53,868 bases of DNA from Lachnospiraceae bacterium (GTDB lineage: Bacteria > Bacillota > Clostridia > Lachnospirales > Lachnospiraceae). Within the stretch, counting starts at the first letter, position 1. The number at the start of each line of letters is the position of its first letter. Positions 1-53,868 of the stretch are shown here, piece by piece. The notes below the pieces were generated by a model. That model saw only the letters and a program-made list of their open reading frames with translations. It was not told the DNA's origin and ran no database searches. A program made the translations under genes and the position numbers. The stretch covers positions 1-53,868 of the forward strand of contig JAGPFR010000015.1 in the NCBI GenBank assembly GCA_018056425.1, read 5' to 3'.

Positions 1-2
1 CT

Positions 3-113
3 TCTTCCGTTGAGTTCTGCCACAAGATCGTACTTGACTATGTATCCTGCTCACCTTTCCGCGTACGCATCGCGAGACTTGCAGCAGCACAGGCAGCTAT
101 CGCTGACAGATAA
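3..113 (+). CDS. ppdK: Pyruvate, phosphate dikinase, C-terminal end (5' part outside window)
   Basis: The first bases encode 36 residues with no start in the window, ending at TAA 111-113. The segment containing [10 protein letters not shown] followed by [11 protein letters not shown] is the hallmark C-terminus of pyruvate phosphate dikinase, where the Cys-Ser-Pro-Phe stretch belongs to the PEP/pyruvate-binding barrel. The enzyme interconverts pyruvate, ATP and Pi with PEP, AMP and PPi in the cytoplasm, and in anaerobes it commonly serves glycolysis or gluconeogenesis. One difference from the form I know is Arg where Pro is usual (RVRIARL instead of RVPIARL). A strong terminator follows 18 bp after the stop, so this is the end of its transcription unit. 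The identification rests on only 36 residues but the motif is very specific. Confidence 0.85.
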
Positions 114-131
114 TCATAAGTCATATGTTTT

Positions 132-164
132 ACAGGGAGTCCATTACGGACTCCCTGTTTTTTT
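132..164 (+). terminator. Rho-independent terminator after ppdK
   Basis: An 11-bp perfect stem (132-142 with 148-158, core CAGGGAGTCC) with a 5-nt loop runs directly into a seven-T tract. It ends the ppdK transcript. Confidence 0.9.
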
Positions 165-314
165 GATTTATGACTCGGAAAGCCCTCATCAATGAATATA
201 GCAATTTTTTCAGGCCAGCCCGGACATCCCGCAGCGGTGAGGTTCTTTTTTATTATATCGTATGTTATAATATAAAAGTTAGGAAAGACACTGTTTCTTA
301 GAGGGATATGGAAA

Positions 315-1031
315 ATGAAAAAGTCATCAAATAAAGGTTTTACTCTTGTAGAATTGCTTGTTGTTCTGATCATTCTTGCAATTCTTGCAGCTATACTTGT
401 CCCTACTTTGAGCGGGTATATTACCGAGGCGAGAGCCAAGAAGTACCTGCCTAATGCCAAATCTTGTTTTGATGCCGCTCAGGCTATGTTTTCACAGCAA
501 TTCGCCTTGAATGACGGTATAGGCGAACATGATCCTGTTGTTCCGGGAGCAATGGATGAATCAAACAATTTAAACAGAGATCAGGATATTTCCAATACCA
601 AGTTTGCGGAGGATATACTCAGACTTGCGGGAATGCCGAATACGACACCCAATGGAGGACTGGAGGGAAAGCCCGATGAGGGTCCCTATCTTTTTATGGT
701 AGGTGTGGGAAGTGCGGCGGAGACCGTCGGAACCACTCATAACGGTCATACTTATACGGAGGCTGATAAATACACGGTCTATTATGCAGTTTACATGGAA
801 ACCGCAAATTCAACTGCCTGGTATTATTACAACGGTGAGTGGACGACCACCAATCCCAGATACAGTAACACTAATCTTTACTTTGACAAGGATAATTACA
901 TCATCAAAGGATCTGATAAAGGTGTAAGGATACAGTATTACCTGATTGCAAATCATAACAAAAAGTATCAGGGAAAGGGCAATACAGTCTATAAAGCTGA
1001 TTTCTGGAATTGGCTTAAGAATATGAAATAA
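315..1031 (+). CDS. Type IV pilin-like / pseudopilin (prepilin N-terminal methylation motif)
   Basis: The 238-residue protein starts MKKSSNKGFTLVELLVVL, a classic class III prepilin signal: a short basic leader, cleavage after Gly8, Phe at +1, Glu at +5, then a hydrophobic helix to about residue 30. After cleavage by a PilD-type peptidase such proteins assemble into type IV pili or type II-like pseudopili. The globular part (about 35-238) is rich in Tyr, Asn and Thr and has no Cys, and I recognise no family. No other pilus gene is nearby, so this is an orphan subunit. The ribosome site is weak (GAGGGAT or GGAAA). The next gene starts 1 bp after the stop, so the two are probably translationally coupled although functionally unrelated. 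The start is fixed by the motif. Confidence 0.75.
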   Translation: MKKSSNKGFTLVELLVVLIILAILAAILVPTLSGYITEARAKKYLPNAKSCFDAAQAMFSQQFALNDGIGEHDPVVPGAMDESNNLNRDQDISNTKFAEDILRLAGMPNTTPNGGLEGKPDEGPYLFMVGVGSAAETVGTTHNGHTYTEADKYTVYYAVYMETANSTAWYYYNGEWTTTNPRYSNTNLYFDKDNYIIKGSDKGVRIQYYLIANHNKKYQGKGNTVYKADFWNWLKNMK

Positions 1032-1032
1032 T

Positions 1033-2235
1033 ATGACAGAGAAGATTTACGAAAAAAGAAGTTATCTGAGGGAACTGTCCACTGTTGTTACGGACAGTTT
1101 TTCAGAAGATGATAAAAACTATATCAAGCTTAAAGAGACGATCTTTTTTCCGGAAGAGGGCGGACAGTATTCGGATACCGGAACTGTTGAGTATGAGGGT
1201 AAGGCTGTTCACGTTCTGGCCGGTGAGCTGATCGGGAATGCATCCGATGGAGAAACGGATATAAGGTATCTTGTGGATGCTGTGGTTCCCAAAGGAGCAG
1301 AGGTTATTTGCAGGCTTGACTGGGAAAATCGTCTGGACAGAATGGAAAATCACAGTGGAGAGCATATTCTGTCAGGGCTTATTCATGATCTTTTCGGATA
1401 TAACAATATAGGCTTTCATTTAAGCGATGATGAGCCTGTTACTCTTGTGTGCGACGGAAAGCTTTCGGATGAGCAGATAGCTCTTCTCGAGAGAAAAGCC
1501 AATGAAGCCGTTCGCGATAATCTCTCTATTACAGATTCATACCCTTCCGGGGACGAACTTCAGATTATTTCCTACAGAAGTAAGATAGATATTGCGGGTC
1601 AGGTCAGACTTATAACAATAGGCGACGAATCCGATCCTCTCGATGTTTGCGCATGTTGTGCGCCCCATGTTGAATATACGGGTTCTGTAGGTATCATCAA
1701 GATCATATCATCCGCGTCCGTAAAAGGAGGAACGCAGCTTGGTTTCCTGTGCGGAAGAAGAGCTTTTGAATACATAGATCATGGGCAGAAGCTTTTAAAA
1801 GCACTTGCGGATTCTTTTTCCACAAATCGTGAGAATGTATACGGCCTGGTCGAAAAACTCCGTGAGGAGAACAGATCGCTTAAGGAAAAACTTTCCGTAT
1901 CGCTGCAGAAAACCATTCTGGAAAATATAAGAATCGGAAATCAGAAGGGACCTGTTATAACGGATGCAAAGCTTTCTCCCGTTGATATGAAGAATATTTT
2001 CAACGAGATAGTCGCTGTAACCGAAGGATATACCGGCGTTTTTTCGGGAAGCGATGTAGAGGGCTATACATATTATGCCGGCGGCAAAAAGCTGGATGCC
2101 AGAAGACTCGGTGAGATGATGAAAGATCACTTATCCGCAAAGGGCGGAGGAAGTGAGGAGATGATACAGGGACGTATACAGGCTAGGGCAGAGGATATTA
2201 CGGAGTTTTGGAACAAATATGTCTCAGACCGTTGA
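1033..2235 (+). CDS. Alanyl-tRNA editing protein (AlaX-type, with DHHA1-like C-terminus)
   Basis: The 400-residue protein resembles the editing half of alanyl-tRNA synthetase without the catalytic domain. An OB/beta-barrel region (about 1-95, with FPEEGGQYSDTG) is followed by the zinc-binding editing domain, with H107 and H111 in an HxxxH motif (HSGEHI) and C208 and H212 in a CxxxH motif (CCAPH). A coiled stretch (about 255-300) and a DHHA1-like tail with GGGSEEMIQG complete the long AlaX architecture. AlaX proteins deacylate Ser- or Gly-mischarged tRNA-Ala in the cytoplasm. It begins 1 bp after the pseudopilin stop with no separate good ribosome site, which suggests coupling. All metal ligands are present, so it is probably active. 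No terminator is visible between it and the rbr promoter. Confidence 0.85.
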   Translation: MTEKIYEKRSYLRELSTVVTDSFSEDDKNYIKLKETIFFPEEGGQYSDTGTVEYEGKAVHVLAGELIGNASDGETDIRYLVDAVVPKGAEVICRLDWENRLDRMENHSGEHILSGLIHDLFGYNNIGFHLSDDEPVTLVCDGKLSDEQIALLERKANEAVRDNLSITDSYPSGDELQIISYRSKIDIAGQVRLITIGDESDPLDVCACCAPHVEYTGSVGIIKIISSASVKGGTQLGFLCGRRAFEYIDHGQKLLKALADSFSTNRENVYGLVEKLREENRSLKEKLSVSLQKTILENIRIGNQKGPVITDAKLSPVDMKNIFNEIVAVTEGYTGVFSGSDVEGYTYYAGGKKLDARRLGEMMKDHLSAKGGGSEEMIQGRIQARAEDITEFWNKYVSDR

Positions 2236-2305
2236 TGTAGACAATAAAAGGGTAATTTGCGGGATTGCTTTATTGAAATTTAAGAGTCTGACAGTCTTTA
2301 TTTTA

Positions 2306-2334
2306 TTGGAAACTGTATCGCTATCGGATATAAT
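2306..2334 (+). promoter_or_regulatory. Sigma-A promoter for rubrerythrin
   Basis: TTGGAA (2306-2311), a 17-bp spacer and TATAAT (2329-2334). Transcription would start near 2341, about 60 nt before the gene. Confidence 0.7.
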
Positions 2335-2345
2335 CAAATAGTAAC

Positions 2346-2362
2346 TGCCACACCCGGTGGCA
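2346..2362 (+). promoter_or_regulatory. Dyad at the start of the rubrerythrin transcript (operator or hairpin)
   Basis: TGCCAC and GTGGCA flank a 5-bp centre, just downstream of the predicted +1. It could bind a repressor of PerR type in position, though it does not match a PerR box I know, or form a short 5'-UTR hairpin. Confidence 0.35.
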
Positions 2363-2400
2363 GATGAAATGTACAGGCAATTAAACATAAGGAGGGAATT

Positions 2401-3063
2401 ATGGCAACAGTTTGGAAGTGCAAAGTATGCGGATATGAATATGAAGGTGAGACTCTTCCTGATGATTTCACATGCCCCAGATGCAATCATCCCGCTTCAG
2501 ATTTTGAGAAAATAGAGAAGGAATCCAAGAACCCTTACGCAGGAACCAAGACCGAGCAGAACCTTCGCGAGGCATTCGCCGGTGAGTCTCAGGCAAGGAA
2601 TAAGTATACATATTTCGCATCCGTAGCTAAAAAGAACGGATATGAGCAGATCGCAGCTCTGTTCCTTAAGACAGCTGAGAATGAGAAAGAGCATGCCAAG
2701 CTCTGGTTTAAGGCACTCGGTGAACTTGGAACCACCGAGGAAAACCTTCTTGCAGCCGCTACCGGTGAGAACCACGAGTGGACCGATATGTATGTAAGAA
2801 TGGCTAAGGAAGCAGACGAAGAGGGCTTCCACGAGCTTGCAGAGCAGTTCAGAGGCGTTGCTGCGATCGAGAAGATGCATGAAGAGCGTTATCGTAAGCT
2901 TCTTCAGAATGTTAAGGCTATGGAAGTTTTCAAGAAGTCAGGCGTTACCGTATGGGAGTGCCGTAACTGCGGACATATCGTAGTCGGAACCGAAGCACCG
3001 GAGGTTTGTCCGGTTTGTAAGCATCCCCAGAGCTTCTTCGAAGTTCACGAAGATAATTTCTAA
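2401..3063 (+). CDS. rbr: Rubrerythrin with rubredoxin domains at both ends
   Basis: The 220-residue protein has three domains: an N-terminal rubredoxin (C7, C10, C25, C28), a ferritin-like diiron domain (about 45-175, with [31 protein letters not shown] and [10 protein letters not shown] supplying the Glu/His ligands), and a C-terminal rubredoxin (C187, C190, C203, C206). Rubrerythrins reduce hydrogen peroxide to water in anaerobes, with electrons passing through the rubredoxin iron. Classical proteins carry rubredoxin at the C-terminus and 'reverse' clostridial forms at the N-terminus; this one has both. It is monocistronic, with its own promoter, an ideal ribosome site (AAGGAGGGAATT) and a terminator, and its codons look highly expressed. 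Function is confident; the value of the extra domain is unknown. Confidence 0.93.
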
Positions 3064-3081
3064 GAATAAGATATATATTGC

Positions 3082-3117
3082 AAATGGGACGTTTCAACAG
3101 AAACGTCCCATTTTTTA
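3082..3117. terminator. Bidirectional terminator between rbr and the convergent gene
   Basis: A 13-bp stem (AAATGGGACGTTT with its complement, 3082-3094 and 3101-3113), a 6-nt loop, T-run on the plus strand and A-run before it, so it can serve both converging genes. Confidence 0.9.
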
Positions 3118-3912
3118 TCAGTTCAGGAAATATTCGATTACAAGTTTTGCTTCATCCACATCATTTACCACGATGGGTATTCCGATAACGGCTTCCTGAT
3201 CGTGCCCCTGATATTGGTCGAATGCGCTCAGGTAAGCGTAGGCGCCTGTCTTTCCGAGGCGTGATGAATCAGTGATGAAGAATCCCGTAGGAACGGGATC
3301 TTCCATGGAATCCGGATCCCTGTGATCTACGATGTATTTCTCCTGGTCTTCCTGCGCATCGAGATTGGTTACGTCCTGATAATCGCTGAAGGTGGCCGCA
3401 TCGGTGTAATAGATTATATCAGCCATGGCTTCAAGTTCGTCCTCGGTGTAATATTCTCTCAAGTCACCGAGGTGTCCGTTCTGGGAATACTCTTCGTAAA
3501 GAGGAGTGTTTGAGATAAATACATCAGCAGTTCTGGAAGTGAAGAAAGCTACAAGCTTTTGAAGCGCAGCGTATTCAATCTGCTGCTGCGTATTATTACC
3601 GCACTGGATGGAAGTGTCTATATAGATCTGTTCTTTTTTTGTATTGATCCCGAGTATCCCGGCAAGATCACTTTCCCATTCGGGAGAAATCTCATCCGAT
3701 ATGATAGTGTCAGAGTTTACCATAATGATGCTGATCGCATATGCTCTGTACGATACGACCGAATGTATTATCGCGGCAATGATCGCGATAGCTGCGATAA
3801 TGCCGAGTACGTGGAATTTATAATACTCCCAGAAATATTCTGCCTTTTCTTTGAAGGGTTTATCCTTCATTTCTTTTAACTGTGCAAGCGTATCTTCACG
3901 TAATGTTGCCAT
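3118..3912 (-). CDS. Membrane-anchored protein of unknown function
   Basis: I chose the ATG at 3912 (MATLREDT, 264 residues) because AAGGAG lies 8 bases upstream; a start at 3951 would place that ribosome site inside the gene. The N-terminus is a charged amphipathic segment (about 1-33), followed by one membrane helix (about 36-55, rich in Ile and Ala) and an acidic extracytoplasmic domain of about 205 residues. That domain has alternating strands and helices and mentions of 'AALQKLVAFF' and 'VFISNTPLYEEY' reminiscent of a solute-binding fold, but I cannot assign a family. It converges on rbr and diverges from the LytTR pair. Function unknown; it may be a conserved Lachnospiraceae protein. 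Confidence 0.75.
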   Translation of the reverse strand: MATLREDTLAQLKEMKDKPFKEKAEYFWEYYKFHVLGIIAAIAIIAAIIHSVVSYRAYAISIIMVNSDTIISDEISPEWESDLAGILGINTKKEQIYIDTSIQCGNNTQQQIEYAALQKLVAFFTSRTADVFISNTPLYEEYSQNGHLGDLREYYTEDELEAMADIIYYTDAATFSDYQDVTNLDAQEDQEKYIVDHRDPDSMEDPVPTGFFITDSSRLGKTGAYAYLSAFDQYQGHDQEAVIGIPIVVNDVDEAKLVIEYFLN

Positions 3913-4144
3913 ATAAATTCTCCTTAGGGTTGATCCTATGCATTGTAACACTCTTTTAGTCTTAAGTTCACATAAATAATAATTATTTTCGTATTTTAAT
4001 TATTGATTTATACTTGTAACTGCTCACAGATATGCTTGTTTTTGCATTTCACCTTTGATTTTCTGCCACTCATCGCATATCGCGATACAAATAGAAACCG
4101 GGATAGTATTATTGCCTCAGACAAAAGGAAAGGAGGCAGCTTAA

Positions 4145-4582
4145 ATGAAAGTAAGAGTTGATATCTCACCCGAATACAAAGAGCCTTATGCCGTAATTCA
4201 CACCGATGCGGTTACGGATGAAATACAGCGTATGATCGATGCCTTCGGCGCGAGTGAAACTCCCATAACCGCATTACAGAATGAAGAGGACATCATCGTC
4301 CTCAAACCCGCTGACATATACATGGTCAGAGTAGAGAAGGGAGACACCATCATTTACGGTGAAAAGAATACATACCGCTCCCGTAAGAGACTGTATGAAC
4401 TCGCTTCTCAGCTCGGCAAGGGGTTTATGCAGATATCCAAGACAACTCTTATCAATCTGTCTTACATGGATCATATCGAGCCGGGATTCAGCGGAACACT
4501 TCTCCTTATAATGAAGAACGGCTGCAAAGACTATGTATCCAGAACTTATCTGCGTGAATTTAAAAAATATCTCGGTTTATAG
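4145..4582 (+). CDS. LytTR-domain transcriptional regulator
   Basis: The 145-residue protein has a short N-terminal region (1-45) with no receiver domain and a C-terminal LytTR DNA-binding domain (about 47-145). The domain shows the usual features: 'KPADIYMVRVEKGDTIIYG', 'YRSRKRLYELASQL', 'FMQISKTTLINL' and 'VSRTYLREFKKYLGL'. LytTR proteins bind as dimers to direct repeats upstream of promoters. Stand-alone LytTR genes followed by a small DUF3021 membrane gene are a common Firmicute pair, and the next gene fits this with an 11-bp gap. The ribosome site is AAGGAGG with 9 bases to ATG. The membrane partner is probably a sensor or antagonist that controls the regulator; this is inference from family context. 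Confidence 0.88.
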   Translation: MKVRVDISPEYKEPYAVIHTDAVTDEIQRMIDAFGASETPITALQNEEDIIVLKPADIYMVRVEKGDTIIYGEKNTYRSRKRLYELASQLGKGFMQISKTTLINLSYMDHIEPGFSGTLLLIMKNGCKDYVSRTYLREFKKYLGL

Positions 4583-4593
4583 GAGGAAATCAT

Positions 4594-5016
4594 ATGAAGG
4601 ATTTACTTAAAAGTATCGTCATCAGTATCGGTATGGCACTTGCCATTTTCAGCATAGTCGGAATCATCTTTGATATCATGGGAGGCGGAGTATATACTCT
4701 CGAAGATTACCGATATACCAAGATGGTAATCGCATCAGTGATCGTAGGGCTCGGATTCGGAGTGCCGACGATCGTTTACAGAAGTGATAAGTTTCCCACT
4801 CCCGTTAAAGTGCTTGTTCATATGGGAATCGGATGCATTGTCTATACGATAGTTGCTTTTTCCGTAGGCTGGATCGGAGGCAGCGCTTCCGTTTTACAGG
4901 GTATCCTCATCGCATGCATTCAGCTTGCCGTAGCATTTGTCATCTGGTTCTGCTTTATGAGATATTACAGAAAAGAAGCCGATGAGATGAATAAGAAGAT
5001 CAGTTCGCTTAAGTAA
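4594..5016 (+). CDS. DUF3021 four-helix membrane protein
   Basis: This 140-residue protein has four predicted membrane helices (about 8-29, 43-63, 72-94, 99-121) and a basic C-terminal tail with 'RYYRKEADEMNKKI'. Size, topology and position directly after a LytTR gene fit the DUF3021 family, whose biochemical role is not established. AGGAGG sits 7 bases from the ATG and the gene lies 11 bp after the LytTR stop, so they form a two-gene operon ending at the shared terminator at 5029-5058. It likely modulates the LytTR regulator in response to the membrane or cell-envelope state. Confidence 0.8.
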   Translation: MKDLLKSIVISIGMALAIFSIVGIIFDIMGGGVYTLEDYRYTKMVIASVIVGLGFGVPTIVYRSDKFPTPVKVLVHMGIGCIVYTIVAFSVGWIGGSASVLQGILIACIQLAVAFVIWFCFMRYYRKEADEMNKKISSLK

Positions 5017-5028
5017 CCCGATTCTGTA

Positions 5029-5058
5029 AAAAGAGGTCCCATATGGGACCTCTTTTGA
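5029..5058. terminator. Bidirectional terminator between convergent LytTR and XRE operons
   Basis: A 12-bp perfect stem (AAAAGAGGTCCC, 5029-5040 with 5045-5056), ATAT loop and A/T tails on both sides. Confidence 0.88.
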
Positions 5059-5059
5059 T

Positions 5060-5275
5060 TTACTGTGCATCCTTATCATATTCGAGTATGTCGCCCGGCT
5101 GGCACTGCAGCACTTCACAGATTGATTCAAGTGTCGAGAAGCGTATCGCACTTATCTTACCTGTTTTTATCTTGGAGAGATTTACATTGGAGACTCCGAC
5201 TCTTTCGGAGAGTTCATTAAGGCTCATTTTTCTGTCAGCCATAACACGGTCAAGTCTTAATACAATTTTTCCCAT
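5060..5275 (-). CDS. XRE/Cro-CI family small regulator (YozG-like)
   Basis: The 71-residue protein is almost entirely a Cro/CI helix-turn-helix: 'MSLNELSERVGVSNVNLSKIKTGK' then 'IRFSTLESICEVLQCQPGDILEY', the standard five-helix pattern. TAAGGAGGTGG precedes the ATG, and it lies 12 bp after the membrane gene at 5288-5833. Small HTH proteins of this group paired with a DUF2975 membrane protein are common in Firmicutes (YoaS/YozG in Bacillus). It probably regulates its own operon: the promoter carries repeated dyads of suitable size (5908-5936 and 5977-5995). The partner's role in sensing is unproven. Confidence 0.88.
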   Translation of the reverse strand: MGKIVLRLDRVMADRKMSLNELSERVGVSNVNLSKIKTGKISAIRFSTLESICEVLQCQPGDILEYDKDAQ

Positions 5276-5287
5276 GTTACCACCTCC

Positions 5288-5833
5288 TTAAAGTGTCTCA
5301 TCAATTTCGGCCTGAAGTGCTGCACCGTATTCGAACACCGAATAAATGCAGAAGAGAATGAAGCCGGTCATGAGAGTGATGCCAAGTGATCCGCCCAGTA
5401 AGGTGGCTGCGGTTATTACGATGAAACTTGTTTTGATCGTTTTAAGGCATTTATCCGAGAAGGGAGAGTTTTCGTCTTTTATAATTGTGAAGACCTTCTT
5501 GATGAAAGCAAGTATTACAACTACGAATACAACAGCCAGCGTTGCAAAAAGGCATGTGATACCGATTCCTAATGCGTAATTGTCGGGAGGAAGGAGTTTT
5601 TCAAATCCCATAACTCCGCCGATATTAATGGACATATTATAATCGATGTATCCCTGAGCTATCCCTTCTTCAATCATGGGATTAAGTTTTGAAGTGCCGA
5701 AAATAAATGTGAGAGAGATCAATCCGGTAATGCTCGCAAGTATGATACAGATGACTTCGAATACTCCGACGATCTTAGCGAGAGTGTTGCAACGATGCTT
5801 AACGGTTTCAAGTCTTATCATTTGTTCATTCAT
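5288..5833 (-). CDS. DUF2975-like membrane protein, partner of the XRE regulator
   Basis: I start at the ATG at 5833 (MNEQMIRLET, 181 residues) because AGAGGT lies 9 bases upstream; the upstream in-frame ATG at 5866 has no ribosome site. Four membrane segments are predicted (about 20-43, 78-106, 133-157, 160-175), with a short charged loop KDENSPFSDKC. 'SPFS' after helix two is typical of DUF2975. It is the first gene of the two-gene operon with the XRE regulator, driven by a near-perfect promoter at 5941-5969. Function unknown; the pair resembles other membrane/HTH couples that sense envelope conditions. Confidence 0.75.
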   Translation of the reverse strand: MNEQMIRLETVKHRCNTLAKIVGVFEVICIILASITGLISLTFIFGTSKLNPMIEEGIAQGYIDYNMSINIGGVMGFEKLLPPDNYALGIGITCLFATLAVVFVVVILAFIKKVFTIIKDENSPFSDKCLKTIKTSFIVITAATLLGGSLGITLMTGFILFCIYSVFEYGAALQAEIDETL

Positions 5834-5907
5834 TTTTGTTTTACCTCTTTGTATGTAAGTTTTCATTATTTGTCACAATATGTTTCTTCTACACCTGCAG
5901 AGTGTGT

Positions 5908-5936
5908 ATCGTTAAATATTTAATGTTTAACGATAA
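5908..5936 (-). promoter_or_regulatory. Operator-like dyad overlapping the start of the XRE operon
   Basis: ATCGTTAAA (5908-5916) and its exact complement TTTAACGAT (5926-5934) flank a 9-bp centre, just downstream of the -10. Read on the minus strand this holds TTATCGTTAAACATTAAAT (5918-5936), repeated at 5977-5995. Likely binding site of the XRE protein. Confidence 0.5.
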
Positions 5937-5940
5937 AATG

Positions 5941-5969
5941 ACTATAAAGCATGATTTTATGTTTGTCAA
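5941..5969 (-). promoter_or_regulatory. Promoter of the DUF2975-XRE operon
   Basis: On the minus strand TTGACA (5969-5964), 17-bp spacer, TATAGT (5946-5941). It lies between two copies of the operator-like sequence. Confidence 0.8.
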
Positions 5970-5976
5970 CAGAAAA

Positions 5977-5995
5977 TTATCGTAAAACATTAAAT
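5977..5995 (+). promoter_or_regulatory. Second operator-like copy upstream of the -35
   Basis: TTATCGTAAAACATTAAAT matches the minus-strand reading of 5918-5936 in 18 of 19 positions, in inverted orientation across the promoter. Confidence 0.45.
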
Positions 5996-6054
5996 AATTC
6001 TGCTTATTCATAAAAAATCAAGAATAGTCAGTGCTTTGAATAAGCGTTGACAAC

Positions 6055-6084
6055 TTGGTAATTGGCCGCAAAAAGCACTATATT
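6055..6084 (+). promoter_or_regulatory. Candidate promoter for the chemoreceptor gene
   Basis: TTGGTA (6055-6060), 18-bp spacer, TATATT (6079-6084). A TTGACA at 6047 has no -10 at the right distance. No good sigma-28 site was seen. Start near 6091 would leave a leader of about 160 nt. Confidence 0.45.
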
Positions 6085-6090
6085 TAGATT

Positions 6091-6243
6091 TTTTTAACAT
6101 GTTCCGATATAAATATTGTGTTAAGATTTCACTTAACAAACGGCTTCGCTGTATTTTTTTTACTGGCACGATAACGACCGTTAACTCCGGCGCGAAAGCC
6201 ACGGATGGCGTAGAAAGACCGAAGTCGTAATAAATCGCAGGAG
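6091..6243 (+). ncRNA. Long structured 5' leader of the chemoreceptor gene (possible riboswitch)
   Basis: The leader between the candidate promoter and the start holds nested complementary segments: ACGAC (6174-6178) with GTCGT (6224-6228) enclosing a hairpin UCC-GGC-GCGAAA-GCC-AC-GGA (6186-6205). The segment GCGAAAGCCACGGA resembles part of the c-di-GMP-I (GEMM) aptamer, which often precedes chemoreceptor genes. However, the GGCAAACC segment and the distal receptor arm of GEMM are not evident, so I do not assign that class. It ends 10 nt before the ribosome site, a good place for translational control. Confidence 0.35.
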
Positions 6244-6253
6244 GAAGAATTAT

Positions 6254-7936
6254 ATGAAGAAATCAAATTTTACAATGCGCAAGATGCTGATGATGTTCTG
6301 CCTTATTCCGCTTATCGCATGCCTTGCGATCGTTACCGTTACTTGTGTTTTGTACATGAGGTCATCACTTGAAGAACAGACCAAAGAACTTCTTAGGGTA
6401 TCATGCGCAGGAGTGTATCAATATTATTCCTATGACCTTGAAGGACTTACAAGTGATTCGAATTTAGATGAAGTCTTTGATTATGAACCCGAATATATCG
6501 ATCATCTGAAAGATATGGGTGTCGATCTTACTCTTTTCAAAGGTGATACAAGATTTCTTACATCCATCAAGGATGACAATGGCAAGAGGATTGAAGGCAC
6601 CAAAGCATCTGATGCAGTAATTCAGGTTGTAATTAATGAGGGAAAAGAATACTATTCCGATGATGTTGTTATCAATGGAAAAGATTATTATGTATATTAC
6701 ATTCCTCTTAAAACAGAAGATGGAAAAGTAGTCGGAATGGTATTTGCCGGCAAATCACAGGATGCTGTTCATGCATTGCTTCAGAAGATGATCAATATTG
6801 TCGTACTTATCGCAGCTATTTTATTGATCGTTTTCATTCCTCTCTGTATCATCTTCTCCAACAAGGTTTCCGGCGTTCTCAAATCTTGTTCGAAGGCAAT
6901 CGCTCATCTGTCTGACGGAGATCTCAGTGAGCAGGAAGACATTACTTCGATTATTACAGAATCACAGGAGCTTATCGCTTCTTCTCGCGTTCTCAGAGAA
7001 AAACTTGGCGAGATTATCGGCAATATTAAAAATATAAGTACAGATCTGAACGAAGATGCCCAGAATGTCCATTCACTTTCAGATAATTCATCTCTGAGCG
7101 TTAATCAGATTTCAAATGCGATGGAAGATCTTGCAAACGGTGCTACCGAGATGGCAAGTAATGTACAGGACATTTCCAAATCCATCGGAACACTTAATGA
7201 TACCATTACAGTTCTTTCCGACAGTTCGGAAGCACTTGCGACTTCGTCGGAAAATATAAAGAATGCAAATGATGAGGCAAGAGACTATATCGGTAAGGTT
7301 TCCGACTCTTCAGTTCAAACCGTTGAAGCTGTAGACAGCATTACGAGACAGATTTCTTCTACCAATGATGCGGTTCAGAAGATTAAAGAAGCTGTCGATA
7401 TGATAACTTCGATTGCGAGCCAGACCAATCTTCTTGCACTTAATGCATCTATCGAAGCAGCCCGCGCCGGTGAAGCCGGAAGAGGATTTGCGGTAGTTGC
7501 ATCCGAGATTGGAAATCTTTCGGATCAGTCCAGTAAATCCGCAGATGAGATCAGAAACATTGTAGGTGAGATCGTTAAAAACTCAGAAGCATCCGTTGAA
7601 CTTTCCGGAAATGTGGCAACGCTCATCAGAAAAGAGCAGGAATACATAAAAGAGACACAGTCCAAGTTTGAGGTGCTCAATTCTGAAATTTCCGAATCGC
7701 TTGGACACATCAATCAGGTATCTCAGGATACGGAAGAACTTGAGAAGATCCAGAGTGTTATCACCGATGCGGTTCAGTCGCTGAGTGCTATCTCGGAAGA
7801 GAATGCTGCATCCAATGAAGAGGTCAGTGCATCCATTACCGGTATTGCAGCATCGGTTGAAGAGATCACAGAGAGCGCAGAGGATACCAGAGCAAATTCA
7901 GACAGTCTTATAAGTGCGGTTTCCTACTTCCATTAA
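6254..7936 (+). CDS. Methyl-accepting chemotaxis protein with periplasmic Cache-type sensor
   Basis: This 560-residue receptor has a membrane helix (about 10-33), an extracellular sensor of about 140 residues typical of a single-Cache fold ('[38 protein letters not shown]'-type pattern at about 115-155), a second helix (about 178-203), a HAMP-like linker and a long coiled-coil signalling domain. The hairpin tip reads [20 protein letters not shown], the conserved CheA/CheW contact site. It signals ligand binding to the flagellar motor through CheA. AGGAGG is 8 bases from the ATG. The gene stands alone, with a long structured leader and a strong terminator. The ligand cannot be inferred from sequence. 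Confidence 0.95.
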
Positions 7937-7965
7937 GATCATCTGAACACATACAACATATACAA

Positions 7966-7997
7966 AACACCGGGTCTTTTATGACCCGGTGTTTTTA
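7966..7997 (+). terminator. Terminator of the chemoreceptor gene
   Basis: An 11-bp stem AACACCGGGTC / GACCCGGTGTT with a 6-nt loop and T-run. Confidence 0.9.
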
Positions 7998-8134
7998 CAT
8001 GCAGGTAACAAAAACGAATGATGCATAAACTCTTAATAAATATTTAGTATGATAGTATGTGCGTATAAATATTATTTTTGATAGAATGTTTATGTTGAAA
8101 TATTTTTGTTTATACATCTGATCAGGAGGTGGAT

Positions 8135-9493
8135 ATGAGTTTTAAGATGGAACCCACTCCCGAAATATCGGCACTTGCAGATGTTTGCAGGGAAAATTCA
8201 GGTATTGCTCCGGAGCTGTTTACCAAATACGATGTCAAAAAAGGACTTCGTGACGTTAACGGAAACGGTGTAAGAGCGGGCCTTACCAGAATATCAACCA
8301 TTGTTGCCAAGGAAGAGATAAACGGTGAGAGCGTACCCTGTGCCGGACGTTTATATTTCCGCGGGATAGATGTAAGGGATCTTACCGCAGGTTTCTATAA
8401 CGAAGGAAGATTCGGATTTGAAGAGACGGCATATCTTATTTTGTTCGGTAAACTTCCGACTCATGAACAGCTCGATCATTTCAGAGATGTTCTTGCGGAT
8501 TCAAGATCGCTCCCCAAGAATTTTGTACGTGATGTCATTATGAAAGCACCCAGCAAGGATATGATGAATACTCTTGCAAGAAGTGTTCTCACTCTTTATG
8601 CATATGACAAGAATGCTGACGATACTTCGATAGATAATGTAATGCGTCAGTGTCTTATGCTTATCTCTGTTTTTCCAATGTTATCCGTTTACGGTTATCA
8701 TGCGTACAATCATTACTACAAGGATAAGAGCTTTTACATTCACAGACCCGATCCTTCGCTTTCGACTGCGGAAAACATTCTGAGAATGTTAAGACCGGAC
8801 ATGGAATACACCAAACTTGAAGCACAGGTTCTTGATATCGCACTTGTACTTCATATGGATCACGGCGGAGGAAATAACTCGACATTTACGACTCATGTTA
8901 TTTCTTCATCCGGTACCGATACTTATTCGGTTGTGGCTGCCGCACTCGGTTCATTAAAAGGTCCCAAGCACGGCGGTGCAAATATTAAAGTCGTTAAGAT
9001 GTTCCATGACATCAGAAAAAATGTCAAAGATCACAAAGATGAAAAAGAAGTAAAGGAATATCTCAAGAAGATACTTCACAAAGAAGCATTTGATAAAGCG
9101 GGACTCATATACGGATTCGGTCATGCCATCTATTCCGTATCCGATCCCAGAGCACTTATCTTTAAACAGTTTGTAGAGAAACTTGCGGATTCAAAACACA
9201 GAAGAGCAGAGTATGATCTGTATTCGATGATCGAAAAACTTGCTCCCGAAGTGATCGCAGAAGAGAGAAAGATTTACAAAGGCGTAAGTGCGAATGTAGA
9301 TTTTTATTCCGGATTTGTTTACAGCATGTTGGAACTTCCGCTCGAATTATATACTCCGATGTTTGCAATCGCGAGAATTGTCGGATGGAGTGCGCACCGA
9401 ATGGAAGAGCTTATAAATGTAGATAAGATCATTCGTCCCGCATACATCGGAATCCAGGAAAATACAGACTACAAGCCTATTTCAGACAGGTGA
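8135..9493 (+). CDS. gltA: Citrate synthase
   Basis: The 452-residue protein matches citrate synthase throughout. Catalytic regions are visible: 'HMDHGGGNNSTFTTHVISS' (first His region), 'GPKHGGAN' (second), 'GFGHAIYSVSDPRA' (third His and Arg) and 'NVDFYSGFVYSML' (catalytic Asp). It condenses oxaloacetate and acetyl-CoA to citrate in the cytoplasm. In an anaerobe with an incomplete TCA cycle it would feed glutamate synthesis. I start at ATG 8135, five bases after AGGAGG; the GTG at 8129 lies inside the ribosome site. The N-terminal extension (about 60 residues before the conserved core) is typical of the clostridial form. No aconitase or isocitrate dehydrogenase gene is adjacent. Confidence 0.94.
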   Translation: MSFKMEPTPEISALADVCRENSGIAPELFTKYDVKKGLRDVNGNGVRAGLTRISTIVAKEEINGESVPCAGRLYFRGIDVRDLTAGFYNEGRFGFEETAYLILFGKLPTHEQLDHFRDVLADSRSLPKNFVRDVIMKAPSKDMMNTLARSVLTLYAYDKNADDTSIDNVMRQCLMLISVFPMLSVYGYHAYNHYYKDKSFYIHRPDPSLSTAENILRMLRPDMEYTKLEAQVLDIALVLHMDHGGGNNSTFTTHVISSSGTDTYSVVAAALGSLKGPKHGGANIKVVKMFHDIRKNVKDHKDEKEVKEYLKKILHKEAFDKAGLIYGFGHAIYSVSDPRALIFKQFVEKLADSKHRRAEYDLYSMIEKLAPEVIAEERKIYKGVSANVDFYSGFVYSMLELPLELYTPMFAIARIVGWSAHRMEELINVDKIIRPAYIGIQENTDYKPISDR

Positions 9494-9605
9494 TGATTTG
9501 TACTTCAAAAAACTGACACGCGTGCCTTTTTCTTCAAAGCCAGTAAATTCAAACGCTGCAGCGTTTCGACTCCGAAAAAAATTTTACAAAATTATTAAAA
9601 AACCT

Positions 9606-9634
9606 TTGTATTCTATAAAATAATGTAGTATATT
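9606..9634 (+). promoter_or_regulatory. Promoter of the histone H1-like gene
   Basis: TTGTAT (9606-9611), 17-bp spacer, TATATT (9629-9634). A 16-bp palindrome AAACGCTGCAGCGTTT lies upstream at 9551-9566 and may be the weak end of the citrate synthase transcript or a binding site. Confidence 0.6.
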
Positions 9635-9685
9635 TTTTCTAGTAGTTGTTTGTTAAAAAAATTTCCAAAATCGGAGGAGGAAAAA

Positions 9686-10090
9686 ATGGCTACAGCAAAG
9701 AAGGAAACAGTAAAGAAGGCAGCACCTGCTAAGAAGGCAGCTACCGCAAAGAAGGCAGCACCTGCTAAGAAGGCAGCTACCGCAAAGAAGGCAGCACCTG
9801 CTAAGAAGGCAGCTACCGCAAAGAAGGCAACCGTAGCAAAGAAGGCTACCACTGCTAAGAAGGCAGCACCTGCTAAGAAGGCAACCGTAGCAAAGAAGGC
9901 TACCACCGCTAAGAAGGCAGTAGCAAAGAAGGCTACCACCGCTAAGAAGGCAGTAGCAAAGAAGGCTACCACCGCTAAGAAGACCGTAGCAAAGAAGGCT
10001 ACCACCGCTAAGAAGACCGTAGCAAAGAAGGCTACCACCGCTAAGAAGGCAGTAGCTAAGAAAGCACCCGCTAAGAAGGCTGCTAAATAA
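9686..10090 (+). CDS. Histone H1-like Lys/Ala-rich repeat protein
   Basis: From ATG 9686 (GGAGGAGG 7 bases upstream) the gene encodes 134 residues made almost only of Lys, Ala, Thr, Val and Pro. After MATAKKETVKK it is built of 5-6-residue units such as AAPAKK, AATAKK, ATTAKK and AVAKK. There is one acidic residue (Glu7), no aromatic residue and no Cys. The composition copies the C-terminal tail of eukaryotic H1 and the bacterial H1-like proteins (chlamydial Hc2, Bordetella BpH1), which bind and condense DNA. It would act on the nucleoid. It has its own promoter and terminator and codons typical of high expression (AAG, GCT, GCA). Exact DNA repeats make length change by slippage likely. DNA binding is inferred from composition only. 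Confidence 0.8.
   Translation: MATAKKETVKKAAPAKKAATAKKAAPAKKAATAKKAAPAKKAATAKKATVAKKATTAKKAAPAKKATVAKKATTAKKAVAKKATTAKKAVAKKATTAKKTVAKKATTAKKTVAKKATTAKKAVAKKAPAKKAAK
9719..9826 (+). repeat. Three exact 36-bp tandem repeats in the H1-like gene
   Basis: Units at 9719-9754, 9755-9790 and 9791-9826 encode AAPAKKAATAKK three times without a base change. Confidence 0.9.
9917..10048 (+). repeat. Four 33-bp tandem repeats in the H1-like gene
   Basis: Units at 9917, 9950, 9983 and 10016 encode (A/T)VAKKATTAKK; they differ only in the first codon (GCA or ACC). Confidence 0.9.
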
Positions 10091-10114
10091 TCGGTTTTAA
10101 TCTAAGCAAATAAA

Positions 10115-10147
10115 GATCCCGGAGCCAAATGAGCTTCGGGATTTTTT
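10115..10147 (+). terminator. Terminator of the H1-like gene
   Basis: ATCCCGGAGC pairs with GCTTCGGGAT around a 7-nt loop, followed by a T-run. The next promoter begins just after it. Confidence 0.8.
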
Positions 10148-10150
10148 GTT

Positions 10151-10179
10151 TTGTATTTTTTTATAGTGTGCTATATAAT
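10151..10179 (+). promoter_or_regulatory. Promoter of the flagellin-like operon
   Basis: TTGTAT (10151-10156), 17-bp spacer, TATAAT (10174-10179): a sigma-A type site, not the sigma-28 type usual for flagellin. Confidence 0.7.
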
Positions 10180-10222
10180 TCAAATTAAGAAGGTATCGAT
10201 TAATATAGCAAAGGAGGTACGT

Positions 10223-10996
10223 ATGAGTTCTATCGGTGGAGTCAGTCAGGGCAACGGTTATCAACCGCTTTATGGAAAGATTTCCAGCGGCAAAGCACTT
10301 CAGAGCGCCGCAGACGGTGCAGCGGAGCTTGCGATATCCGAAAAAATGAAATCACAGGTCGGCGGTCTCGAGCAGGGATCGAGAAATGTTGAATCCGGTA
10401 TTGATGCAATAAAGATTCAGGACAGCGCACTCGGTGAAGTTACGGATTATCTCCAGAGGATAAAGGAACTTGCGGTAGCAGCTTCGAATTCTTTTACCGT
10501 CAGTGATTCCGACAAGGCTATTTATCAGAAAGAAATCGATCAGCTCAAAGAGGGAATTGCCGGTGTTGCAAATGTTACTACCTATAATGAGAAGAATCTT
10601 CTCGACGGCAGCACGGGTGAACTGAACATCACTACCGACAATAACGGAACATCAACAAAGATCGCGGGTGCTGATTCTACTCTTGAAGCACTGGGAATTA
10701 AAGATTTTGATGTCACCAAGGATTTTGATCTTAAGGACATCGACAAAGCACTTGAGAAAGTCTCATCCATGAGAAGTGATGCGGGTGCAACTCAGAATTC
10801 TCTCGAGCACCTTTACAACATCAACCAGACAAGCGCTTATAATGTAACAGCATCACAGTCAAGACTTGAAGACCTTGATATTGAAAAAGCAGTAGGCAAT
10901 CTCGATAAGCAGAGACTCCTCGACACAATCTCCGTTATGATGCAGAAAAAGCGAGAAGAAGACGAGGAAGACAAGACCAAGAGACTATTTAATTAA
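10223..10996 (+). CDS. Divergent flagellin-like protein with altered terminal (D0) regions
   Basis: From ATG 10223 (AAAGGAGG 6 bases upstream) the gene encodes 257 residues. Residues about 20-90 match the flagellin D1 core (GKISSGKALQSAADGAAELA, ISEKMKSQVGGLEQGSRNVE, LQRIKELAVAAS), and residues about 175-235 match the C-terminal D1 region (ALEKVSSMRSDAGATQNSLE, TASQSRLEDLDIEKAV). The first about 20 residues of normal flagellin D0 are missing, and the last about 30 residues are highly charged (KKREEDEEDKTKRLFN) instead of the usual hydrophobic, Gln-rich D0 helix ending in Leu-Arg. It may therefore not polymerise like a normal filament subunit, and could be a minor subunit, junction protein or decoy. 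It forms an operon with the gene at 11017, 20 bp on. Confidence 0.8.
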   Translation: MSSIGGVSQGNGYQPLYGKISSGKALQSAADGAAELAISEKMKSQVGGLEQGSRNVESGIDAIKIQDSALGEVTDYLQRIKELAVAASNSFTVSDSDKAIYQKEIDQLKEGIAGVANVTTYNEKNLLDGSTGELNITTDNNGTSTKIAGADSTLEALGIKDFDVTKDFDLKDIDKALEKVSSMRSDAGATQNSLEHLYNINQTSAYNVTASQSRLEDLDIEKAVGNLDKQRLLDTISVMMQKKREEDEEDKTKRLFN

Positions 10997-11016
10997 AGCA
11001 GAAAGGAGGACCGGAT

Positions 11017-11832
11017 ATGTCAGATTTAAATATTACCAAAACTATTTTTGTTGATGCAGAGCCTGTAACTCCGGTTAACAAACCGTCCTCCGTTCGTGAG
11101 AATGCATCACCTGCAATAAACACTTCGGATAAAAAAACGGAAACCGCTCCCGCATATGACAATATCGTATCGGTTTCGGATGACGGTGACACTGTTCAGG
11201 CGAGACCTGAAAGCTATGACAGATTATCGGACGGATTTGTTTTCAACAAGACTAAAGAAGCCTCTTCCGATAACGATGATGACAATCTTAAGAACGGTCC
11301 TTTGAATAAAGAACAGGATAATGCCGACAAAGAAGCCGAAATAAAGCTTTCAGATAAAGAAGAGCAGAAAGAAGAGAGAATCAAAGAAGCAATCAAGGAG
11401 GCTCAGGAAAAAGCTTCCGAGGCAAAAGAGATCCTTCAGGACCAGATCAGCAACAAAGAAGCTGATACAAGAGCTGCTGACAGAAAAGCTCAGACGGATA
11501 TCAATTATTCTTCAATGTCTGATTCGGAACTTGAGAGAATGTATCTGACCGGACAGATTTCCAGTTATGCATATAATCAGGAGATCGATTCCCGCAAAGA
11601 TAAGATTGAAAATACGAAAGAAGATAATCAAGAGCTTACCGAAACCAGCGTTGCCGCGCAGGCAGGTCTTGAAGCAAATGAAACTCTTAATCGTAATGTG
11701 ATCAGTGAGGAATTCGGAGCCGGATATGAAACCAAAGAAGAGCAACAGGCAGTTCAGGATGCTCTTTACGGAAAAGCGATGGAAGATAAAAATGCTTCCA
11801 ACGCCGCATTCGAAGTAAATCTTACTAAATGA
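11017..11832 (+). CDS. Highly charged coiled-coil protein, partner of the flagellin-like gene
   Basis: The 271-residue protein has no membrane segment, no Cys and no Trp. It begins with a low-complexity Pro/Ser/Thr region (1-90), continues with a long Glu/Lys coiled coil (about 95-160, 'EEQKEERIKEAIKEAQEKASEA'-like pattern), then a conserved-looking helix 'MSDSELERMYLTGQIS' and an acidic C-terminus. I recognise no family. AAAGGAGG lies 9 bases from ATG and the gene starts 20 bp after the flagellin-like gene and ends at its terminator, so the two are co-expressed. A chaperone, cap or secretion partner of the flagellin-like protein is possible but unsupported beyond context. Confidence 0.7.
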   Translation: MSDLNITKTIFVDAEPVTPVNKPSSVRENASPAINTSDKKTETAPAYDNIVSVSDDGDTVQARPESYDRLSDGFVFNKTKEASSDNDDDNLKNGPLNKEQDNADKEAEIKLSDKEEQKEERIKEAIKEAQEKASEAKEILQDQISNKEADTRAADRKAQTDINYSSMSDSELERMYLTGQISSYAYNQEIDSRKDKIENTKEDNQELTETSVAAQAGLEANETLNRNVISEEFGAGYETKEEQQAVQDALYGKAMEDKNASNAAFEVNLTK

Positions 11833-11845
11833 CATATTGTAATTT

Positions 11846-11878
11846 AAAAGGACGGTGAGGTCACCGTCCTTTTTTATT
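11846..11878. terminator. Bidirectional terminator overlapping the GT2 stop codon
   Basis: AAAAGGACGGTGA and its complement (11846-11858, 11861-11873) with T-run on the plus strand and A-run on the other; the minus-strand GT2 gene ends inside it. Confidence 0.85.
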
Positions 11879-12626
11879 TCCATTTTTTGAAATACCTGAT
11901 CATCGATGAGACATGCAGTCTGAATAATCTGATACTCTTATGAGATCCTTGTCCCCATAGATGTATAACGGATGCATCGGGGCAGTAATAAAGCGTTGAA
12001 ACGGAATTAACCCTTCTGCACAGATCCGCATCTTCCATGTACAGGAAAAATCTTTCATCAAATCCGTGCAGCTTCCTGAACAGATCTGTTCTGATAACAA
12101 GAAAACTTCCCTGAACAAAAGGAACCTTAAAAGGTCTGCTGTAATCCATGTCCTGCATGGTATGATGTGCTTTACGCTTTTTGAACATACCTTTCAGGAA
12201 CATTCTGATAAACATATCAAAAGGAGTCGGATCAAGTCTGTATGCTTTGATCAGATCACCGTTTTCGTCAAGTATCCTCGGAGCGACCATGCCCGCATCA
12301 TTATTATCCAGATAGGATATAAGAGGAGAGAAGGCATCTTCCCTGAGAATTATATCGGGATTTACTATGGCGTGATATCTGGAATCGATAATATCCAGAA
12401 CCCTGTTGTGACCCGCACCGAATCCCAGGTTTTTATCCTGCTTCATATATACGCAGTCATCAAATTTTGCAAGAGAGGATGACAGATTATTGGGCTTGTC
12501 ACTGTTGTCGATTATATAGATCGTCTTTGCAATTAAAGAAGGGGTGTGCTCTTCGATCGATGAGACCGCAGTCAGCACATCCTCTTCATCATTGAATGCT
12601 ACGATTGAGATGCTTAAATCCTTCAT
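11874..12626 (-). CDS. Glycosyltransferase family 2 (rhamnosyltransferase-like)
   Basis: The 250-residue protein has a GT-A fold of the WbbL/rhamnosyltransferase type: 'ISIVAFNDEEDVLTAVSSI' at the N-terminus, 'NLGFGAGHN' (nucleotide-sugar loop), 'IVNPDI' (DXD-like metal site), 'VQGSFLVIRTDLF' and 'FDERFFLYMEDADLCRR' (acceptor and catalytic region with ED). It has no membrane helix and would act at the inner membrane face, adding a sugar to a lipid-linked intermediate. It lies 2 bp after the polyprenyl glycosylphosphotransferase gene, so the two start or extend an exopolysaccharide or O-antigen-like unit. The rest of a polysaccharide locus is not in this window. Sugar and linkage cannot be read from sequence. 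Confidence 0.88.
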   Translation of the reverse strand: MKDLSISIVAFNDEEDVLTAVSSIEEHTPSLIAKTIYIIDNSDKPNNLSSSLAKFDDCVYMKQDKNLGFGAGHNRVLDIIDSRYHAIVNPDIILREDAFSPLISYLDNNDAGMVAPRILDENGDLIKAYRLDPTPFDMFIRMFLKGMFKKRKAHHTMQDMDYSRPFKVPFVQGSFLVIRTDLFRKLHGFDERFFLYMEDADLCRRVNSVSTLYYCPDASVIHLWGQGSHKSIRLFRLHVSSMIRYFKKWK

Positions 12627-12628
12627 GC

Positions 12629-14041
12629 TTATGAAGCACCCTGGCCTTTGATAACTACCATGATGGTTTTAAACAGGATCCTCAGGTCCATACTGAGATT
12701 CCAGTTTGATATATACTGGGTATCCAGCGCGACGACTTCTTCAAAATTGGTTATATCGCTTCTGCCGCTTACCTGCCACATTCCGGTAATCCCGGGCTTG
12801 ATACCGAGTCTTGCTCTGTGATGAGCTTGGTAAAGCTCGAATTCATCTTCCGTCGGAGGCCTTGTTCCGACCAAACTCATCTCACCTTTTAATACATTCC
12901 AAAACTGTGGAAGCTCGTCAATGGAATATTTCCTCATAAAACGTCCGATGGGCGTTACTCTGGGATCGTTATCGAGCTTGAACATATTTCCGTCAATCTT
13001 GTTTTGATCCATCAGTTCCTTCTTGCGTTCTTCGGCATCATTATACATAGAACGGAATTTGTACAGATTAAAACGTCTGCCGTTCCTTCCGACTCTGGGT
13101 TGCTTAAAGAATACCGGTCCCGGAGACTGGATCTTGATTATGGGAGCGAAGATGACAAATGCGATCAGCATGAAAAACAGGCCGACTACGGATCCGACAA
13201 TGTCCATAACTCTTTTGATGAACATCTGTCTGGGCGTTGCCATGTTGATGCTGGTTGTCAGAACAGTATATCCGGCATAGGTTTCGATAACCTTGTTTTC
13301 CGAGATGCCGGAACTTCTCATAAGCTTGAAATGAACGGTAACACCCATTTCAAGAAGTTCTCTTGCAAGCTGTTCGTTATCGGTAAGATTGTTTCCGTTT
13401 ATGAAAACCTCATCAACGACATTGGTACGGATATAATCCAGGAAATCATCCGCATTTGCAACGACAGGAACCTCTCTGATGACATCGCCCTTGCGGTTCT
13501 TATCCATGATAACGATGCCCTTTATCACATAGGTTCTGTAAGGATCGTGCTCGAAATTGATGATGCATCTTTCGACGGCTTCATCATTTGTGAGCAGGAT
13601 CATGATCGTATTCTTCTTCTGACCCTGAATAGCCTTTCTGACAGTGGATTTCCAAACAATCCTGGTAATATAGCAGATGGGGATAGCAAGTATCCAGGTA
13701 AGACCGATTACAGTACGGGAATATGCTTCCCACAATTTGTTGGCTGAGATATAAAGGACAATGGAAAGTGCGACGAAAGAGCAGCTTTTAAGGGCGTTTT
13801 TTAATTCCTCAACCCTGTCTCTTCTTAATATATTCTTATAGGGTTCGGAAAAAAAGATAACGCAAATCTGCAGAAGTATCATTATGATTGCCAGACCCTT
13901 ATAGCTTCCGACGAAATAAGGCAAATCGATACTTCTGAATTTGATTATGTATGCAAGGCAGTATGCAATCTGGATACAGAGGATATCCAGAATCGTGAAA
14001 TCCAGATGCTTAAGCCAACTTCTTTTTTGCTTCTTGTACAT
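12629..14041 (-). CDS. Exopolysaccharide polyprenyl glycosylphosphotransferase (WcaJ/CpsE type)
   Basis: I start at ATG 14041 (GGAG 8 bases upstream; 470 residues). Four N-terminal membrane helices (about 12-125) precede a soluble Rossmann-like middle domain (about 135-265), a fifth hydrophobic segment (about 275-305), and the catalytic bacterial sugar transferase domain: 'KRVMDIVGSVVGL', 'SPGPVFFKQPRVGRNGRRF', 'KFRSMYNDAEE', 'YSIDELPQFWNVLKGEMSLVG' and 'RPPTEDE'. It transfers a sugar-1-phosphate from a nucleotide sugar to undecaprenyl phosphate, the first step of repeat-unit synthesis. All signature residues are present, so it is probably active. The GT2 gene follows 2 bp on. The middle domain was once thought to be a CoA-binding fold. 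Confidence 0.93.
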   Translation of the reverse strand: MYKKQKRSWLKHLDFTILDILCIQIAYCLAYIIKFRSIDLPYFVGSYKGLAIIMILLQICVIFFSEPYKNILRRDRVEELKNALKSCSFVALSIVLYISANKLWEAYSRTVIGLTWILAIPICYITRIVWKSTVRKAIQGQKKNTIMILLTNDEAVERCIINFEHDPYRTYVIKGIVIMDKNRKGDVIREVPVVANADDFLDYIRTNVVDEVFINGNNLTDNEQLARELLEMGVTVHFKLMRSSGISENKVIETYAGYTVLTTSINMATPRQMFIKRVMDIVGSVVGLFFMLIAFVIFAPIIKIQSPGPVFFKQPRVGRNGRRFNLYKFRSMYNDAEERKKELMDQNKIDGNMFKLDNDPRVTPIGRFMRKYSIDELPQFWNVLKGEMSLVGTRPPTEDEFELYQAHHRARLGIKPGITGMWQVSGRSDITNFEEVVALDTQYISNWNLSMDLRILFKTIMVVIKGQGAS

Positions 14042-14302
14042 AAACAAAACTCCAAATTATGTACTGTATTCCCTCTGATTATACTATTTTTATCAGACAA
14101 TTCCTATTTAATTGTTTATTAAATATGGCTCAGATTTTGCCCTCATGATTAGAATCTGATAATATATAGCCACTATTATAAAGCAGAAATGTGAAAATGT
14201 AACTGTTTTCATAATAACAAAAAACAAGGAGGTTAATAGCATATCAAATTTTGCCGTAATCTTGGTAAATATTGCCAAAATTAACAGAATACGGAGCGTT
14301 TC

Positions 14303-14331
14303 TTGTAACAGATATACTAGTATGCTAAAAT
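14303..14331 (+). promoter_or_regulatory. Promoter with extended -10 just upstream of mscS
   Basis: TTGTAA (14303-14308), 17-bp spacer, TAAAAT (14326-14331) preceded by TGC. Predicted start falls at 14337-14339, the ATG of the next gene. The rest of 14042-14302 shows no gene; it holds the promoter of the polysaccharide operon. Confidence 0.6.
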
Positions 14332-14338
14332 AAAAACC

Positions 14339-15097
14339 ATGAATGATACCATCAAAGTAATAATAATTATTGTGGTAGGGCTTACATTGTGGCTTGTTCT
14401 GCGACTCATATCCGGGAAACAGAAGAAGGTACATGTACGTTTCATTTGTGCACTTCTTAAGGCACTGAACATAGTAGGATGTCTGATTGCCATCCTTAAT
14501 ATATATTACGATATAAATAAGGCTATCACCGCTGTTCTGACAGGAGGAGGACTTATCCTTGCAATCCTTTCATTTGCGGCACAAAAAGCTCTCAATAATA
14601 TTATTTCCGGGATATCCATTTCTTTTTCCCGCCCTTTCAACCTCGGGGATAAGATCAAGGTGCTCAGCGGAAGTACGATAATTGCCGAGGGAACGGTAAG
14701 CGATATTACACTCCGCCATACCGTGATAATGACCTATGACGGTCAGGAGTGCATCATCCCTAACGGAACCATGAATGAAAGCATGCTTATCAATGTAAGT
14801 TCCAGGGATAAGGTCGGTAACTTCCTTGAGATTACCGTAGGATATGATGACGATCTCGATCTTGCCATCGAAATAGTTGAGAAAACCGTCAGATCCACTC
14901 CCAAGGTTCTGGATTGCACCAAACCTCTTGTCTGCAGATTCGATGCTGACGGCCCGGTTATCAAAACTACTGTATGGACCGCAAATGTAGCAGAGAATTT
15001 TGTAGCGTGCGGACATATCAGAAAGCAGCTTGTAGCCGAATTTAAGGCTAACGGAATCACAATTCCTTATCAGACCGTAACGATAAGCAAAGACTGA
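14339..15097 (+). CDS. MscS-family mechanosensitive ion channel
   Basis: The 252-residue protein has three membrane helices (about 5-22, 35-55, 63-85); the third is the pore helix with Gly/Ala packing ('AQKALNNIISGISISF'). The beta domain follows ('RPFNLGDKIKV' and 'EGTVSDITLRHTVIMTYDGQECIIPNGTM'), then the cytoplasmic alpha/beta vestibule to the end. It releases ions and small solutes during hypo-osmotic shock. No ribosome site precedes the ATG, and the predicted transcription start is at or 1-2 bases before it, so the mRNA may be leaderless. A later start would cut helix one. Monocistronic, slightly shorter than E. coli MscS. Confidence 0.92.
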   Translation: MNDTIKVIIIIVVGLTLWLVLRLISGKQKKVHVRFICALLKALNIVGCLIAILNIYYDINKAITAVLTGGGLILAILSFAAQKALNNIISGISISFSRPFNLGDKIKVLSGSTIIAEGTVSDITLRHTVIMTYDGQECIIPNGTMNESMLINVSSRDKVGNFLEITVGYDDDLDLAIEIVEKTVRSTPKVLDCTKPLVCRFDADGPVIKTTVWTANVAENFVACGHIRKQLVAEFKANGITIPYQTVTISKD

Positions 15098-15119
15098 TAT
15101 TTACAGGGTTTCTGTTTGC

Positions 15120-15182
15120 GTTGACAAAGGGTCAACAAATTTTTGGAGAATATTGTATTCGAAAGTGCAGCTATTTGCTGCA
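15120..15182 (+). promoter_or_regulatory. Three dyads upstream of uxuA (operator region)
   Basis: GTTGAC-N5-GTCAAC (15120-15136), GAATA-TTG-TATTC (15148-15160) and TGCAGC-N5-GCTGCA (15166-15182) lie in the 154-bp gap before uxuA. The first is the size expected for a GntR- or LacI-type uronate repressor. A convincing -35/-10 pair was not found. Confidence 0.4.
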
Positions 15183-15251
15183 ATTATCGGATTGAATAAA
15201 ACGGACATATAAATGAAATGACTATAGGTCAATTTAAGGAGACATAATATC

Positions 15252-16388
15252 ATGGAAATGACCCTCAGATGGTACGGTAAAGCATACGATACCGTAAAAT
15301 TATGGCAGATCAGACAGATTCCCGGAGTAAAGGGAGTAATAACCACTTTATATAACAAACAGGCCGGCGAGCTCTGGACCGAAGATGAGATCATTTCTTT
15401 AAAAAATGATGTCGCTGAGGAGAACATGCATATTGCAGGTATCGAATCGGTGAATATTTCCGATGATATTAAGACGGCAGGTCCGTTAAGAGACGAGCAT
15501 ATCGATAATTACATCAAGACTCTTGAGAATCTCGGAAAACAGGACGTTCACATGGTTTGCTATAACTTCATGCCTGTTTTCGACTGGACCAGATCCGAAC
15601 TTGCAAGGGCAAGACATGATAAGTCCACCGTTCTTGCATATTCCCAGGCTGCGATCGATGCCATTGATCCCGCCAACATGTTTGATTCCATCAAGGATCA
15701 GATGAACGGAACCGTAATGCCCGGATGGGAGCCCGAGAGACTTGTTAAGATCAAGGAACTTTTCGAGATGTATAAGGACATCGATGAGCAGAAGCTTTTC
15801 GATAATCTTGTTTACTTCCTTAAAGCAGTAATGCCTGTCTGCGATAAGTATGATATCAATATGGCGATTCATCCCGATGATCCCGCATGGAGCGTTTTCG
15901 GACTTCCCAGGATCATCAATAATAAAGCCAACATCGAAAAGATGCTTAAGGCTGTTGATAATGTTCATAACGGACTGACATTCTGCTCAGGATCTTTCGG
16001 TACCAATCCCGAGAACGATCTTCCCGACATGATCAGATCATTTGCCGGAAGAGTTCACTTTGCACATGTAAGAAATCTTCAGTTCAATTCCTTCTGCCAT
16101 GAGGACGGAAGTGCGGTCAAGGCGTGGACGGGCAAGGATATTCCCGTAGGACAGCCTGATTTCGAAGAGGCAGCACATCTTTCATCCGACGGAAGCTTTG
16201 ATATGTATGAGATCGTCAAAGCGCTTTATGAGTCAGGATTTAACGGCCCCATCCGCCCCGACCACGGAAGAATGATCTGGGGAGAAGAGGCTATGCCGGG
16301 TTACGGTCTTTATGACAGAGCACTCGGTGCGGCTTATATCAACGGGCTTTGGGAAGCTATCGATAAAAATCACGGAGGCGTAAGATGA
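15252..16388 (+). CDS. uxuA: D-mannonate dehydratase
   Basis: The 378-residue protein matches UxuA: 'MTLRWYGKAYDTVKLWQIRQ' at the start, 'MVCYNFMPVFDWTR', 'MAIHPDDPAWSVFGLPRI', 'TFCSGSFGTNPENDL', 'VHFAHVRNL' and 'RPDHGRMIWGE', covering the Fe/Mn-binding His, Cys and Asp residues of the TIM-barrel site. It dehydrates D-mannonate to 2-keto-3-deoxy-D-gluconate, the third step of glucuronate degradation. It opens the operon uxuA-uxuB-esterase-GH2. GGAG lies 10 bases from the ATG. The KDG formed would be used by the kinase and aldolase at 35.6-37.7 kb. Expression is probably controlled through the dyads upstream. Confidence 0.97.
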   Translation: MEMTLRWYGKAYDTVKLWQIRQIPGVKGVITTLYNKQAGELWTEDEIISLKNDVAEENMHIAGIESVNISDDIKTAGPLRDEHIDNYIKTLENLGKQDVHMVCYNFMPVFDWTRSELARARHDKSTVLAYSQAAIDAIDPANMFDSIKDQMNGTVMPGWEPERLVKIKELFEMYKDIDEQKLFDNLVYFLKAVMPVCDKYDINMAIHPDDPAWSVFGLPRIINNKANIEKMLKAVDNVHNGLTFCSGSFGTNPENDLPDMIRSFAGRVHFAHVRNLQFNSFCHEDGSAVKAWTGKDIPVGQPDFEEAAHLSSDGSFDMYEIVKALYESGFNGPIRPDHGRMIWGEEAMPGYGLYDRALGAAYINGLWEAIDKNHGGVR

Positions 16389-18004
16389 AGCTTTCACTTG
16401 ACGGAATAAAAAATACTGCTGAATGGGAAAAAGCAGGATACCATCTTCCTGCATTCGATATTGCAGGTGTTACCGCAGCTACCGAAGCTGCTCCCGAATG
16501 GGTTCATTTCGGTGCCGGTAATATTTTCAGGGCATACCACGCAAGACTTGCCCAGGAACTTATCGAAAAAGGCCTTATGAAGACCGGTATCATCGTAGCG
16601 GAAGGCTTTGATTACGAGATCATCGATAAAGCATACAAGCCTTATGATAATCTTTCCATCCTCGCTATTCTCAAGGCTGACGGGATGGTTGAGAAAAATG
16701 TCATCGCATCAGTGACCGCATCCGTAAAGCTTGATACAGAAGTTGCAGATGATTTTTCATATCTGAAAAAAGCATTCTCAAATAAGAGCCTTAAGCTCGC
16801 CACATTCACCATTACCGAGAAGGGATATTCTCTCAGGGGAAATGACGGAGAGTACACAAAGGCTGTATCTGCGGATATGGAAAACGGACCCGAAAAGCCC
16901 GTAAGCTACATAGGAAAAGTTGTATCTCTTCTTTATGCAAGATTCGAGGCGGGAAAGTTCCCCATCGCAATGGTAAGTACCGATAACTGTTCACATAACG
17001 GAGCAAAGCTCTATGATGCGATTCATGAGTTTGCTTCAAAGTGGGCTGAGAACGGAAAAGCAGACAAGGGGTTCCTTGCATATATCGAAGATAAGAAGAG
17101 CGTTTCCTTCCCCTGGTCAATGATAGATAAGATCACTCCCAGACCCGATGATTCGGTTAAGGATATGATCGCTTCCGACGGAGTTGAAAACCCGGAGCCC
17201 GTTATCACGGGATTCCATACATATGTTGCTCCTTTCGTAAATGCGGAGGAGAGCGAGTATCTTGTAATCGAGGATGATTTCCCTAACGGAAGACCCGCAC
17301 TCGAAAAGGCAGGGGTTATTTTCACCGATCGTGATACGGTCAATAATGTGGAGAGAATGAAGGTCACAACATGCCTCAATCCTCTTCATACCTCTCTTGC
17401 GGTATACGGATGTCTCCTCGGATACGACAGAATATCAGAAGAGATGAAGGATGAGGATCTTCTTAAACTGATCGACACTGTAGGATATAAAGAAGGACTT
17501 CCCGTTGTAACGGACCCCGGTGTTATCAATCCCAAAGATTTCATCGATACCGTAGTCGGAAAGAGACTTCCCAATCCTTTCATGCCCGATACTCCTCAGA
17601 GAATCGCATGTGATACTTCTCAGAAGCTTCCCATCAGATTCGGAGAGACTATCAAATCCTACATAGCAGATCCTGCGCGAAACGCATCGGATCTTAATGC
17701 GATCCCTCTTGTACTTGCCGGATGGCTCAGATATGCAAAGGGAATCGATGATAAGGGAGAGAAGTTTGAATGCAGTCCCGATCCCATGCTTTCCAAGGTT
17801 CAGGATATGCTCTCATCACTTGAGTTCGGAACTCAGATTGATGAAGCAAAGGCTGCTGAGGTACTTCATCCCATCCTTACCGATGAAGTTATATTTGCGA
17901 CAGACCTTGAAAAAGCAGGCCTTTCAGAGAAGATAGTTAAGTATTTTGTAAAAGAAATGTCTTGCCCCGGAGCAGTCAGAAAGACTCTCCACGAAGCATT
18001 ATAA
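16385..18004 (+). CDS. uxuB: Fructuronate reductase (mannitol dehydrogenase family)
   Basis: This 539-residue polyol dehydrogenase has an N-terminal nucleotide-binding region ('VHFGAGNIFRAYHARL'), the middle motif 'FPIAMVSTDNCSHNG', 'SFPWSMIDKITPRP' and the catalytic C-terminal region 'KVTTCLNPLHTSLAVYGCLLG', where Lys/Asn/His match the long-chain mannitol dehydrogenase family. It reduces D-fructuronate to D-mannonate with NADH, directly before UxuA. The start overlaps the uxuA stop by 4 bases (ATGA), showing translational coupling. A mannitol or tagaturonate dehydrogenase would be the alternative, but fusion to uxuA makes fructuronate reductase the best call. Confidence 0.94.
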   Translation: MKLSLDGIKNTAEWEKAGYHLPAFDIAGVTAATEAAPEWVHFGAGNIFRAYHARLAQELIEKGLMKTGIIVAEGFDYEIIDKAYKPYDNLSILAILKADGMVEKNVIASVTASVKLDTEVADDFSYLKKAFSNKSLKLATFTITEKGYSLRGNDGEYTKAVSADMENGPEKPVSYIGKVVSLLYARFEAGKFPIAMVSTDNCSHNGAKLYDAIHEFASKWAENGKADKGFLAYIEDKKSVSFPWSMIDKITPRPDDSVKDMIASDGVENPEPVITGFHTYVAPFVNAEESEYLVIEDDFPNGRPALEKAGVIFTDRDTVNNVERMKVTTCLNPLHTSLAVYGCLLGYDRISEEMKDEDLLKLIDTVGYKEGLPVVTDPGVINPKDFIDTVVGKRLPNPFMPDTPQRIACDTSQKLPIRFGETIKSYIADPARNASDLNAIPLVLAGWLRYAKGIDDKGEKFECSPDPMLSKVQDMLSSLEFGTQIDEAKAAEVLHPILTDEVIFATDLEKAGLSEKIVKYFVKEMSCPGAVRKTLHEAL

Positions 18005-18015
18005 GAGGTATTTAT

Positions 18016-20007
18016 ATGAGCAATCTTGTGCTCCCCAGACTTTTATCCGACGGCGCCGTTTTTCAGAAAGATAAGCCCATTAATGTATGGGGCCTGGATG
18101 AAGCCGGCCTTATGGTTGAATGCAGTCTCATTAATGCAGACGGCACAGAAGCTGCTTCCGCCGAGTGCCGCACTGATGAGAACGGACACTTTAATATGAC
18201 TCTTCCTGCGTTTGAAGCAGGAAGAGTTTTTGCGTTGAAAATAAAGGACGAAGCCGGAAACGATGCTGAAGTTAAAGATATCATTACCGGTGCGGTCTGG
18301 TTTGCTTCCGGTCAGTCAAATATGGATCTTACATTTGACAGATTAAGGGACAATTATCCTGAGATAATCGCATCATCAGAAAACGATAATATCAGATGCT
18401 TTGACATCGTATCAGAGACCGAATATTCAGGACCTCAGTTCGATACCAGAACCGGTTCCTGGAAAAAGGCGTGTCCGGAGAATATGTACGGCTTTTCAGG
18501 TACAGCGTACTTTTTTGCGAAGCGTCTTCATGAAATGACGGGACTTCCCGTGGGCATGGTCCATGCAAGTCTCGGCGGATCACATATCTATTCTTGGATG
18601 AGTGCGGAGATGCTTAAGGATTATCCGAATCTTACCGAAGAAGCTGCCAGGTACGGTGACCCTAAGTACCGCGCATCGCGCATCAAGCATAATGAAGAGA
18701 TCACTTCCGCATGGATTGCCCAAAACGAAGCGGGAGATAAGGGGCGAAGCGATAATTGGAAGAATGGACTTCCCGAAACTGTAAATGATAGCGTGCATAT
18801 GCCCGCGTATTTCGAGGGTACGTCCCTTGACGGATTTACCGGCGTTGTATGGCTTCAGAAAGAGTTTAAGGCAGATGCTGCTTTTGCCGGTAAGGAAGCA
18901 AAGATCTGGCTCGGAACCATAACCGATTCCGATGAGGTATATGTAAACGGAACATTTGTCGGATCGACAGGATATTGCTATCCTCCGAGAAAATATACCA
19001 TTCCCGAAGGCGTTATCACCGAAGGGAAAAATAAAGTTGTTGTCAGGATCACCGTTAACAACGGACACGGAAGGATCACTCCCGGAAAGCGCATGATGAT
19101 CTTTAACGATTCATGCAGGCCGGATGCCTGGAGCAATGTACTTCCCGAAGGCTCTGTCGATTTATCGGGTGACTGGAAATATGCCGTCGGATTTGTAAAT
19201 GACACTCCTTTCCCCGAAACCGATCCGATCGACTGGAAAGCAACGGGACTGTTCAATTGCATGACCGCACCCTGTACAAGGTATCCTATCGAAGGGATCA
19301 TCTGGTATCAGGGCGAATCCGATTCTCAATTCGCGGATTATCTGAAGATGAGCAAGATTCAGATCGAGGGATACAGAAAGCTCTGGGGGGATGATGATAT
19401 TCCCTTTATCTTTGCACAGCTTCCCAATTTCACCGCTGACTGCGGAGATCAGGACTGTGACGATTACGATTCCTGGTGGCAATTCAGAGAGATGCAGAGG
19501 AAGATCACCGAGGAAGTTCCCGGCACATATATGGCTGTTATGATCGATGCCGGTGAAGACAACGATCTGCATCCCATGAATAAATGCCTTGTAGGAACGA
19601 GACTTGCAGACATTGCACTTGACGTTAAGTATCCCGGAAAGCTTTTCATTCCATCATCGGGGCCTTCGGTAAAAGATATCGTTGTAAACAAAACCTTTGT
19701 CGGATATGAGGTGATACTCAGTTTCAAGGGCATCGGCAACGGTCTTATAGCCCAATCTCCCGATAAGATGAAAGCCGGTAAGATCAGGGATTTTGCGGTT
19801 CTTTCGGGCGGAAAAGTATATCCCGCAAACGCAGAGCTTATTGATAACAACCGGATACTTCTCAGAGTTAACACACCCGGATTTCCCGAAAAAATTCTTT
19901 ATCTCCAGAGCAATACATATACCGGAGATATAATATATAATACATGTATCGAGAATAAGAAAAAGGTGCCCTGCAAATTACTCGGACCTTTTGTGATCGA
20001 TACCTGA
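18016..20007 (+). CDS. SASA-family carbohydrate esterase (sialate O-acetylesterase-like; probable acetylxylan esterase)
   Basis: From ATG 18016 the protein has 663 residues and no signal peptide. The split catalytic domain of the SASA/SGNH family shows 'FASGQSNMDL' (nucleophile Ser), 'HASLGGSHIYSW', 'IIWYQGESD' (oxyanion region) and 'DLHPMNKCLVG' (Asp and His of the triad). A beta-sandwich domain is inserted between (about 260-400), giving the common long form, with another at each end. The family removes acetyl groups from sialic acids or from hemicellulose. In this operon, 11 bp after uxuB and next to xylan enzymes, deacetylation of xylo- or aldouronic oligosaccharides taken up by the cell is the better guess. 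Without a signal peptide it acts inside. Confidence 0.85.
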   Translation: MSNLVLPRLLSDGAVFQKDKPINVWGLDEAGLMVECSLINADGTEAASAECRTDENGHFNMTLPAFEAGRVFALKIKDEAGNDAEVKDIITGAVWFASGQSNMDLTFDRLRDNYPEIIASSENDNIRCFDIVSETEYSGPQFDTRTGSWKKACPENMYGFSGTAYFFAKRLHEMTGLPVGMVHASLGGSHIYSWMSAEMLKDYPNLTEEAARYGDPKYRASRIKHNEEITSAWIAQNEAGDKGRSDNWKNGLPETVNDSVHMPAYFEGTSLDGFTGVVWLQKEFKADAAFAGKEAKIWLGTITDSDEVYVNGTFVGSTGYCYPPRKYTIPEGVITEGKNKVVVRITVNNGHGRITPGKRMMIFNDSCRPDAWSNVLPEGSVDLSGDWKYAVGFVNDTPFPETDPIDWKATGLFNCMTAPCTRYPIEGIIWYQGESDSQFADYLKMSKIQIEGYRKLWGDDDIPFIFAQLPNFTADCGDQDCDDYDSWWQFREMQRKITEEVPGTYMAVMIDAGEDNDLHPMNKCLVGTRLADIALDVKYPGKLFIPSSGPSVKDIVVNKTFVGYEVILSFKGIGNGLIAQSPDKMKAGKIRDFAVLSGGKVYPANAELIDNNRILLRVNTPGFPEKILYLQSNTYTGDIIYNTCIENKKKVPCKLLGPFVIDT

Positions 20008-20032
20008 TCGATAAAGCAATACATTAAAATCT

Positions 20033-20052
20033 GCCCAAAGCGCGCTTTGGGC
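20033..20052 (+). other. 20-bp perfect palindrome between the esterase and GH2 genes
   Basis: GCCCAAAGCG followed by its exact complement, extended outwards by AAATC/GATTT pairing (20027-20057). It has no T-run, so it is probably an mRNA hairpin that protects or separates the two cistrons rather than a terminator. Confidence 0.5.
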
Positions 20053-20070
20053 GGATTTACGGGGGTATGT

Positions 20071-23000
20071 ATGAAATATTCTTTTAACAAGGGATGGAAG
20101 TTTCTTGAAACTCCGGTCGATACTTCCTATGCGGAAGTCAGTGAGAGATTTGATGAATTCACAGGAGTTCCTATCCCTCATGACTGGCTTATCTATGATT
20201 CTGAAGACCTTTACCGTGACGGAACGGGATGGTATCTGAGATATTTATACCTTGACAGAAAAAAAGGTAAATACTTTTTGAAATTTGATGCTGTATATAT
20301 GGACTCCGCTGTCTATGTAAACGGCACCAAAGTATTCGAATGGAAATACGGATATTCCGCATTTGAAGTTGATATTACGGACTATGTTCACCATGGCGAA
20401 AACGAGATACTTGTAAGTGCGTGTTACAGATCTCCCAACACAAGATGGTATTCGGGTGCGGGTATCTTCAGAAATGTGTGGATCAGAAATACCGATGAAA
20501 CATATATCGCAAATGACGGCATATATGTATCGACTCATGATTTTAAAGGAAAAAGAATCCTGAGAGTGAGGACCGAAGTCCTCGGAAGATATGCGGATAA
20601 TGCACGGATAGAGTGCTCTGTATTTGATGCCCTTGATAAAGAGGTTGATATAGAGAAGATCTCCGATAACGAATATATCATCCCCTCAGCTCATATCTGG
20701 GATATCGATGATACATACCTTTATACCCTAAGAGTAAAGATAACTGCAGAGGGTAAGAAGGGTACAGATACCGATTGCGATGAAATAAGATTCGGTATTC
20801 GCGACATTAGATTCGATCCGGATAAGGGTTTTCTTTTAAACGGCAGAAAAATAAAACTGAACGGTGTTTGCGAACATCACGATCTCGGTTCGCTCGGAGC
20901 AGCATTTAATAAATGTGCGATGAAGCGCAAATTCAAAATGCTTCAGAGCATGGGGGTTAATGCACTCAGAACATCGCATAATATGCCCGCACCCGAAGTG
21001 CTCGATCTTGCGGATGAGATGGGAATACTTGTCCTGTCCGAAGCTTTTGACATGTGGTACAGGCCCAAAACCGAATTCGATTATTCGAGATTTTTCGGTG
21101 AGTGGCATGAGAGGGATATCGAAAGCTGGATTAAACAAGACAGAAATCATCCCAGTGTGATAATGTGGAGCATCGGTAATGAAATATATGATGTTCATGC
21201 GGATGCCGAAGCACCTGATATAACAAAGCATTTGGCAGATACCGTCAAAAAGTTTGATCCGGACGGCAACGGCATGCCCACTTTCGGAAGCAATTACATG
21301 GCATGGGAAGGCGGACAAAAATGTGCCGACGTTCTTAAACTTGTCGGATATAATTACGCTGAAAATCTTTATAAGGATCATCACGAAAAGCATCCCGACT
21401 GGATAATCTACGGAAGCGAGACTGCATCACTTGTTCAGAGCAGGGAAGTATATAAGTTTCCTTTGTCCGAAACAAAATTATCTGATGTTGACGAACAATG
21501 TTCCGGACTCGGAAATTGTAATACGAGCTGGGGAGCAAAGAGTGTTGAAGCCTGCATATGCATGGACAGGGATATGGATTTTTCCGCAGGACAGTTCCTG
21601 TGGACGGGCTTTGATTACATCGGGGAACCCACACCCTATCACACCAAGAATTCATATTTTGGAATTATAGATACCGCAGGATTTCCCAAAGATTTTTATT
21701 ACATTTTCAGATCATGCTGGACAGACCCGAAGCAGTCGCCCATGGTTCATGTATTTCCCTACTGGGATTTCAATCCCGGTCAGATGATAGATGTAAGAGT
21801 ATGTTCCAACGAAGATACCGTCGAACTGTTCTTAAACGGAAACAGCTTAGGAAAGCAGACTCTTACACATAAACCTGGGAGCGGAGATCATATACTTGCC
21901 GATTACCGCGTGTCTTATGAAGAAGGCATACTTGAAGCCGTTGCATATGATGAAAACGGTAATGAGACCGCACGTGACAAAGTAAGCTCGTTTGGAGATA
22001 CTTCGGGATTTAAGATCGAATATGACAGAGGAGAGATCGTAGCAGGATCGGATGATCTGATATTTGTATCTGTCTCTGCACTTGATATAAACGGAGAAGC
22101 CGTAAGAAATGCTTCGGACAGAGTAAGCATTTCCGTAACCGGTGCGGGAAGACTTGTCGGTCTCGATAACGGCGACAGCACCGATCTTGACAGTTACAAA
22201 ACAGTAAGCAGAAGACTGTTTAACGGAAAGCTTCTTGCGATTATTGCTCCTTCCGATAAGCCCGGAAATATCAAGTTCGCATTATCTTCCGAAGGTGAAG
22301 TCAGAAACGAGATCACTTTCAAATGCATTCCCGCAAACGGTGAGATACTGCCGGCAGGAGTTCTCAGGAATTCCCCCTTTGATAAGGATGCGGAAGAAGT
22401 ATTCGAAGAAAACAGCAAGCGTAAAACAAATCTCGGATCTGATAATGACATACCGGTCAGAAAACTTGAGATAATCTGTGAAGACAGAGATCTGAATGCG
22501 GATAACAGATCCGTATTTGCAGAGGTTAAGATCCTTCCTGAAAATGCGACCGATACCGAAATCACCTATGCCGTTGTTTCGGATAAGGGTGTACCCATTA
22601 ATATTGCGTGGCTCGAACCAAAAGAAAGTGGAGTTCTTATAAATGCTTACGGCGACGGCAATTTCAGGTTAAGAGCAATGTCAAGATCCGGAAGCGATAA
22701 GATACGTGTCATTTCCGAACTTGAATTTACCGTGAGCGGAATCGGAAAAGCATTTGCAGATCCTTATGATTTTATATACGGAAGCGCATATTCTTATTGC
22801 GAAGGCAAAATAGGTGCGGGAAATGAGATGGGCTTTGCCACTCCACGTGCAGAGAATTCCCTCGTTGCATTTGAGAACATCGATTTCGGAAGTGTCGGAT
22901 CGGATGAGATAACCATTCCGATCTTTGCGCTTGATTCCGATGAGCATCCTTTCAAGGTATACGACGGAATCCCTTCCAGGGGCGGAACGCTTATCGGTGA

Positions 23001-23511
23001 ATTCGTTTATCATAAGCCTTCGATATGGAATGTATATCAGGAGGATACCTGGACTTTTGATGAGAAACTCAAAGGCGTTCATACGCTCTGCTTTGAATTC
23101 GGGGATAAAGTTCATGTCAAAGGATTTATTTTCAAAAAGTACGACAGAGCATTCACAAAGCTTTATGCATCCGGTGCGGATGATATCTACGGCGATGATT
23201 TTAAAGCGGATGGAAGATGCGTAACCGGAATCGGAAACAATGTCTCTCTCGTATTTAAAGAAATGGATTTCGGGGAAGAAGGCACATCGAAGATCTGCAT
23301 CAAAGGAAGAGCGCCTAAGGGTGACAACACTATTCATGTCAGATTTGCCGATCCTTCGGGCGAGATCAAGAACATCATCGAATTCAAAAAGTGTGATGAA
23401 TATACCGAATGCGAATATGAATTCGATAAAATAAAAGGCATGAAGGACGTTTCGCTCGTCTTCATGCCCGGAAGCTGCTTTGATCTTGAATCAATTGAAT
23501 TTAAAAAGTAA
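20071..23511 (+). CDS. Glycoside hydrolase family 2 with C-terminal carbohydrate-binding modules
   Basis: From ATG 20071 (GGGGGT 6 bases upstream) the protein has 1146 residues. A GH2 jelly-roll (about 1-145, 'IPHDWLIYDSEDLYRDGTGWY'-type motif), Ig-like domain (about 146-250) and TIM barrel (about 255-560) are clear. The acid/base is E371 in 'SIGNEIYD' and the nucleophile E450 in 'IIYGSETAS'. Further Ig-like domains (about 590-760, DUF4982-like) and two CBM6-like beta-sandwiches (about 900-1020 and 1025-1146) follow. GH2 members act on beta-galactosides, beta-glucuronides or beta-mannosides. The operon with uxuA/uxuB favours a uronic-acid-containing or xylan-side-chain substrate. No signal peptide is seen, so it is intracellular unless another route is used. 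Terminated at 23517-23553. Confidence 0.9.
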   Translation: MKYSFNKGWKFLETPVDTSYAEVSERFDEFTGVPIPHDWLIYDSEDLYRDGTGWYLRYLYLDRKKGKYFLKFDAVYMDSAVYVNGTKVFEWKYGYSAFEVDITDYVHHGENEILVSACYRSPNTRWYSGAGIFRNVWIRNTDETYIANDGIYVSTHDFKGKRILRVRTEVLGRYADNARIECSVFDALDKEVDIEKISDNEYIIPSAHIWDIDDTYLYTLRVKITAEGKKGTDTDCDEIRFGIRDIRFDPDKGFLLNGRKIKLNGVCEHHDLGSLGAAFNKCAMKRKFKMLQSMGVNALRTSHNMPAPEVLDLADEMGILVLSEAFDMWYRPKTEFDYSRFFGEWHERDIESWIKQDRNHPSVIMWSIGNEIYDVHADAEAPDITKHLADTVKKFDPDGNGMPTFGSNYMAWEGGQKCADVLKLVGYNYAENLYKDHHEKHPDWIIYGSETASLVQSREVYKFPLSETKLSDVDEQCSGLGNCNTSWGAKSVEACICMDRDMDFSAGQFLWTGFDYIGEPTPYHTKNSYFGIIDTAGFPKDFYYIFRSCWTDPKQSPMVHVFPYWDFNPGQMIDVRVCSNEDTVELFLNGNSLGKQTLTHKPGSGDHILADYRVSYEEGILEAVAYDENGNETARDKVSSFGDTSGFKIEYDRGEIVAGSDDLIFVSVSALDINGEAVRNASDRVSISVTGAGRLVGLDNGDSTDLDSYKTVSRRLFNGKLLAIIAPSDKPGNIKFALSSEGEVRNEITFKCIPANGEILPAGVLRNSPFDKDAEEVFEENSKRKTNLGSDNDIPVRKLEIICEDRDLNADNRSVFAEVKILPENATDTEITYAVVSDKGVPINIAWLEPKESGVLINAYGDGNFRLRAMSRSGSDKIRVISELEFTVSGIGKAFADPYDFIYGSAYSYCEGKIGAGNEMGFATPRAENSLVAFENIDFGSVGSDEITIPIFALDSDEHPFKVYDGIPSRGGTLIGEFVYHKPSIWNVYQEDTWTFDEKLKGVHTLCFEFGDKVHVKGFIFKKYDRAFTKLYASGADDIYGDDFKADGRCVTGIGNNVSLVFKEMDFGEEGTSKICIKGRAPKGDNTIHVRFADPSGEIKNIIEFKKCDEYTECEYEFDKIKGMKDVSLVFMPGSCFDLESIEFKK

Positions 23512-23514
23512 TGA

Positions 23515-24435
23515 TCAATCCTCTGCATCTTCGGGTGCGGAGGATTCTTTTTCTTCGAAGATTGGTGCGGGAGTGTAGCGGCGGTTCATCTTCCTGTATT
23601 CCGAAGGTGTGCAGTTCTTGTACGACTTAAATACTCTGTTGAATGTGGAAAGTGATTTAAATCCGGACTGAAGAGCAACATCGAGGATGGAAAGATCCGG
23701 CTGGTTTAAATACATCTCCGCAAGAAGGATCCTCTTCTGGGTCAGATACTCATAACATGATACATGAGCAAATTCTTTGAAGAGTCTTGCAAAATGGAAT
23801 CTTGAAAATCCTGCCATCTCGGCAAGTGCATCCATATCAATGTCTTCGGTACAGTGTTCCGAGATATAGTTACATACATCCATGAACCTGCCGATGTATT
23901 CTTTGTTTTTCGCGGAAGTTTTTCCGAGCTGGGGAACTCTTTCTTCCATGCAGCTTCTTCCTACGTCAACCATGAAACGGATGAGAAGAGAGTAGATCGC
24001 AGCACCGGCATAGGGCTTTTGTGCTTCGTACTCGCTGCTTGTCTGATTGATGTAATAGAGGAGTCTTTCGGACAGCTCTTCGTTTTCTTTTTTGCGGATG
24101 ATAACACACTCACCAAGCGAATGGAGGAGTGAGTTAAGTGATGTAACGTTTCCGATGAGACTGTAGTCGAAAAGAATGATGATCCTCTTTCCGTTTTTGG
24201 GAGCGTAGAGCCTGTGGAGGGTTCCGCTCATGATTACCGCGATATCACCGGGGCTGATGGTGTGCTTTTCTGTACCGATCTCGATCGTGTAATCATTCTC
24301 GGTCGGTGCGATTATTTCGGTTGCGGTATGCCAATGAAGAGGATAATCCTCCGCAATGTCGTTGTGGTAGAGTCTTACACCCTGAATCTCGGCATATTTA
24401 ACTGTTTCACGTCCGTGTTCAAGTACGGGAAGCAT
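23515..24435 (-). CDS. AraC-family transcriptional regulator
   Basis: The 306-residue protein has an N-terminal cupin sensor (about 10-100, 'YPLHWHTATEIIAPTENDYTI', 'ISPGDIAVIMSGTLHRLY') and a C-terminal pair of HTH motifs (about 185-285: 'IDMDALAEMAGFSRFHFARLF', 'ILDVALQSGFKSLSTFNRVFKSY', 'TPSEYRK'). It would sense a sugar and activate nearby hydrolase genes. GAGGA lies 7 bases from the ATG. It is divergent from GH3 across a 188-bp gap holding repeated GCAAAAT sites and convergent with GH2, with only 3 bp between stops. Control of the GH3 gene, and perhaps the uxuA operon, is inferred from position. Confidence 0.92.
   Translation of the reverse strand: MLPVLEHGRETVKYAEIQGVRLYHNDIAEDYPLHWHTATEIIAPTENDYTIEIGTEKHTISPGDIAVIMSGTLHRLYAPKNGKRIIILFDYSLIGNVTSLNSLLHSLGECVIIRKKENEELSERLLYYINQTSSEYEAQKPYAGAAIYSLLIRFMVDVGRSCMEERVPQLGKTSAKNKEYIGRFMDVCNYISEHCTEDIDMDALAEMAGFSRFHFARLFKEFAHVSCYEYLTQKRILLAEMYLNQPDLSILDVALQSGFKSLSTFNRVFKSYKNCTPSEYRKMNRRYTPAPIFEEKESSAPEDAED
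23517..23553. terminator. Terminator of the GH2 operon, inside the 3' end of the AraC gene
   Basis: AATCCTCTGCA pairs with TGCGGAGGATT (one U-G) around an 8-nt loop, followed by a T-rich tract on the plus strand. The hairpin doubles as the acidic C-terminal codons of the convergent AraC gene. Confidence 0.75.
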
Positions 24436-24494
24436 AAATAATCCTCATATCAAATTTGATGGTTCTATATACCTATGATTTTATTGCTTTTTGC

Positions 24495-24534
24495 GCAAAA
24501 TTTAAAGCAAAATGTGCGCCGTAATGAGCAAAAT
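24495..24534 (+). promoter_or_regulatory. Three direct GCAAAAT repeats, candidate AraC-type binding sites
   Basis: GCAAAAT at 24495, 24507 and 24528 (spacings 12 and 21 bp, roughly helical) in the divergent AraC/GH3 region. A TACAAT at 24564-24569 could be the -10 of the GH3 gene with no recognisable -35, as expected for an activated promoter. Confidence 0.4.
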
Positions 24535-24623
24535 TCCGTAGGAAGTAAAAAATATCAAAAAGATACAATAAATTCAAGCTTTTGAGGGGATTATCCAAAT
24601 ACAAAAGTTATAGGGAGTACTAT

Positions 24624-26756
24624 ATGGATCTTGTAAAAAATGAGGCAAAAATAAGCGAATTTCGTAAAAGAGCCGAGGAACTTGTTTCCAAAATGACTCT
24701 TGAGGAAAAAGTATCACAGACCCTTAATCATGCACCTGCGATCGAGCATCTCGGAATCAAGGCATACGACTGGTGGAATGAGGCTCTTCACGGTGTTGCA
24801 AGAGCGGGCACGGCTACAGTATTTCCTCAGGCGATCGGACTTGCCGCAACCTTCGATGAGGATCTCATGGAGCAGCTCGGTGACGTAGTATCAACTGAGG
24901 GACGTGCAAAGTTCAATATGCAGCAGCGTTATTCCGATACGGATATCTATAAGGGACTTACCTTCTGGGCTCCCAATGTAAATATATTCCGCGATCCCAG
25001 ATGGGGCAGAGGACAGGAGACCTACGGAGAGGATCCTTACCTTACCTCCAGACTCGGAGTCAGATATGTAGAAGGCCTTCAGGGACATGATGAGAATCAC
25101 CTTAAGGCAGCAGCCTGCGCCAAGCACTTTGCGGTTCACTCAGGTCCCGAACCCGAAAGACACAGATTTAATGCGGTTGCTTCAATTCAGGATATGCGTG
25201 AGACATATCTTCCCGCTTTCAAGGCATGTGTTCAGGAAGCTAATGTCGAGACCGTAATGGGTGCTTACAACCGAACCAACGGCGAGCCCTGCTGCGGATC
25301 CAAGACTCTTCTCAAGGACATCTTAAGAGATGAGTACGGTTTCAAGGGACATGTAGTTTCAGACTGCTGGGCTATCAAAGATTTCCATACCGGACATATG
25401 GTAACCGCAGACGAAGTTGAGTCCGTAAGCCTTGCCATGAACAACGGCTGCGACCTTAACTGCGGAGATCTGTTCAAGTATCTTAAGGATGCGGTCGAGC
25501 AGGGTAAGGTTAAAGAGGAGAGACTTGATGAGGCACTCGTAAATCTCTTCACTACCAGAATGAAACTCGGAATGTTTGACGGCGAGAAGACCGCTTTCGA
25601 CAATATCGGAATGGATCAGGTAGATACCAGGGCGAGCAGAAAGCTCAATCTCGAGACTTCCGCAAGAAGCCTTGTGCTTCTGAAGAACGACGGCATTCTT
25701 CCTCTTGATAAGAATAAGATAAGGATCGTCGGCGTTATCGGACCCAATGCAGATAACAGGCGTGCACTTGTAGGAAACTATGAAGGAACAGCTTCAAGAT
25801 ATGTAACCGTTCTCGAAGGACTTGAGGATTATCTCGGAGATGATGTGGATTTCAGATACTCCGAAGCGTGCCACCTTGTTAAAGACAGGATAAGCGGACT
25901 CTCCACCGGTGATGACAGAATCTCCGAGGTTAAGAGTGTTTGTGCAGACAGCGACATCATTTTTGTGGTACTCGGACTTGATGCGGGAATCGAAGGAGAA
26001 GAGGGGGACGCAGGTAACGAGTTTGCCAGCGGAGATAAAGTGGATCTCAGCCTTCCCGGACTTCAGCAGGAAGTTCTCGATGTTGCCATTGAAAGCGGTA
26101 AGCCGGTAGTGCTTCTTCAGCTTGTAGGATCTGCGATAACCGTTAAGAACGCTGACAAGATAAATGCGATCATCCAGTGCTGGTATCCCGGTGCTATGGG
26201 CGGAAGAGCTATTGCAGAGACCGTGTTCGGTGACAGAAACTTCGAAGGAAAGCTTCCCGTAACCTTCTATAAGAGCACTGAGGAACTACCCGATTTCACC
26301 GACTATTCGATGAAGGGAAGAACCTACAGATATATGAAGGGCGATGCTCTTTATCCCTTCGGTTACGGACTTTCATATACCTCTTATGAGTATTCAAACG
26401 TTAAGTCAGACAGGACTGTTCTCGGCGATGACGGGATCACCATTGATTTCGATGTCGCAAATACAGGTGAGGCAGACGGAAGAGAAACGGTTCAGATCTA
26501 TGTTAAGGTCTGTGATGTCCCCTATGCTCCCAATTATCAGCTCAAGGCATTTAAGAAAGTTGAGCTTAAAGCCGGTGAGAAGAAGAACGTATCAGTTAAG
26601 CTTCCCAAGGATGCTTTCGGACTCTACGATGAGGACGGTAAGTTTGTAATATCAAAGGGCAAGGCAGTTGTATATGTAGGCGGTCAGCAGCCCGATGCAA
26701 GAAGTGAAAAACTTCTCGGAAGAAAGGTTTCAGCCATAGAGATCGAGCTTCCCTGA
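24624..26756 (+). CDS. Glycoside hydrolase family 3, probable beta-xylosidase
   Basis: I start at ATG 24624 (GGGAG 7 bases upstream; 710 residues). Domain 1 is the TIM barrel (about 20-330), with nucleophile D247 in 'VSDCWAI', and 'NIFRDPRWGRGQETYGEDPYL' and 'AKHFAVHSGPE' lining the site. The SDCWA pattern is typical of GH3 xylosidases/arabinofuranosidases, while beta-glucosidases usually have SDW. Domain 2 (about 355-600, 'VLLKNDGILPL', 'GLDAGIEGEEGD') carries the acid/base region, and an FnIII-like domain (about 625-700) ends the protein. It is intracellular, cutting xylo-oligosaccharides. It is transcribed alone, divergent from the AraC regulator, and ends at a strong terminator. Confidence 0.93.
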   Translation: MDLVKNEAKISEFRKRAEELVSKMTLEEKVSQTLNHAPAIEHLGIKAYDWWNEALHGVARAGTATVFPQAIGLAATFDEDLMEQLGDVVSTEGRAKFNMQQRYSDTDIYKGLTFWAPNVNIFRDPRWGRGQETYGEDPYLTSRLGVRYVEGLQGHDENHLKAAACAKHFAVHSGPEPERHRFNAVASIQDMRETYLPAFKACVQEANVETVMGAYNRTNGEPCCGSKTLLKDILRDEYGFKGHVVSDCWAIKDFHTGHMVTADEVESVSLAMNNGCDLNCGDLFKYLKDAVEQGKVKEERLDEALVNLFTTRMKLGMFDGEKTAFDNIGMDQVDTRASRKLNLETSARSLVLLKNDGILPLDKNKIRIVGVIGPNADNRRALVGNYEGTASRYVTVLEGLEDYLGDDVDFRYSEACHLVKDRISGLSTGDDRISEVKSVCADSDIIFVVLGLDAGIEGEEGDAGNEFASGDKVDLSLPGLQQEVLDVAIESGKPVVLLQLVGSAITVKNADKINAIIQCWYPGAMGGRAIAETVFGDRNFEGKLPVTFYKSTEELPDFTDYSMKGRTYRYMKGDALYPFGYGLSYTSYEYSNVKSDRTVLGDDGITIDFDVANTGEADGRETVQIYVKVCDVPYAPNYQLKAFKKVELKAGEKKNVSVKLPKDAFGLYDEDGKFVISKGKAVVYVGGQQPDARSEKLLGRKVSAIEIELP

Positions 26757-26789
26757 GTTTTTAATATGTTTATCACATACTAATCCTTA

Positions 26790-26826
26790 GAAAACAGGTT
26801 GTTCCCGAAAGGGACAGCCTGTTTTC
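26790..26826 (+). terminator. Terminator of the GH3 gene
   Basis: A 16-bp stem GAAAACAGG-TGTCCC type (26790-26807 with 26811-26826) capped by a GAAA tetraloop, with a short T-tract in the 3' arm. Confidence 0.85.
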
Positions 26827-26854
26827 AATTGTTAACCAATTTGTACAAATATTT

Positions 26855-26883
26855 TTGAATATTCCAACAAAAAATGTTAAAAT
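26855..26883 (+). promoter_or_regulatory. Promoter of the EAL / VYGPP / radical SAM operon
   Basis: TTGAAT (26855-26860), 17-bp spacer, TAAAAT (26878-26883) preceded by TGT, an extended -10. Confidence 0.65.
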
Positions 26884-26924
26884 CTCATAAAAGTATGTAA
26901 AAATATCAGGAAAGTCGGATCATA

Positions 26925-28600
26925 ATGGATATTGATAAGATTAAAGCTAAATTACATGATCTTTTCTGTGAAGAAGCGGCCATCGTTCTGTATGAATCAG
27001 ACAGGGATAATGCTGCTTCGGCCGAAATAATCGGCGAGCTTAAGATCGGCAGGATAGTTTTTTCGAATATAAAGATATGTCTGCCGAACTTCGTGACGAT
27101 CCGGCCATTGTTAACGTCAGATATGAGGGAGACAGTTTTAACGAAGACGATTATGTAATGAATCGTTCCGTTGTGCCCAGCGGAAATGTCGTACGAGTAT
27201 GCATATTTCCTGTTGCAGGGTATACATGGAGCGAAGAAGAGAGAAAACTGGTCGGAGAATACCTGCTTATCATCTCTACTCTTAAGAGCCGTATCAGGAT
27301 GAAGGAGTTCATAGAGTATGCCACATTCCATGAGCGTGAACTCGGTTTTTTCAACAGCTTTTATCTCGGAAGAACACTTTCAATGATCCAGAAGCTCGAC
27401 AGACTTTCCGAGTATTCGATCATATTCTTTAACCTGGTCAATATATCAGGTATCAATTCAATGCTCGGAAGATCAGAGGCGGATTTTATGATCAAGAGAT
27501 TCGGAAGCATGCTTTCCGAGATACTTGAACAGCCCGAGTGCCTGTGCAGAATGGGCGGAGATAATTTCGTGATCGTTGCAAGGCATGAACATACCGATTC
27601 CCTTCTCAGGATATTAAAGGGAACCGACATGACCGGCGATGCATCATTCTGGGAGACTATCAGAATGAGTGCATATTGCGGAGTATATCATTGTTCAGGC
27701 AGAGAGAAGAGTTTCTCCGAATGCATCGACTATGCCCAGGCATCGATGCTTATTGCGAAAAATACGAACCATGCCAATGTTCAGCTGTATGATGAGAAGA
27801 TGGTCCGTATTGTTAATAACACGAGAAAGATCGAATCACGTTTTAAGGATGCGATCGTTAAGGGTGAATTTGTAGCATATTACCAGCCCAAAGTTAATCT
27901 GGAGAATAACCTTCTGATCGGAGCGGAGGCGCTCTGCAGATGGAACAGGGGTAAGAAGATCCTGACTCCGGACAGTTTTATCCAGATACTTGAAAAGAGT
28001 AACAGAATATGTTCGCTCGACTATTACATGCTCGAAACTGTCTGCAAGGATATTTCAGGCTGGATGGATAAAGGGATCACTCCCGTAAGAGTATCGACCA
28101 ACTTCTCGAGAAAACACCTCGGTAATCCTAATTTTGTATCAGAGGTAATAAATATAGTCGATGAGTATAAGATTCCCCGTTCACTCATTGTGATCGAGCT
28201 TACGGAGACTACGACGGAATCGGATCTGATCAGACTTTCCAACTGCGTACAGGCCTTCAGAAATGCAGGATTCGATGTTTCTGTCGATGATTTCGGTGTC
28301 GGCTATTCGTCGATGAGCATGATAAAGGATATTCCTTTTTCCGAGATCAAGATCGACAGGAGTTTTATCAGCAGCGAATCGATAAGCGACCGTGACATGA
28401 TCATGATGAAACATATCATCTCCATGGCTGAGGATCTCGGAATGAATACAATCGCCGAAGGCGTGGAGACTAAGGAGCAGATAGAGATCCTTAAAAAGTA
28501 CGGATGCCTTCGCGGACAGGGATACTTCTTTGACAAGCCCCTTACGAAAGAAGAGTTTGAAAATGTACTCAATAACCCCGATTACAATTCGAGAGGTTAG
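26925..28600 (+). CDS. Degenerate GGDEF - EAL c-di-GMP phosphodiesterase, with an apparent frameshift at T6 (27058-27063)
   Basis: Two overlapping frames read as one protein of about 558 residues. ATG 26925 opens frame one (MDIDKIKAKLHDLFCEEAAI to GRIVF); at GTTTTTTCG a one-base shift continues as FEYKDMSAELRDDP. A start at 27077 has no ribosome site. The GGDEF domain (about 165-300) has GGDNF instead of GGDEF and is probably inactive as a cyclase. The EAL domain (about 305-545) keeps GAEALCRW, the Asn of VSTNFS, ELTE, DDFGVGYSS, KIDRSF and EGVET, so it should cleave c-di-GMP. No membrane segment. The next gene starts 3 bp on. The shift could be a sequencing error, a mutation, or slippage on the T tract. 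Confidence 0.75.
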
Positions 28601-28603
28601 TAT

Positions 28604-29041
28604 ATGAAAAAATCAAAGAAAAAACTCACATTTGCATCGTCTGCCATCGCTGCGGGAGCAATGTTTGGTCTGGTAGGCTGCCCAAGCGGATGTGTATACG
28701 GTCCTCCTCAGGATGGTCCTCAACCCGATGTATACGGGCCTCCCGAATTCATTGAGGAGAATATTGACGAACCCGTACCTGTGGTTTACGGACCGCCCGA
28801 ATACTTCGATGAGAATTTGGATCAGCCCGAGGAGCCTGTTTACGGTCCGCCTCCGGTCGATATAGACGAGCCCATAGAAGAGGTTTACGGACCGCCAGAG
28901 GATTTTGAATACGACGGTTCGGTCGAAAGCTCAGCTTCTCCTGACGGAGAAGACGGAAAAGAGCGGGACGATTCCGTTTCAAATCCGGAAGATGATATCG
29001 ATGGACCCATGGTTACTGTCTACGGACCGCCTGAGCCGTAA
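28604..29041 (+). CDS. Lipoprotein-like protein with six VYGPP repeats, candidate radical SAM substrate
   Basis: The 145-residue protein starts with a basic n-region (MKKSKKKLTF), a hydrophobic stretch and the lipobox LVGC, so Cys26 could be lipidated; a second Cys is at 30. The mature part is acidic and Pro-rich and repeats VYGPP at 31, 43, 61, 79, 94 and 139, usually followed by Glu or Asp and separated by acidic linkers such as EENIDEP. I recognise no family. It lies 3 bp after the EAL gene (GAGAGG ribosome site inside the EAL 3' end) and 12 bp before a radical SAM/SPASM enzyme. The repeat with Tyr-Gly-Pro-Pro beside such an enzyme suggests a modified peptide, as in His-Xaa-Ser repeat systems. 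The modification is inferred, not seen. Confidence 0.75.
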   Translation: MKKSKKKLTFASSAIAAGAMFGLVGCPSGCVYGPPQDGPQPDVYGPPEFIEENIDEPVPVVYGPPEYFDENLDQPEEPVYGPPPVDIDEPIEEVYGPPEDFEYDGSVESSASPDGEDGKERDDSVSNPEDDIDGPMVTVYGPPEP

Positions 29042-29053
29042 AGAGGATCTGTA

Positions 29054-30166
29054 ATGAATCTTGAAGAATTTAAGGGATATTCTGCCGAAGCTCCGGAAGT
29101 GATGGAGTATAAGAAGGCTATTCTGGATAAAAGGTCTGAGGTCAGGGAAAGGCTTTATACAAAGCCTGACCTCAGGCATCTTTTTTTCGAACTCACACTT
29201 TCATGTAACGAAAAATGTTTCCATTGCGGATCAAGATGCGAGCCCGGTGTTCCCACGGGGCTTTCTTTTGATAAGATCAGGGAAGTCATCGATGAGGTTT
29301 CTGAGAATTTCGACAAAAAACGCATCATGATCTGTATAACCGGCGGCGAGCCCATGCTGCGTCCGGACTTTTTTGATATCGTTTCCTACATACATGAGAA
29401 GGGCTTTGTCTGGGGCATGACCTCAAACGCTACCCTGATCACTAAGGAGAATGCGCGTCGTTTAAAAGAATGCGGAATGGCTACGATATCTGTAAGCATC
29501 GACGGCCTTGAAGAAACTCATGACAGACAAAGAGGGCTTAAAGGCGGTTATAAGCTTGCGATGAGAGGAATTCAGAATCTTATTGACGAGCATTTTTTCC
29601 ATGCGGTTCAGATCACCACGGTAATAAACCATAAGAATATTTCTGAACTCGATGAGCTTTTTGACATAGTAAATAACATCGATATAGACTCCTGGAGAGT
29701 CATCGGGATCGAACCCATAGGCAGGGCTCTCGAATATCCCGATATGCTCCTTACACCCGACGATCAGAGAAGGCTGTTTTCTTTTATCCTGGAGAAAAGA
29801 AGAGATGGATTTCCGGTAGAATACGGCTGTTCCCATTTCCTGGGATTCGATCTTGAAGGCAATGTCAGGGATAAGATGTTCCTTTGTAATGCGGGCGTTT
29901 TTACGACTTCCGTAAGGGCAAACGGCGATATCACAGCGTGCCTTGATATCATGCCCAGAGATGAGGTTATCTACGGAAACGTTAATACCGACTCTTTTAC
30001 CGAGTCCTGGAATAACAGATTTCAAATTTTCAGAAAACATCTTTCAGAGCTTAATAAAGACTGTAAAGAGTGTGAATTTGAGAAATGGTGTGCGGGCGGG
30101 GCGCATCACAGCTGGGACTATGATGCCAACAAACCCTTAATTTGCTTTAAAGATGTGCTTTTTTGA
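29054..30166 (+). CDS. Radical SAM / SPASM-type enzyme, likely modifier of the VYGPP protein
   Basis: The 370-residue protein carries the radical SAM motif CNEKCFHC (C51, C55, C58), the GGEP motif (97-100) and a partial TIM barrel to about 240. A SPASM-like C-terminus follows: C278 with 12 residues to G291 and C296, then C337, C340 and C346 (CX2CX5C) and C364. The Cys usually four residues after the last of these is Ala350. C259 lies upstream. SPASM enzymes bind auxiliary Fe-S clusters and modify peptides (crosslinks, thioethers, oxidations). No peptidase, RRE-like gene or transporter is beside it. AGAGGAT precedes the ATG; a 12-bp gap follows the repeat gene, so they are co-translated. Substrate is inferred from position. 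Confidence 0.88.
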   Translation: MNLEEFKGYSAEAPEVMEYKKAILDKRSEVRERLYTKPDLRHLFFELTLSCNEKCFHCGSRCEPGVPTGLSFDKIREVIDEVSENFDKKRIMICITGGEPMLRPDFFDIVSYIHEKGFVWGMTSNATLITKENARRLKECGMATISVSIDGLEETHDRQRGLKGGYKLAMRGIQNLIDEHFFHAVQITTVINHKNISELDELFDIVNNIDIDSWRVIGIEPIGRALEYPDMLLTPDDQRRLFSFILEKRRDGFPVEYGCSHFLGFDLEGNVRDKMFLCNAGVFTTSVRANGDITACLDIMPRDEVIYGNVNTDSFTESWNNRFQIFRKHLSELNKDCKECEFEKWCAGGAHHSWDYDANKPLICFKDVLF

Positions 30167-30180
30167 GGAGTTTTTTTAAG

Positions 30181-30209
30181 TTGTTTAAGTTACTCTGAAA
30201 TTGTATAAT
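30181..30209 (+). promoter_or_regulatory. Promoter of the second c-di-GMP / kinase operon
   Basis: TTGTTT (30181-30186), 17-bp spacer, TATAAT (30204-30209) with TG one base before, an extended -10. The T-run at 30173-30179 without a good stem is not a convincing terminator. Confidence 0.75.
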
Positions 30210-30242
30210 ATGCACAGTGGATTATATGGGGGAGTCCTTTAG

Positions 30243-32198
30243 TTGCAGATAGTTGACAGAGTAAATTATTTTGACATTTGTTCCATCTTCGTTCTTCTTG
30301 CGATACTTGTATCGCTTCTTCTTCGCAAGATGTACCGCGGAGGATTGAACAGGGCGTTTATACAGCTTGCGATTTTAATGATCCTGAGCTGTATTTTTGA
30401 TATACTCAGAGCTCTTCCCTTCAAAGAAGGAAATGCTATCGGCTCGTCCGTTGTTTTCCGATTCGTGATGGGCTATATATTCTGTTTCCTGCGGGCGCTT
30501 CAGATGCCTTTGCTGATACGTCTTTACGGTATCATGAGCGGTACCTGGAGCCGTATCAAATACGACTTCAGGATCGGTGTTTTCTATTTCTTCCCGCTTA
30601 TGGGGTATCTCATTCTGGTATATTCCAATTTCTTCAATCAGCGTATTTTTAATTATGTGCTTACGGCCGATGGAATTTTATATGTCCGCGGTGATCTTAT
30701 GCCTTTGTTTGATTACTTCGGATTCTACTTCATGGTATTCAGCCTTATCCAGCTATTCATCATCAGAAAGCGGCTCAGTGTCGAGAAGTTCCTTGCAATG
30801 CTTCTCGTATATCCTGTTAATGTCCTTGCAATTCTTATTCAGAATGTGTATCCGGAGCTTATGACCGGAATGTTCGGTGCGGCTCTTTCGGTTCTTATCC
30901 TTGCATTCTTTGTTTTCAGGCCCGATGAATCCATCGATCTTGAGACAGGACTTTCATCATTCGTTCCTTTTGAGAACGATATCGAAAACCTCATCTTAAG
31001 CGGCAGAAGAGGAATAGTGATCTTCTGTAAGATATCCAATGATTCCGAGATAAGAAGCCTTACCGACATCAGAGTCTACAGAAGGATCTTAAGATCCGTC
31101 GGAGACATTCTGGTAAAAGAAAGATACAGAGGACTTCTTTCTTCATCCGATTTTTATTACTTAAGAGGCGGTCTTTACGCCAATATCATACAGGGAAGAT
31201 TTGACCGTAATCTGATCAGAAAGCAGATCGATAAGCTTGTGGACAGATATTCGGAAGGCTATTCGGGTGCAGGCTATGATGTCCAGCTTGATATGTGTAT
31301 CTGTTCCGTTCTTGTTCCGGATGACATTTCCGAAACAGAAGAACTGATGAAGTTCTCCGAGCGTATCCAGAAACTCATTGAGCCCTGGAAGCCCGTTCAG
31401 TATTCGGAGATTTCTTTTGACAGAGAATTCGTGATCCTTAATTCCATCGATTCCATCATCGAGGATGCGATAAGACATAACAAATTTGAAATGTACTATC
31501 AGCCCATTTATTCTCTCAAGGATAAGACCTATAAATGCGCTGAAGCCCTTATAAGACTTAATTCCGAAGAGTTCGGATCAATATCGCCTTCGATATTTAT
31601 CCCGGCTGCCGAGAAGACCGGCAGGATAGTTCACATCGGCGATTTCGTCATAAAGGATGTATGCAGATTCCTGTCCCAGCATTCACCTGAGGAACTCGGT
31701 GTCGATTATATCGAAGTCAACCTGTCCATAATCCAGTGTATGCAGGCGGATATGGCCGCCAAGATCAAGAAGTACATGTCGGAATATCATATCGATTCGA
31801 ACTGGATCAATTTTGAGATCACAGAAACCGCTGCGGACGGTGCATATGAGAGGGTTCTTGAGACCATGAATGAAATTTCCGCGGAAGGCATCAGGTTCTC
31901 GCTTGATGATTACGGCTCGGGATATTCCAATCTTCACAGAGTCATGTCCTTCCCCTACAAGGTTATCAAGCTTGATAAATCCCTTACCGATGAGGCTGCA
32001 GACCCCGATAAGAGACGTATTCTTGAAGAAGCGATAAAACTTATCAAGAGTATGGGTGCACGAATCGTCGTAGAAGGTGTAGAATCTAAAGAGATATCGG
32101 ACTGGTTTGAAGCACAGGGGTGCGATTTCATTCAGGGATTCTACTATGCAAAACCCATGAGTGAAAGAGATTATCTGAATTTCATGAAGGTTGAATAA
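30243..32198 (+). CDS. Membrane GGDEF-like / EAL c-di-GMP phosphodiesterase
   Basis: The start is TTG 30243, 8 bases after GGGGGAG; there is no better ATG before the first helix (651 residues). About seven membrane helices (residues 12-230) form a sensor unit. The region about 235-395 occupies the GGDEF position but reads RGGLYANI, so it cannot be a cyclase. The EAL domain (about 405-645) has CAEALIRL, EVNLS, EITET, LDDYGSGYSN, KLDKSL and EGVES, all needed for c-di-GMP cleavage. It would sense a signal in the membrane and lower c-di-GMP. A hybrid kinase gene starts 2 bp later, so both are in one operon. Confidence 0.9.
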   Translation: MQIVDRVNYFDICSIFVLLAILVSLLLRKMYRGGLNRAFIQLAILMILSCIFDILRALPFKEGNAIGSSVVFRFVMGYIFCFLRALQMPLLIRLYGIMSGTWSRIKYDFRIGVFYFFPLMGYLILVYSNFFNQRIFNYVLTADGILYVRGDLMPLFDYFGFYFMVFSLIQLFIIRKRLSVEKFLAMLLVYPVNVLAILIQNVYPELMTGMFGAALSVLILAFFVFRPDESIDLETGLSSFVPFENDIENLILSGRRGIVIFCKISNDSEIRSLTDIRVYRRILRSVGDILVKERYRGLLSSSDFYYLRGGLYANIIQGRFDRNLIRKQIDKLVDRYSEGYSGAGYDVQLDMCICSVLVPDDISETEELMKFSERIQKLIEPWKPVQYSEISFDREFVILNSIDSIIEDAIRHNKFEMYYQPIYSLKDKTYKCAEALIRLNSEEFGSISPSIFIPAAEKTGRIVHIGDFVIKDVCRFLSQHSPEELGVDYIEVNLSIIQCMQADMAAKIKKYMSEYHIDSNWINFEITETAADGAYERVLETMNEISAEGIRFSLDDYGSGYSNLHRVMSFPYKVIKLDKSLTDEAADPDKRRILEEAIKLIKSMGARIVVEGVESKEISDWFEAQGCDFIQGFYYAKPMSERDYLNFMKVE

Positions 32199-32200
32199 TT

Positions 32201-34480
32201 TTGAATATTGTCACCTGCATTTATCTGATTGCTTTAGTATTTGCAGCGCTGAACATTGTACTGCTGATCGAATCAGGCATCAGACCCGACATTTACACAG
32301 TCCTTCTGATGAGTGCCATCGTAATTGCAAACGGAGGCTACTTGTGTATTGCCGTTTCGAAGTCTGTTGATGCTGCGATCATAGGCAATTCTTTGGTCTA
32401 TCTGGGCGGATGTTATCTGCCCTTTTTTGTATTCTGTATCGGTGCGGATCTTACCGGCATTCATCCCCCCAAATGGCTCAAACTCTTTATGGTGGGACTG
32501 TCCACCTTTGTTTTCATCTGCACTTTCACGGTCGGAAGATCCTCAGTCTACTATAAGACCATCTCAATAGCTGACGGCGGCGGATTTACCATAGTGGTAA
32601 AAGAGTACGGACCGCTTCATTACGTCTATTATATAATGCTCGCGGTATACATGCTTGCGGTTGCCCTTGTAACCGGATTTGCGGTAAGGAGAAGAAACGT
32701 TGTCTCGTATAAGACTACGATCCTGTATTCCGTATTTTTGTTTTCCAATTTTATGATCTATGCGATCGACAGATTCCTGAATATCAACTTCGAATTAAAC
32801 TCGGTAACTTATCTGATAACGGAGATCACTATCCTTCTGATTTACAAACGTGTCAGTATGTATGATATGACATACAACGTCATGAGCATCTGGGAGAAGA
32901 TGGAGGAGTATGCTTATATCGTCTTTGACAGGAATAAGAAGTACCTCGGATCCAACGCCCTTGCAAGACAGTATTTCGATAATCTTAAGCTGCAGGAAAT
33001 AGACAGGAAACTGTCCGATAATCTTCCCGAGATTACAGAGCTCCTGGACCGTTTTGACAGGATGAATCCGACTGAAGATTATGACTCCAAATATGTCTAT
33101 CGCGAAACCATCAAACTGTCGGGAAGAGTTCTCAAGAGTGAAGTAAAATTCCTCAGCAGAAAGCGTTCGTTAAGCTTTCTCGGTAATTCCGTCTACGGAT
33201 ATCTGGTCGAATTTTACGATGTTACCAAGGACAGCGAATACATTCAGTCAATCGAAGAGAAGAACGAAAGACTTGCCGCAGCGGAAAAACGTGCCCTTGA
33301 AGCATCGAATGCCAAGAGTGATTTCCTCTCTTCCATGTCTCACGAGATAAGAACCCCCATCAATACCATCCTCGGAATGAATGAGATGATCTCGAGAGAA
33401 GCAAACGACATGGTTATCCTCAGCTATTCGAGGGATGTCGAAAAAGCAGGACATCTGCTTCTGAACCTGGTTAACGACGTTCTGGATTTTTCCAAGATCG
33501 AAGCCGGCAATTATGAACTCGATGAAAAAGAATACTCCATTCAGGAACTTGCGGATACGGCAGGTAAAATGCTTGAAAAGAGAGCATCCGAGAAGGGGCT
33601 TCGAATCGCTCTGGATGTTGATCCCGGTATGCCTTCGGGCCTTATCGGTGACAGCGGAAAGATCGAACAGATTATGCTCAATCTCGTTACAAATGCCGTT
33701 AAATATACGAACGAAGGATATATCAGGATATCCGTTACCGGTGATTATACGGAGGACGGTTATGATCTGGAACTGTCCGTAAGCGATACGGGTATAGGTA
33801 TCCGTACGGAGGATATCGACCATATCTTTGACAGCTTTACAAGAGCGGATCTTCGTAAGAACAGGCATATCGAAGGAACAGGTCTGGGACTTGCAATTAC
33901 CAAGAGACTTTGCGAGGGAATGGGCGGAAGCATCAAAGTATCCAGCAGATATGGCGAAGGTTCGATTTTTACCGTCAGGATTCCTCAGAAGATAGGTGAT
34001 GCAACATATATCGGTTCGGTAAAACTCAGCAAGCAGACTCAGAAGGTAAAAAGAAAACGTTATGTGGCATCGTTTACTGCGCCTGAAGCACGGGTCCTTA
34101 TTGTTGACGATAACGAAATGAATGTCGAAGTATTTGTTTCGCTCCTTAAAAATACCCGGGTAAAGATAGATAAAGCTTTTGGCGGTAATGAAGCTTTTGA
34201 ACTTTCACGGAAGAACAAATATGACGTTATATTCATGGATCACATGATGCCTGCTCCCGACGGAATAGAAACACTTCATATGATCAGGGAGGATAAGAAC
34301 AATCCCAATATTGAAACACCTGTGCTTGCACTTACCGCAAATGCGGTTTCCGGAAGCATGGAGATGTATATTGCAGAGGGCTTTGACGGATATCTGGCCA
34401 AACCCGTCGATCCTTTTGAACTGGAAGAGAGCGTAAGGGATCGAATCCCTCCGGACCTCATTATTCCAAATATATCTTGA
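32201..34480 (+). CDS. Hybrid sensor histidine kinase with 7-helix membrane sensor and receiver domain
   Basis: The TTG start at 32201 lies 2 bp after the EAL gene (759 residues). Seven membrane helices (about 1-230) resemble the N-terminal 7TM histidine kinase region. A PAS-like domain (about 235-345) and coiled linker lead to HisKA ('SSMSHEIRTPINTILG', phospho-His), HATPase ('LNLVTNAVKY', 'DTGIGI', 'GTGLGLAI') and a C-terminal receiver (about 635-750: 'VLIVDDNEMN', phospho-Asp in 'FMDHMMP', 'LALTANA', 'AKPVDP'). The output partner is unknown. Together with the EAL gene it makes a signal transduction operon next to the VYGPP system. No response regulator gene follows. Confidence 0.93.
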   Translation: MNIVTCIYLIALVFAALNIVLLIESGIRPDIYTVLLMSAIVIANGGYLCIAVSKSVDAAIIGNSLVYLGGCYLPFFVFCIGADLTGIHPPKWLKLFMVGLSTFVFICTFTVGRSSVYYKTISIADGGGFTIVVKEYGPLHYVYYIMLAVYMLAVALVTGFAVRRRNVVSYKTTILYSVFLFSNFMIYAIDRFLNINFELNSVTYLITEITILLIYKRVSMYDMTYNVMSIWEKMEEYAYIVFDRNKKYLGSNALARQYFDNLKLQEIDRKLSDNLPEITELLDRFDRMNPTEDYDSKYVYRETIKLSGRVLKSEVKFLSRKRSLSFLGNSVYGYLVEFYDVTKDSEYIQSIEEKNERLAAAEKRALEASNAKSDFLSSMSHEIRTPINTILGMNEMISREANDMVILSYSRDVEKAGHLLLNLVNDVLDFSKIEAGNYELDEKEYSIQELADTAGKMLEKRASEKGLRIALDVDPGMPSGLIGDSGKIEQIMLNLVTNAVKYTNEGYIRISVTGDYTEDGYDLELSVSDTGIGIRTEDIDHIFDSFTRADLRKNRHIEGTGLGLAITKRLCEGMGGSIKVSSRYGEGSIFTVRIPQKIGDATYIGSVKLSKQTQKVKRKRYVASFTAPEARVLIVDDNEMNVEVFVSLLKNTRVKIDKAFGGNEAFELSRKNKYDVIFMDHMMPAPDGIETLHMIREDKNNPNIETPVLALTANAVSGSMEMYIAEGFDGYLAKPVDPFELEESVRDRIPPDLIIPNIS

Positions 34481-34600
34481 CCTTACGGTTGCATGGTCCT
34501 ATTTTAAAAGTGCCGGTTCCGGGAGGAAGTAATCGGAGGTGTCCAGTTGCGAATACTAAAGATTAACCCTGAGAACACGCTCCGGCCGGCATTAAATAAT

Positions 34601-34701
34601 GTGATGACACGGGGACGTTTCTATTGTCATCTTTTTCCTGAAGCAGAACTTTATGGGCTGGCGGGTGTAAAAGATGACAATAGAAACGTCCTTGTGACAT
34701 C
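34601..34701. repeat. REP-like inverted pair (REPIN)
   Basis: A 33-35 bp sequence starting GATGACACGGGGACGTTTCT (34601-34635) recurs inverted at 34669-34701 with about four differences, around a 33-bp spacer. Such 'GACACGGGGACG' elements are known scattered REP elements in clostridia, moved by Y1 (RAYT) transposases. The rest of the 301-bp gap (34481-34781) has no convincing gene: an in-frame run from TTG 34547 has a GGAGG site but runs straight through the repeat. Confidence 0.75.
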
Positions 34702-34746
34702 TGCGAAAAATAAGTATTGTAAGTGCTTTCATAATTTAAAACCTTG

Positions 34747-34755
34747 TGCTATTAT
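34747..34755 (+). promoter_or_regulatory. Extended -10 promoter of the KDG operon
   Basis: TGC followed by TATTAT (34750-34755), with only a weak -35 (TTTCAT, 34727-34732, 17 bp away). Confidence 0.4.
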
Positions 34756-34781
34756 GTTTGTGTTTGAGGTAAGGAGGGAAA

Positions 34782-35597
34782 ATGCCTTCAATTCTTGACA
34801 GATTCAGACTGGACGGCAAAGTTGCCTGGATAACCGGAGCTTCTTCGGGACTCGGACTTGAGATTGCCAAAGCATATTCCGAGGCCGGAGCAAAGATAGT
34901 CTTTAACGATGTTAACAAAGAACTGGTTAAAAAAGGACTTGAAGAGTATAAGAGGCACGGAATTGATGTATACGGTGCAGCCTGCGACGTTACGAACGAA
35001 AAACAGGTTGCCTCTTTCGTTAAAAGTGTTGAAGAGAAATTCGAACCGATCGATATTCTCGTAAACAATGCCTCGATCATCAAAAGGATCCCCATGACGG
35101 AGATGACCGTCGATCAGTGGAATGCCGTTGTTTCAACGGATCTGACCGGACCTTTCATATGCTCCAAGGCCGTTATTCCTTCGATGATCAAAAATGGCGG
35201 AGGCAAGATAATAAACATGCTCTCCATTATGAGCGAACTCGGAAGAGAAACAGTCTCAGCATACGCTACCGCAAAAGGCGGACTCAGAATGCTTACCAAG
35301 AATATATGTGCCGAATACGGTCCCGACAATATTCAGTGCAATGCCATCGGTCCCGGATATCTGTCCGGTGATTCGGTCGAGCCTTTGAAGCGCAGGAAAA
35401 ATGACGGATCCTGTCACCCTTACGATAAATTCATTATTTCCAGAACGCCCGCAAGAAGGTGGGGAGAAGCTCAGGATATTACGGGGCTTGCTGTTTTCCT
35501 TGCATCACCTTCATCCGATTTTATAAACGGACAGATCATTTATGCGGACGGCGGAATCCTGTCCTACATGGGAAAGGATCCGATGGAGCTTGAATAA
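34782..35597 (+). CDS. SDR-family gluconate 5-dehydrogenase / 2-keto-3-deoxygluconate dehydrogenase (KduD/DhuD-like)
   Basis: The 271-residue protein is a short-chain dehydrogenase: 'TGASSGLGLEIA' (NAD(P)-binding Gly motif), 'CDVTNE', 'NNAS' and the catalytic Tyr-Lys in 'SAYATAKGG'. The region around 'SIMSELGRETVSAYATAKGG', 'NIQCNAIGPGY' and 'DGGILSYMGKDP' resembles the streptococcal gluconate 5-dehydrogenase, a group that also includes the DhuD enzyme making KDG from 2,5-diketo-3-deoxygluconate. Placed with KDG aldolase and kinase, the latter role (unsaturated uronate catabolism) is the better fit. AAGGAGG lies 5 bases from the ATG. It starts the three-gene KDG operon. A true KduD symbol is not certain. 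Confidence 0.85.
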   Translation: MPSILDRFRLDGKVAWITGASSGLGLEIAKAYSEAGAKIVFNDVNKELVKKGLEEYKRHGIDVYGAACDVTNEKQVASFVKSVEEKFEPIDILVNNASIIKRIPMTEMTVDQWNAVVSTDLTGPFICSKAVIPSMIKNGGGKIINMLSIMSELGRETVSAYATAKGGLRMLTKNICAEYGPDNIQCNAIGPGYLSGDSVEPLKRRKNDGSCHPYDKFIISRTPARRWGEAQDITGLAVFLASPSSDFINGQIIYADGGILSYMGKDPMELE

Positions 35598-35643
35598 AGC
35601 TTATTACCGCATCAAGCGGCTTAGATATAGGAGATGAAAAAAG

Positions 35644-36609
35644 ATGTTACCGATACTTGAAACAATCAGCAAAATAGGAATCGTCCCTGTCGTAAAACTC
35701 GACGATGCCAAAGATGCAGCCCCTCTTGCCGATGCTCTTTGCAAAGGCGGGATTCCCTGCGCAGAAGTTACTTTCAGAACAGGGGCGGCGGCTGAAGCAA
35801 TCTCGATCATGACCAAGACTCATCCCGATATGATCGTCGGTGCCGGAACCGTACTTACAACAGAGCAGGTTGATAAGGCAGTGGAAGCCGGTGCTAAGTT
35901 TATCGTAAGCCCCGGACTTAATCCCAAGATTGTTAAATACTGTGTTGATAAAAATATCCCCATCACACCCGGCGTAAATTCTCCTTCAGAGATTGAAACC
36001 GCCATCGAGTTCGGACTTGAAGTTGTTAAGTTCTTCCCTGCAGAGCAGAGTGGCGGCATTGCCAAGATCAAGGCAATGGCAGCTCCCTATGTAAATATGA
36101 AGTTTATGCCCACCGGCGGTATCAATGCAGGAAACATTAATTCATATCTTGATTTCCCCAAGGTTATAGCATGCGGCGGATCATGGATGGTTCCCGGAGA
36201 TCTTATTTCAAACGGAGAATTCGATAAGATCGAAGAGCTTACAAGAGAAGCGGTAAAGACAATGCTCGGATTCGAGCTTGCACATGTCGGCGTAAATATG
36301 GGCAGTGAGGACGAAACGCTCAAGGCTGCACAGAGATTTGCTTTCATTTTCGGAATGCCTGTTAAGAACGGCAATTCATCCGTATTTGCGGGTGGTGCGG
36401 TTGAGTATATGAAAGCACCCTATCTCGGAAAGAACGGCCACATTGCCATCAGAACCAATTATATAGACAGAGCGGTTAATTATTTAAGCTCCGTCCTCGG
36501 TGTTGAGTTTGATGAATCCACAGCCAAGACCGATGCAAAGGGCAAGCTTAAGGCAATTTATATGAAAGAGGAGATCGGCGGATTTGCCGTACATCTTGTA
36601 AATAAATAA
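35644..36609 (+). CDS. eda: KDPG/KHG aldolase fused to a glyoxalase-like (VOC) domain
   Basis: Residues 1-210 are the class I aldolase Eda: 'GIVPVVKLDDA', 'EVTFRTGAA' (catalytic Glu), 'GAGTVLT', 'VSPGLNP', and the Schiff-base Lys in 'VVKFFPAEQSGG'. It splits 2-keto-3-deoxy-6-phosphogluconate into pyruvate and glyceraldehyde 3-phosphate. Residues about 215-321 add a VOC domain (from 'FELAHVGVNMGSED' to 'EEIGGFAVHLVNK'), a fused form I know in clostridial proteins. The VOC half has His/Glu-like residues but metal ligands cannot be judged. It lies between dehydrogenase and kinase (46- and 15-bp gaps). Ribosome site TAGGAGATG. Confidence 0.93.
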   Translation: MLPILETISKIGIVPVVKLDDAKDAAPLADALCKGGIPCAEVTFRTGAAAEAISIMTKTHPDMIVGAGTVLTTEQVDKAVEAGAKFIVSPGLNPKIVKYCVDKNIPITPGVNSPSEIETAIEFGLEVVKFFPAEQSGGIAKIKAMAAPYVNMKFMPTGGINAGNINSYLDFPKVIACGGSWMVPGDLISNGEFDKIEELTREAVKTMLGFELAHVGVNMGSEDETLKAAQRFAFIFGMPVKNGNSSVFAGGAVEYMKAPYLGKNGHIAIRTNYIDRAVNYLSSVLGVEFDESTAKTDAKGKLKAIYMKEEIGGFAVHLVNK

Positions 36610-36624
36610 TGTGAGGAAAATAAA

Positions 36625-37656
36625 ATGGCAAAAGTAATAACAATGGGCGAGATCATGCTTCGCCTTTCAACTCCCAATTTTGAAAAGTTTATCCAGGCCG
36701 ACGAGTTCGACATCAATTATGGCGGCGGTGAAGCAAATGTTGCGGTTTCACTTGCAAATTACGGACACGATGCCGAGTATGTTACCGCACTTCCCGAAAA
36801 TGAGATCGGTGACTGCGCAATCGCAGCTCTCAGAAAGTACGGCGTTAAGACCGAAAATATCGCAAGATGCGGTGAGAGAGTAGGTATCTATTATCTCGAG
36901 AGCGGAAGCGCCATGAGACCTTCCAAGGTTGTCTATGACAGAGCACACTCATCAATTTCAACCGCAACAGCAGCTGATTTTGATTTCGACAAGATCTTTG
37001 AGGGAGCCGACTGGTTCCACTTTACCGGTATCACTCCCGCAATCTCCGACAGCGCTGCTGTTCTTACCGAGGAAGCTCTTAAAGCTGCCAAGAAGCATGG
37101 CGTAAAGGTATCATGCGACCTTAACTTCCGTAAGAAGCTCTGGTCCTCTGAGAAGGCTCAGAAGGTTATGAAGAACCTCATGAAGTATGTTGATGTATGT
37201 ATCGGAAACGAAGAGGATGCAAATCTTGTTCTCGGATATAAGCCCGGTAATACCGATGTAACCAGCGGAGAACTCGAACTTGCCGGATATAAGAGCATCT
37301 TCGAGCAGATGGTTGCCGATTACAATTTCGAGTACTGTGTATCATCCCTCAGAGTAAGTCATTCCGCATCCGACAACGGCTGGTCTGCATGCATCTATTC
37401 ACGCGATACCAAAGAGTTCTATCACTCCAAGGAATATACCATCCGTCCGATCGTAGACCGTGTAGGCGGCGGAGATTCTTTTGCGGGCGGAGTCATCTGC
37501 GGACTTCTTGACGGTAAAGATTTCAAATCCGCACTTGAATTCGGTGTAGCTGCATCCGCTCTTAAGCACACCATTCCCGGAGACTTTAACCTTGTAACCC
37601 GTAAAGAGGTTGAGACACTTGCGGGCGGAGATGCATCGGGAAGAGTACAGAGATAA
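36625..37656 (+). CDS. kdgK: 2-keto-3-deoxygluconate kinase (PfkB family)
   Basis: The 343-residue protein is a PfkB/ribokinase-family sugar kinase: 'GEIMLRLSTPNFEKF', 'YGGGEANVAVSLANYG' (substrate-binding Gly motif), 'SCDLNFRKKLW', and the C-terminal signature 'DRVGGGDSFAGG' with catalytic Asp. 'NFRKKLWS' and the N-terminal 'LRLS' fit KdgK. It phosphorylates KDG to KDPG, linking uronate breakdown (UxuA product) to Eda. GAGG lies 11 bases upstream of ATG and 15 bp separate it from eda. With eda and the dehydrogenase it closes the KDG operon. An intergenic promoter-hairpin (37681-37748) follows. Confidence 0.95.
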   Translation: MAKVITMGEIMLRLSTPNFEKFIQADEFDINYGGGEANVAVSLANYGHDAEYVTALPENEIGDCAIAALRKYGVKTENIARCGERVGIYYLESGSAMRPSKVVYDRAHSSISTATAADFDFDKIFEGADWFHFTGITPAISDSAAVLTEEALKAAKKHGVKVSCDLNFRKKLWSSEKAQKVMKNLMKYVDVCIGNEEDANLVLGYKPGNTDVTSGELELAGYKSIFEQMVADYNFEYCVSSLRVSHSASDNGWSACIYSRDTKEFYHSKEYTIRPIVDRVGGGDSFAGGVICGLLDGKDFKSALEFGVAASALKHTIPGDFNLVTRKEVETLAGGDASGRVQR

Positions 37657-37680
37657 AAGCAGCTGAAAACGGCGCAATAT

Positions 37681-37709
37681 TTGACATATTTTCATATTGG
37701 AAATATAAT
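37681..37709 (+). promoter_or_regulatory. Perfect consensus promoter
   Basis: TTGACA (37681-37686), 17-bp spacer, TATAAT (37704-37709), a rare perfect match to both boxes. Start would be near 37716. Confidence 0.9.
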
Positions 37710-37716
37710 TTTTACA

Positions 37717-37748
37717 GGCTTGTTCGATTGATCGGGCAAGCTTGTTTT
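37717..37748 (+). terminator. Terminator-like hairpin right at the predicted transcription start
   Basis: CTTGTTCGAT pairs with ATCGGGCAAG (two U-G pairs) then CTTGTTTTA. It can end the KDG operon, but it lies immediately after the consensus promoter, so it would also be the first structure in the new transcript. Confidence 0.6.
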
Positions 37749-37762
37749 ATGGATTTTGTGAT

Positions 37763-38857
37763 ATGAGTGAAGAAACCAAAACACCGAATATAATAAAGAT
37801 TCTTATACTCGCTGCTTTTGTTACGATGGTTCTTATTATCTTTCTCCAGCAGCTTAAGGTTCCTTTTATGCTGGAGGATCTGGACTATTCCAGGAATCTT
37901 GTAACCGGAGAGGCTTTAAACGGTATGGATGATATATTCCAGTCTCTGGGATGTATTTTCTTTTGGAAGGGCGGAAGTCTGGTTGCCGGATTTGTTCTTC
38001 AGGTTATCCTGTTATGCGGCGGATATGTTGCGGATGTTATCAACATATGTGTAATGCTGCTTTGTTCTTTCCTCATATTTGCACCGGTAAAAAGATCACA
38101 TCAGAGGATGTTCTTCTGTGTTTTTTCATTCCTTCTTTTGATCGCACTTAATGTTGACTGGAATAATTCTTATTTCAGGCAGTTCGGTGCCGTTAATTTC
38201 TTTTATCCCTCGCTTATAATGCTTGCACTTTTAAATATCTGTGCGAAGATAGTCGACAACAATGATGATTATCCGAAACTTGGTCCTGCGCGTACTCTGG
38301 TTCTTGCAGTTGCGGGATTTTTCGCAGGTGTATGGTCACCTTCCTACGGCATTATGTGTTCGCTCATTCTCGGAAGCGTTATTTTCTACAGATCCAAGGT
38401 TAGTAAGGAGCTTGTAAATACCGGATTTGTTACCGCTCTGTTTTTCTCGATCATCGGTGTTGTTCTGTATCTGGTATGTCCCGGCAATTATACCGAAGGA
38501 TCGGTCCTTGTTACGAATTACATCAATGCGGATGTTTATCCTTCCGTAGTTCTCGCACTTCTTGTTCTCGCTATTTTCCTCAGAATGGGAGGAGAACTTA
38601 AGCCTTCGCAGTATCTGAAGTGTTCGGCAATGCTATACAGTGTTGTTCTGTGCATGATCTGTGTATTCGTCCTGCCGGTTTCGCCCAACGGAACACTTCT
38701 TTGCACGATGATCCTCGGAATTACCGCGTTTTGTTCGTTGTTCTATTCTCTTAATAAAATAGTCGGAAGATATCGTATCTACGGATATATACTTTGTTCG
38801 ATCGCACTTTTGTACGATGTTTTTGTAATACTTGAATCACAGCTTGGAGTCGAGTGA
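37763..38857 (+). CDS. Multi-pass membrane protein (DUF6056-like)
   Basis: I start at ATG 37763 (MSEETKTP, 364 residues); a TTG 21 bases earlier lies inside the hairpin. About nine to ten membrane helices fill the protein. The loop 'VDWNNSYFRQFGAVNFFYPS' after the third or fourth helix, with the aromatic and charged residues, resembles polytopic glycan proteins of the DUF6056/GT-C-like type. Its Asp/Glu in the first outer loop ('MLEDLDYSRNL') would fit a GT-C active site, but I cannot assign function. The following gene overlaps by one base. The ribosome site is weak. A role in surface polysaccharide is a guess. Confidence 0.65.
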   Translation: MSEETKTPNIIKILILAAFVTMVLIIFLQQLKVPFMLEDLDYSRNLVTGEALNGMDDIFQSLGCIFFWKGGSLVAGFVLQVILLCGGYVADVINICVMLLCSFLIFAPVKRSHQRMFFCVFSFLLLIALNVDWNNSYFRQFGAVNFFYPSLIMLALLNICAKIVDNNDDYPKLGPARTLVLAVAGFFAGVWSPSYGIMCSLILGSVIFYRSKVSKELVNTGFVTALFFSIIGVVLYLVCPGNYTEGSVLVTNYINADVYPSVVLALLVLAIFLRMGGELKPSQYLKCSAMLYSVVLCMICVFVLPVSPNGTLLCTMILGITAFCSLFYSLNKIVGRYRIYGYILCSIALLYDVFVILESQLGVE

Positions 38858-39549
38858 TGAAGATCTTTTCATTTGACAATACAATACCCAAGGAAATATT
38901 CGCCAAGTTCTGGACGCCGGTCATCAACTCCGTTCTCGTACTGAATTTCATCCTGAAATTCTACCAGTTCGGAAATGATGTTTACGCATTTGACCTCGCA
39001 AACGGACTTATCGGAGTAATGCTTTTTGCAGTCGTCACGGTATGTGTTTCTTACATGTCGGGTTCGAGAAGCCTCGGATCATATGTGCGTTTTATGATCC
39101 TTTACATCGCATTTGTTCCGCATCTTAAACTGACATATCTGACCAGACTTGCGGATTTCTCATACACCTTCGGACTCAGAGATCACTCTTTCGGAGGAAA
39201 GTGGAAGGGAGCCATCGCACTCTGGACATCCGATGTGTCCGAGTATTTAAGGATCCTTGTTCCCATGATGATCCTGATGATGGGAGCTACGATCCACGAC
39301 AAGCTGCCCAAGTGGTACAAGATACTTCTTTTATGTGCCGTTTTACTCGCTCTTTTGCTCTATGTGTTTGAGGGTACCGTAAACCTCTTTAAATACGGTA
39401 TTTCACTTATTATCGTAGTCATCATATCCGATTGCTGGAATAAGCTCAGGGTGGCCGATGAGAGAGCGCCACAGGCGATGATACTATGGGCAGAGCTTCT
39501 TCTCTTCGCAGCAATGTGGGCTAAGGGAATGACATTCATTGCAGGATAA
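38857..39549 (+). CDS. Membrane protein of unknown function, coupled to the preceding gene
   Basis: ATG 38857 overlaps the preceding stop (TGATG), so translation is coupled; 230 residues. Six predicted membrane helices (about 18-40, 50-70, 79-97, 128-147, 157-175, 178-192, with a last at 208-225). The middle loop 'RLADFSYTFGLRDHSFGGKWKGA' is polar and could be extracellular. No family recognised. Operon partner of the DUF6056-like protein, ended by the terminator at 39557-39588. The pair may form a complex in the membrane. Confidence 0.65.
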   Translation: MKIFSFDNTIPKEIFAKFWTPVINSVLVLNFILKFYQFGNDVYAFDLANGLIGVMLFAVVTVCVSYMSGSRSLGSYVRFMILYIAFVPHLKLTYLTRLADFSYTFGLRDHSFGGKWKGAIALWTSDVSEYLRILVPMMILMMGATIHDKLPKWYKILLLCAVLLALLLYVFEGTVNLFKYGISLIIVVIISDCWNKLRVADERAPQAMILWAELLLFAAMWAKGMTFIAG

Positions 39550-39556
39550 AATAATT

Positions 39557-39588
39557 AACGGCCGCTTCGTAATGAAGCGGCCGTTTTT
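39557..39588. terminator. Terminator between the membrane protein pair and the EamA gene
   Basis: A 12-bp GC-rich stem AACGGCCGCTTC / GAAGCGGCCGTT with a GTAAT loop and T-run; serves the plus strand and perhaps both. Confidence 0.9.
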
Positions 39589-39605
39589 TGATCTGACCCT
39601 TACGG

Positions 39606-40520
39606 TTAAGCATCTCCTTCAACAACAGCAAGGATGATGATTCCGATTATGACCATGAAGATGAAGATGTATTGTTTTGCGGTGAGTTTTTCCTTGAGGA
39701 AGATTCTGGAAAGCACAAGTGATACAACGCATACCGAAGATATGATGGGAGCTGCTATTGCACCGTTTCCACTCATTGCATATACATAAGTGAACTGTCC
39801 TGCGGTTTCGAAAACTGCTGCGAGGATCTTATCCCGCTGAGTGGGAAGTTCAAACTTTACCTTTCTGATCTTCATGAAGATGAAGAGAATTATGGCAACG
39901 ATAAGGAATGTAAACTCATATGAAGTATTAGCTATAAGCTCGATATTATCCTCTGTAACGCCCGTAAGGTAGGTTGTTTCGATATCAAGCCAGTAGATGT
40001 CGAGAAATGATCCTACGGCATCGATTATCGCATAGCAGAAGGGCATTGCAAATGCGACAAATGCCATCTTCTTACCGAGCTTTTTACTGCGGTCGGTATC
40101 GCCGTGTGTATCGAGGAAACCTACTCCCAGGATACCGACTAAGATAATAAGGATCGCGGCGATCGAAGGAGCATCAATGGACTCATGCAATATGACCGCA
40201 CACATGAGTGCTACGAGAGCACCTGACGTGTTTTCTATGGGATCCGATATCGACTCTTCGACAAAACGCATTCCGAAATAGGAAAGAGCCATGGAGAGGA
40301 TATAACAAAGCGATACGGGTGCATACAGAAGAAGGTTTTTGGGATCATACGCAAGTCCTTCGGTAATGAGTACGAATACCGCATGAAGTCCCATGACAAC
40401 ACCTACGCACACGGTGATCTTGAGATGAGAGTATTTCTCATCGGGGCGTGCGCCCTTTTTGTAGAACAGTTCCGCCAGACCCCAGATAAGGGTAGTGGCG
40501 AGAGTGAAAAATAACCACAT
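39606..40520 (-). CDS. EamA (DMT) family transporter
   Basis: The 304-residue protein has ten predicted helices in two EamA repeats (about 1-138 and 152-300), each with the typical 'LATTLIWGLAELFYKKG' and 'LAAVFETAGQFTYVYAM' style of first helix. 'EPIE/ENTSGALVALMCAVILHE'-type and 'APIISSVCVVSLVLSRIFLKEKLT' segments match the drug/metabolite transporter superfamily motif near the ends of each repeat. Substrate is unknown; family members export amino acids, nucleobases or sugars. AAGGAG lies 8 bases from the ATG. A stand-alone gene on the minus strand, ending close to the 39557 terminator. Confidence 0.88.
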   Translation of the reverse strand: MWLFFTLATTLIWGLAELFYKKGARPDEKYSHLKITVCVGVVMGLHAVFVLITEGLAYDPKNLLLYAPVSLCYILSMALSYFGMRFVEESISDPIENTSGALVALMCAVILHESIDAPSIAAILIILVGILGVGFLDTHGDTDRSKKLGKKMAFVAFAMPFCYAIIDAVGSFLDIYWLDIETTYLTGVTEDNIELIANTSYEFTFLIVAIILFIFMKIRKVKFELPTQRDKILAAVFETAGQFTYVYAMSGNGAIAAPIISSVCVVSLVLSRIFLKEKLTAKQYIFIFMVIIGIIILAVVEGDA

Positions 40521-40680
40521 AAAAATTCTCCTTAAACAATAGAATTACAAAGTGATTCTAATTTATCTTAAAGAGTATTAAATTGTAAATGACTTGATGG
40601 AAAATCAATGTTAAAGAAGCCTGTATTCATGCGGCTTTCAGAGGTGTAAAATTTTTTTTGAAAAAAGATAAAAAAGATGA

Positions 40681-40709
40681 TTGACAAGAAGTTTTATCTT
40701 TGGTATATT
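40681..40709 (+). promoter_or_regulatory. Promoter of tRNA-Leu
   Basis: TTGACA (40681-40686), 17-bp spacer, TATATT (40704-40709); start near 40716, five bases before the tRNA. Confidence 0.85.
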
Positions 40710-40720
40710 ACCATTTGTTC

Positions 40721-40804
40721 GCGGAAGTGTTGGAATTGGTAGACAAGCAAGATTAAGGTTCTTGTGGCTTCACGGTCGTGCGGGTTCAAGTCCCGCCTTC
40801 CGCA
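40721..40804 (+). tRNA. tRNA-Leu (anticodon AAG)
   Basis: Folds as a class II tRNA: acceptor GCGGAAG / CTTCCGC with discriminator A, D-arm with GGTAGA, anticodon stem CAAGA / TCTTG around loop TTAAGGT (anticodon AAG, 40755-40757), a 15-nt variable arm and T-arm GCGGG-TTCAAGT-CCCGC. The 84-nt gene has no encoded CCA. Its 3' 21 bases plus one more are the attachment core of the element at 40784-46876. Confidence 0.96.
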
Positions 40805-40805
40805 T
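40784..40805 (+). repeat. attL: 22-bp repeat in tRNA-Leu
   Basis: Covers the T-arm and acceptor 3' strand, plus one T beyond the discriminator. Confidence 0.88.
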
Positions 40806-40810
40806 CGGTT

Positions 40811-40847
40811 AAAACCTCGTAGATATCGCATCTACGAGGTTTTTTCT
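40811..40847. terminator. Terminator shared by tRNA-Leu and the integrase gene
   Basis: AAAACCTCGTAGA / TCTACGAGGTTTT stem (40811-40823 with 40831-40843), 7-nt loop, T-run on the plus strand and A-run opposite; the integrase stop is inside it. It lies just inside the element. Confidence 0.88.
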
Positions 40848-42064
40848 TTGCTTAAAGAGTGGTCTGAAACGGTCTGAATGCCTAAATTCAAGGCTTTCTC
40901 AATGTTTAATCTGTTTATGTCTGTTAGACTGCTGTTTATATAATGATCCTGCATATATGAATTACTATGCCCCGCAGTCTTTCTGGATGCCTCATAATCG
41001 CCTGTAGAGGCTATCTGAGTGATTACATATGCCCTGGTCTTATATAATGACCTGTAGGGGATGGAAAGGGCCTTACAGGCCTTTTTAAGATGTTTGTTGA
41101 TTACATCGCCATCAATGTACTTTCCGTCCTTATTGGGGAATATGAGAGCAGCGTCCGGTCTTTCTGCTCTATATCTCTGTAAAAGAGACATTGCATCAGT
41201 GCACAGGTGCTTATGCCTTTTGGCATGATCTCCGGTCTTGAGATTACCGCTTTCTGTATTGGCTTTTTTGAGAATGAGAGTATTTTCATGAATATCACTC
41301 CATTCCAAAGCTTCTAACTCGCACGGTCTTAAACCTAAATATACCGAGAGAACGATTGCCTCATCATAGACATTGGTTGATGGCATCAGATGTGTAACCA
41401 GACGACGGATCTCAAATTCCGAGAAGGCATCGTCACAGACATTCTTTTCAGGCAATACTTTGATATCGTTGGTCTTTACTCCGAGTGCAACATTATAAGG
41501 GACAATCTCAAGTTCTTCACACGCATATTCGAATACAAAATTGATGATCGTTTTAATATTCGTCAGAGTCGTCCTTGTAACCCGGTCTTTGAAAGATTTA
41601 AGGAAAACCTTCACATCACGTGCCGAAACATCCTTAATGGGTTTTTTAGCGAGTTCAGAACCGGATATGCGGGCTGCAAAGAGTTCATTATGACGTCTCT
41701 TTGTCTTTTGGGTATTGCTGTTTTCGGAGCAATGCCATTCCAGGGCTTCGGAGAAAAGACTCTCCATGGTGGCTGTCTCCTTCATTGTTTTGCCGGAATA
41801 TAAACAATAGAGCTTTTCATATAATGCATCCAATGACTGAGCGGAGATCTTTTTACCCCCTCCTACACGTGTGGTATAGGTGGTGTATTTACCTGACCGG
41901 TATGTGCTAATGGCATTTTTATGTCTTTCTTTTATGAAATTTTCAATGAGCGTTTTTTTCATTGCGTGCATTTGTGCACGCTCATCCTCGCTCATAATAT
42001 CGTTTTTGATGGCTTCCGTCAAAGAATCGATAAGGGAGACATTATTTCTGTATTCAGTTATCAT
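40832..42064 (-). CDS. Tyrosine recombinase / phage-type integrase
   Basis: I use the ATG at 42064 (AAAGGAGG 7 bases upstream); the longer frame to 42232 runs through a hairpin. The 410-residue protein has an N-terminal arm-binding region, a core-binding domain (about 100-195, 'TTRVGGGKKISAQSLDALYEKL', 'MESLFSEALEWHC') and a catalytic domain (about 215-390). It shows Arg in 'YLGLRPCELEAL', 'YKTRAYVIT' at the His-x-x-Arg box (Tyr replaces His), 'AGHSNSYMQDHY' with the final Gly-His and nucleophile Tyr. It would excise and insert the element at tRNA-Leu. The Tyr for His change is seen in some clostridial integrases. No excisionase is identified. Confidence 0.93.
   Translation of the reverse strand: MITEYRNNVSLIDSLTEAIKNDIMSEDERAQMHAMKKTLIENFIKERHKNAISTYRSGKYTTYTTRVGGGKKISAQSLDALYEKLYCLYSGKTMKETATMESLFSEALEWHCSENSNTQKTKRRHNELFAARISGSELAKKPIKDVSARDVKVFLKSFKDRVTRTTLTNIKTIINFVFEYACEELEIVPYNVALGVKTNDIKVLPEKNVCDDAFSEFEIRRLVTHLMPSTNVYDEAIVLSVYLGLRPCELEALEWSDIHENTLILKKANTESGNLKTGDHAKRHKHLCTDAMSLLQRYRAERPDAALIFPNKDGKYIDGDVINKHLKKACKALSIPYRSLYKTRAYVITQIASTGDYEASRKTAGHSNSYMQDHYINSSLTDINRLNIEKALNLGIQTVSDHSLSKEKTS
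40859..40880 (+). repeat. GGTCTG direct repeats near attL (candidate integrase arm sites)
   Basis: GTGGTCTGAAA and CGGTCTGAATG in tandem (40859-40869, 40870-40880), matching the set at the other end. Confidence 0.45.
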
Positions 42065-42115
42065 AATGCCTCCTTTCTCGGATCCAATTGGTTCAAAATT
42101 GCTCTGCAAATAACA

Positions 42116-42161
42116 AAGCCCCGAGGTCCTTTTGGATGTAATCCTGAGGACTTCGAGGTTT
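42116..42161 (-). other. Hairpin in the integrase mRNA leader
   Basis: AAACCTCGAAGTCC and GGACCTCGGGGCTT (minus strand) pair with U-G wobbles around an 18-nt loop that itself contains GGAT/ATCC. A weak T-rich tail follows, so it may attenuate integrase expression. Confidence 0.4.
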
Positions 42162-42214
42162 ATATTTACTCTCAAAGCGCAGTATAAGAATATCATGCCT
42201 TTTTTAAGGGGTAA

Positions 42215-42760
42215 ATGGACAAACGCGGACAATCAATGGACAAAATCAATTTCATATGATTTGGGGACAAGGGGGCCCAAAAGGGATTTTTTGCCAAAAT
42301 GCTAGCATTTGGCGATGCTTGCTCATTATGAAATGATTGAATCCTGAACAAGTAGCGGCTTGTCTCAAGTACGAATGTCGTCTTATATATTTCTTATCAT
42401 TGCCAGTATACAGATTAGCATGGATTTAACAGGGTTAAAATGGGCTGGCAATGGACAGTGGATGGACAAAGGTCTTACTTGATTTCATGAGGCAGGGTAA
42501 TTTCAGGACATTTTAAAGTGCAAATAATCCGGATTTAAAGAATAGCAAGCAACGCCTTATGGGCCCATTTTTAATAAAAAATGGATTTTGGGCCGGAGCG
42601 TCCCAAACCCTTTTGTTTTTTTAGAAATGGGGTATGGGGTACTCTGGCACAGGAGGTGATTTTGCCAAAAAGATATCTTTTGACGGTGCTTGCTGGTTAG
42701 GAAAAGTGCTTGATCAGGTCATGTATTAGGTATGAATGTGGCCTTATATGATATATAATC
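42215..42760. other. Duplicated non-coding module in the element (candidate origin or control region)
   Basis: The 729-bp stretch 42065-42793 has no gene but two diverged copies of one module (about 42215-42393 and 42451-42760). Each has two ATGGACA repeats (42215, 42236; 42451, 42462), a GGGCCCA box, then TTTTGCCAAA with a 14-bp palindrome (AAATGCTAGCATTT at 42297; AAAAGATATCTTTT at 42667), TGCTTGCT and a GTAYGAATGT/TATAT end. Iterated repeats and palindromes resemble a replication or transfer origin, but none is proven. Confidence 0.45.
42731..42759 (+). promoter_or_regulatory. Promoter of the NERD gene
   Basis: TATGAA (42731-42736), 17 bp, TATAAT (42754-42759), at the end of the second module. 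The same boxes recur at 47114-47142. Confidence 0.55.
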
Positions 42761-42793
42761 AAAGAGGTTAGAGCAGATAGGATAGCGCTGAAT

Positions 42794-43561
42794 ATGTATG
42801 GTTTTGGTTTGTTAAAAAAAATAATAATGAAACCATCCCGGAAAGGGGTAATTGGGGAGAATAAGCTGCAAAGATCTATAGATAGTTTGGATTTTTGGGG
42901 CTATGATGGATATTGCTTGAGAAATACTTATGTTCCAAAGGCCAATGGAACTACGGCAGAAATTGATTTGCTCTATATTACAAGAAAAGGAATTTTTGTT
43001 ATCGAAAGCAAGAACTATGTTGGTTACATTTTTGGAAATGAACATTGGAAAATGTGGACTAGTACCGTCTATGCCGGGAAGAACTGGATGGGGTTAAAGA
43101 AAGTAAATAAGAATAAGTTTTACAATCCTATCTGGCAGAATAAAAGTCATATAAGTGCATTGAAAAATTTTTGTGGAAACGTACAAGTTTTTTCGATAAT
43201 AGCTTTCGGAAACAATTGCGAAAATATAAATGTAAATTGGGATTCTCCAAATACTTGGGTTTGTTATTACTCTGATCTGAAACGGATCATAAAAGGTATT
43301 TGGACGAGTTCTCCAGACATATATGATGAAGCTATGGTTAATCGTATGTATTCCAGCCTAATCTCTTTGGATAAAAGCAGAGAAACGAAGGCTAGACATA
43401 TTAACCAAATATATCATCATCCAGCAAATGGCAAGTGCCCTAAATGTGGCGGGAATTTGGTTATGCGACAAGCCAAAAAAGGAATATATGCTGGCAGTTC
43501 ATTTTATGGATGCTCTAATTATCCTAGATGTAAATATATTGAGAATATAAATTCTCAATAA
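42794..43561 (+). CDS. NERD-domain protein with C-terminal topoisomerase-type zinc finger
   Basis: The 255-residue protein has an N-terminal helix, then a NERD nuclease-like domain (about 15-130): 'GVIGENKLQRSI', 'GTTAEIDLLYITRKGIFVIESKNY', with the D, E-x-K pattern of PD-(D/E)XK enzymes, and 'WMGLKKVNKNKFYNPIWQN'. The C-terminus has a C4 zinc finger (about 215-255: 'CPKCGGNLVMRQAKKGIYAG' and 'FYGCSNYPRCKYI'), of the kind found in topoisomerase I. This suggests a DNA-binding nuclease. In a mobile element it could be defence or DNA processing. Weak ribosome site. It has the low GC of the element. Confidence 0.88.
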   Translation: MYGFGLLKKIIMKPSRKGVIGENKLQRSIDSLDFWGYDGYCLRNTYVPKANGTTAEIDLLYITRKGIFVIESKNYVGYIFGNEHWKMWTSTVYAGKNWMGLKKVNKNKFYNPIWQNKSHISALKNFCGNVQVFSIIAFGNNCENINVNWDSPNTWVCYYSDLKRIIKGIWTSSPDIYDEAMVNRMYSSLISLDKSRETKARHINQIYHHPANGKCPKCGGNLVMRQAKKGIYAGSSFYGCSNYPRCKYIENINSQ

Positions 43562-43596
43562 CAAATAACTTTTAATATACAGGATTATAGAGGAAT

Positions 43597-44091
43597 ATGG
43601 AATTTAAGATAGGAACAACACAAGATTTGGATTCGGTCTGCTTTTTGATAAAAGATGCAATAGCCGAAATGGAAAAGAATGGAATCTATCAGTGGGATGA
43701 AATATATCCTGCCAGAGAAGACTTTGAAGAAGATATTAGAAACAATTATCTTTATGTAGTTTATGAAGAGAATGAGTTGGTAGCTTTTTATGTTATCAGT
43801 GGAGAATGTGATGAGCAATACAATAATGCTGAATGGGAATACGAATCTGATTCGGCATATGTTCTCCATAGATTCTGCGTTTCACCAAAGGTACAAAACA
43901 GGGGAATCGGGAAAAAGGTTCTTCTGCATATAGAACAACAAATTAAAAATATGGGTTATAACTCAGTTAGATTAGATACCTTTACTCAGAATCCTTTCGC
44001 GCAAAAATTGTATCGTCATAATGGGTATGAATCCCGAGGATATGCGGATTGGAGAAAAGGCAGATTTGACCTTATGGAAAAGAAACTTTAA
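43597..44091 (+). CDS. GNAT-family N-acetyltransferase
   Basis: A 164-residue protein with the GNAT fold: 'YLYVVYEENELVAFYVISGE' (strands 2-4), 'AYVLHRFCVSPKVQNRGIGK' with the acetyl-CoA-binding Q/RxxGxG/A motif, and 'DTFTQNPFAQKLYRHNGYESRG' near the end. It transfers an acetyl group from acetyl-CoA to an unknown amine. TAGAGGA lies 3-4 bases from the ATG. It follows the NERD gene by 35 bp and is followed by a small membrane protein gene 23 bp later. Substrate unknown; acquired acetyltransferases may inactivate toxins or antibiotics. Confidence 0.9.
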   Translation: MEFKIGTTQDLDSVCFLIKDAIAEMEKNGIYQWDEIYPAREDFEEDIRNNYLYVVYEENELVAFYVISGECDEQYNNAEWEYESDSAYVLHRFCVSPKVQNRGIGKKVLLHIEQQIKNMGYNSVRLDTFTQNPFAQKLYRHNGYESRGYADWRKGRFDLMEKKL

Positions 44092-44114
44092 CTCAGTTTA
44101 ACGGAGGAAAAAAG

Positions 44115-44456
44115 ATGGCTGGAACAATTATTTCTGGTGTGATTTTCTGTATAGTTGCAATGATAATGCTTGGAATTGGAGTTAGTCAGCTAAAGAGTAA
44201 GGAGCCTGTTGGTTTTTATACAGGAGAAAAACCCCCGAAAGTAGATCAATTATCAGATGTCAATTCATGGAATAAGAAACATGGCGTAATGTGGATCATT
44301 TATGGCATTTGTATTATTGGCTCGTGGATTTGTTCTGCGTTTATTGGAGGAGACAGCATATACTCCGTGATTCCGTTATGTATAGGCACGATTATTCCTA
44401 TTCTGATTATGGTATTTCTTCATCACAAATGGGTGAAAAGGTATTTTATTCAATAA
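44115..44456 (+). CDS. Small membrane protein (SdpI-like topology)
   Basis: The 113-residue protein has three membrane helices (about 4-22, 57-77, 82-102) with a loop 'SKEPVGFYTGEKPPKVDQLSDV' containing the 'GFYTGEKPP' stretch seen in SdpI-related immunity proteins, and 'WNKKHGVMWIIYG'. Ribosome site GGAGG. It is the third gene of the NERD-GNAT group. SdpI-like proteins give immunity to toxins or act in signalling; that is only suggested by topology and motif here. Confidence 0.65.
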   Translation: MAGTIISGVIFCIVAMIMLGIGVSQLKSKEPVGFYTGEKPPKVDQLSDVNSWNKKHGVMWIIYGICIIGSWICSAFIGGDSIYSVIPLCIGTIIPILIMVFLHHKWVKRYFIQ

Positions 44457-44539
44457 ATTCGAGGTTGTCGGGCTGAAGTTGGCGTGTTATATCGGAATAT
44501 AATGGACTAATACAACTTCCTGTTTGAAGAGACAGATTT

Positions 44540-45304
44540 ATGAGTGACTGGTTTACCGTCGAGGAAATCGACACACAAACATTCGTTATAAGTGAATACC
44601 AGCACTGGGAAGAACCTCATTGCTATCTTCTTTGCGGCCAGAACGAGGCAGTGCTGATCGATACAGGTCTCGGTGTATCAAATATCAAACGTGTTGTCGA
44701 AGAATTGACAGTGCTGCCGATTACTGTGCTCACCACACACGTCCATTGGGATCATATAGGAGGGCACGGGCTCTTTGACCGTATTGCAATCCATGAGGTA
44801 GAAAAGGACTGGCTCAGCGGAAGTTTCCCTTTACCGTTGGAAGAGGTAAAGAAACAAATTACAAAATTGCCCGGTTCACTTCCGGAGGATTTTGACGCAG
44901 AGACATATCATATTTTTCAAGGTGAGCCGCAGATTCTTTTGCATGATGGTGATTGTTTTGACTTGGGCGGGCGAACGCTTCGGGTGCTGCACACGCCAGG
45001 TCACTCTCCTGGACACTGCTGTTTCTACGAACCTGAGAGAAGGTTCCTGTATTCTGGAGACCTGATTTACAAAGGCAGTCTTGACGCTTTTTATCCGACC
45101 ACAGATCCTCTGCTTTTCTATCTGTCGGTAAAACGTTTGGCGGAGCTTGATGTCAGCTGCGTTCTCCCAGACCATCACGACTTGGAAATTCCTGTTTCAC
45201 TGATTGATGAGATCAGAACAGATTTTTCACAAATAGAGAAGAACGGGCAGCTGAAACAAGGAAGTGGCCTGTTTGATTTCGGTGATATCAAAATTCATAT
45301 CTGA
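44540..45304 (+). CDS. Metallo-beta-lactamase-fold hydrolase
   Basis: The 254-residue protein has the MBL fold: 'EAVLIDTGLGVSNI', the metal motif 'THVHWDHIGGH' (HxHxDH), 'VLHTPGHSPGHCCFY' (His) and 'FLYSGDLIYKGS' (bridging Asp), with a final 'LPDHHD' His. Two metal ions would be bound. Family members include glyoxalase II, lactonases and phosphodiesterases; the closest subgroup is unknown. The gene's base composition looks more GC-rich than the NERD/GNAT genes, as if from another source. It lies between two intergenic TATCGSAATATR motifs. No partner gene. Confidence 0.9.
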   Translation: MSDWFTVEEIDTQTFVISEYQHWEEPHCYLLCGQNEAVLIDTGLGVSNIKRVVEELTVLPITVLTTHVHWDHIGGHGLFDRIAIHEVEKDWLSGSFPLPLEEVKKQITKLPGSLPEDFDAETYHIFQGEPQILLHDGDCFDLGGRTLRVLHTPGHSPGHCCFYEPERRFLYSGDLIYKGSLDAFYPTTDPLLFYLSVKRLAELDVSCVLPDHHDLEIPVSLIDEIRTDFSQIEKNGQLKQGSGLFDFGDIKIHI

Positions 45305-45420
45305 TTGTCAAATTTATCGAGATGATGCGATAACAAATAATCTTGGATGATTAAAGGATTACCTTATGGTATCGCAATATAAAACCTGTAATAAATCATA
45401 TAAGACAATACATCTGCTGG

Positions 45421-45903
45421 ATGAAATCAATGGACATATGTAAAAAGATAGCCATTGGAACTGCAATTGTTCTCATTTCAATTATTGGAATGATTGTATA
45501 CTTTTCGGGATTCCATTTGGATTTTTCGCAGAATTACAGAAGAATAGATGGATATGAAAATATTGTTTTCAAGGATTCCCGGAATGATCAATGTTTTCGG
45601 TTATGCACATGGGGATTGGTGAAAACAGAAAACTCGGAAGGATTTGAGGAACACCATAATCCGGATAGAACTTCTTATGAATATCAGCTGATCGTTGAGA
45701 ATACAGATGCCGGAGAGTGTGATATAGGGCAGGTGGTTCCCTCTCCCGATGGAAAATATATATTATATATTGAGATCATATACCGCGGTACAGGGGTGAC
45801 TGATGATGAGGATGTATATTACAGAGTTTATTCGATAAACGATGGCACGAGCATAACCATTTATTCCGGTTACCGGCAATACCTGCTGGTTGATTGGAAA
45901 TAA
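45421..45903 (+). CDS. Unknown protein with N-terminal membrane anchor
   Basis: The 160-residue protein (alternative start at 45430) has a basic start, one membrane helix (about 11-30) and an outside domain of about 125 residues with 'NIVFKDSRNDQCFRLCTWGL', 'EYQLIVENTDAGECDIGQVV' and 'SPDGKYILYIEIIYRG', a beta-rich pattern like a short propeller blade. No family recognised. Ribosome site poor (GCTGG). Lies in its own intergenic island in the element, between TATCGSAATATR motifs. Confidence 0.6.
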   Translation: MKSMDICKKIAIGTAIVLISIIGMIVYFSGFHLDFSQNYRRIDGYENIVFKDSRNDQCFRLCTWGLVKTENSEGFEEHHNPDRTSYEYQLIVENTDAGECDIGQVVPSPDGKYILYIEIIYRGTGVTDDEDVYYRVYSINDGTSITIYSGYRQYLLVDWK

Positions 45904-46020
45904 CTGTCAGATGTCAGTAAAATCTTGAATAAAATTAACTAAGAAACTGATGGCAGTTTATATCGCAATATGATTATAAGAGCTTCTGGTCTGTATTGAT
46001 AAAGGATCTGAAGCTTTCTG

Positions 46021-46710
46021 TTAGTTTTTGACAAGCCTTCTTTCGAGTTCTTCAAAATCATAATCATCCCTTTGAGGATAATTGTTGAACTGATTAACAT
46101 ACTTCCTGTGAGAATATGAACTCTGGTTTTTCTCTTTATCCATATGATTTGGGATGGGGCTATATATAGCTGTTGTAATCTCTGTAGTATTCTTTGTAAT
46201 TGTATTACCCTCCGGGGCAATAGGTGTTTCCAAATCGGGAACCACATCCTTCCCAAAAGGGAAACATGTATTACCACTGGGGAAAGTAAGCTTTTTTAGA
46301 GTTTCAGGGAATAATTCCAGGAACATAATGTTTGGCAGCTTACCATAACCGGTCATAACAGCTTTAAAGTGTCTTTGAACCACTTCAAGATTCTCAAGAA
46401 GCTTTAATGCCTCGCGAACCTGTTTTTCGCTGCAGTTAAACTTATTACAGATGTCAGCATATGATTTTTGCAGAAAATCCTTGTCATAGAACTTCTTTTT
46501 ATAAGTGACATTTCCGGATTTTTCATCCCTGATCTCAGTAGGACGGTACCAATATACGATGTCGGCAAGAATATTGATTGCCAAGAGATTTGGTTTACCG
46601 TTTTCGTTAACCACGGTATGATACCAGGCTTCTGGAATGATATTTCCCATTAATTGGATCTTTCCAACCTCATCAACTATTAAGTTCCCTGAGCTGTAAA
46701 CAACCTTCAT
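46021..46710 (-). CDS. Replication-initiator-like / winged-helix protein of the element
   Basis: The 229-residue protein begins 'MKVVYSSGNLIVDEVGKIQL' and has a winged-helix-like segment ('NLLAINILADIVYWYRPTEI', 'FLQKSYADICNKFNCSEKQV', 'REALKLLENLEVVQRH'), then a polar, Ser/Asn-rich linker and the short charged end 'YDFEELERRLVKN'. This resembles DnaD/RepA-type replication proteins found on clostridial phages and integrative elements. It may start replication of the excised circle or act as a regulator. GGAGG lies 6 bases from the ATG. The promoter would be in the region with GGTCTG repeats and ACAGACC/GGTCTGT dyad. Confidence 0.65.
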   Translation of the reverse strand: MKVVYSSGNLIVDEVGKIQLMGNIIPEAWYHTVVNENGKPNLLAINILADIVYWYRPTEIRDEKSGNVTYKKKFYDKDFLQKSYADICNKFNCSEKQVREALKLLENLEVVQRHFKAVMTGYGKLPNIMFLELFPETLKKLTFPSGNTCFPFGKDVVPDLETPIAPEGNTITKNTTEITTAIYSPIPNHMDKEKNQSSYSHRKYVNQFNNYPQRDDYDFEELERRLVKN

Positions 46711-46742
46711 TAATTCCTCCGTCTTGAAAAAGGGTAAAAAAA

Positions 46743-46798
46743 ACAGACCTTTATGGTCTGTAAAAGTGGTCTGAAAATGGTCTATAGGTGGTCTGAAA
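46743..46798 (+). repeat. GGTCTG tandem repeats near attR (candidate integrase arm sites)
   Basis: Four units (ATGGTCTGTAA, GTGGTCTGAAA, ATGGTCTATAG, GTGGTCTGAAA; 46753-46798), spaced 11-13 bp, in the same orientation as 40859-40880. A dyad ACAGACC/GGTCTGT at 46743-46761 overlaps. Confidence 0.5.
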
Positions 46799-46854
46799 GA
46801 AATGGATGAGCGTGCAAACCTCCTATTTTACTGGTTTTTTAAAGGTCGAAATTC

Positions 46855-46876
46855 GTTCAAGTCCCGCCTTCCGCAT
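46855..46876 (+). repeat. attR: 22-bp repeat of the tRNA-Leu 3' end
   Basis: Exact copy of 40784-40805. It is not a tRNA gene by itself. Confidence 0.88.
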
Positions 46877-46924
46877 AAGTCTATACTCTTTTCGCTCACT
46901 TCGTCTTTCGCACGAAGGATCAAT

Positions 46925-47110
46925 GGGCTAATAAAAACCCAAAAAACTACAGTTTTATTAGCCGCTTTGAAAATGAAAGGCCTGGAATAGAAGCTATGGG
47001 CTAATAAAAACCCCAAAAACCACAGTTTTATTAGCCATTTTGGAAACGAAATGACCCGAAAAGAGGAGAAATGGGCTAATAAACCCCAAAAAACCGCAAC
47101 TTTATTAGCC
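46925..47110. repeat. Three degenerate tandem units (73-75 bp) with an internal hairpin
   Basis: Units start at 46925, 46998 and 47073. Each begins GGGCTAATAAA, ends TTTATTAGCC (38-39 bp, 10-11-bp stems around an A/C-rich loop), and is followed by a 34-36 bp segment which also aligns between copies. The chromosomal stretch 46877-47171 has no convincing gene; a minus-strand run of codons here reads the repeats. Confidence 0.7.
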
Positions 47111-47113
47111 ACG

Positions 47114-47142
47114 TATGAATGTAGGGCTGTTTGATATATAAT
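47114..47142 (+). promoter_or_regulatory. Promoter of the deoxyribosyltransferase-like gene
   Basis: TATGAA (47114-47119), 17 bp, TATAAT (47137-47142); the same boxes as at 42731-42759. Confidence 0.6.
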
Positions 47143-47171
47143 CATAGATATCAGATTTACGGAGAATATGT

Positions 47172-47624
47172 ATGGATAAAGAGAAATTGATATACCTGGC
47201 CGGAAGCTGTTCGAAGGACCAGCGTCAGGTAATGGAAAGAATTTCGAAGCTGTTAAGAGATAACGGATACAAATTGTATTGTCCGTTTGAACTCAAGATT
47301 GAAAATGCATGGGATTATTCTCAGGAAGACTGGGCGCAGAAGGTATTCGATGCGGATCTGGATGCTCTTAACAGGGCTGAGCTGTTTCTGATGATCACAC
47401 CCGGCAGGAACGGCACGGCGGGAACCAACTGGGAACAGGGTTATATGTATGCGCAGAAGAAACCCATCGTTGTTGTCCAGATAACGGATGATGAAACCAG
47501 TCTTATGACATTCTGCTCGGCGGACAGTTTTTATAATGCATCCATGGACAATCTTGAAGATACGATACTTAATGCGGTGGCAAACAGCGTGCCCAGAAGT
47601 AAATGTAAAACTGTCTTAACTTAA
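47172..47624 (+). CDS. Nucleoside 2-deoxyribosyltransferase-like protein
   Basis: The 150-residue protein has the flavodoxin-like fold of this family: 'KLIYLAGSCSKDQRQVMERI' at the N-terminus, 'YKLYCPFELKIENAWDYSQ', 'DADLDALNRAELFLMITPGR' (Asp and catalytic-type loop) and 'NGTAGTNWEQGYMYAQKKPIVV' with the Glu-Gln that binds the nucleoside. Members transfer deoxyribose between nucleobases or cleave nucleosides, and some are nucleotide-hydrolysing. It has its own promoter and a GGAG site. The next gene is an HD hydrolase, so nucleotide metabolism may be a shared theme. Confidence 0.8.
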   Translation: MDKEKLIYLAGSCSKDQRQVMERISKLLRDNGYKLYCPFELKIENAWDYSQEDWAQKVFDADLDALNRAELFLMITPGRNGTAGTNWEQGYMYAQKKPIVVVQITDDETSLMTFCSADSFYNASMDNLEDTILNAVANSVPRSKCKTVLT

Positions 47625-47678
47625 ACAAAGATGTTTTCCCTGAGGAAGTAACTTATAAATTGATATAGGAATTTGAAA

Positions 47679-48278
47679 ATGATCTCAAGAGACGAAGCAT
47701 TTGAACTTTTGAAAAAGTATAACAAGGACTCATTTCATATACAGCATTCACTTACTGTTGAGGCTGTAATGAAGTGGTATGCGAATGAACTGGGATATGG
47801 AGATGATGCCGAATACTGGGGCATTGTAGGACTTCTCCATGATATCGATTTTGAACTGTATCCCGATGAGCATTGTCTGAAGGCACCGGAACTTCTCAGG
47901 GAAGGCGGAGTCAGTGAAGATATTATTCATGGCGTATGTTCGCATGGCTATGGGATAACCGTAGGCTGCGGAACCACGATCGATGTTGAGCCTGTACATG
48001 AAATGGAAAAGGTTCTTTTTGCTGCGGATGAGCTTACCGGTCTTATCGGTGCTGCGGCTCTTATGAGACCGTCAAAGAGCACCAAGGATATGGAACTTAA
48101 ATCGCTCAAGAAGAAGTATAAGAGCAAAGGCTTTGCGGCAGGATGCAGCAGGGAAGTTATCGAGCGTGGCGCGGATCAGCTTGGCTGGGAACTCGACAAA
48201 CTGCTTGAGATGACACTTCAGGCTATGGCTGCAACCGAAGATACCATTAACGAGGAAATGGCAGCTGAGCAGTGTTAA
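47679..48278 (+). CDS. HD-domain hydrolase
   Basis: From ATG 47679 (AGGAA 7 bases upstream) the 199-residue protein has an HDIG-type domain: 'DSFHIQHSLTVEAVMKWYAN' (first His), 'WGIVGLLHDIDFELYPDEH' (HD), 'IIHGVCSHGYG' and 'LFAADELTGLIGAAAL' (final Asp). It is a small stand-alone metal-dependent phosphohydrolase with unknown substrate; relatives act on nucleotides. No terminator is visible before the next gene, which starts 17 bp later, so an operon with the YdcF-like protein is likely. Confidence 0.88.
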   Translation: MISRDEAFELLKKYNKDSFHIQHSLTVEAVMKWYANELGYGDDAEYWGIVGLLHDIDFELYPDEHCLKAPELLREGGVSEDIIHGVCSHGYGITVGCGTTIDVEPVHEMEKVLFAADELTGLIGAAALMRPSKSTKDMELKSLKKKYKSKGFAAGCSREVIERGADQLGWELDKLLEMTLQAMAATEDTINEEMAAEQC

Positions 48279-48295
48279 TTCGAAAACAACAGTAG

Positions 48296-49246
48296 ATGAT
48301 GAAAGATTTGAAAAAGACAATTTCATTAATTCTTTCCTTATCACTTCTTTTGCTTTCGGGATGTTCATCCGAAAATGTGATCACGGATGAAGCTTTGGCC
48401 TTGGATGAAGTTTCTGATGTACAGCCTTCAGACGATATCGATTCCGATGCTTCGACACCCGCAGAGTCAATAGTTACCACGGAAATTTTTTCCGAGGAAG
48501 ATTATTTTATCCCTGCTGATATCTGGAGAGCTTCTTTTGATATTTACGAGAAAAAGAGTAATGCCGCAGAAACTGTTGAGGAAGTAAAACCGCTTATAGC
48601 AGATATTGCGGAAAGTGACGAAGAATTAAACGCTGATCTGCTTATCATGCAGGATCTGTTTTCGTATTGGGACAGAGCAAACGAAAAGGACTTCGTCAAT
48701 TCGGGCGAAATACCCTCAGACCTTCCGGATGATGACAGTCTGTGTATAGTGATCCTCGGTTATTCACTGTCACCTCATGGCGATGTCAAAGATGAGCTGA
48801 TGTGCCGTCTTGATGCCGGGATCGAAGCCGCAGGTAAATATCCGAATGCATACATACTGGTAACCGGCGGAGGAACGGCTCTTTTGGCACCTGCGATCAA
48901 AGAAGCCGATAAAATGGCGGAATATCTTATTCAAAACGGTATTGATCCTTCGAGGATCATCGTGGAGAACGATTCATTGTCCACATCGGAAAACGCCGTC
49001 TATTCGGGAAGGCTTTTAAGAAGCGATTATCCGCAGATAAGAGACCTTTTCATAGTAACCAGCGATTATCATGTACCCATGGCAAGCCATATATTTGAAG
49101 GCTGGTTTATCATGACAAACTCCGATCTCAGAGTTATTTCCAATTACGCTTGCCATCCCGGAAACCCAACAACCTTCAGAATCAAGGATCAGGTTTACTG
49201 GATGGAGGAACTGTTAAATTTCTACACAAAGGAGGAATGCCGGTGA
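48296..49246 (+). CDS. YdcF/SanA-like lipoprotein (DUF218)
   Basis: The 316-residue protein has a lipoprotein signal peptide with lipobox LLSGC (Cys about 23) and an acidic Ser/Asp-rich linker. The DUF218 domain (about 145-290) shows 'SLCIVILGYSLSPHGDVKDE', 'AYILVTGGGTALLAP', 'IIVENDSLSTSENAVYSGRL' and 'FIVTSDYHVPMASHIFE'. YdcF and SanA proteins are linked to envelope maintenance but their reaction is not settled. Start ATG 48296 (ATG ATG; the second also possible). The downstream GH120 gene starts at GTG overlapping its stop (GTGA), suggesting coupling even though roles seem unrelated. Confidence 0.85.
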   Translation: MMKDLKKTISLILSLSLLLLSGCSSENVITDEALALDEVSDVQPSDDIDSDASTPAESIVTTEIFSEEDYFIPADIWRASFDIYEKKSNAAETVEEVKPLIADIAESDEELNADLLIMQDLFSYWDRANEKDFVNSGEIPSDLPDDDSLCIVILGYSLSPHGDVKDELMCRLDAGIEAAGKYPNAYILVTGGGTALLAPAIKEADKMAEYLIQNGIDPSRIIVENDSLSTSENAVYSGRLLRSDYPQIRDLFIVTSDYHVPMASHIFEGWFIMTNSDLRVISNYACHPGNPTTFRIKDQVYWMEELLNFYTKEECR

Positions 49247-51231
49247 AATATTATGTAGATTGTAAAGTTGCGGGTTCGGGTGACGGATCGGAGAATTCTC
49301 CGTTTAAAACAATTTCGGAAGCGGCGGATATTGCACTTCCCGGTGATGAGGTTATAGTCTGTGACGGAATTTACAGAGAACATGTAAATCCTAAAAATGC
49401 AGGAAGAGAAGATGCAAGGATCATATACCGCGCCAAAAACAGATTAAAAGCAGTTATTACAGGCGCGGAGATCATTACCGATTGGACCGAAGAAAGACCT
49501 CACGTATGGAAGACGGTTGTAGATAATTCTTTTTTCGGAAATTACAATCCGTTTAAAACAGCTGTATCGGGTGACTGGTTTGATGCGAATTTTACGGCGC
49601 ACACAGGAGATGTTTTCTTAAACGGCAAATCCATGTACGAAGTAACTGATATAAACGGCGTATATGATCCCAAAGAAAATCTTTCCTCATGGGATAAGGA
49701 TTTTACTGTTTATACATGGTATACCGAAGCAGATGGCGATAAAACGGTCATATATGCAAACTTCCGGGATATTAATCCCAAAGATGCACTTATTGAAATA
49801 ACCGTAAGACAGAACTGTTTTTACCCCCTTGAAGAAGGTATCGGATATATAACCCTGGACGGCTTTACCGTATGCAAGGCGGCAACGCAGTGGGCACCTC
49901 CGACTGCATATCAGGACGGAATGATAGGTCCTCACTGGTCAAAGGGATGGATCATCGAAAACTGTGATATATCCGAATCGAAGTGCTCCGGTATATCGCT
50001 CGGAAAATACCTGCAGCCTGCTAACGACAACAAGTGGCTTAAATGGAAATACAAGGACGGCACCCAGACCGAGCGTGACTGCATATGCCAGGCTCAGACT
50101 GAAGGCTGGACCAAAGAAAATATCGGTTCACATATCGTCAGAAACAACGACATCCACGATTGCGGACAAACAGGTATTGTGGGCCACTTAGGCGGTGTCT
50201 TTTCCGTTATTGAAAATAACCACATCCATCACATTAACAATAAGCAGAATCTTGCAGGTGCTGAGATCGGCGGTATTAAGATGCATGCTGCAATTGATGT
50301 GATCATAAGAAACAATCACTTCCATCATTGCACCAGAGGACTCTGGCTTGACTGGCAGGCACAGGGAACAAGGGTTACCGGAAATCTGTTCCATGATAAT
50401 TCACTTCCTTATGATTATCTTCTGAGAAAAGAAAACCTTGCCAATCTCGGACTCGGAGAAGACATTTTTATCGAGGTAAGTCACGGACCTACGCTTATAG
50501 ACAATAATATTCTCCTGTCAGACAGAGCATTCAAGCTTCCTACGCAGGGAGTTGCGTTCGTTCACAATCTGATCGCAGGGTCACTTACTGCAGTAGGAAG
50601 AGGTGTCGATAACGGATCCAAATCCATCAGATCTCCCAGATACACTCCTTATCATGTTCCTCACAGAACGGAGATTGCGGGATTTATGACCATCCTTCAC
50701 GGAGACATGCGTTTCTATAACAATATCTTCGTGCAAAGAGACCTCAGAGATAAAATGAAAGATATCTGTAAAGGTTTTGCAAACGATGAGTGGGATGACG
50801 GCAACCTTATCGCGGGAACCATTCCTTATGATTCATATATGACCGAAGAGGAATGGAAGAGCGAATTCGAAGGATATTGCGGAATGGGCAGTGCACCGAG
50901 CGACAGATACTACATCCCTCTTCCTGTATGGACCGGAGGCAATGTTTATTTTAACGGTGCCAAACCCTGCTCTAAGGAGAAGGATCCATACGTTGACAGC
51001 GATCACGAAATAATGATCGAACTGACATGCGAAGGCAGCAAATGGAAGCTTGATACTAATCTGTTTGAATATCTTCCGAAAAACTGCGGCATGATAAATA
51101 CAGAGACTTTGGGCATGGCTTTTGAGCCTGAGCAGCGCTTTGAAAATCCGGACGGAAGCAGCATTGTATTTGATACCGATATTTACGGAAACAAGCGTGA
51201 AGGTGAAGTGATTGCGGGCCCGTTTGCATAA
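49243..51231 (+). CDS. GH120 beta-xylosidase (right-handed parallel beta-helix)
   Basis: I start at GTG 49243 (GGAGG 7 bases upstream, overlapping the preceding TGA), giving 662 residues. It aligns over its length with the GH120 beta-xylosidase XylC as I know it: 'NSFFGNYNPFKTAVSGDWF', 'ATQWAPPTAYQDGMIGPHWS', 'LGGVFSVIENNHIHHI', 'LWLDWQAQGTRVTGNLFHDN' and 'DIFIEVSHGP'. Predicted nucleophile D370 and acid/base E411 are 41 apart, against 23 in XylC, because about 18 residues are inserted between them. The fold is a beta-helix with a barrier domain. It hydrolyses xylo-oligosaccharides. No signal peptide, so intracellular. Ends before the hairpin at 51243. Confidence 0.9.
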   Translation: MKYYVDCKVAGSGDGSENSPFKTISEAADIALPGDEVIVCDGIYREHVNPKNAGREDARIIYRAKNRLKAVITGAEIITDWTEERPHVWKTVVDNSFFGNYNPFKTAVSGDWFDANFTAHTGDVFLNGKSMYEVTDINGVYDPKENLSSWDKDFTVYTWYTEADGDKTVIYANFRDINPKDALIEITVRQNCFYPLEEGIGYITLDGFTVCKAATQWAPPTAYQDGMIGPHWSKGWIIENCDISESKCSGISLGKYLQPANDNKWLKWKYKDGTQTERDCICQAQTEGWTKENIGSHIVRNNDIHDCGQTGIVGHLGGVFSVIENNHIHHINNKQNLAGAEIGGIKMHAAIDVIIRNNHFHHCTRGLWLDWQAQGTRVTGNLFHDNSLPYDYLLRKENLANLGLGEDIFIEVSHGPTLIDNNILLSDRAFKLPTQGVAFVHNLIAGSLTAVGRGVDNGSKSIRSPRYTPYHVPHRTEIAGFMTILHGDMRFYNNIFVQRDLRDKMKDICKGFANDEWDDGNLIAGTIPYDSYMTEEEWKSEFEGYCGMGSAPSDRYYIPLPVWTGGNVYFNGAKPCSKEKDPYVDSDHEIMIELTCEGSKWKLDTNLFEYLPKNCGMINTETLGMAFEPEQRFENPDGSSIVFDTDIYGNKREGEVIAGPFA

Positions 51232-51242
51232 TAATTACAGAG

Positions 51243-51272
51243 TGTCACGGAAGCCATTCGACTTCCGTGACA
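51243..51272. terminator. Hairpin between GH120 and the convergent gene
   Basis: TGTCACGGAAG / CTTCCGTGACA (11 bp) around an 8-nt loop. Both sides lack a proper T-run, so termination is uncertain; it overlaps the stop codon end of the minus-strand gene. Confidence 0.5.
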
Positions 51273-51886
51273 TATATTAATTCACAGGAATGGTCGCCGC
51301 TGTCTGAGCGAGTTGTGCTGGAATACCAATAAAATGTCGAGCCGTTTGATGCGGTCCCGTCTATGTTTATGAGATAGCCTCTGAGCCTTATGTGGTCACC
51401 TGTTCTTATCCTGCTTATCTGTCTGCGTACCTTAGCGTCTGCGGGAACGAGATGGTTGTTTGAAGAGTGTTCGGTGACTCCCTGAATTCCTCCGACGGAA
51501 TTTATCTCGTTATATGAATCGACGTGCCATGAATAAAATCTTCCGCTTTGATGCCAGTGAAAATCTATCGTTTCATTTAGTGCGGCAACATCACCCCAGC
51601 ATAGCGCGATGTCTCTCGGAGCGAGTTTTGATCCCGTTCCGTCATGAGCGTTATGCGTGCTTACCACCAGAGCTTCGATCTCGTACTCGTACAGGAATTT
51701 GACGGTCATATCATAACCGCCGGCGGAGATGTAAGTTTCTCCCGAAGTTTCTTTCTGCACAGGATCGGGTATTCCCGCCACCGCTCTTTGTCTTCCTTTT
51801 CCGTACAGATATATGAAAACAAGGAGAACGATGATGGCAAGAGTCAGGATTCTTCTTTTTTTCTTTTGCTTTTGGTAATTGTACAT
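51245..51886 (-). CDS. Membrane-anchored protein of unknown function
   Basis: The 213-residue protein starts with a very basic segment (MYNYQKQKKKRR), one membrane helix (about 13-29) and an outside domain (about 40-213). That domain contains 'YDMTVKFLYEYEIEALVV', 'PRDIALCWGDVAALNETIDF', 'FYSWHVDSYNE', 'ISRIRTGDHIRLRGYLINID' and 'GDHSCELIYVTEVEW', a beta-rich pattern like an OB-fold. Conserved-looking Trp/His residues are present, but I recognise no family. The ribosome site is weak. Function unknown; it resembles small secreted OB-fold proteins. Confidence 0.65.
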   Translation of the reverse strand: MYNYQKQKKKRRILTLAIIVLLVFIYLYGKGRQRAVAGIPDPVQKETSGETYISAGGYDMTVKFLYEYEIEALVVSTHNAHDGTGSKLAPRDIALCWGDVAALNETIDFHWHQSGRFYSWHVDSYNEINSVGGIQGVTEHSSNNHLVPADAKVRRQISRIRTGDHIRLRGYLINIDGTASNGSTFYWYSSTTRSDSGDHSCELIYVTEVEWLP

Positions 51887-52090
51887 ATCTTAATAATATC
51901 TCATTTATCCGCTTAAATATATATTTGAGACACATTTCCGTTCCTCTTGATTGCGGCTTTGATGAGCATATATCTTCGAAGGATAAATGAGTAAGCATAG
52001 ATTACGCAATCTATGGCAAGTTTTGATAAGTTATTTTCCTGTAATTGTGCAAAAATATATGGGTAACCAAATAATTTTTCTGAAAGAGAA

Positions 52091-53077
52091 ATGATTATGA
52101 GAAGACCTAACGAAAGAAAACCTTTGGTAACCCATATGTTTACTGCCGATCCTTCGGCTCACGTTTTTGACGGTAAGATCTATATCTATCCTTCACACGA
52201 TATAGAGCTTGACGTTCCCGACGATGATGACGGAGCACAGTACATGATGGAAGACTATCATGTATTATCTATGGATAACCTTGATGCACCCTGCGTTGAC
52301 AACGGTGTTGCCATCAACTACAAGGATATTCCCTGGGTTAAGCAGCAGATGTGGGCACCCGATTGTATTTATGTGAACGGAAAGTATTATCTTATTTTCC
52401 CCGCTAAGGATAAGGAACTTAAGTTCCGCCTCGGTGTTGCCGAATCCGACAGCCCTGTAGGACCTTTCAAGCCTCACGAGAATTTCATCGAAGGAAGCTA
52501 CAGCATCGATCCCGCTGTTCTTGTAGATGACGACGGTAGAATATACTGCTATAACGGCGGACTTTGGGGCGGACAGCTCGAGATGTGGCAGTCAGGTGAG
52601 TTTAATCCCGATGAGCCCAGACCGGAAGGGGATGTTCCCGCACTCGGACCCCTTTTCGCAGAGTTCAAGCAGGATATGACCGGATTTAAAGCAGCTCCCA
52701 GGCACATCGAGATTCTCGATGAGAACGGAGAGCCCATTAAGGCTTGTGACGAGGATCGCAGATATTTCGAAGACCCCTGGGTTTACAAGTTTAACGGAAA
52801 ATATTATTTCTCATATTCAACCGGAACCACTCACTACCTTTGCTATGCGGAGAGTGACAAGCCCGACGGTCCTTTCACCTATAAAGGAAGGATAATGGAG
52901 CCTGTTCTCGGCTGGACCACACATCACTCCATTCTTGAGATCGACGGAGAGTGGTATATTTTCTATCATGACTGCGAGCTTTCAAAGGGAATAACCCACG
53001 AAAGATGCGTTAAGTACACTAAGCTCAACATCGCTGATGACGGAACCATCGAGACGATTCATCCTTACGATGACTGA
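52091..53077 (+). CDS. Glycoside hydrolase family 43
   Basis: The 328-residue protein (start 52091 or MRRP at 52097; the ribosome site GAAAGAGAA is weak) is a five-bladed beta-propeller of GH43. The catalytic residues are visible: general base Asp in 'FTADPSAHVFDGKIYIYPSH', pKa-modulating Asp in 'SYSIDPAVLVDDDG' and general acid Glu in 'RYFEDPWVYKFNGKYY'. A late 'TTHHSILEIDGEWYIFYHD' contains the His usually near the metal or substrate. GH43 members are beta-xylosidases, arabinofuranosidases or arabinoxylanases. There is no signal peptide, so oligosaccharides are cut inside. The 204-bp gap upstream shows no clear -35/-10. Confidence 0.92.
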   Translation: MIMRRPNERKPLVTHMFTADPSAHVFDGKIYIYPSHDIELDVPDDDDGAQYMMEDYHVLSMDNLDAPCVDNGVAINYKDIPWVKQQMWAPDCIYVNGKYYLIFPAKDKELKFRLGVAESDSPVGPFKPHENFIEGSYSIDPAVLVDDDGRIYCYNGGLWGGQLEMWQSGEFNPDEPRPEGDVPALGPLFAEFKQDMTGFKAAPRHIEILDENGEPIKACDEDRRYFEDPWVYKFNGKYYFSYSTGTTHYLCYAESDKPDGPFTYKGRIMEPVLGWTTHHSILEIDGEWYIFYHDCELSKGITHERCVKYTKLNIADDGTIETIHPYDD

Positions 53078-53098
53078 TCTTTCATAGTCAATATACAC

Positions 53099-53137
53099 AA
53101 AAGGACGGCGTTTTCTCTTGAAAACCCCGTCCTTTTT
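53099..53137 (+). terminator. Terminator of the GH43 gene
   Basis: AAAAGGACGG-GTTTTC / GAAAAC-CCGTCCTTTT stem with a small bulge and a T-run. Confidence 0.85.
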
Positions 53138-53294
53138 ACATGTGAAAATTAAAAATTACTAAAGATTTGTTTCAGACGGTAGATTTTAGTTTGATTTATG
53201 TTAGAATACCGCTTCGTGGGTATAAGAAAACAGTTTCTGTATAACTATTGCGGGGAATAGTTACTTGACGAAAACGGAAGGTTAAAAGTTTTAA

Positions 53295-53868
53295 ATGATT
53301 TATTACGACCATTTGCCCTTGGACAAGGAAATATTGGATGCGTTAAACGAGCTTTCCATCAATTATGTATTTCAGCCGATCTTTCAGGCTGACGGAAAGA
53401 CAACTTATGCATGGGAAGCATTGATGCGTCCCGCCGACAAGACGGTTACGGAGCTGATAGAAGAATATACCAGGAAAGATAAGCTTCACGTTTTGGAAGT
53501 TGCAACATTTTTCGGAGCTATGCAGGAGTTTTGCCTGAGAGGATATCCTCAGAAGGTTTCGATCAATTCATTTCCTTCGGATTGTATGAACAGAGAAGAA
53601 GCCGAGGCATTTTACGATTATTTCGGAGAAGAGATACGAGGCAAACTGATCGTTGAGAATCTGGAGTATCCGTATTATTCCGCGGATAAATGTCAGGAAA
53701 AGAGCAAGTGCGTAAGATCCATGAACAACATGCTTTCGATCGATGACTTCGGAAGCGGGATCAACGACCTTGAGAGGGTTGAACTTATGAAGCCCGATAT
53801 CGTTAAGCTCGACAGAGAGCTTATATCCGGAATTGACCACGATGAGGCTAAGCAGGACAATGTAGAGG
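53295..53868 (+). CDS. EAL-domain protein, probable c-di-GMP phosphodiesterase (3' end outside window)
   Basis: From ATG 53295 an open frame runs off the window edge after 191 codons. It encodes the first part of an EAL domain: 'FQPIFQADGKTTYAWEALMR' (EAL), the Asn in 'VSINSFPSD', 'LIVENLEYP' (Glu), 'SIDDFGSGINDLERV' and 'DIVKLDREL' (Lys). The metal- and substrate-binding residues seen are conserved, so it may be active. No GGDEF or membrane region precedes it in this frame. The ribosome site (GGAAGG) is 13 bases upstream, rather far. Third EAL protein in the window. Its end and the final motifs are not visible. Confidence 0.85.
   Translation, partial: MIYYDHLPLDKEILDALNELSINYVFQPIFQADGKTTYAWEALMRPADKTVTELIEEYTRKDKLHVLEVATFFGAMQEFCLRGYPQKVSINSFPSDCMNREEAEAFYDYFGEEIRGKLIVENLEYPYYSADKCQEKSKCVRSMNNMLSIDDFGSGINDLERVELMKPDIVKLDRELISGIDHDEAKQDNVE

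Follow-up and report, generated by a model that had tools for sequence, protein, structure and literature searches.

A lipoprotein with six VYGPP units and a radical SAM/SPASM enzyme are encoded side by side in a stretch of 53,868 nucleotides from a Lachnospiraceae bacterium (contig JAGPFR010000015.1 of assembly GCA_018056425.1; hereafter the window), and the pair is one member of a large family, most of which is unnamed. The pairing is conserved among relatives, the Tyr-Gly of the repeated unit is its fixed core, and the enzyme is related to TIGR04133 and, further away, to TIGR04103-type enzymes. The best reading, and in our judgment a rather probable one, is a splicease-like pair that would act without an RRE protein or a leader and make lipoproteins with several ketoamides. 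Since the relatives of the window enzyme apparently include enzymes that excise part of a tyrosine from the backbone, these surface proteins might bear a number of reactive sites at which the backbone is altered.

The gene pair and its surroundings

The features of the pair are listed in Table 1.

Table 1. Coordinates of the lipoprotein gene, its parts, and the enzyme gene within the window
Feature	Position	Strand	Details
VYGPP-repeat lipoprotein, predicted substrate	28604..29041	+	145 aa; signal peptide 1-25; lipobox Cys26; six VYGPP units
Signal peptide and lipobox Cys	28604..28681	+	MKKSKKKLTFASSAIAAGAMFGLVGC; Cys at residue 26
VYGPP unit 1	28694..28708	+	residues 31-35, five residues past lipobox Cys
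VYGPP unit 2	28730..28744	+	from residue 43
VYGPP unit 3	28784..28798	+	from residue 61
VYGPP unit 4	28838..28852	+	from residue 79
VYGPP unit 5	28883..28897	+	from residue 94
VYGPP unit 6	29018..29032	+	from residue 139
Radical SAM/SPASM enzyme, predicted splicease-like, sister of TIGR04133	29054..30166	+	370 aa

Both genes lie on the forward strand with a gap of 12 bp, and the layout described in the initial annotation (a lipoprotein of 145 residues, bearing six VYGPP units, directly before a radical SAM/SPASM gene) was confirmed by open reading frames, motif shuffles, and Pfam. The N-terminus of the lipoprotein (Table 1) has a signal peptide ending in LVGC, and the mature chain is acidic (34 Asp and Glu versus 2 Lys and Arg in residues 31-145). 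A DNA pattern encoding VYGPP occurs six times in the window, always within the lipoprotein gene, whereas 100 shuffles gave 0.01 occurrences on average; at the protein level, VYGPP was found at most once per sequence in all 20,000 shuffles of residues 31-145. The Val, Gly, and Pro codons differ among the six units, which indicates that the encoded residues are preserved although the DNA changes and that selection apparently acts on the protein. The lipoprotein was matched by no NCBIfam or Pfam model, hence no Nif11 or NHLP leader was recognized. With regard to nucleic acid elements, the junction between the two genes folds no better than shuffles (z 1.07), and promoter and terminator counts were near those of shuffles (16 versus 11.5 and 4 versus 4.2, respectively).

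The enzyme has the CX3CX2C motif (C51, C55, and C58) and a SPASM-like set of cysteines (C278, C296, C337, C340, C346, and C364). Pfam models for Radical_SAM and SPASM both scored above cut-off (PF13186, 32.9 versus 21.5 bits), and the AlphaFold model is confident (pLDDT 92.1). Among NCBIfam models, the top match is TIGR04133 'rSAM_w_lipo' with 262 bits, under the cut-off of 425; the score against TIGR04103 is 135 bits (far under 725) and that against the mycofactocin maturase MftC is 143 bits. In a fold search meant to pick the chemistry, SuiB, anSME, SkfB, ChlB, and a sactipeptide enzyme matched about equally, and this tie left the search of no use for the purpose.

The genes around the pair vary. 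Besides the pair itself (and overlapping frames or antisense shadows), the most frequent neighbor gene of at least 45 aa occurs in 21 of the best 80 loci, chosen from at least 585 as described below; thus there is no common protease, exporter, or RRE gene, in agreement with the earlier remark that neither a protease nor an exporter lies nearby. An RRE partner (PlpY) common to these best 80 of at least 585 loci was not found, a search that a divergent or distant RRE could escape, nor was a common MftB-like neighbor. The only PqqD-like match of the window genome, which is under cut-off, falls within the frame that encodes another SPASM enzyme. In the window, the pair is flanked by a GGDEF-EAL gene, an EAL gene, and a hybrid histidine kinase gene (27077-28600, 30243-32198, and 32201-34480). 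Clusters of these flanking genes recur in 8 to 11 of the best 80 of at least 585 loci, and the upstream EAL/GGDEF cluster is found in just 11, so the c-di-GMP gene, once listed as a feature of the system, is better regarded as a neighbor belonging to the lineage of the window.

Distribution of the pair and constraint on the motif

With an enzyme profile at E up to 1e-60, the enzyme was detected in 19 genomes of a 397-genome sample of the same family and in 10 genomes of a 291-genome sample of the class, three of which are already in the family count. A scan of species genomes yielded at least 585 stretches encoding an enzyme relative, of which the best 80 loci were kept. These best 80 come from Lachnospiraceae, Ruminococcaceae/Saccharofermentans, Erysipelotrichaceae, Coriobacteriia, and others, and many are titled rumen or gut assemblies. 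The sampled genomes and the named loci overlap, with some records being the same (e.g., G116 is L073 and G007 is L118). In viral contigs, no enzyme relative was found with either the window or a Parabacteroides query.

A VYGPP-type protein is encoded directly upstream of the enzyme in 77 of the best 80 of at least 585 loci; a strict script counted 76, and L088 was added after its long open reading frame was read. Three loci (L078, L124, and L141) have the enzyme without such a neighbor, while two (L070 and L138) are interrupted by a contig end with VYGPP units still visible. In 73 of the 76 strictly counted loci, the distance between the end of the lipoprotein frame and the beginning of the enzyme match is under 50 bp, and the proteins of this set, drawn from the best 80 of at least 585 loci, have 1 to 7 VYGPP units.

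The family sample gave a similar picture. A lipoprotein profile matched 20 of the 397 genomes; 12 of these matches carry VYGPP or VYGPA, and all 12 genomes also have the enzyme. The hypergeometric probability of the co-occurrence of enzyme and lipoprotein is 2e-18, and 4e-7 for the four genomes that did not contribute to the profile. The eight matches without a VYGPP-type motif in the matched stretch (G087, G149, G152, G163, G188, G316, G352, and G378) were treated as chance; in one of them (L057), IYGVP occurs at a later position of that large protein. A partner with X-Y-G followed by x-P or P-x-P was found in 17 of the 19 enzyme genomes of the family, and LYAPPP stands beside a frame-broken enzyme in G189. 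In the class search, an X-Y-G partner adjoins the enzyme in all seven further genomes. Thus, the prediction that VYGPP proteins of other genomes would be encoded near a radical SAM gene was borne out in 77 of the best 80 of at least 585 loci, and all 12 motif-bearing family genomes contain the enzyme.

The motif itself is strongly constrained. In the VYGPP-bearing frames of the best 80 of at least 585 loci, VYGPP was counted 299 times, and variants with another residue in place of Tyr (V[not Y]GPP) or Gly (VY[not G]PP) not once. The first residue is replaced 19 times (LYGPP 10, DYGPP 3, MYGPP 2, AYGPP 2, IYGPP 1, and EYGPP 1), the first Pro once (VYG[not P]P), and the second Pro 14 times (VYGP[not P]); overall, X is Val in 93% of the 320 YG contexts in these loci. 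Since one-letter variants lacking Tyr or Gly are absent, Tyr-Gly is the fixed core, and it appears to be where the reaction occurs. Gly is missing from some more distant units that may have decayed, namely LYSNP (L067), EYEAP (L138 and L145), and LYAPPP (L014). The idea of a peptide-modification system, put forward from the window alone, was partly supported, namely by the conserved pairing and the fixed core.

A second recurring element, Y(D/E)P with Asn a few residues on, is often located between VYGPP units (e.g., in L108, L118, L136, L139, and L142).

Relationship to Xaa-Tyr-Gly spliceases and the proposed reaction

Two enzyme trees were built, with 34 and 33 rows, from which PqqE and the other SPASM enzyme of the window genome were left out on account of very long branches; the 33-row tree also omits L005, L007, L108, L137, L156, and the truncated L033. 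The window clade joins TIGR04133 with support of 95/95 (34-row tree) and 97/97 (33-row tree), and both together join TIGR04103, DUF1843-linked, Tropicibacter, and Agathobacter enzymes (100/97 and 99/98), the Tropicibacter row (L147) of the 34-row tree being labeled XYG by position alone. MftC, AhbD-like, TIGR04053, and TIGR04347 enzymes lie on the other side of the XYG branch in both trees. When both long-branch rows were kept, the XYG side had a support of 94/90.

Several residues follow this grouping. G59, S60, W214, A225, E268, and R272 are present in 19-20 of 20 lipoprotein-clade rows, in 4-5 of 5 sister-group rows, and in 0-3 of 10 outgroup rows. C62 occurs in all 20 clade rows, but is nearly invariant in a 35-row set and absent in L163, and C259 is invariant in the window clade, yet also present in 5 of 10 outgroup rows. 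The missing SPASM cysteine that had been pointed out as unusual is indeed replaced, with Ala350 occupying the Cys position of CX3C; however, it is not peculiar to the window enzyme, as the TIGR04133 proteins read share a SPASM tail without this Cys. The window clade lacks one SPASM Cys that TIGR04103-type rows carry.

Backbone splicing by radical SAM enzymes has been characterized on small precursor peptides and engineered proteins. We take PlpX to be a member of TIGR04103 and IPR026482 to correspond to this family; the identifier given in the review is IPR026482. According to the literature, Xaa-Tyr-Gly is the splicease motif (PMC11002830, PMC10533398, PMC10373908), and PlpXY splices natural MYG and LYG sites by excision of tyramine, with a loss of 135.0757 Da per site (PMC10533398). 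Tags such as GPIRPLYGLPI were tried with PlpXY, and not all were modified (PMC10533398). It was also reported that several XYG-directed events are possible in one precursor and that the products inhibit proteases (PMC10373908, citing Morinaka 2018 and Scott 2022).

The window pair resembles PlpXY in its X-Y-G target, which has Pro at Tyr+3 like the RPLYGLPI tag and the Nostoc peptide, in the possibility of several sites per substrate, in the presence of CX3CX2C and a SPASM domain, and in its position in the trees, where TIGR04103-type enzymes are part of the sister group of the window and TIGR04133 clade. However, PlpX works with the RRE protein PlpY and leader-bearing precursors (Nif11/NHLP), whereas the window pair has no RRE neighbor and has a signal peptide instead; the natural sites of PlpXY are MYG and LYG, whereas X is mostly Val in the VYGPP family.

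Among named families, TIGR04133 and its partner TIGR04134, which range over Bacteroidota and Treponema, are the closest. They share with the window pair the two-gene layout, a lipoprotein partner, the enzyme clade, and C62 and C259; moreover, in three loci read, TIGR04134 lipoproteins have xYGxP 1 to 12 residues past the lipobox Cys, which is an observation made here and not part of the family definition. They differ in that the window enzyme reaches 262 of the 425 bits required and the window lipoprotein is not matched by TIGR04134, and in that TIGR04134 proteins have one site and a carboxypeptidase-regulatory-like domain, whereas the VYGPP family has up to seven units and an acidic linker. 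The initial statement that no named family with this repeat is known needs amending, given TIGR04133 as the nearest named family of the enzyme and the xYGxP of its TIGR04134 partner.

Other known systems are more distant. The TIGR03913 'GDL motif' maturase with DUF1843 peptides lies on the same tree side, and PYG occurs in one of two Azospirillum and one of three Aureibacter copies of DUF1843; in contrast to the window pair, its partners are small peptides, with no lipoprotein, and the full CX2CX5CX3C is present. YG is not constant in the sister group of the window and TIGR04133 clade, with LYAAG in two of three Aureibacter DUF1843 copies. The His-Xaa-Ser system (HxsB) also combines a repeat substrate with a radical SAM partner, but the repeat is another one, and the window enzyme scores 73 bits, far under the 370-bit cut-off. 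MftC is likewise a SPASM enzyme that acts on a Val-Tyr pair (PMC8326336), but it uses the C-terminal GVY of MftA, has MftB adjoining, and falls on the other tree side, whereas the window sites are internal VYG. No mention of YGPP with radical SAM, VYGPP, TIGR04133, TIGR04134, or 'radical SAM-associated putative lipoprotein' was found in the literature searched, which did not include the splicease survey of Scott et al. 2022 (Chem), so that a prior description is possible.

By analogy with PlpX-type spliceases, the following course may be proposed. The enzyme would act on the prelipoprotein in the cytoplasm, before export, with the Val-Tyr-Gly of the VYGPP units as its target. A tyramine equivalent would be removed from Tyr and the backbone rejoined, giving alpha-keto-beta-valine next to Gly-Pro-Pro. 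The chain would then be exported and lipidated at Cys26, and the result would be an acidic tether at the cell surface that carries as many as six ketoamide electrophiles, the first of them close to the membrane. The mass change anticipated at first (-2 Da or a crosslink) has to be revised, as the closest published Xaa-Tyr-Gly chemistry is tyramine excision, with -135.08 Da per site (PMC10533398). The enzyme could instead modify Tyr-Gly-Pro by other radical chemistry, such as a crosslink between the Tyr ring and a nearby beta-carbon or oxidation of Tyr or Pro, with chain length kept. We regard this as rather unlikely, because the motif fits the X-Y-G site published for spliceases, down to the Pro at Tyr+3 found in the RPLYGLPI tag, and because some enzymes of the sister group are encoded next to peptides with LYG or MYG: the Nostoc enzyme (TIGR04103, 853 bits) adjoins a Nif11 peptide ending in ALYGLPPELF, and the Agathobacter enzyme adjoins a short frame ending in PVMYGTGVRM. 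For the Tropicibacter enzyme (L147), no XYG precursor was seen.

Under the splicing proposal, the most likely role would be a surface-held protease inhibitor or trap, an assignment that is itself doubtful. More broadly, we tentatively envisage, at somewhat less than even confidence, a widespread class of RRE-free, leaderless spliceases acting on Sec/Tat prelipoproteins and membrane proteins, which would convert VYG to alpha-keto-beta-valine, build membrane-anchored arrays of ketoamide warheads that would trap proteases at the surface of gut and rumen bacteria, and possibly use the signal peptide as the recognition leader. If so, several ketone-bearing beta-amino acid sites, invisible to genome annotation and standard proteomics, would be a natural feature of surface lipoproteins in these bacteria; a function would be suggested for TIGR04133 and TIGR04134 (hypothetical equivalogs by NCBIfam type) and several hundred unnamed relatives; and protein labeling would gain a splicease that works without a partner protein.

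Signal regions and other partner scaffolds

As noted at the outset of the work, a signal/lipobox N-terminus replaces the classic leader; this was upheld among the relatives, in which it appears as a Sec- or Tat-like lipoprotein signal. In all 74 parsed relatives from the best 80 of at least 585 loci, the Tyr of the first YG is placed 2 to 20 residues past the lipobox Cys, the distance being 2 (Cys-X-Tyr-Gly) in 23 of them. An element [LIFVMSG]T[FAVIS] occurs within the first 18 residues in 64 of these 74, a count for which no baseline was computed, and the similarity of the signal regions suggests that the enzyme may read the N-terminus. RRxF/I twin-arginine-like lipoprotein signals were seen in ten Coriobacteriia relatives (L108, L109, L119, L126, L131, L134, L135, L139, L140, and L144), which may be exported by Tat.

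X-Y-G with Pro nearby is found on unrelated scaffolds, including TIGR04134 lipoproteins (CYGMP, CEYGSP, and CEYGTP), DUF805 proteins, zinc ribbons, YYGCP lipoproteins, and the Nif11 peptide. DUF805 membrane proteins (L050:1489-2211 and L051:1489-2247) have VYGPP units in their C-terminal tails. The zinc-ribbon partners (L011, L012, and L033) have IYGPMP, IYGPKP, and IYGPPP and no evident signal peptide, which suggests that there are cytoplasmic substrates too. In L034, the enzyme is flanked on both sides by YYGCP lipoproteins. TIGR04134 gave one weak match, under cut-off, in 20 relatives. The lipoprotein of L164, with a mature start of CGMYGPPPRSYY, passes TIGR04134 (52.3 versus 39.8 bits) and has MYGPPP, with Tyr three residues past the lipobox Cys; its enzyme groups with TIGR04133 (100/99) at 384 bits versus the cut-off of 425. 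L164 thus bridges the VYGPP and TIGR04134 kinds of lipoprotein.

These partners bear on two further explanations. VYGPP might be mainly a recognition or binding element, with another residue of the lipoprotein or of the signal region being modified, and the alike signal peptides (64 of 74 parsed relatives from the best 80 of at least 585 loci, the element count without baseline) speak for it. It is nevertheless improbable, as the YG motif is the sole evident common element of the zinc-ribbon, DUF805, and lipoprotein partners read, and as anywhere from 1 to 7 units are present in the best 80 of at least 585 loci. Least probable of all, the two genes could be neighbors by operon history alone, with the repeats as structural spacers and the enzyme acting elsewhere. 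The other neighbors are indeed lineage-specific, and three of the best 80 of at least 585 loci lack the lipoprotein, but the motif stays while the scaffolds change, the DUF805 motif gene and the enzyme gene of G120 lie on different contigs, and the enzyme of G041, which has lost the CX3CX2C cysteines, is also without a partner (none in the genome by profile search and none within 16 kb).

Some isolated cases were also recorded. The Tropicibacter enzyme gene overlaps a trypsin-like peptidase gene (L147:1674-4482). On contig C10 of the window's own genome, a second lipoprotein with AYGPP and VYGPP is encoded (L062; L165:4400-5245), and no enzyme relative was found on that contig; its frame ends at an in-frame stop, and the stretch that follows is continuous in a relative of the same genus (L063). 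In addition, a 47-aa protein with no evident signal peptide (L065:1480-1620), located about 4.5 kb from the enzyme of its genome, has a single VYGPPEWFG near its end.
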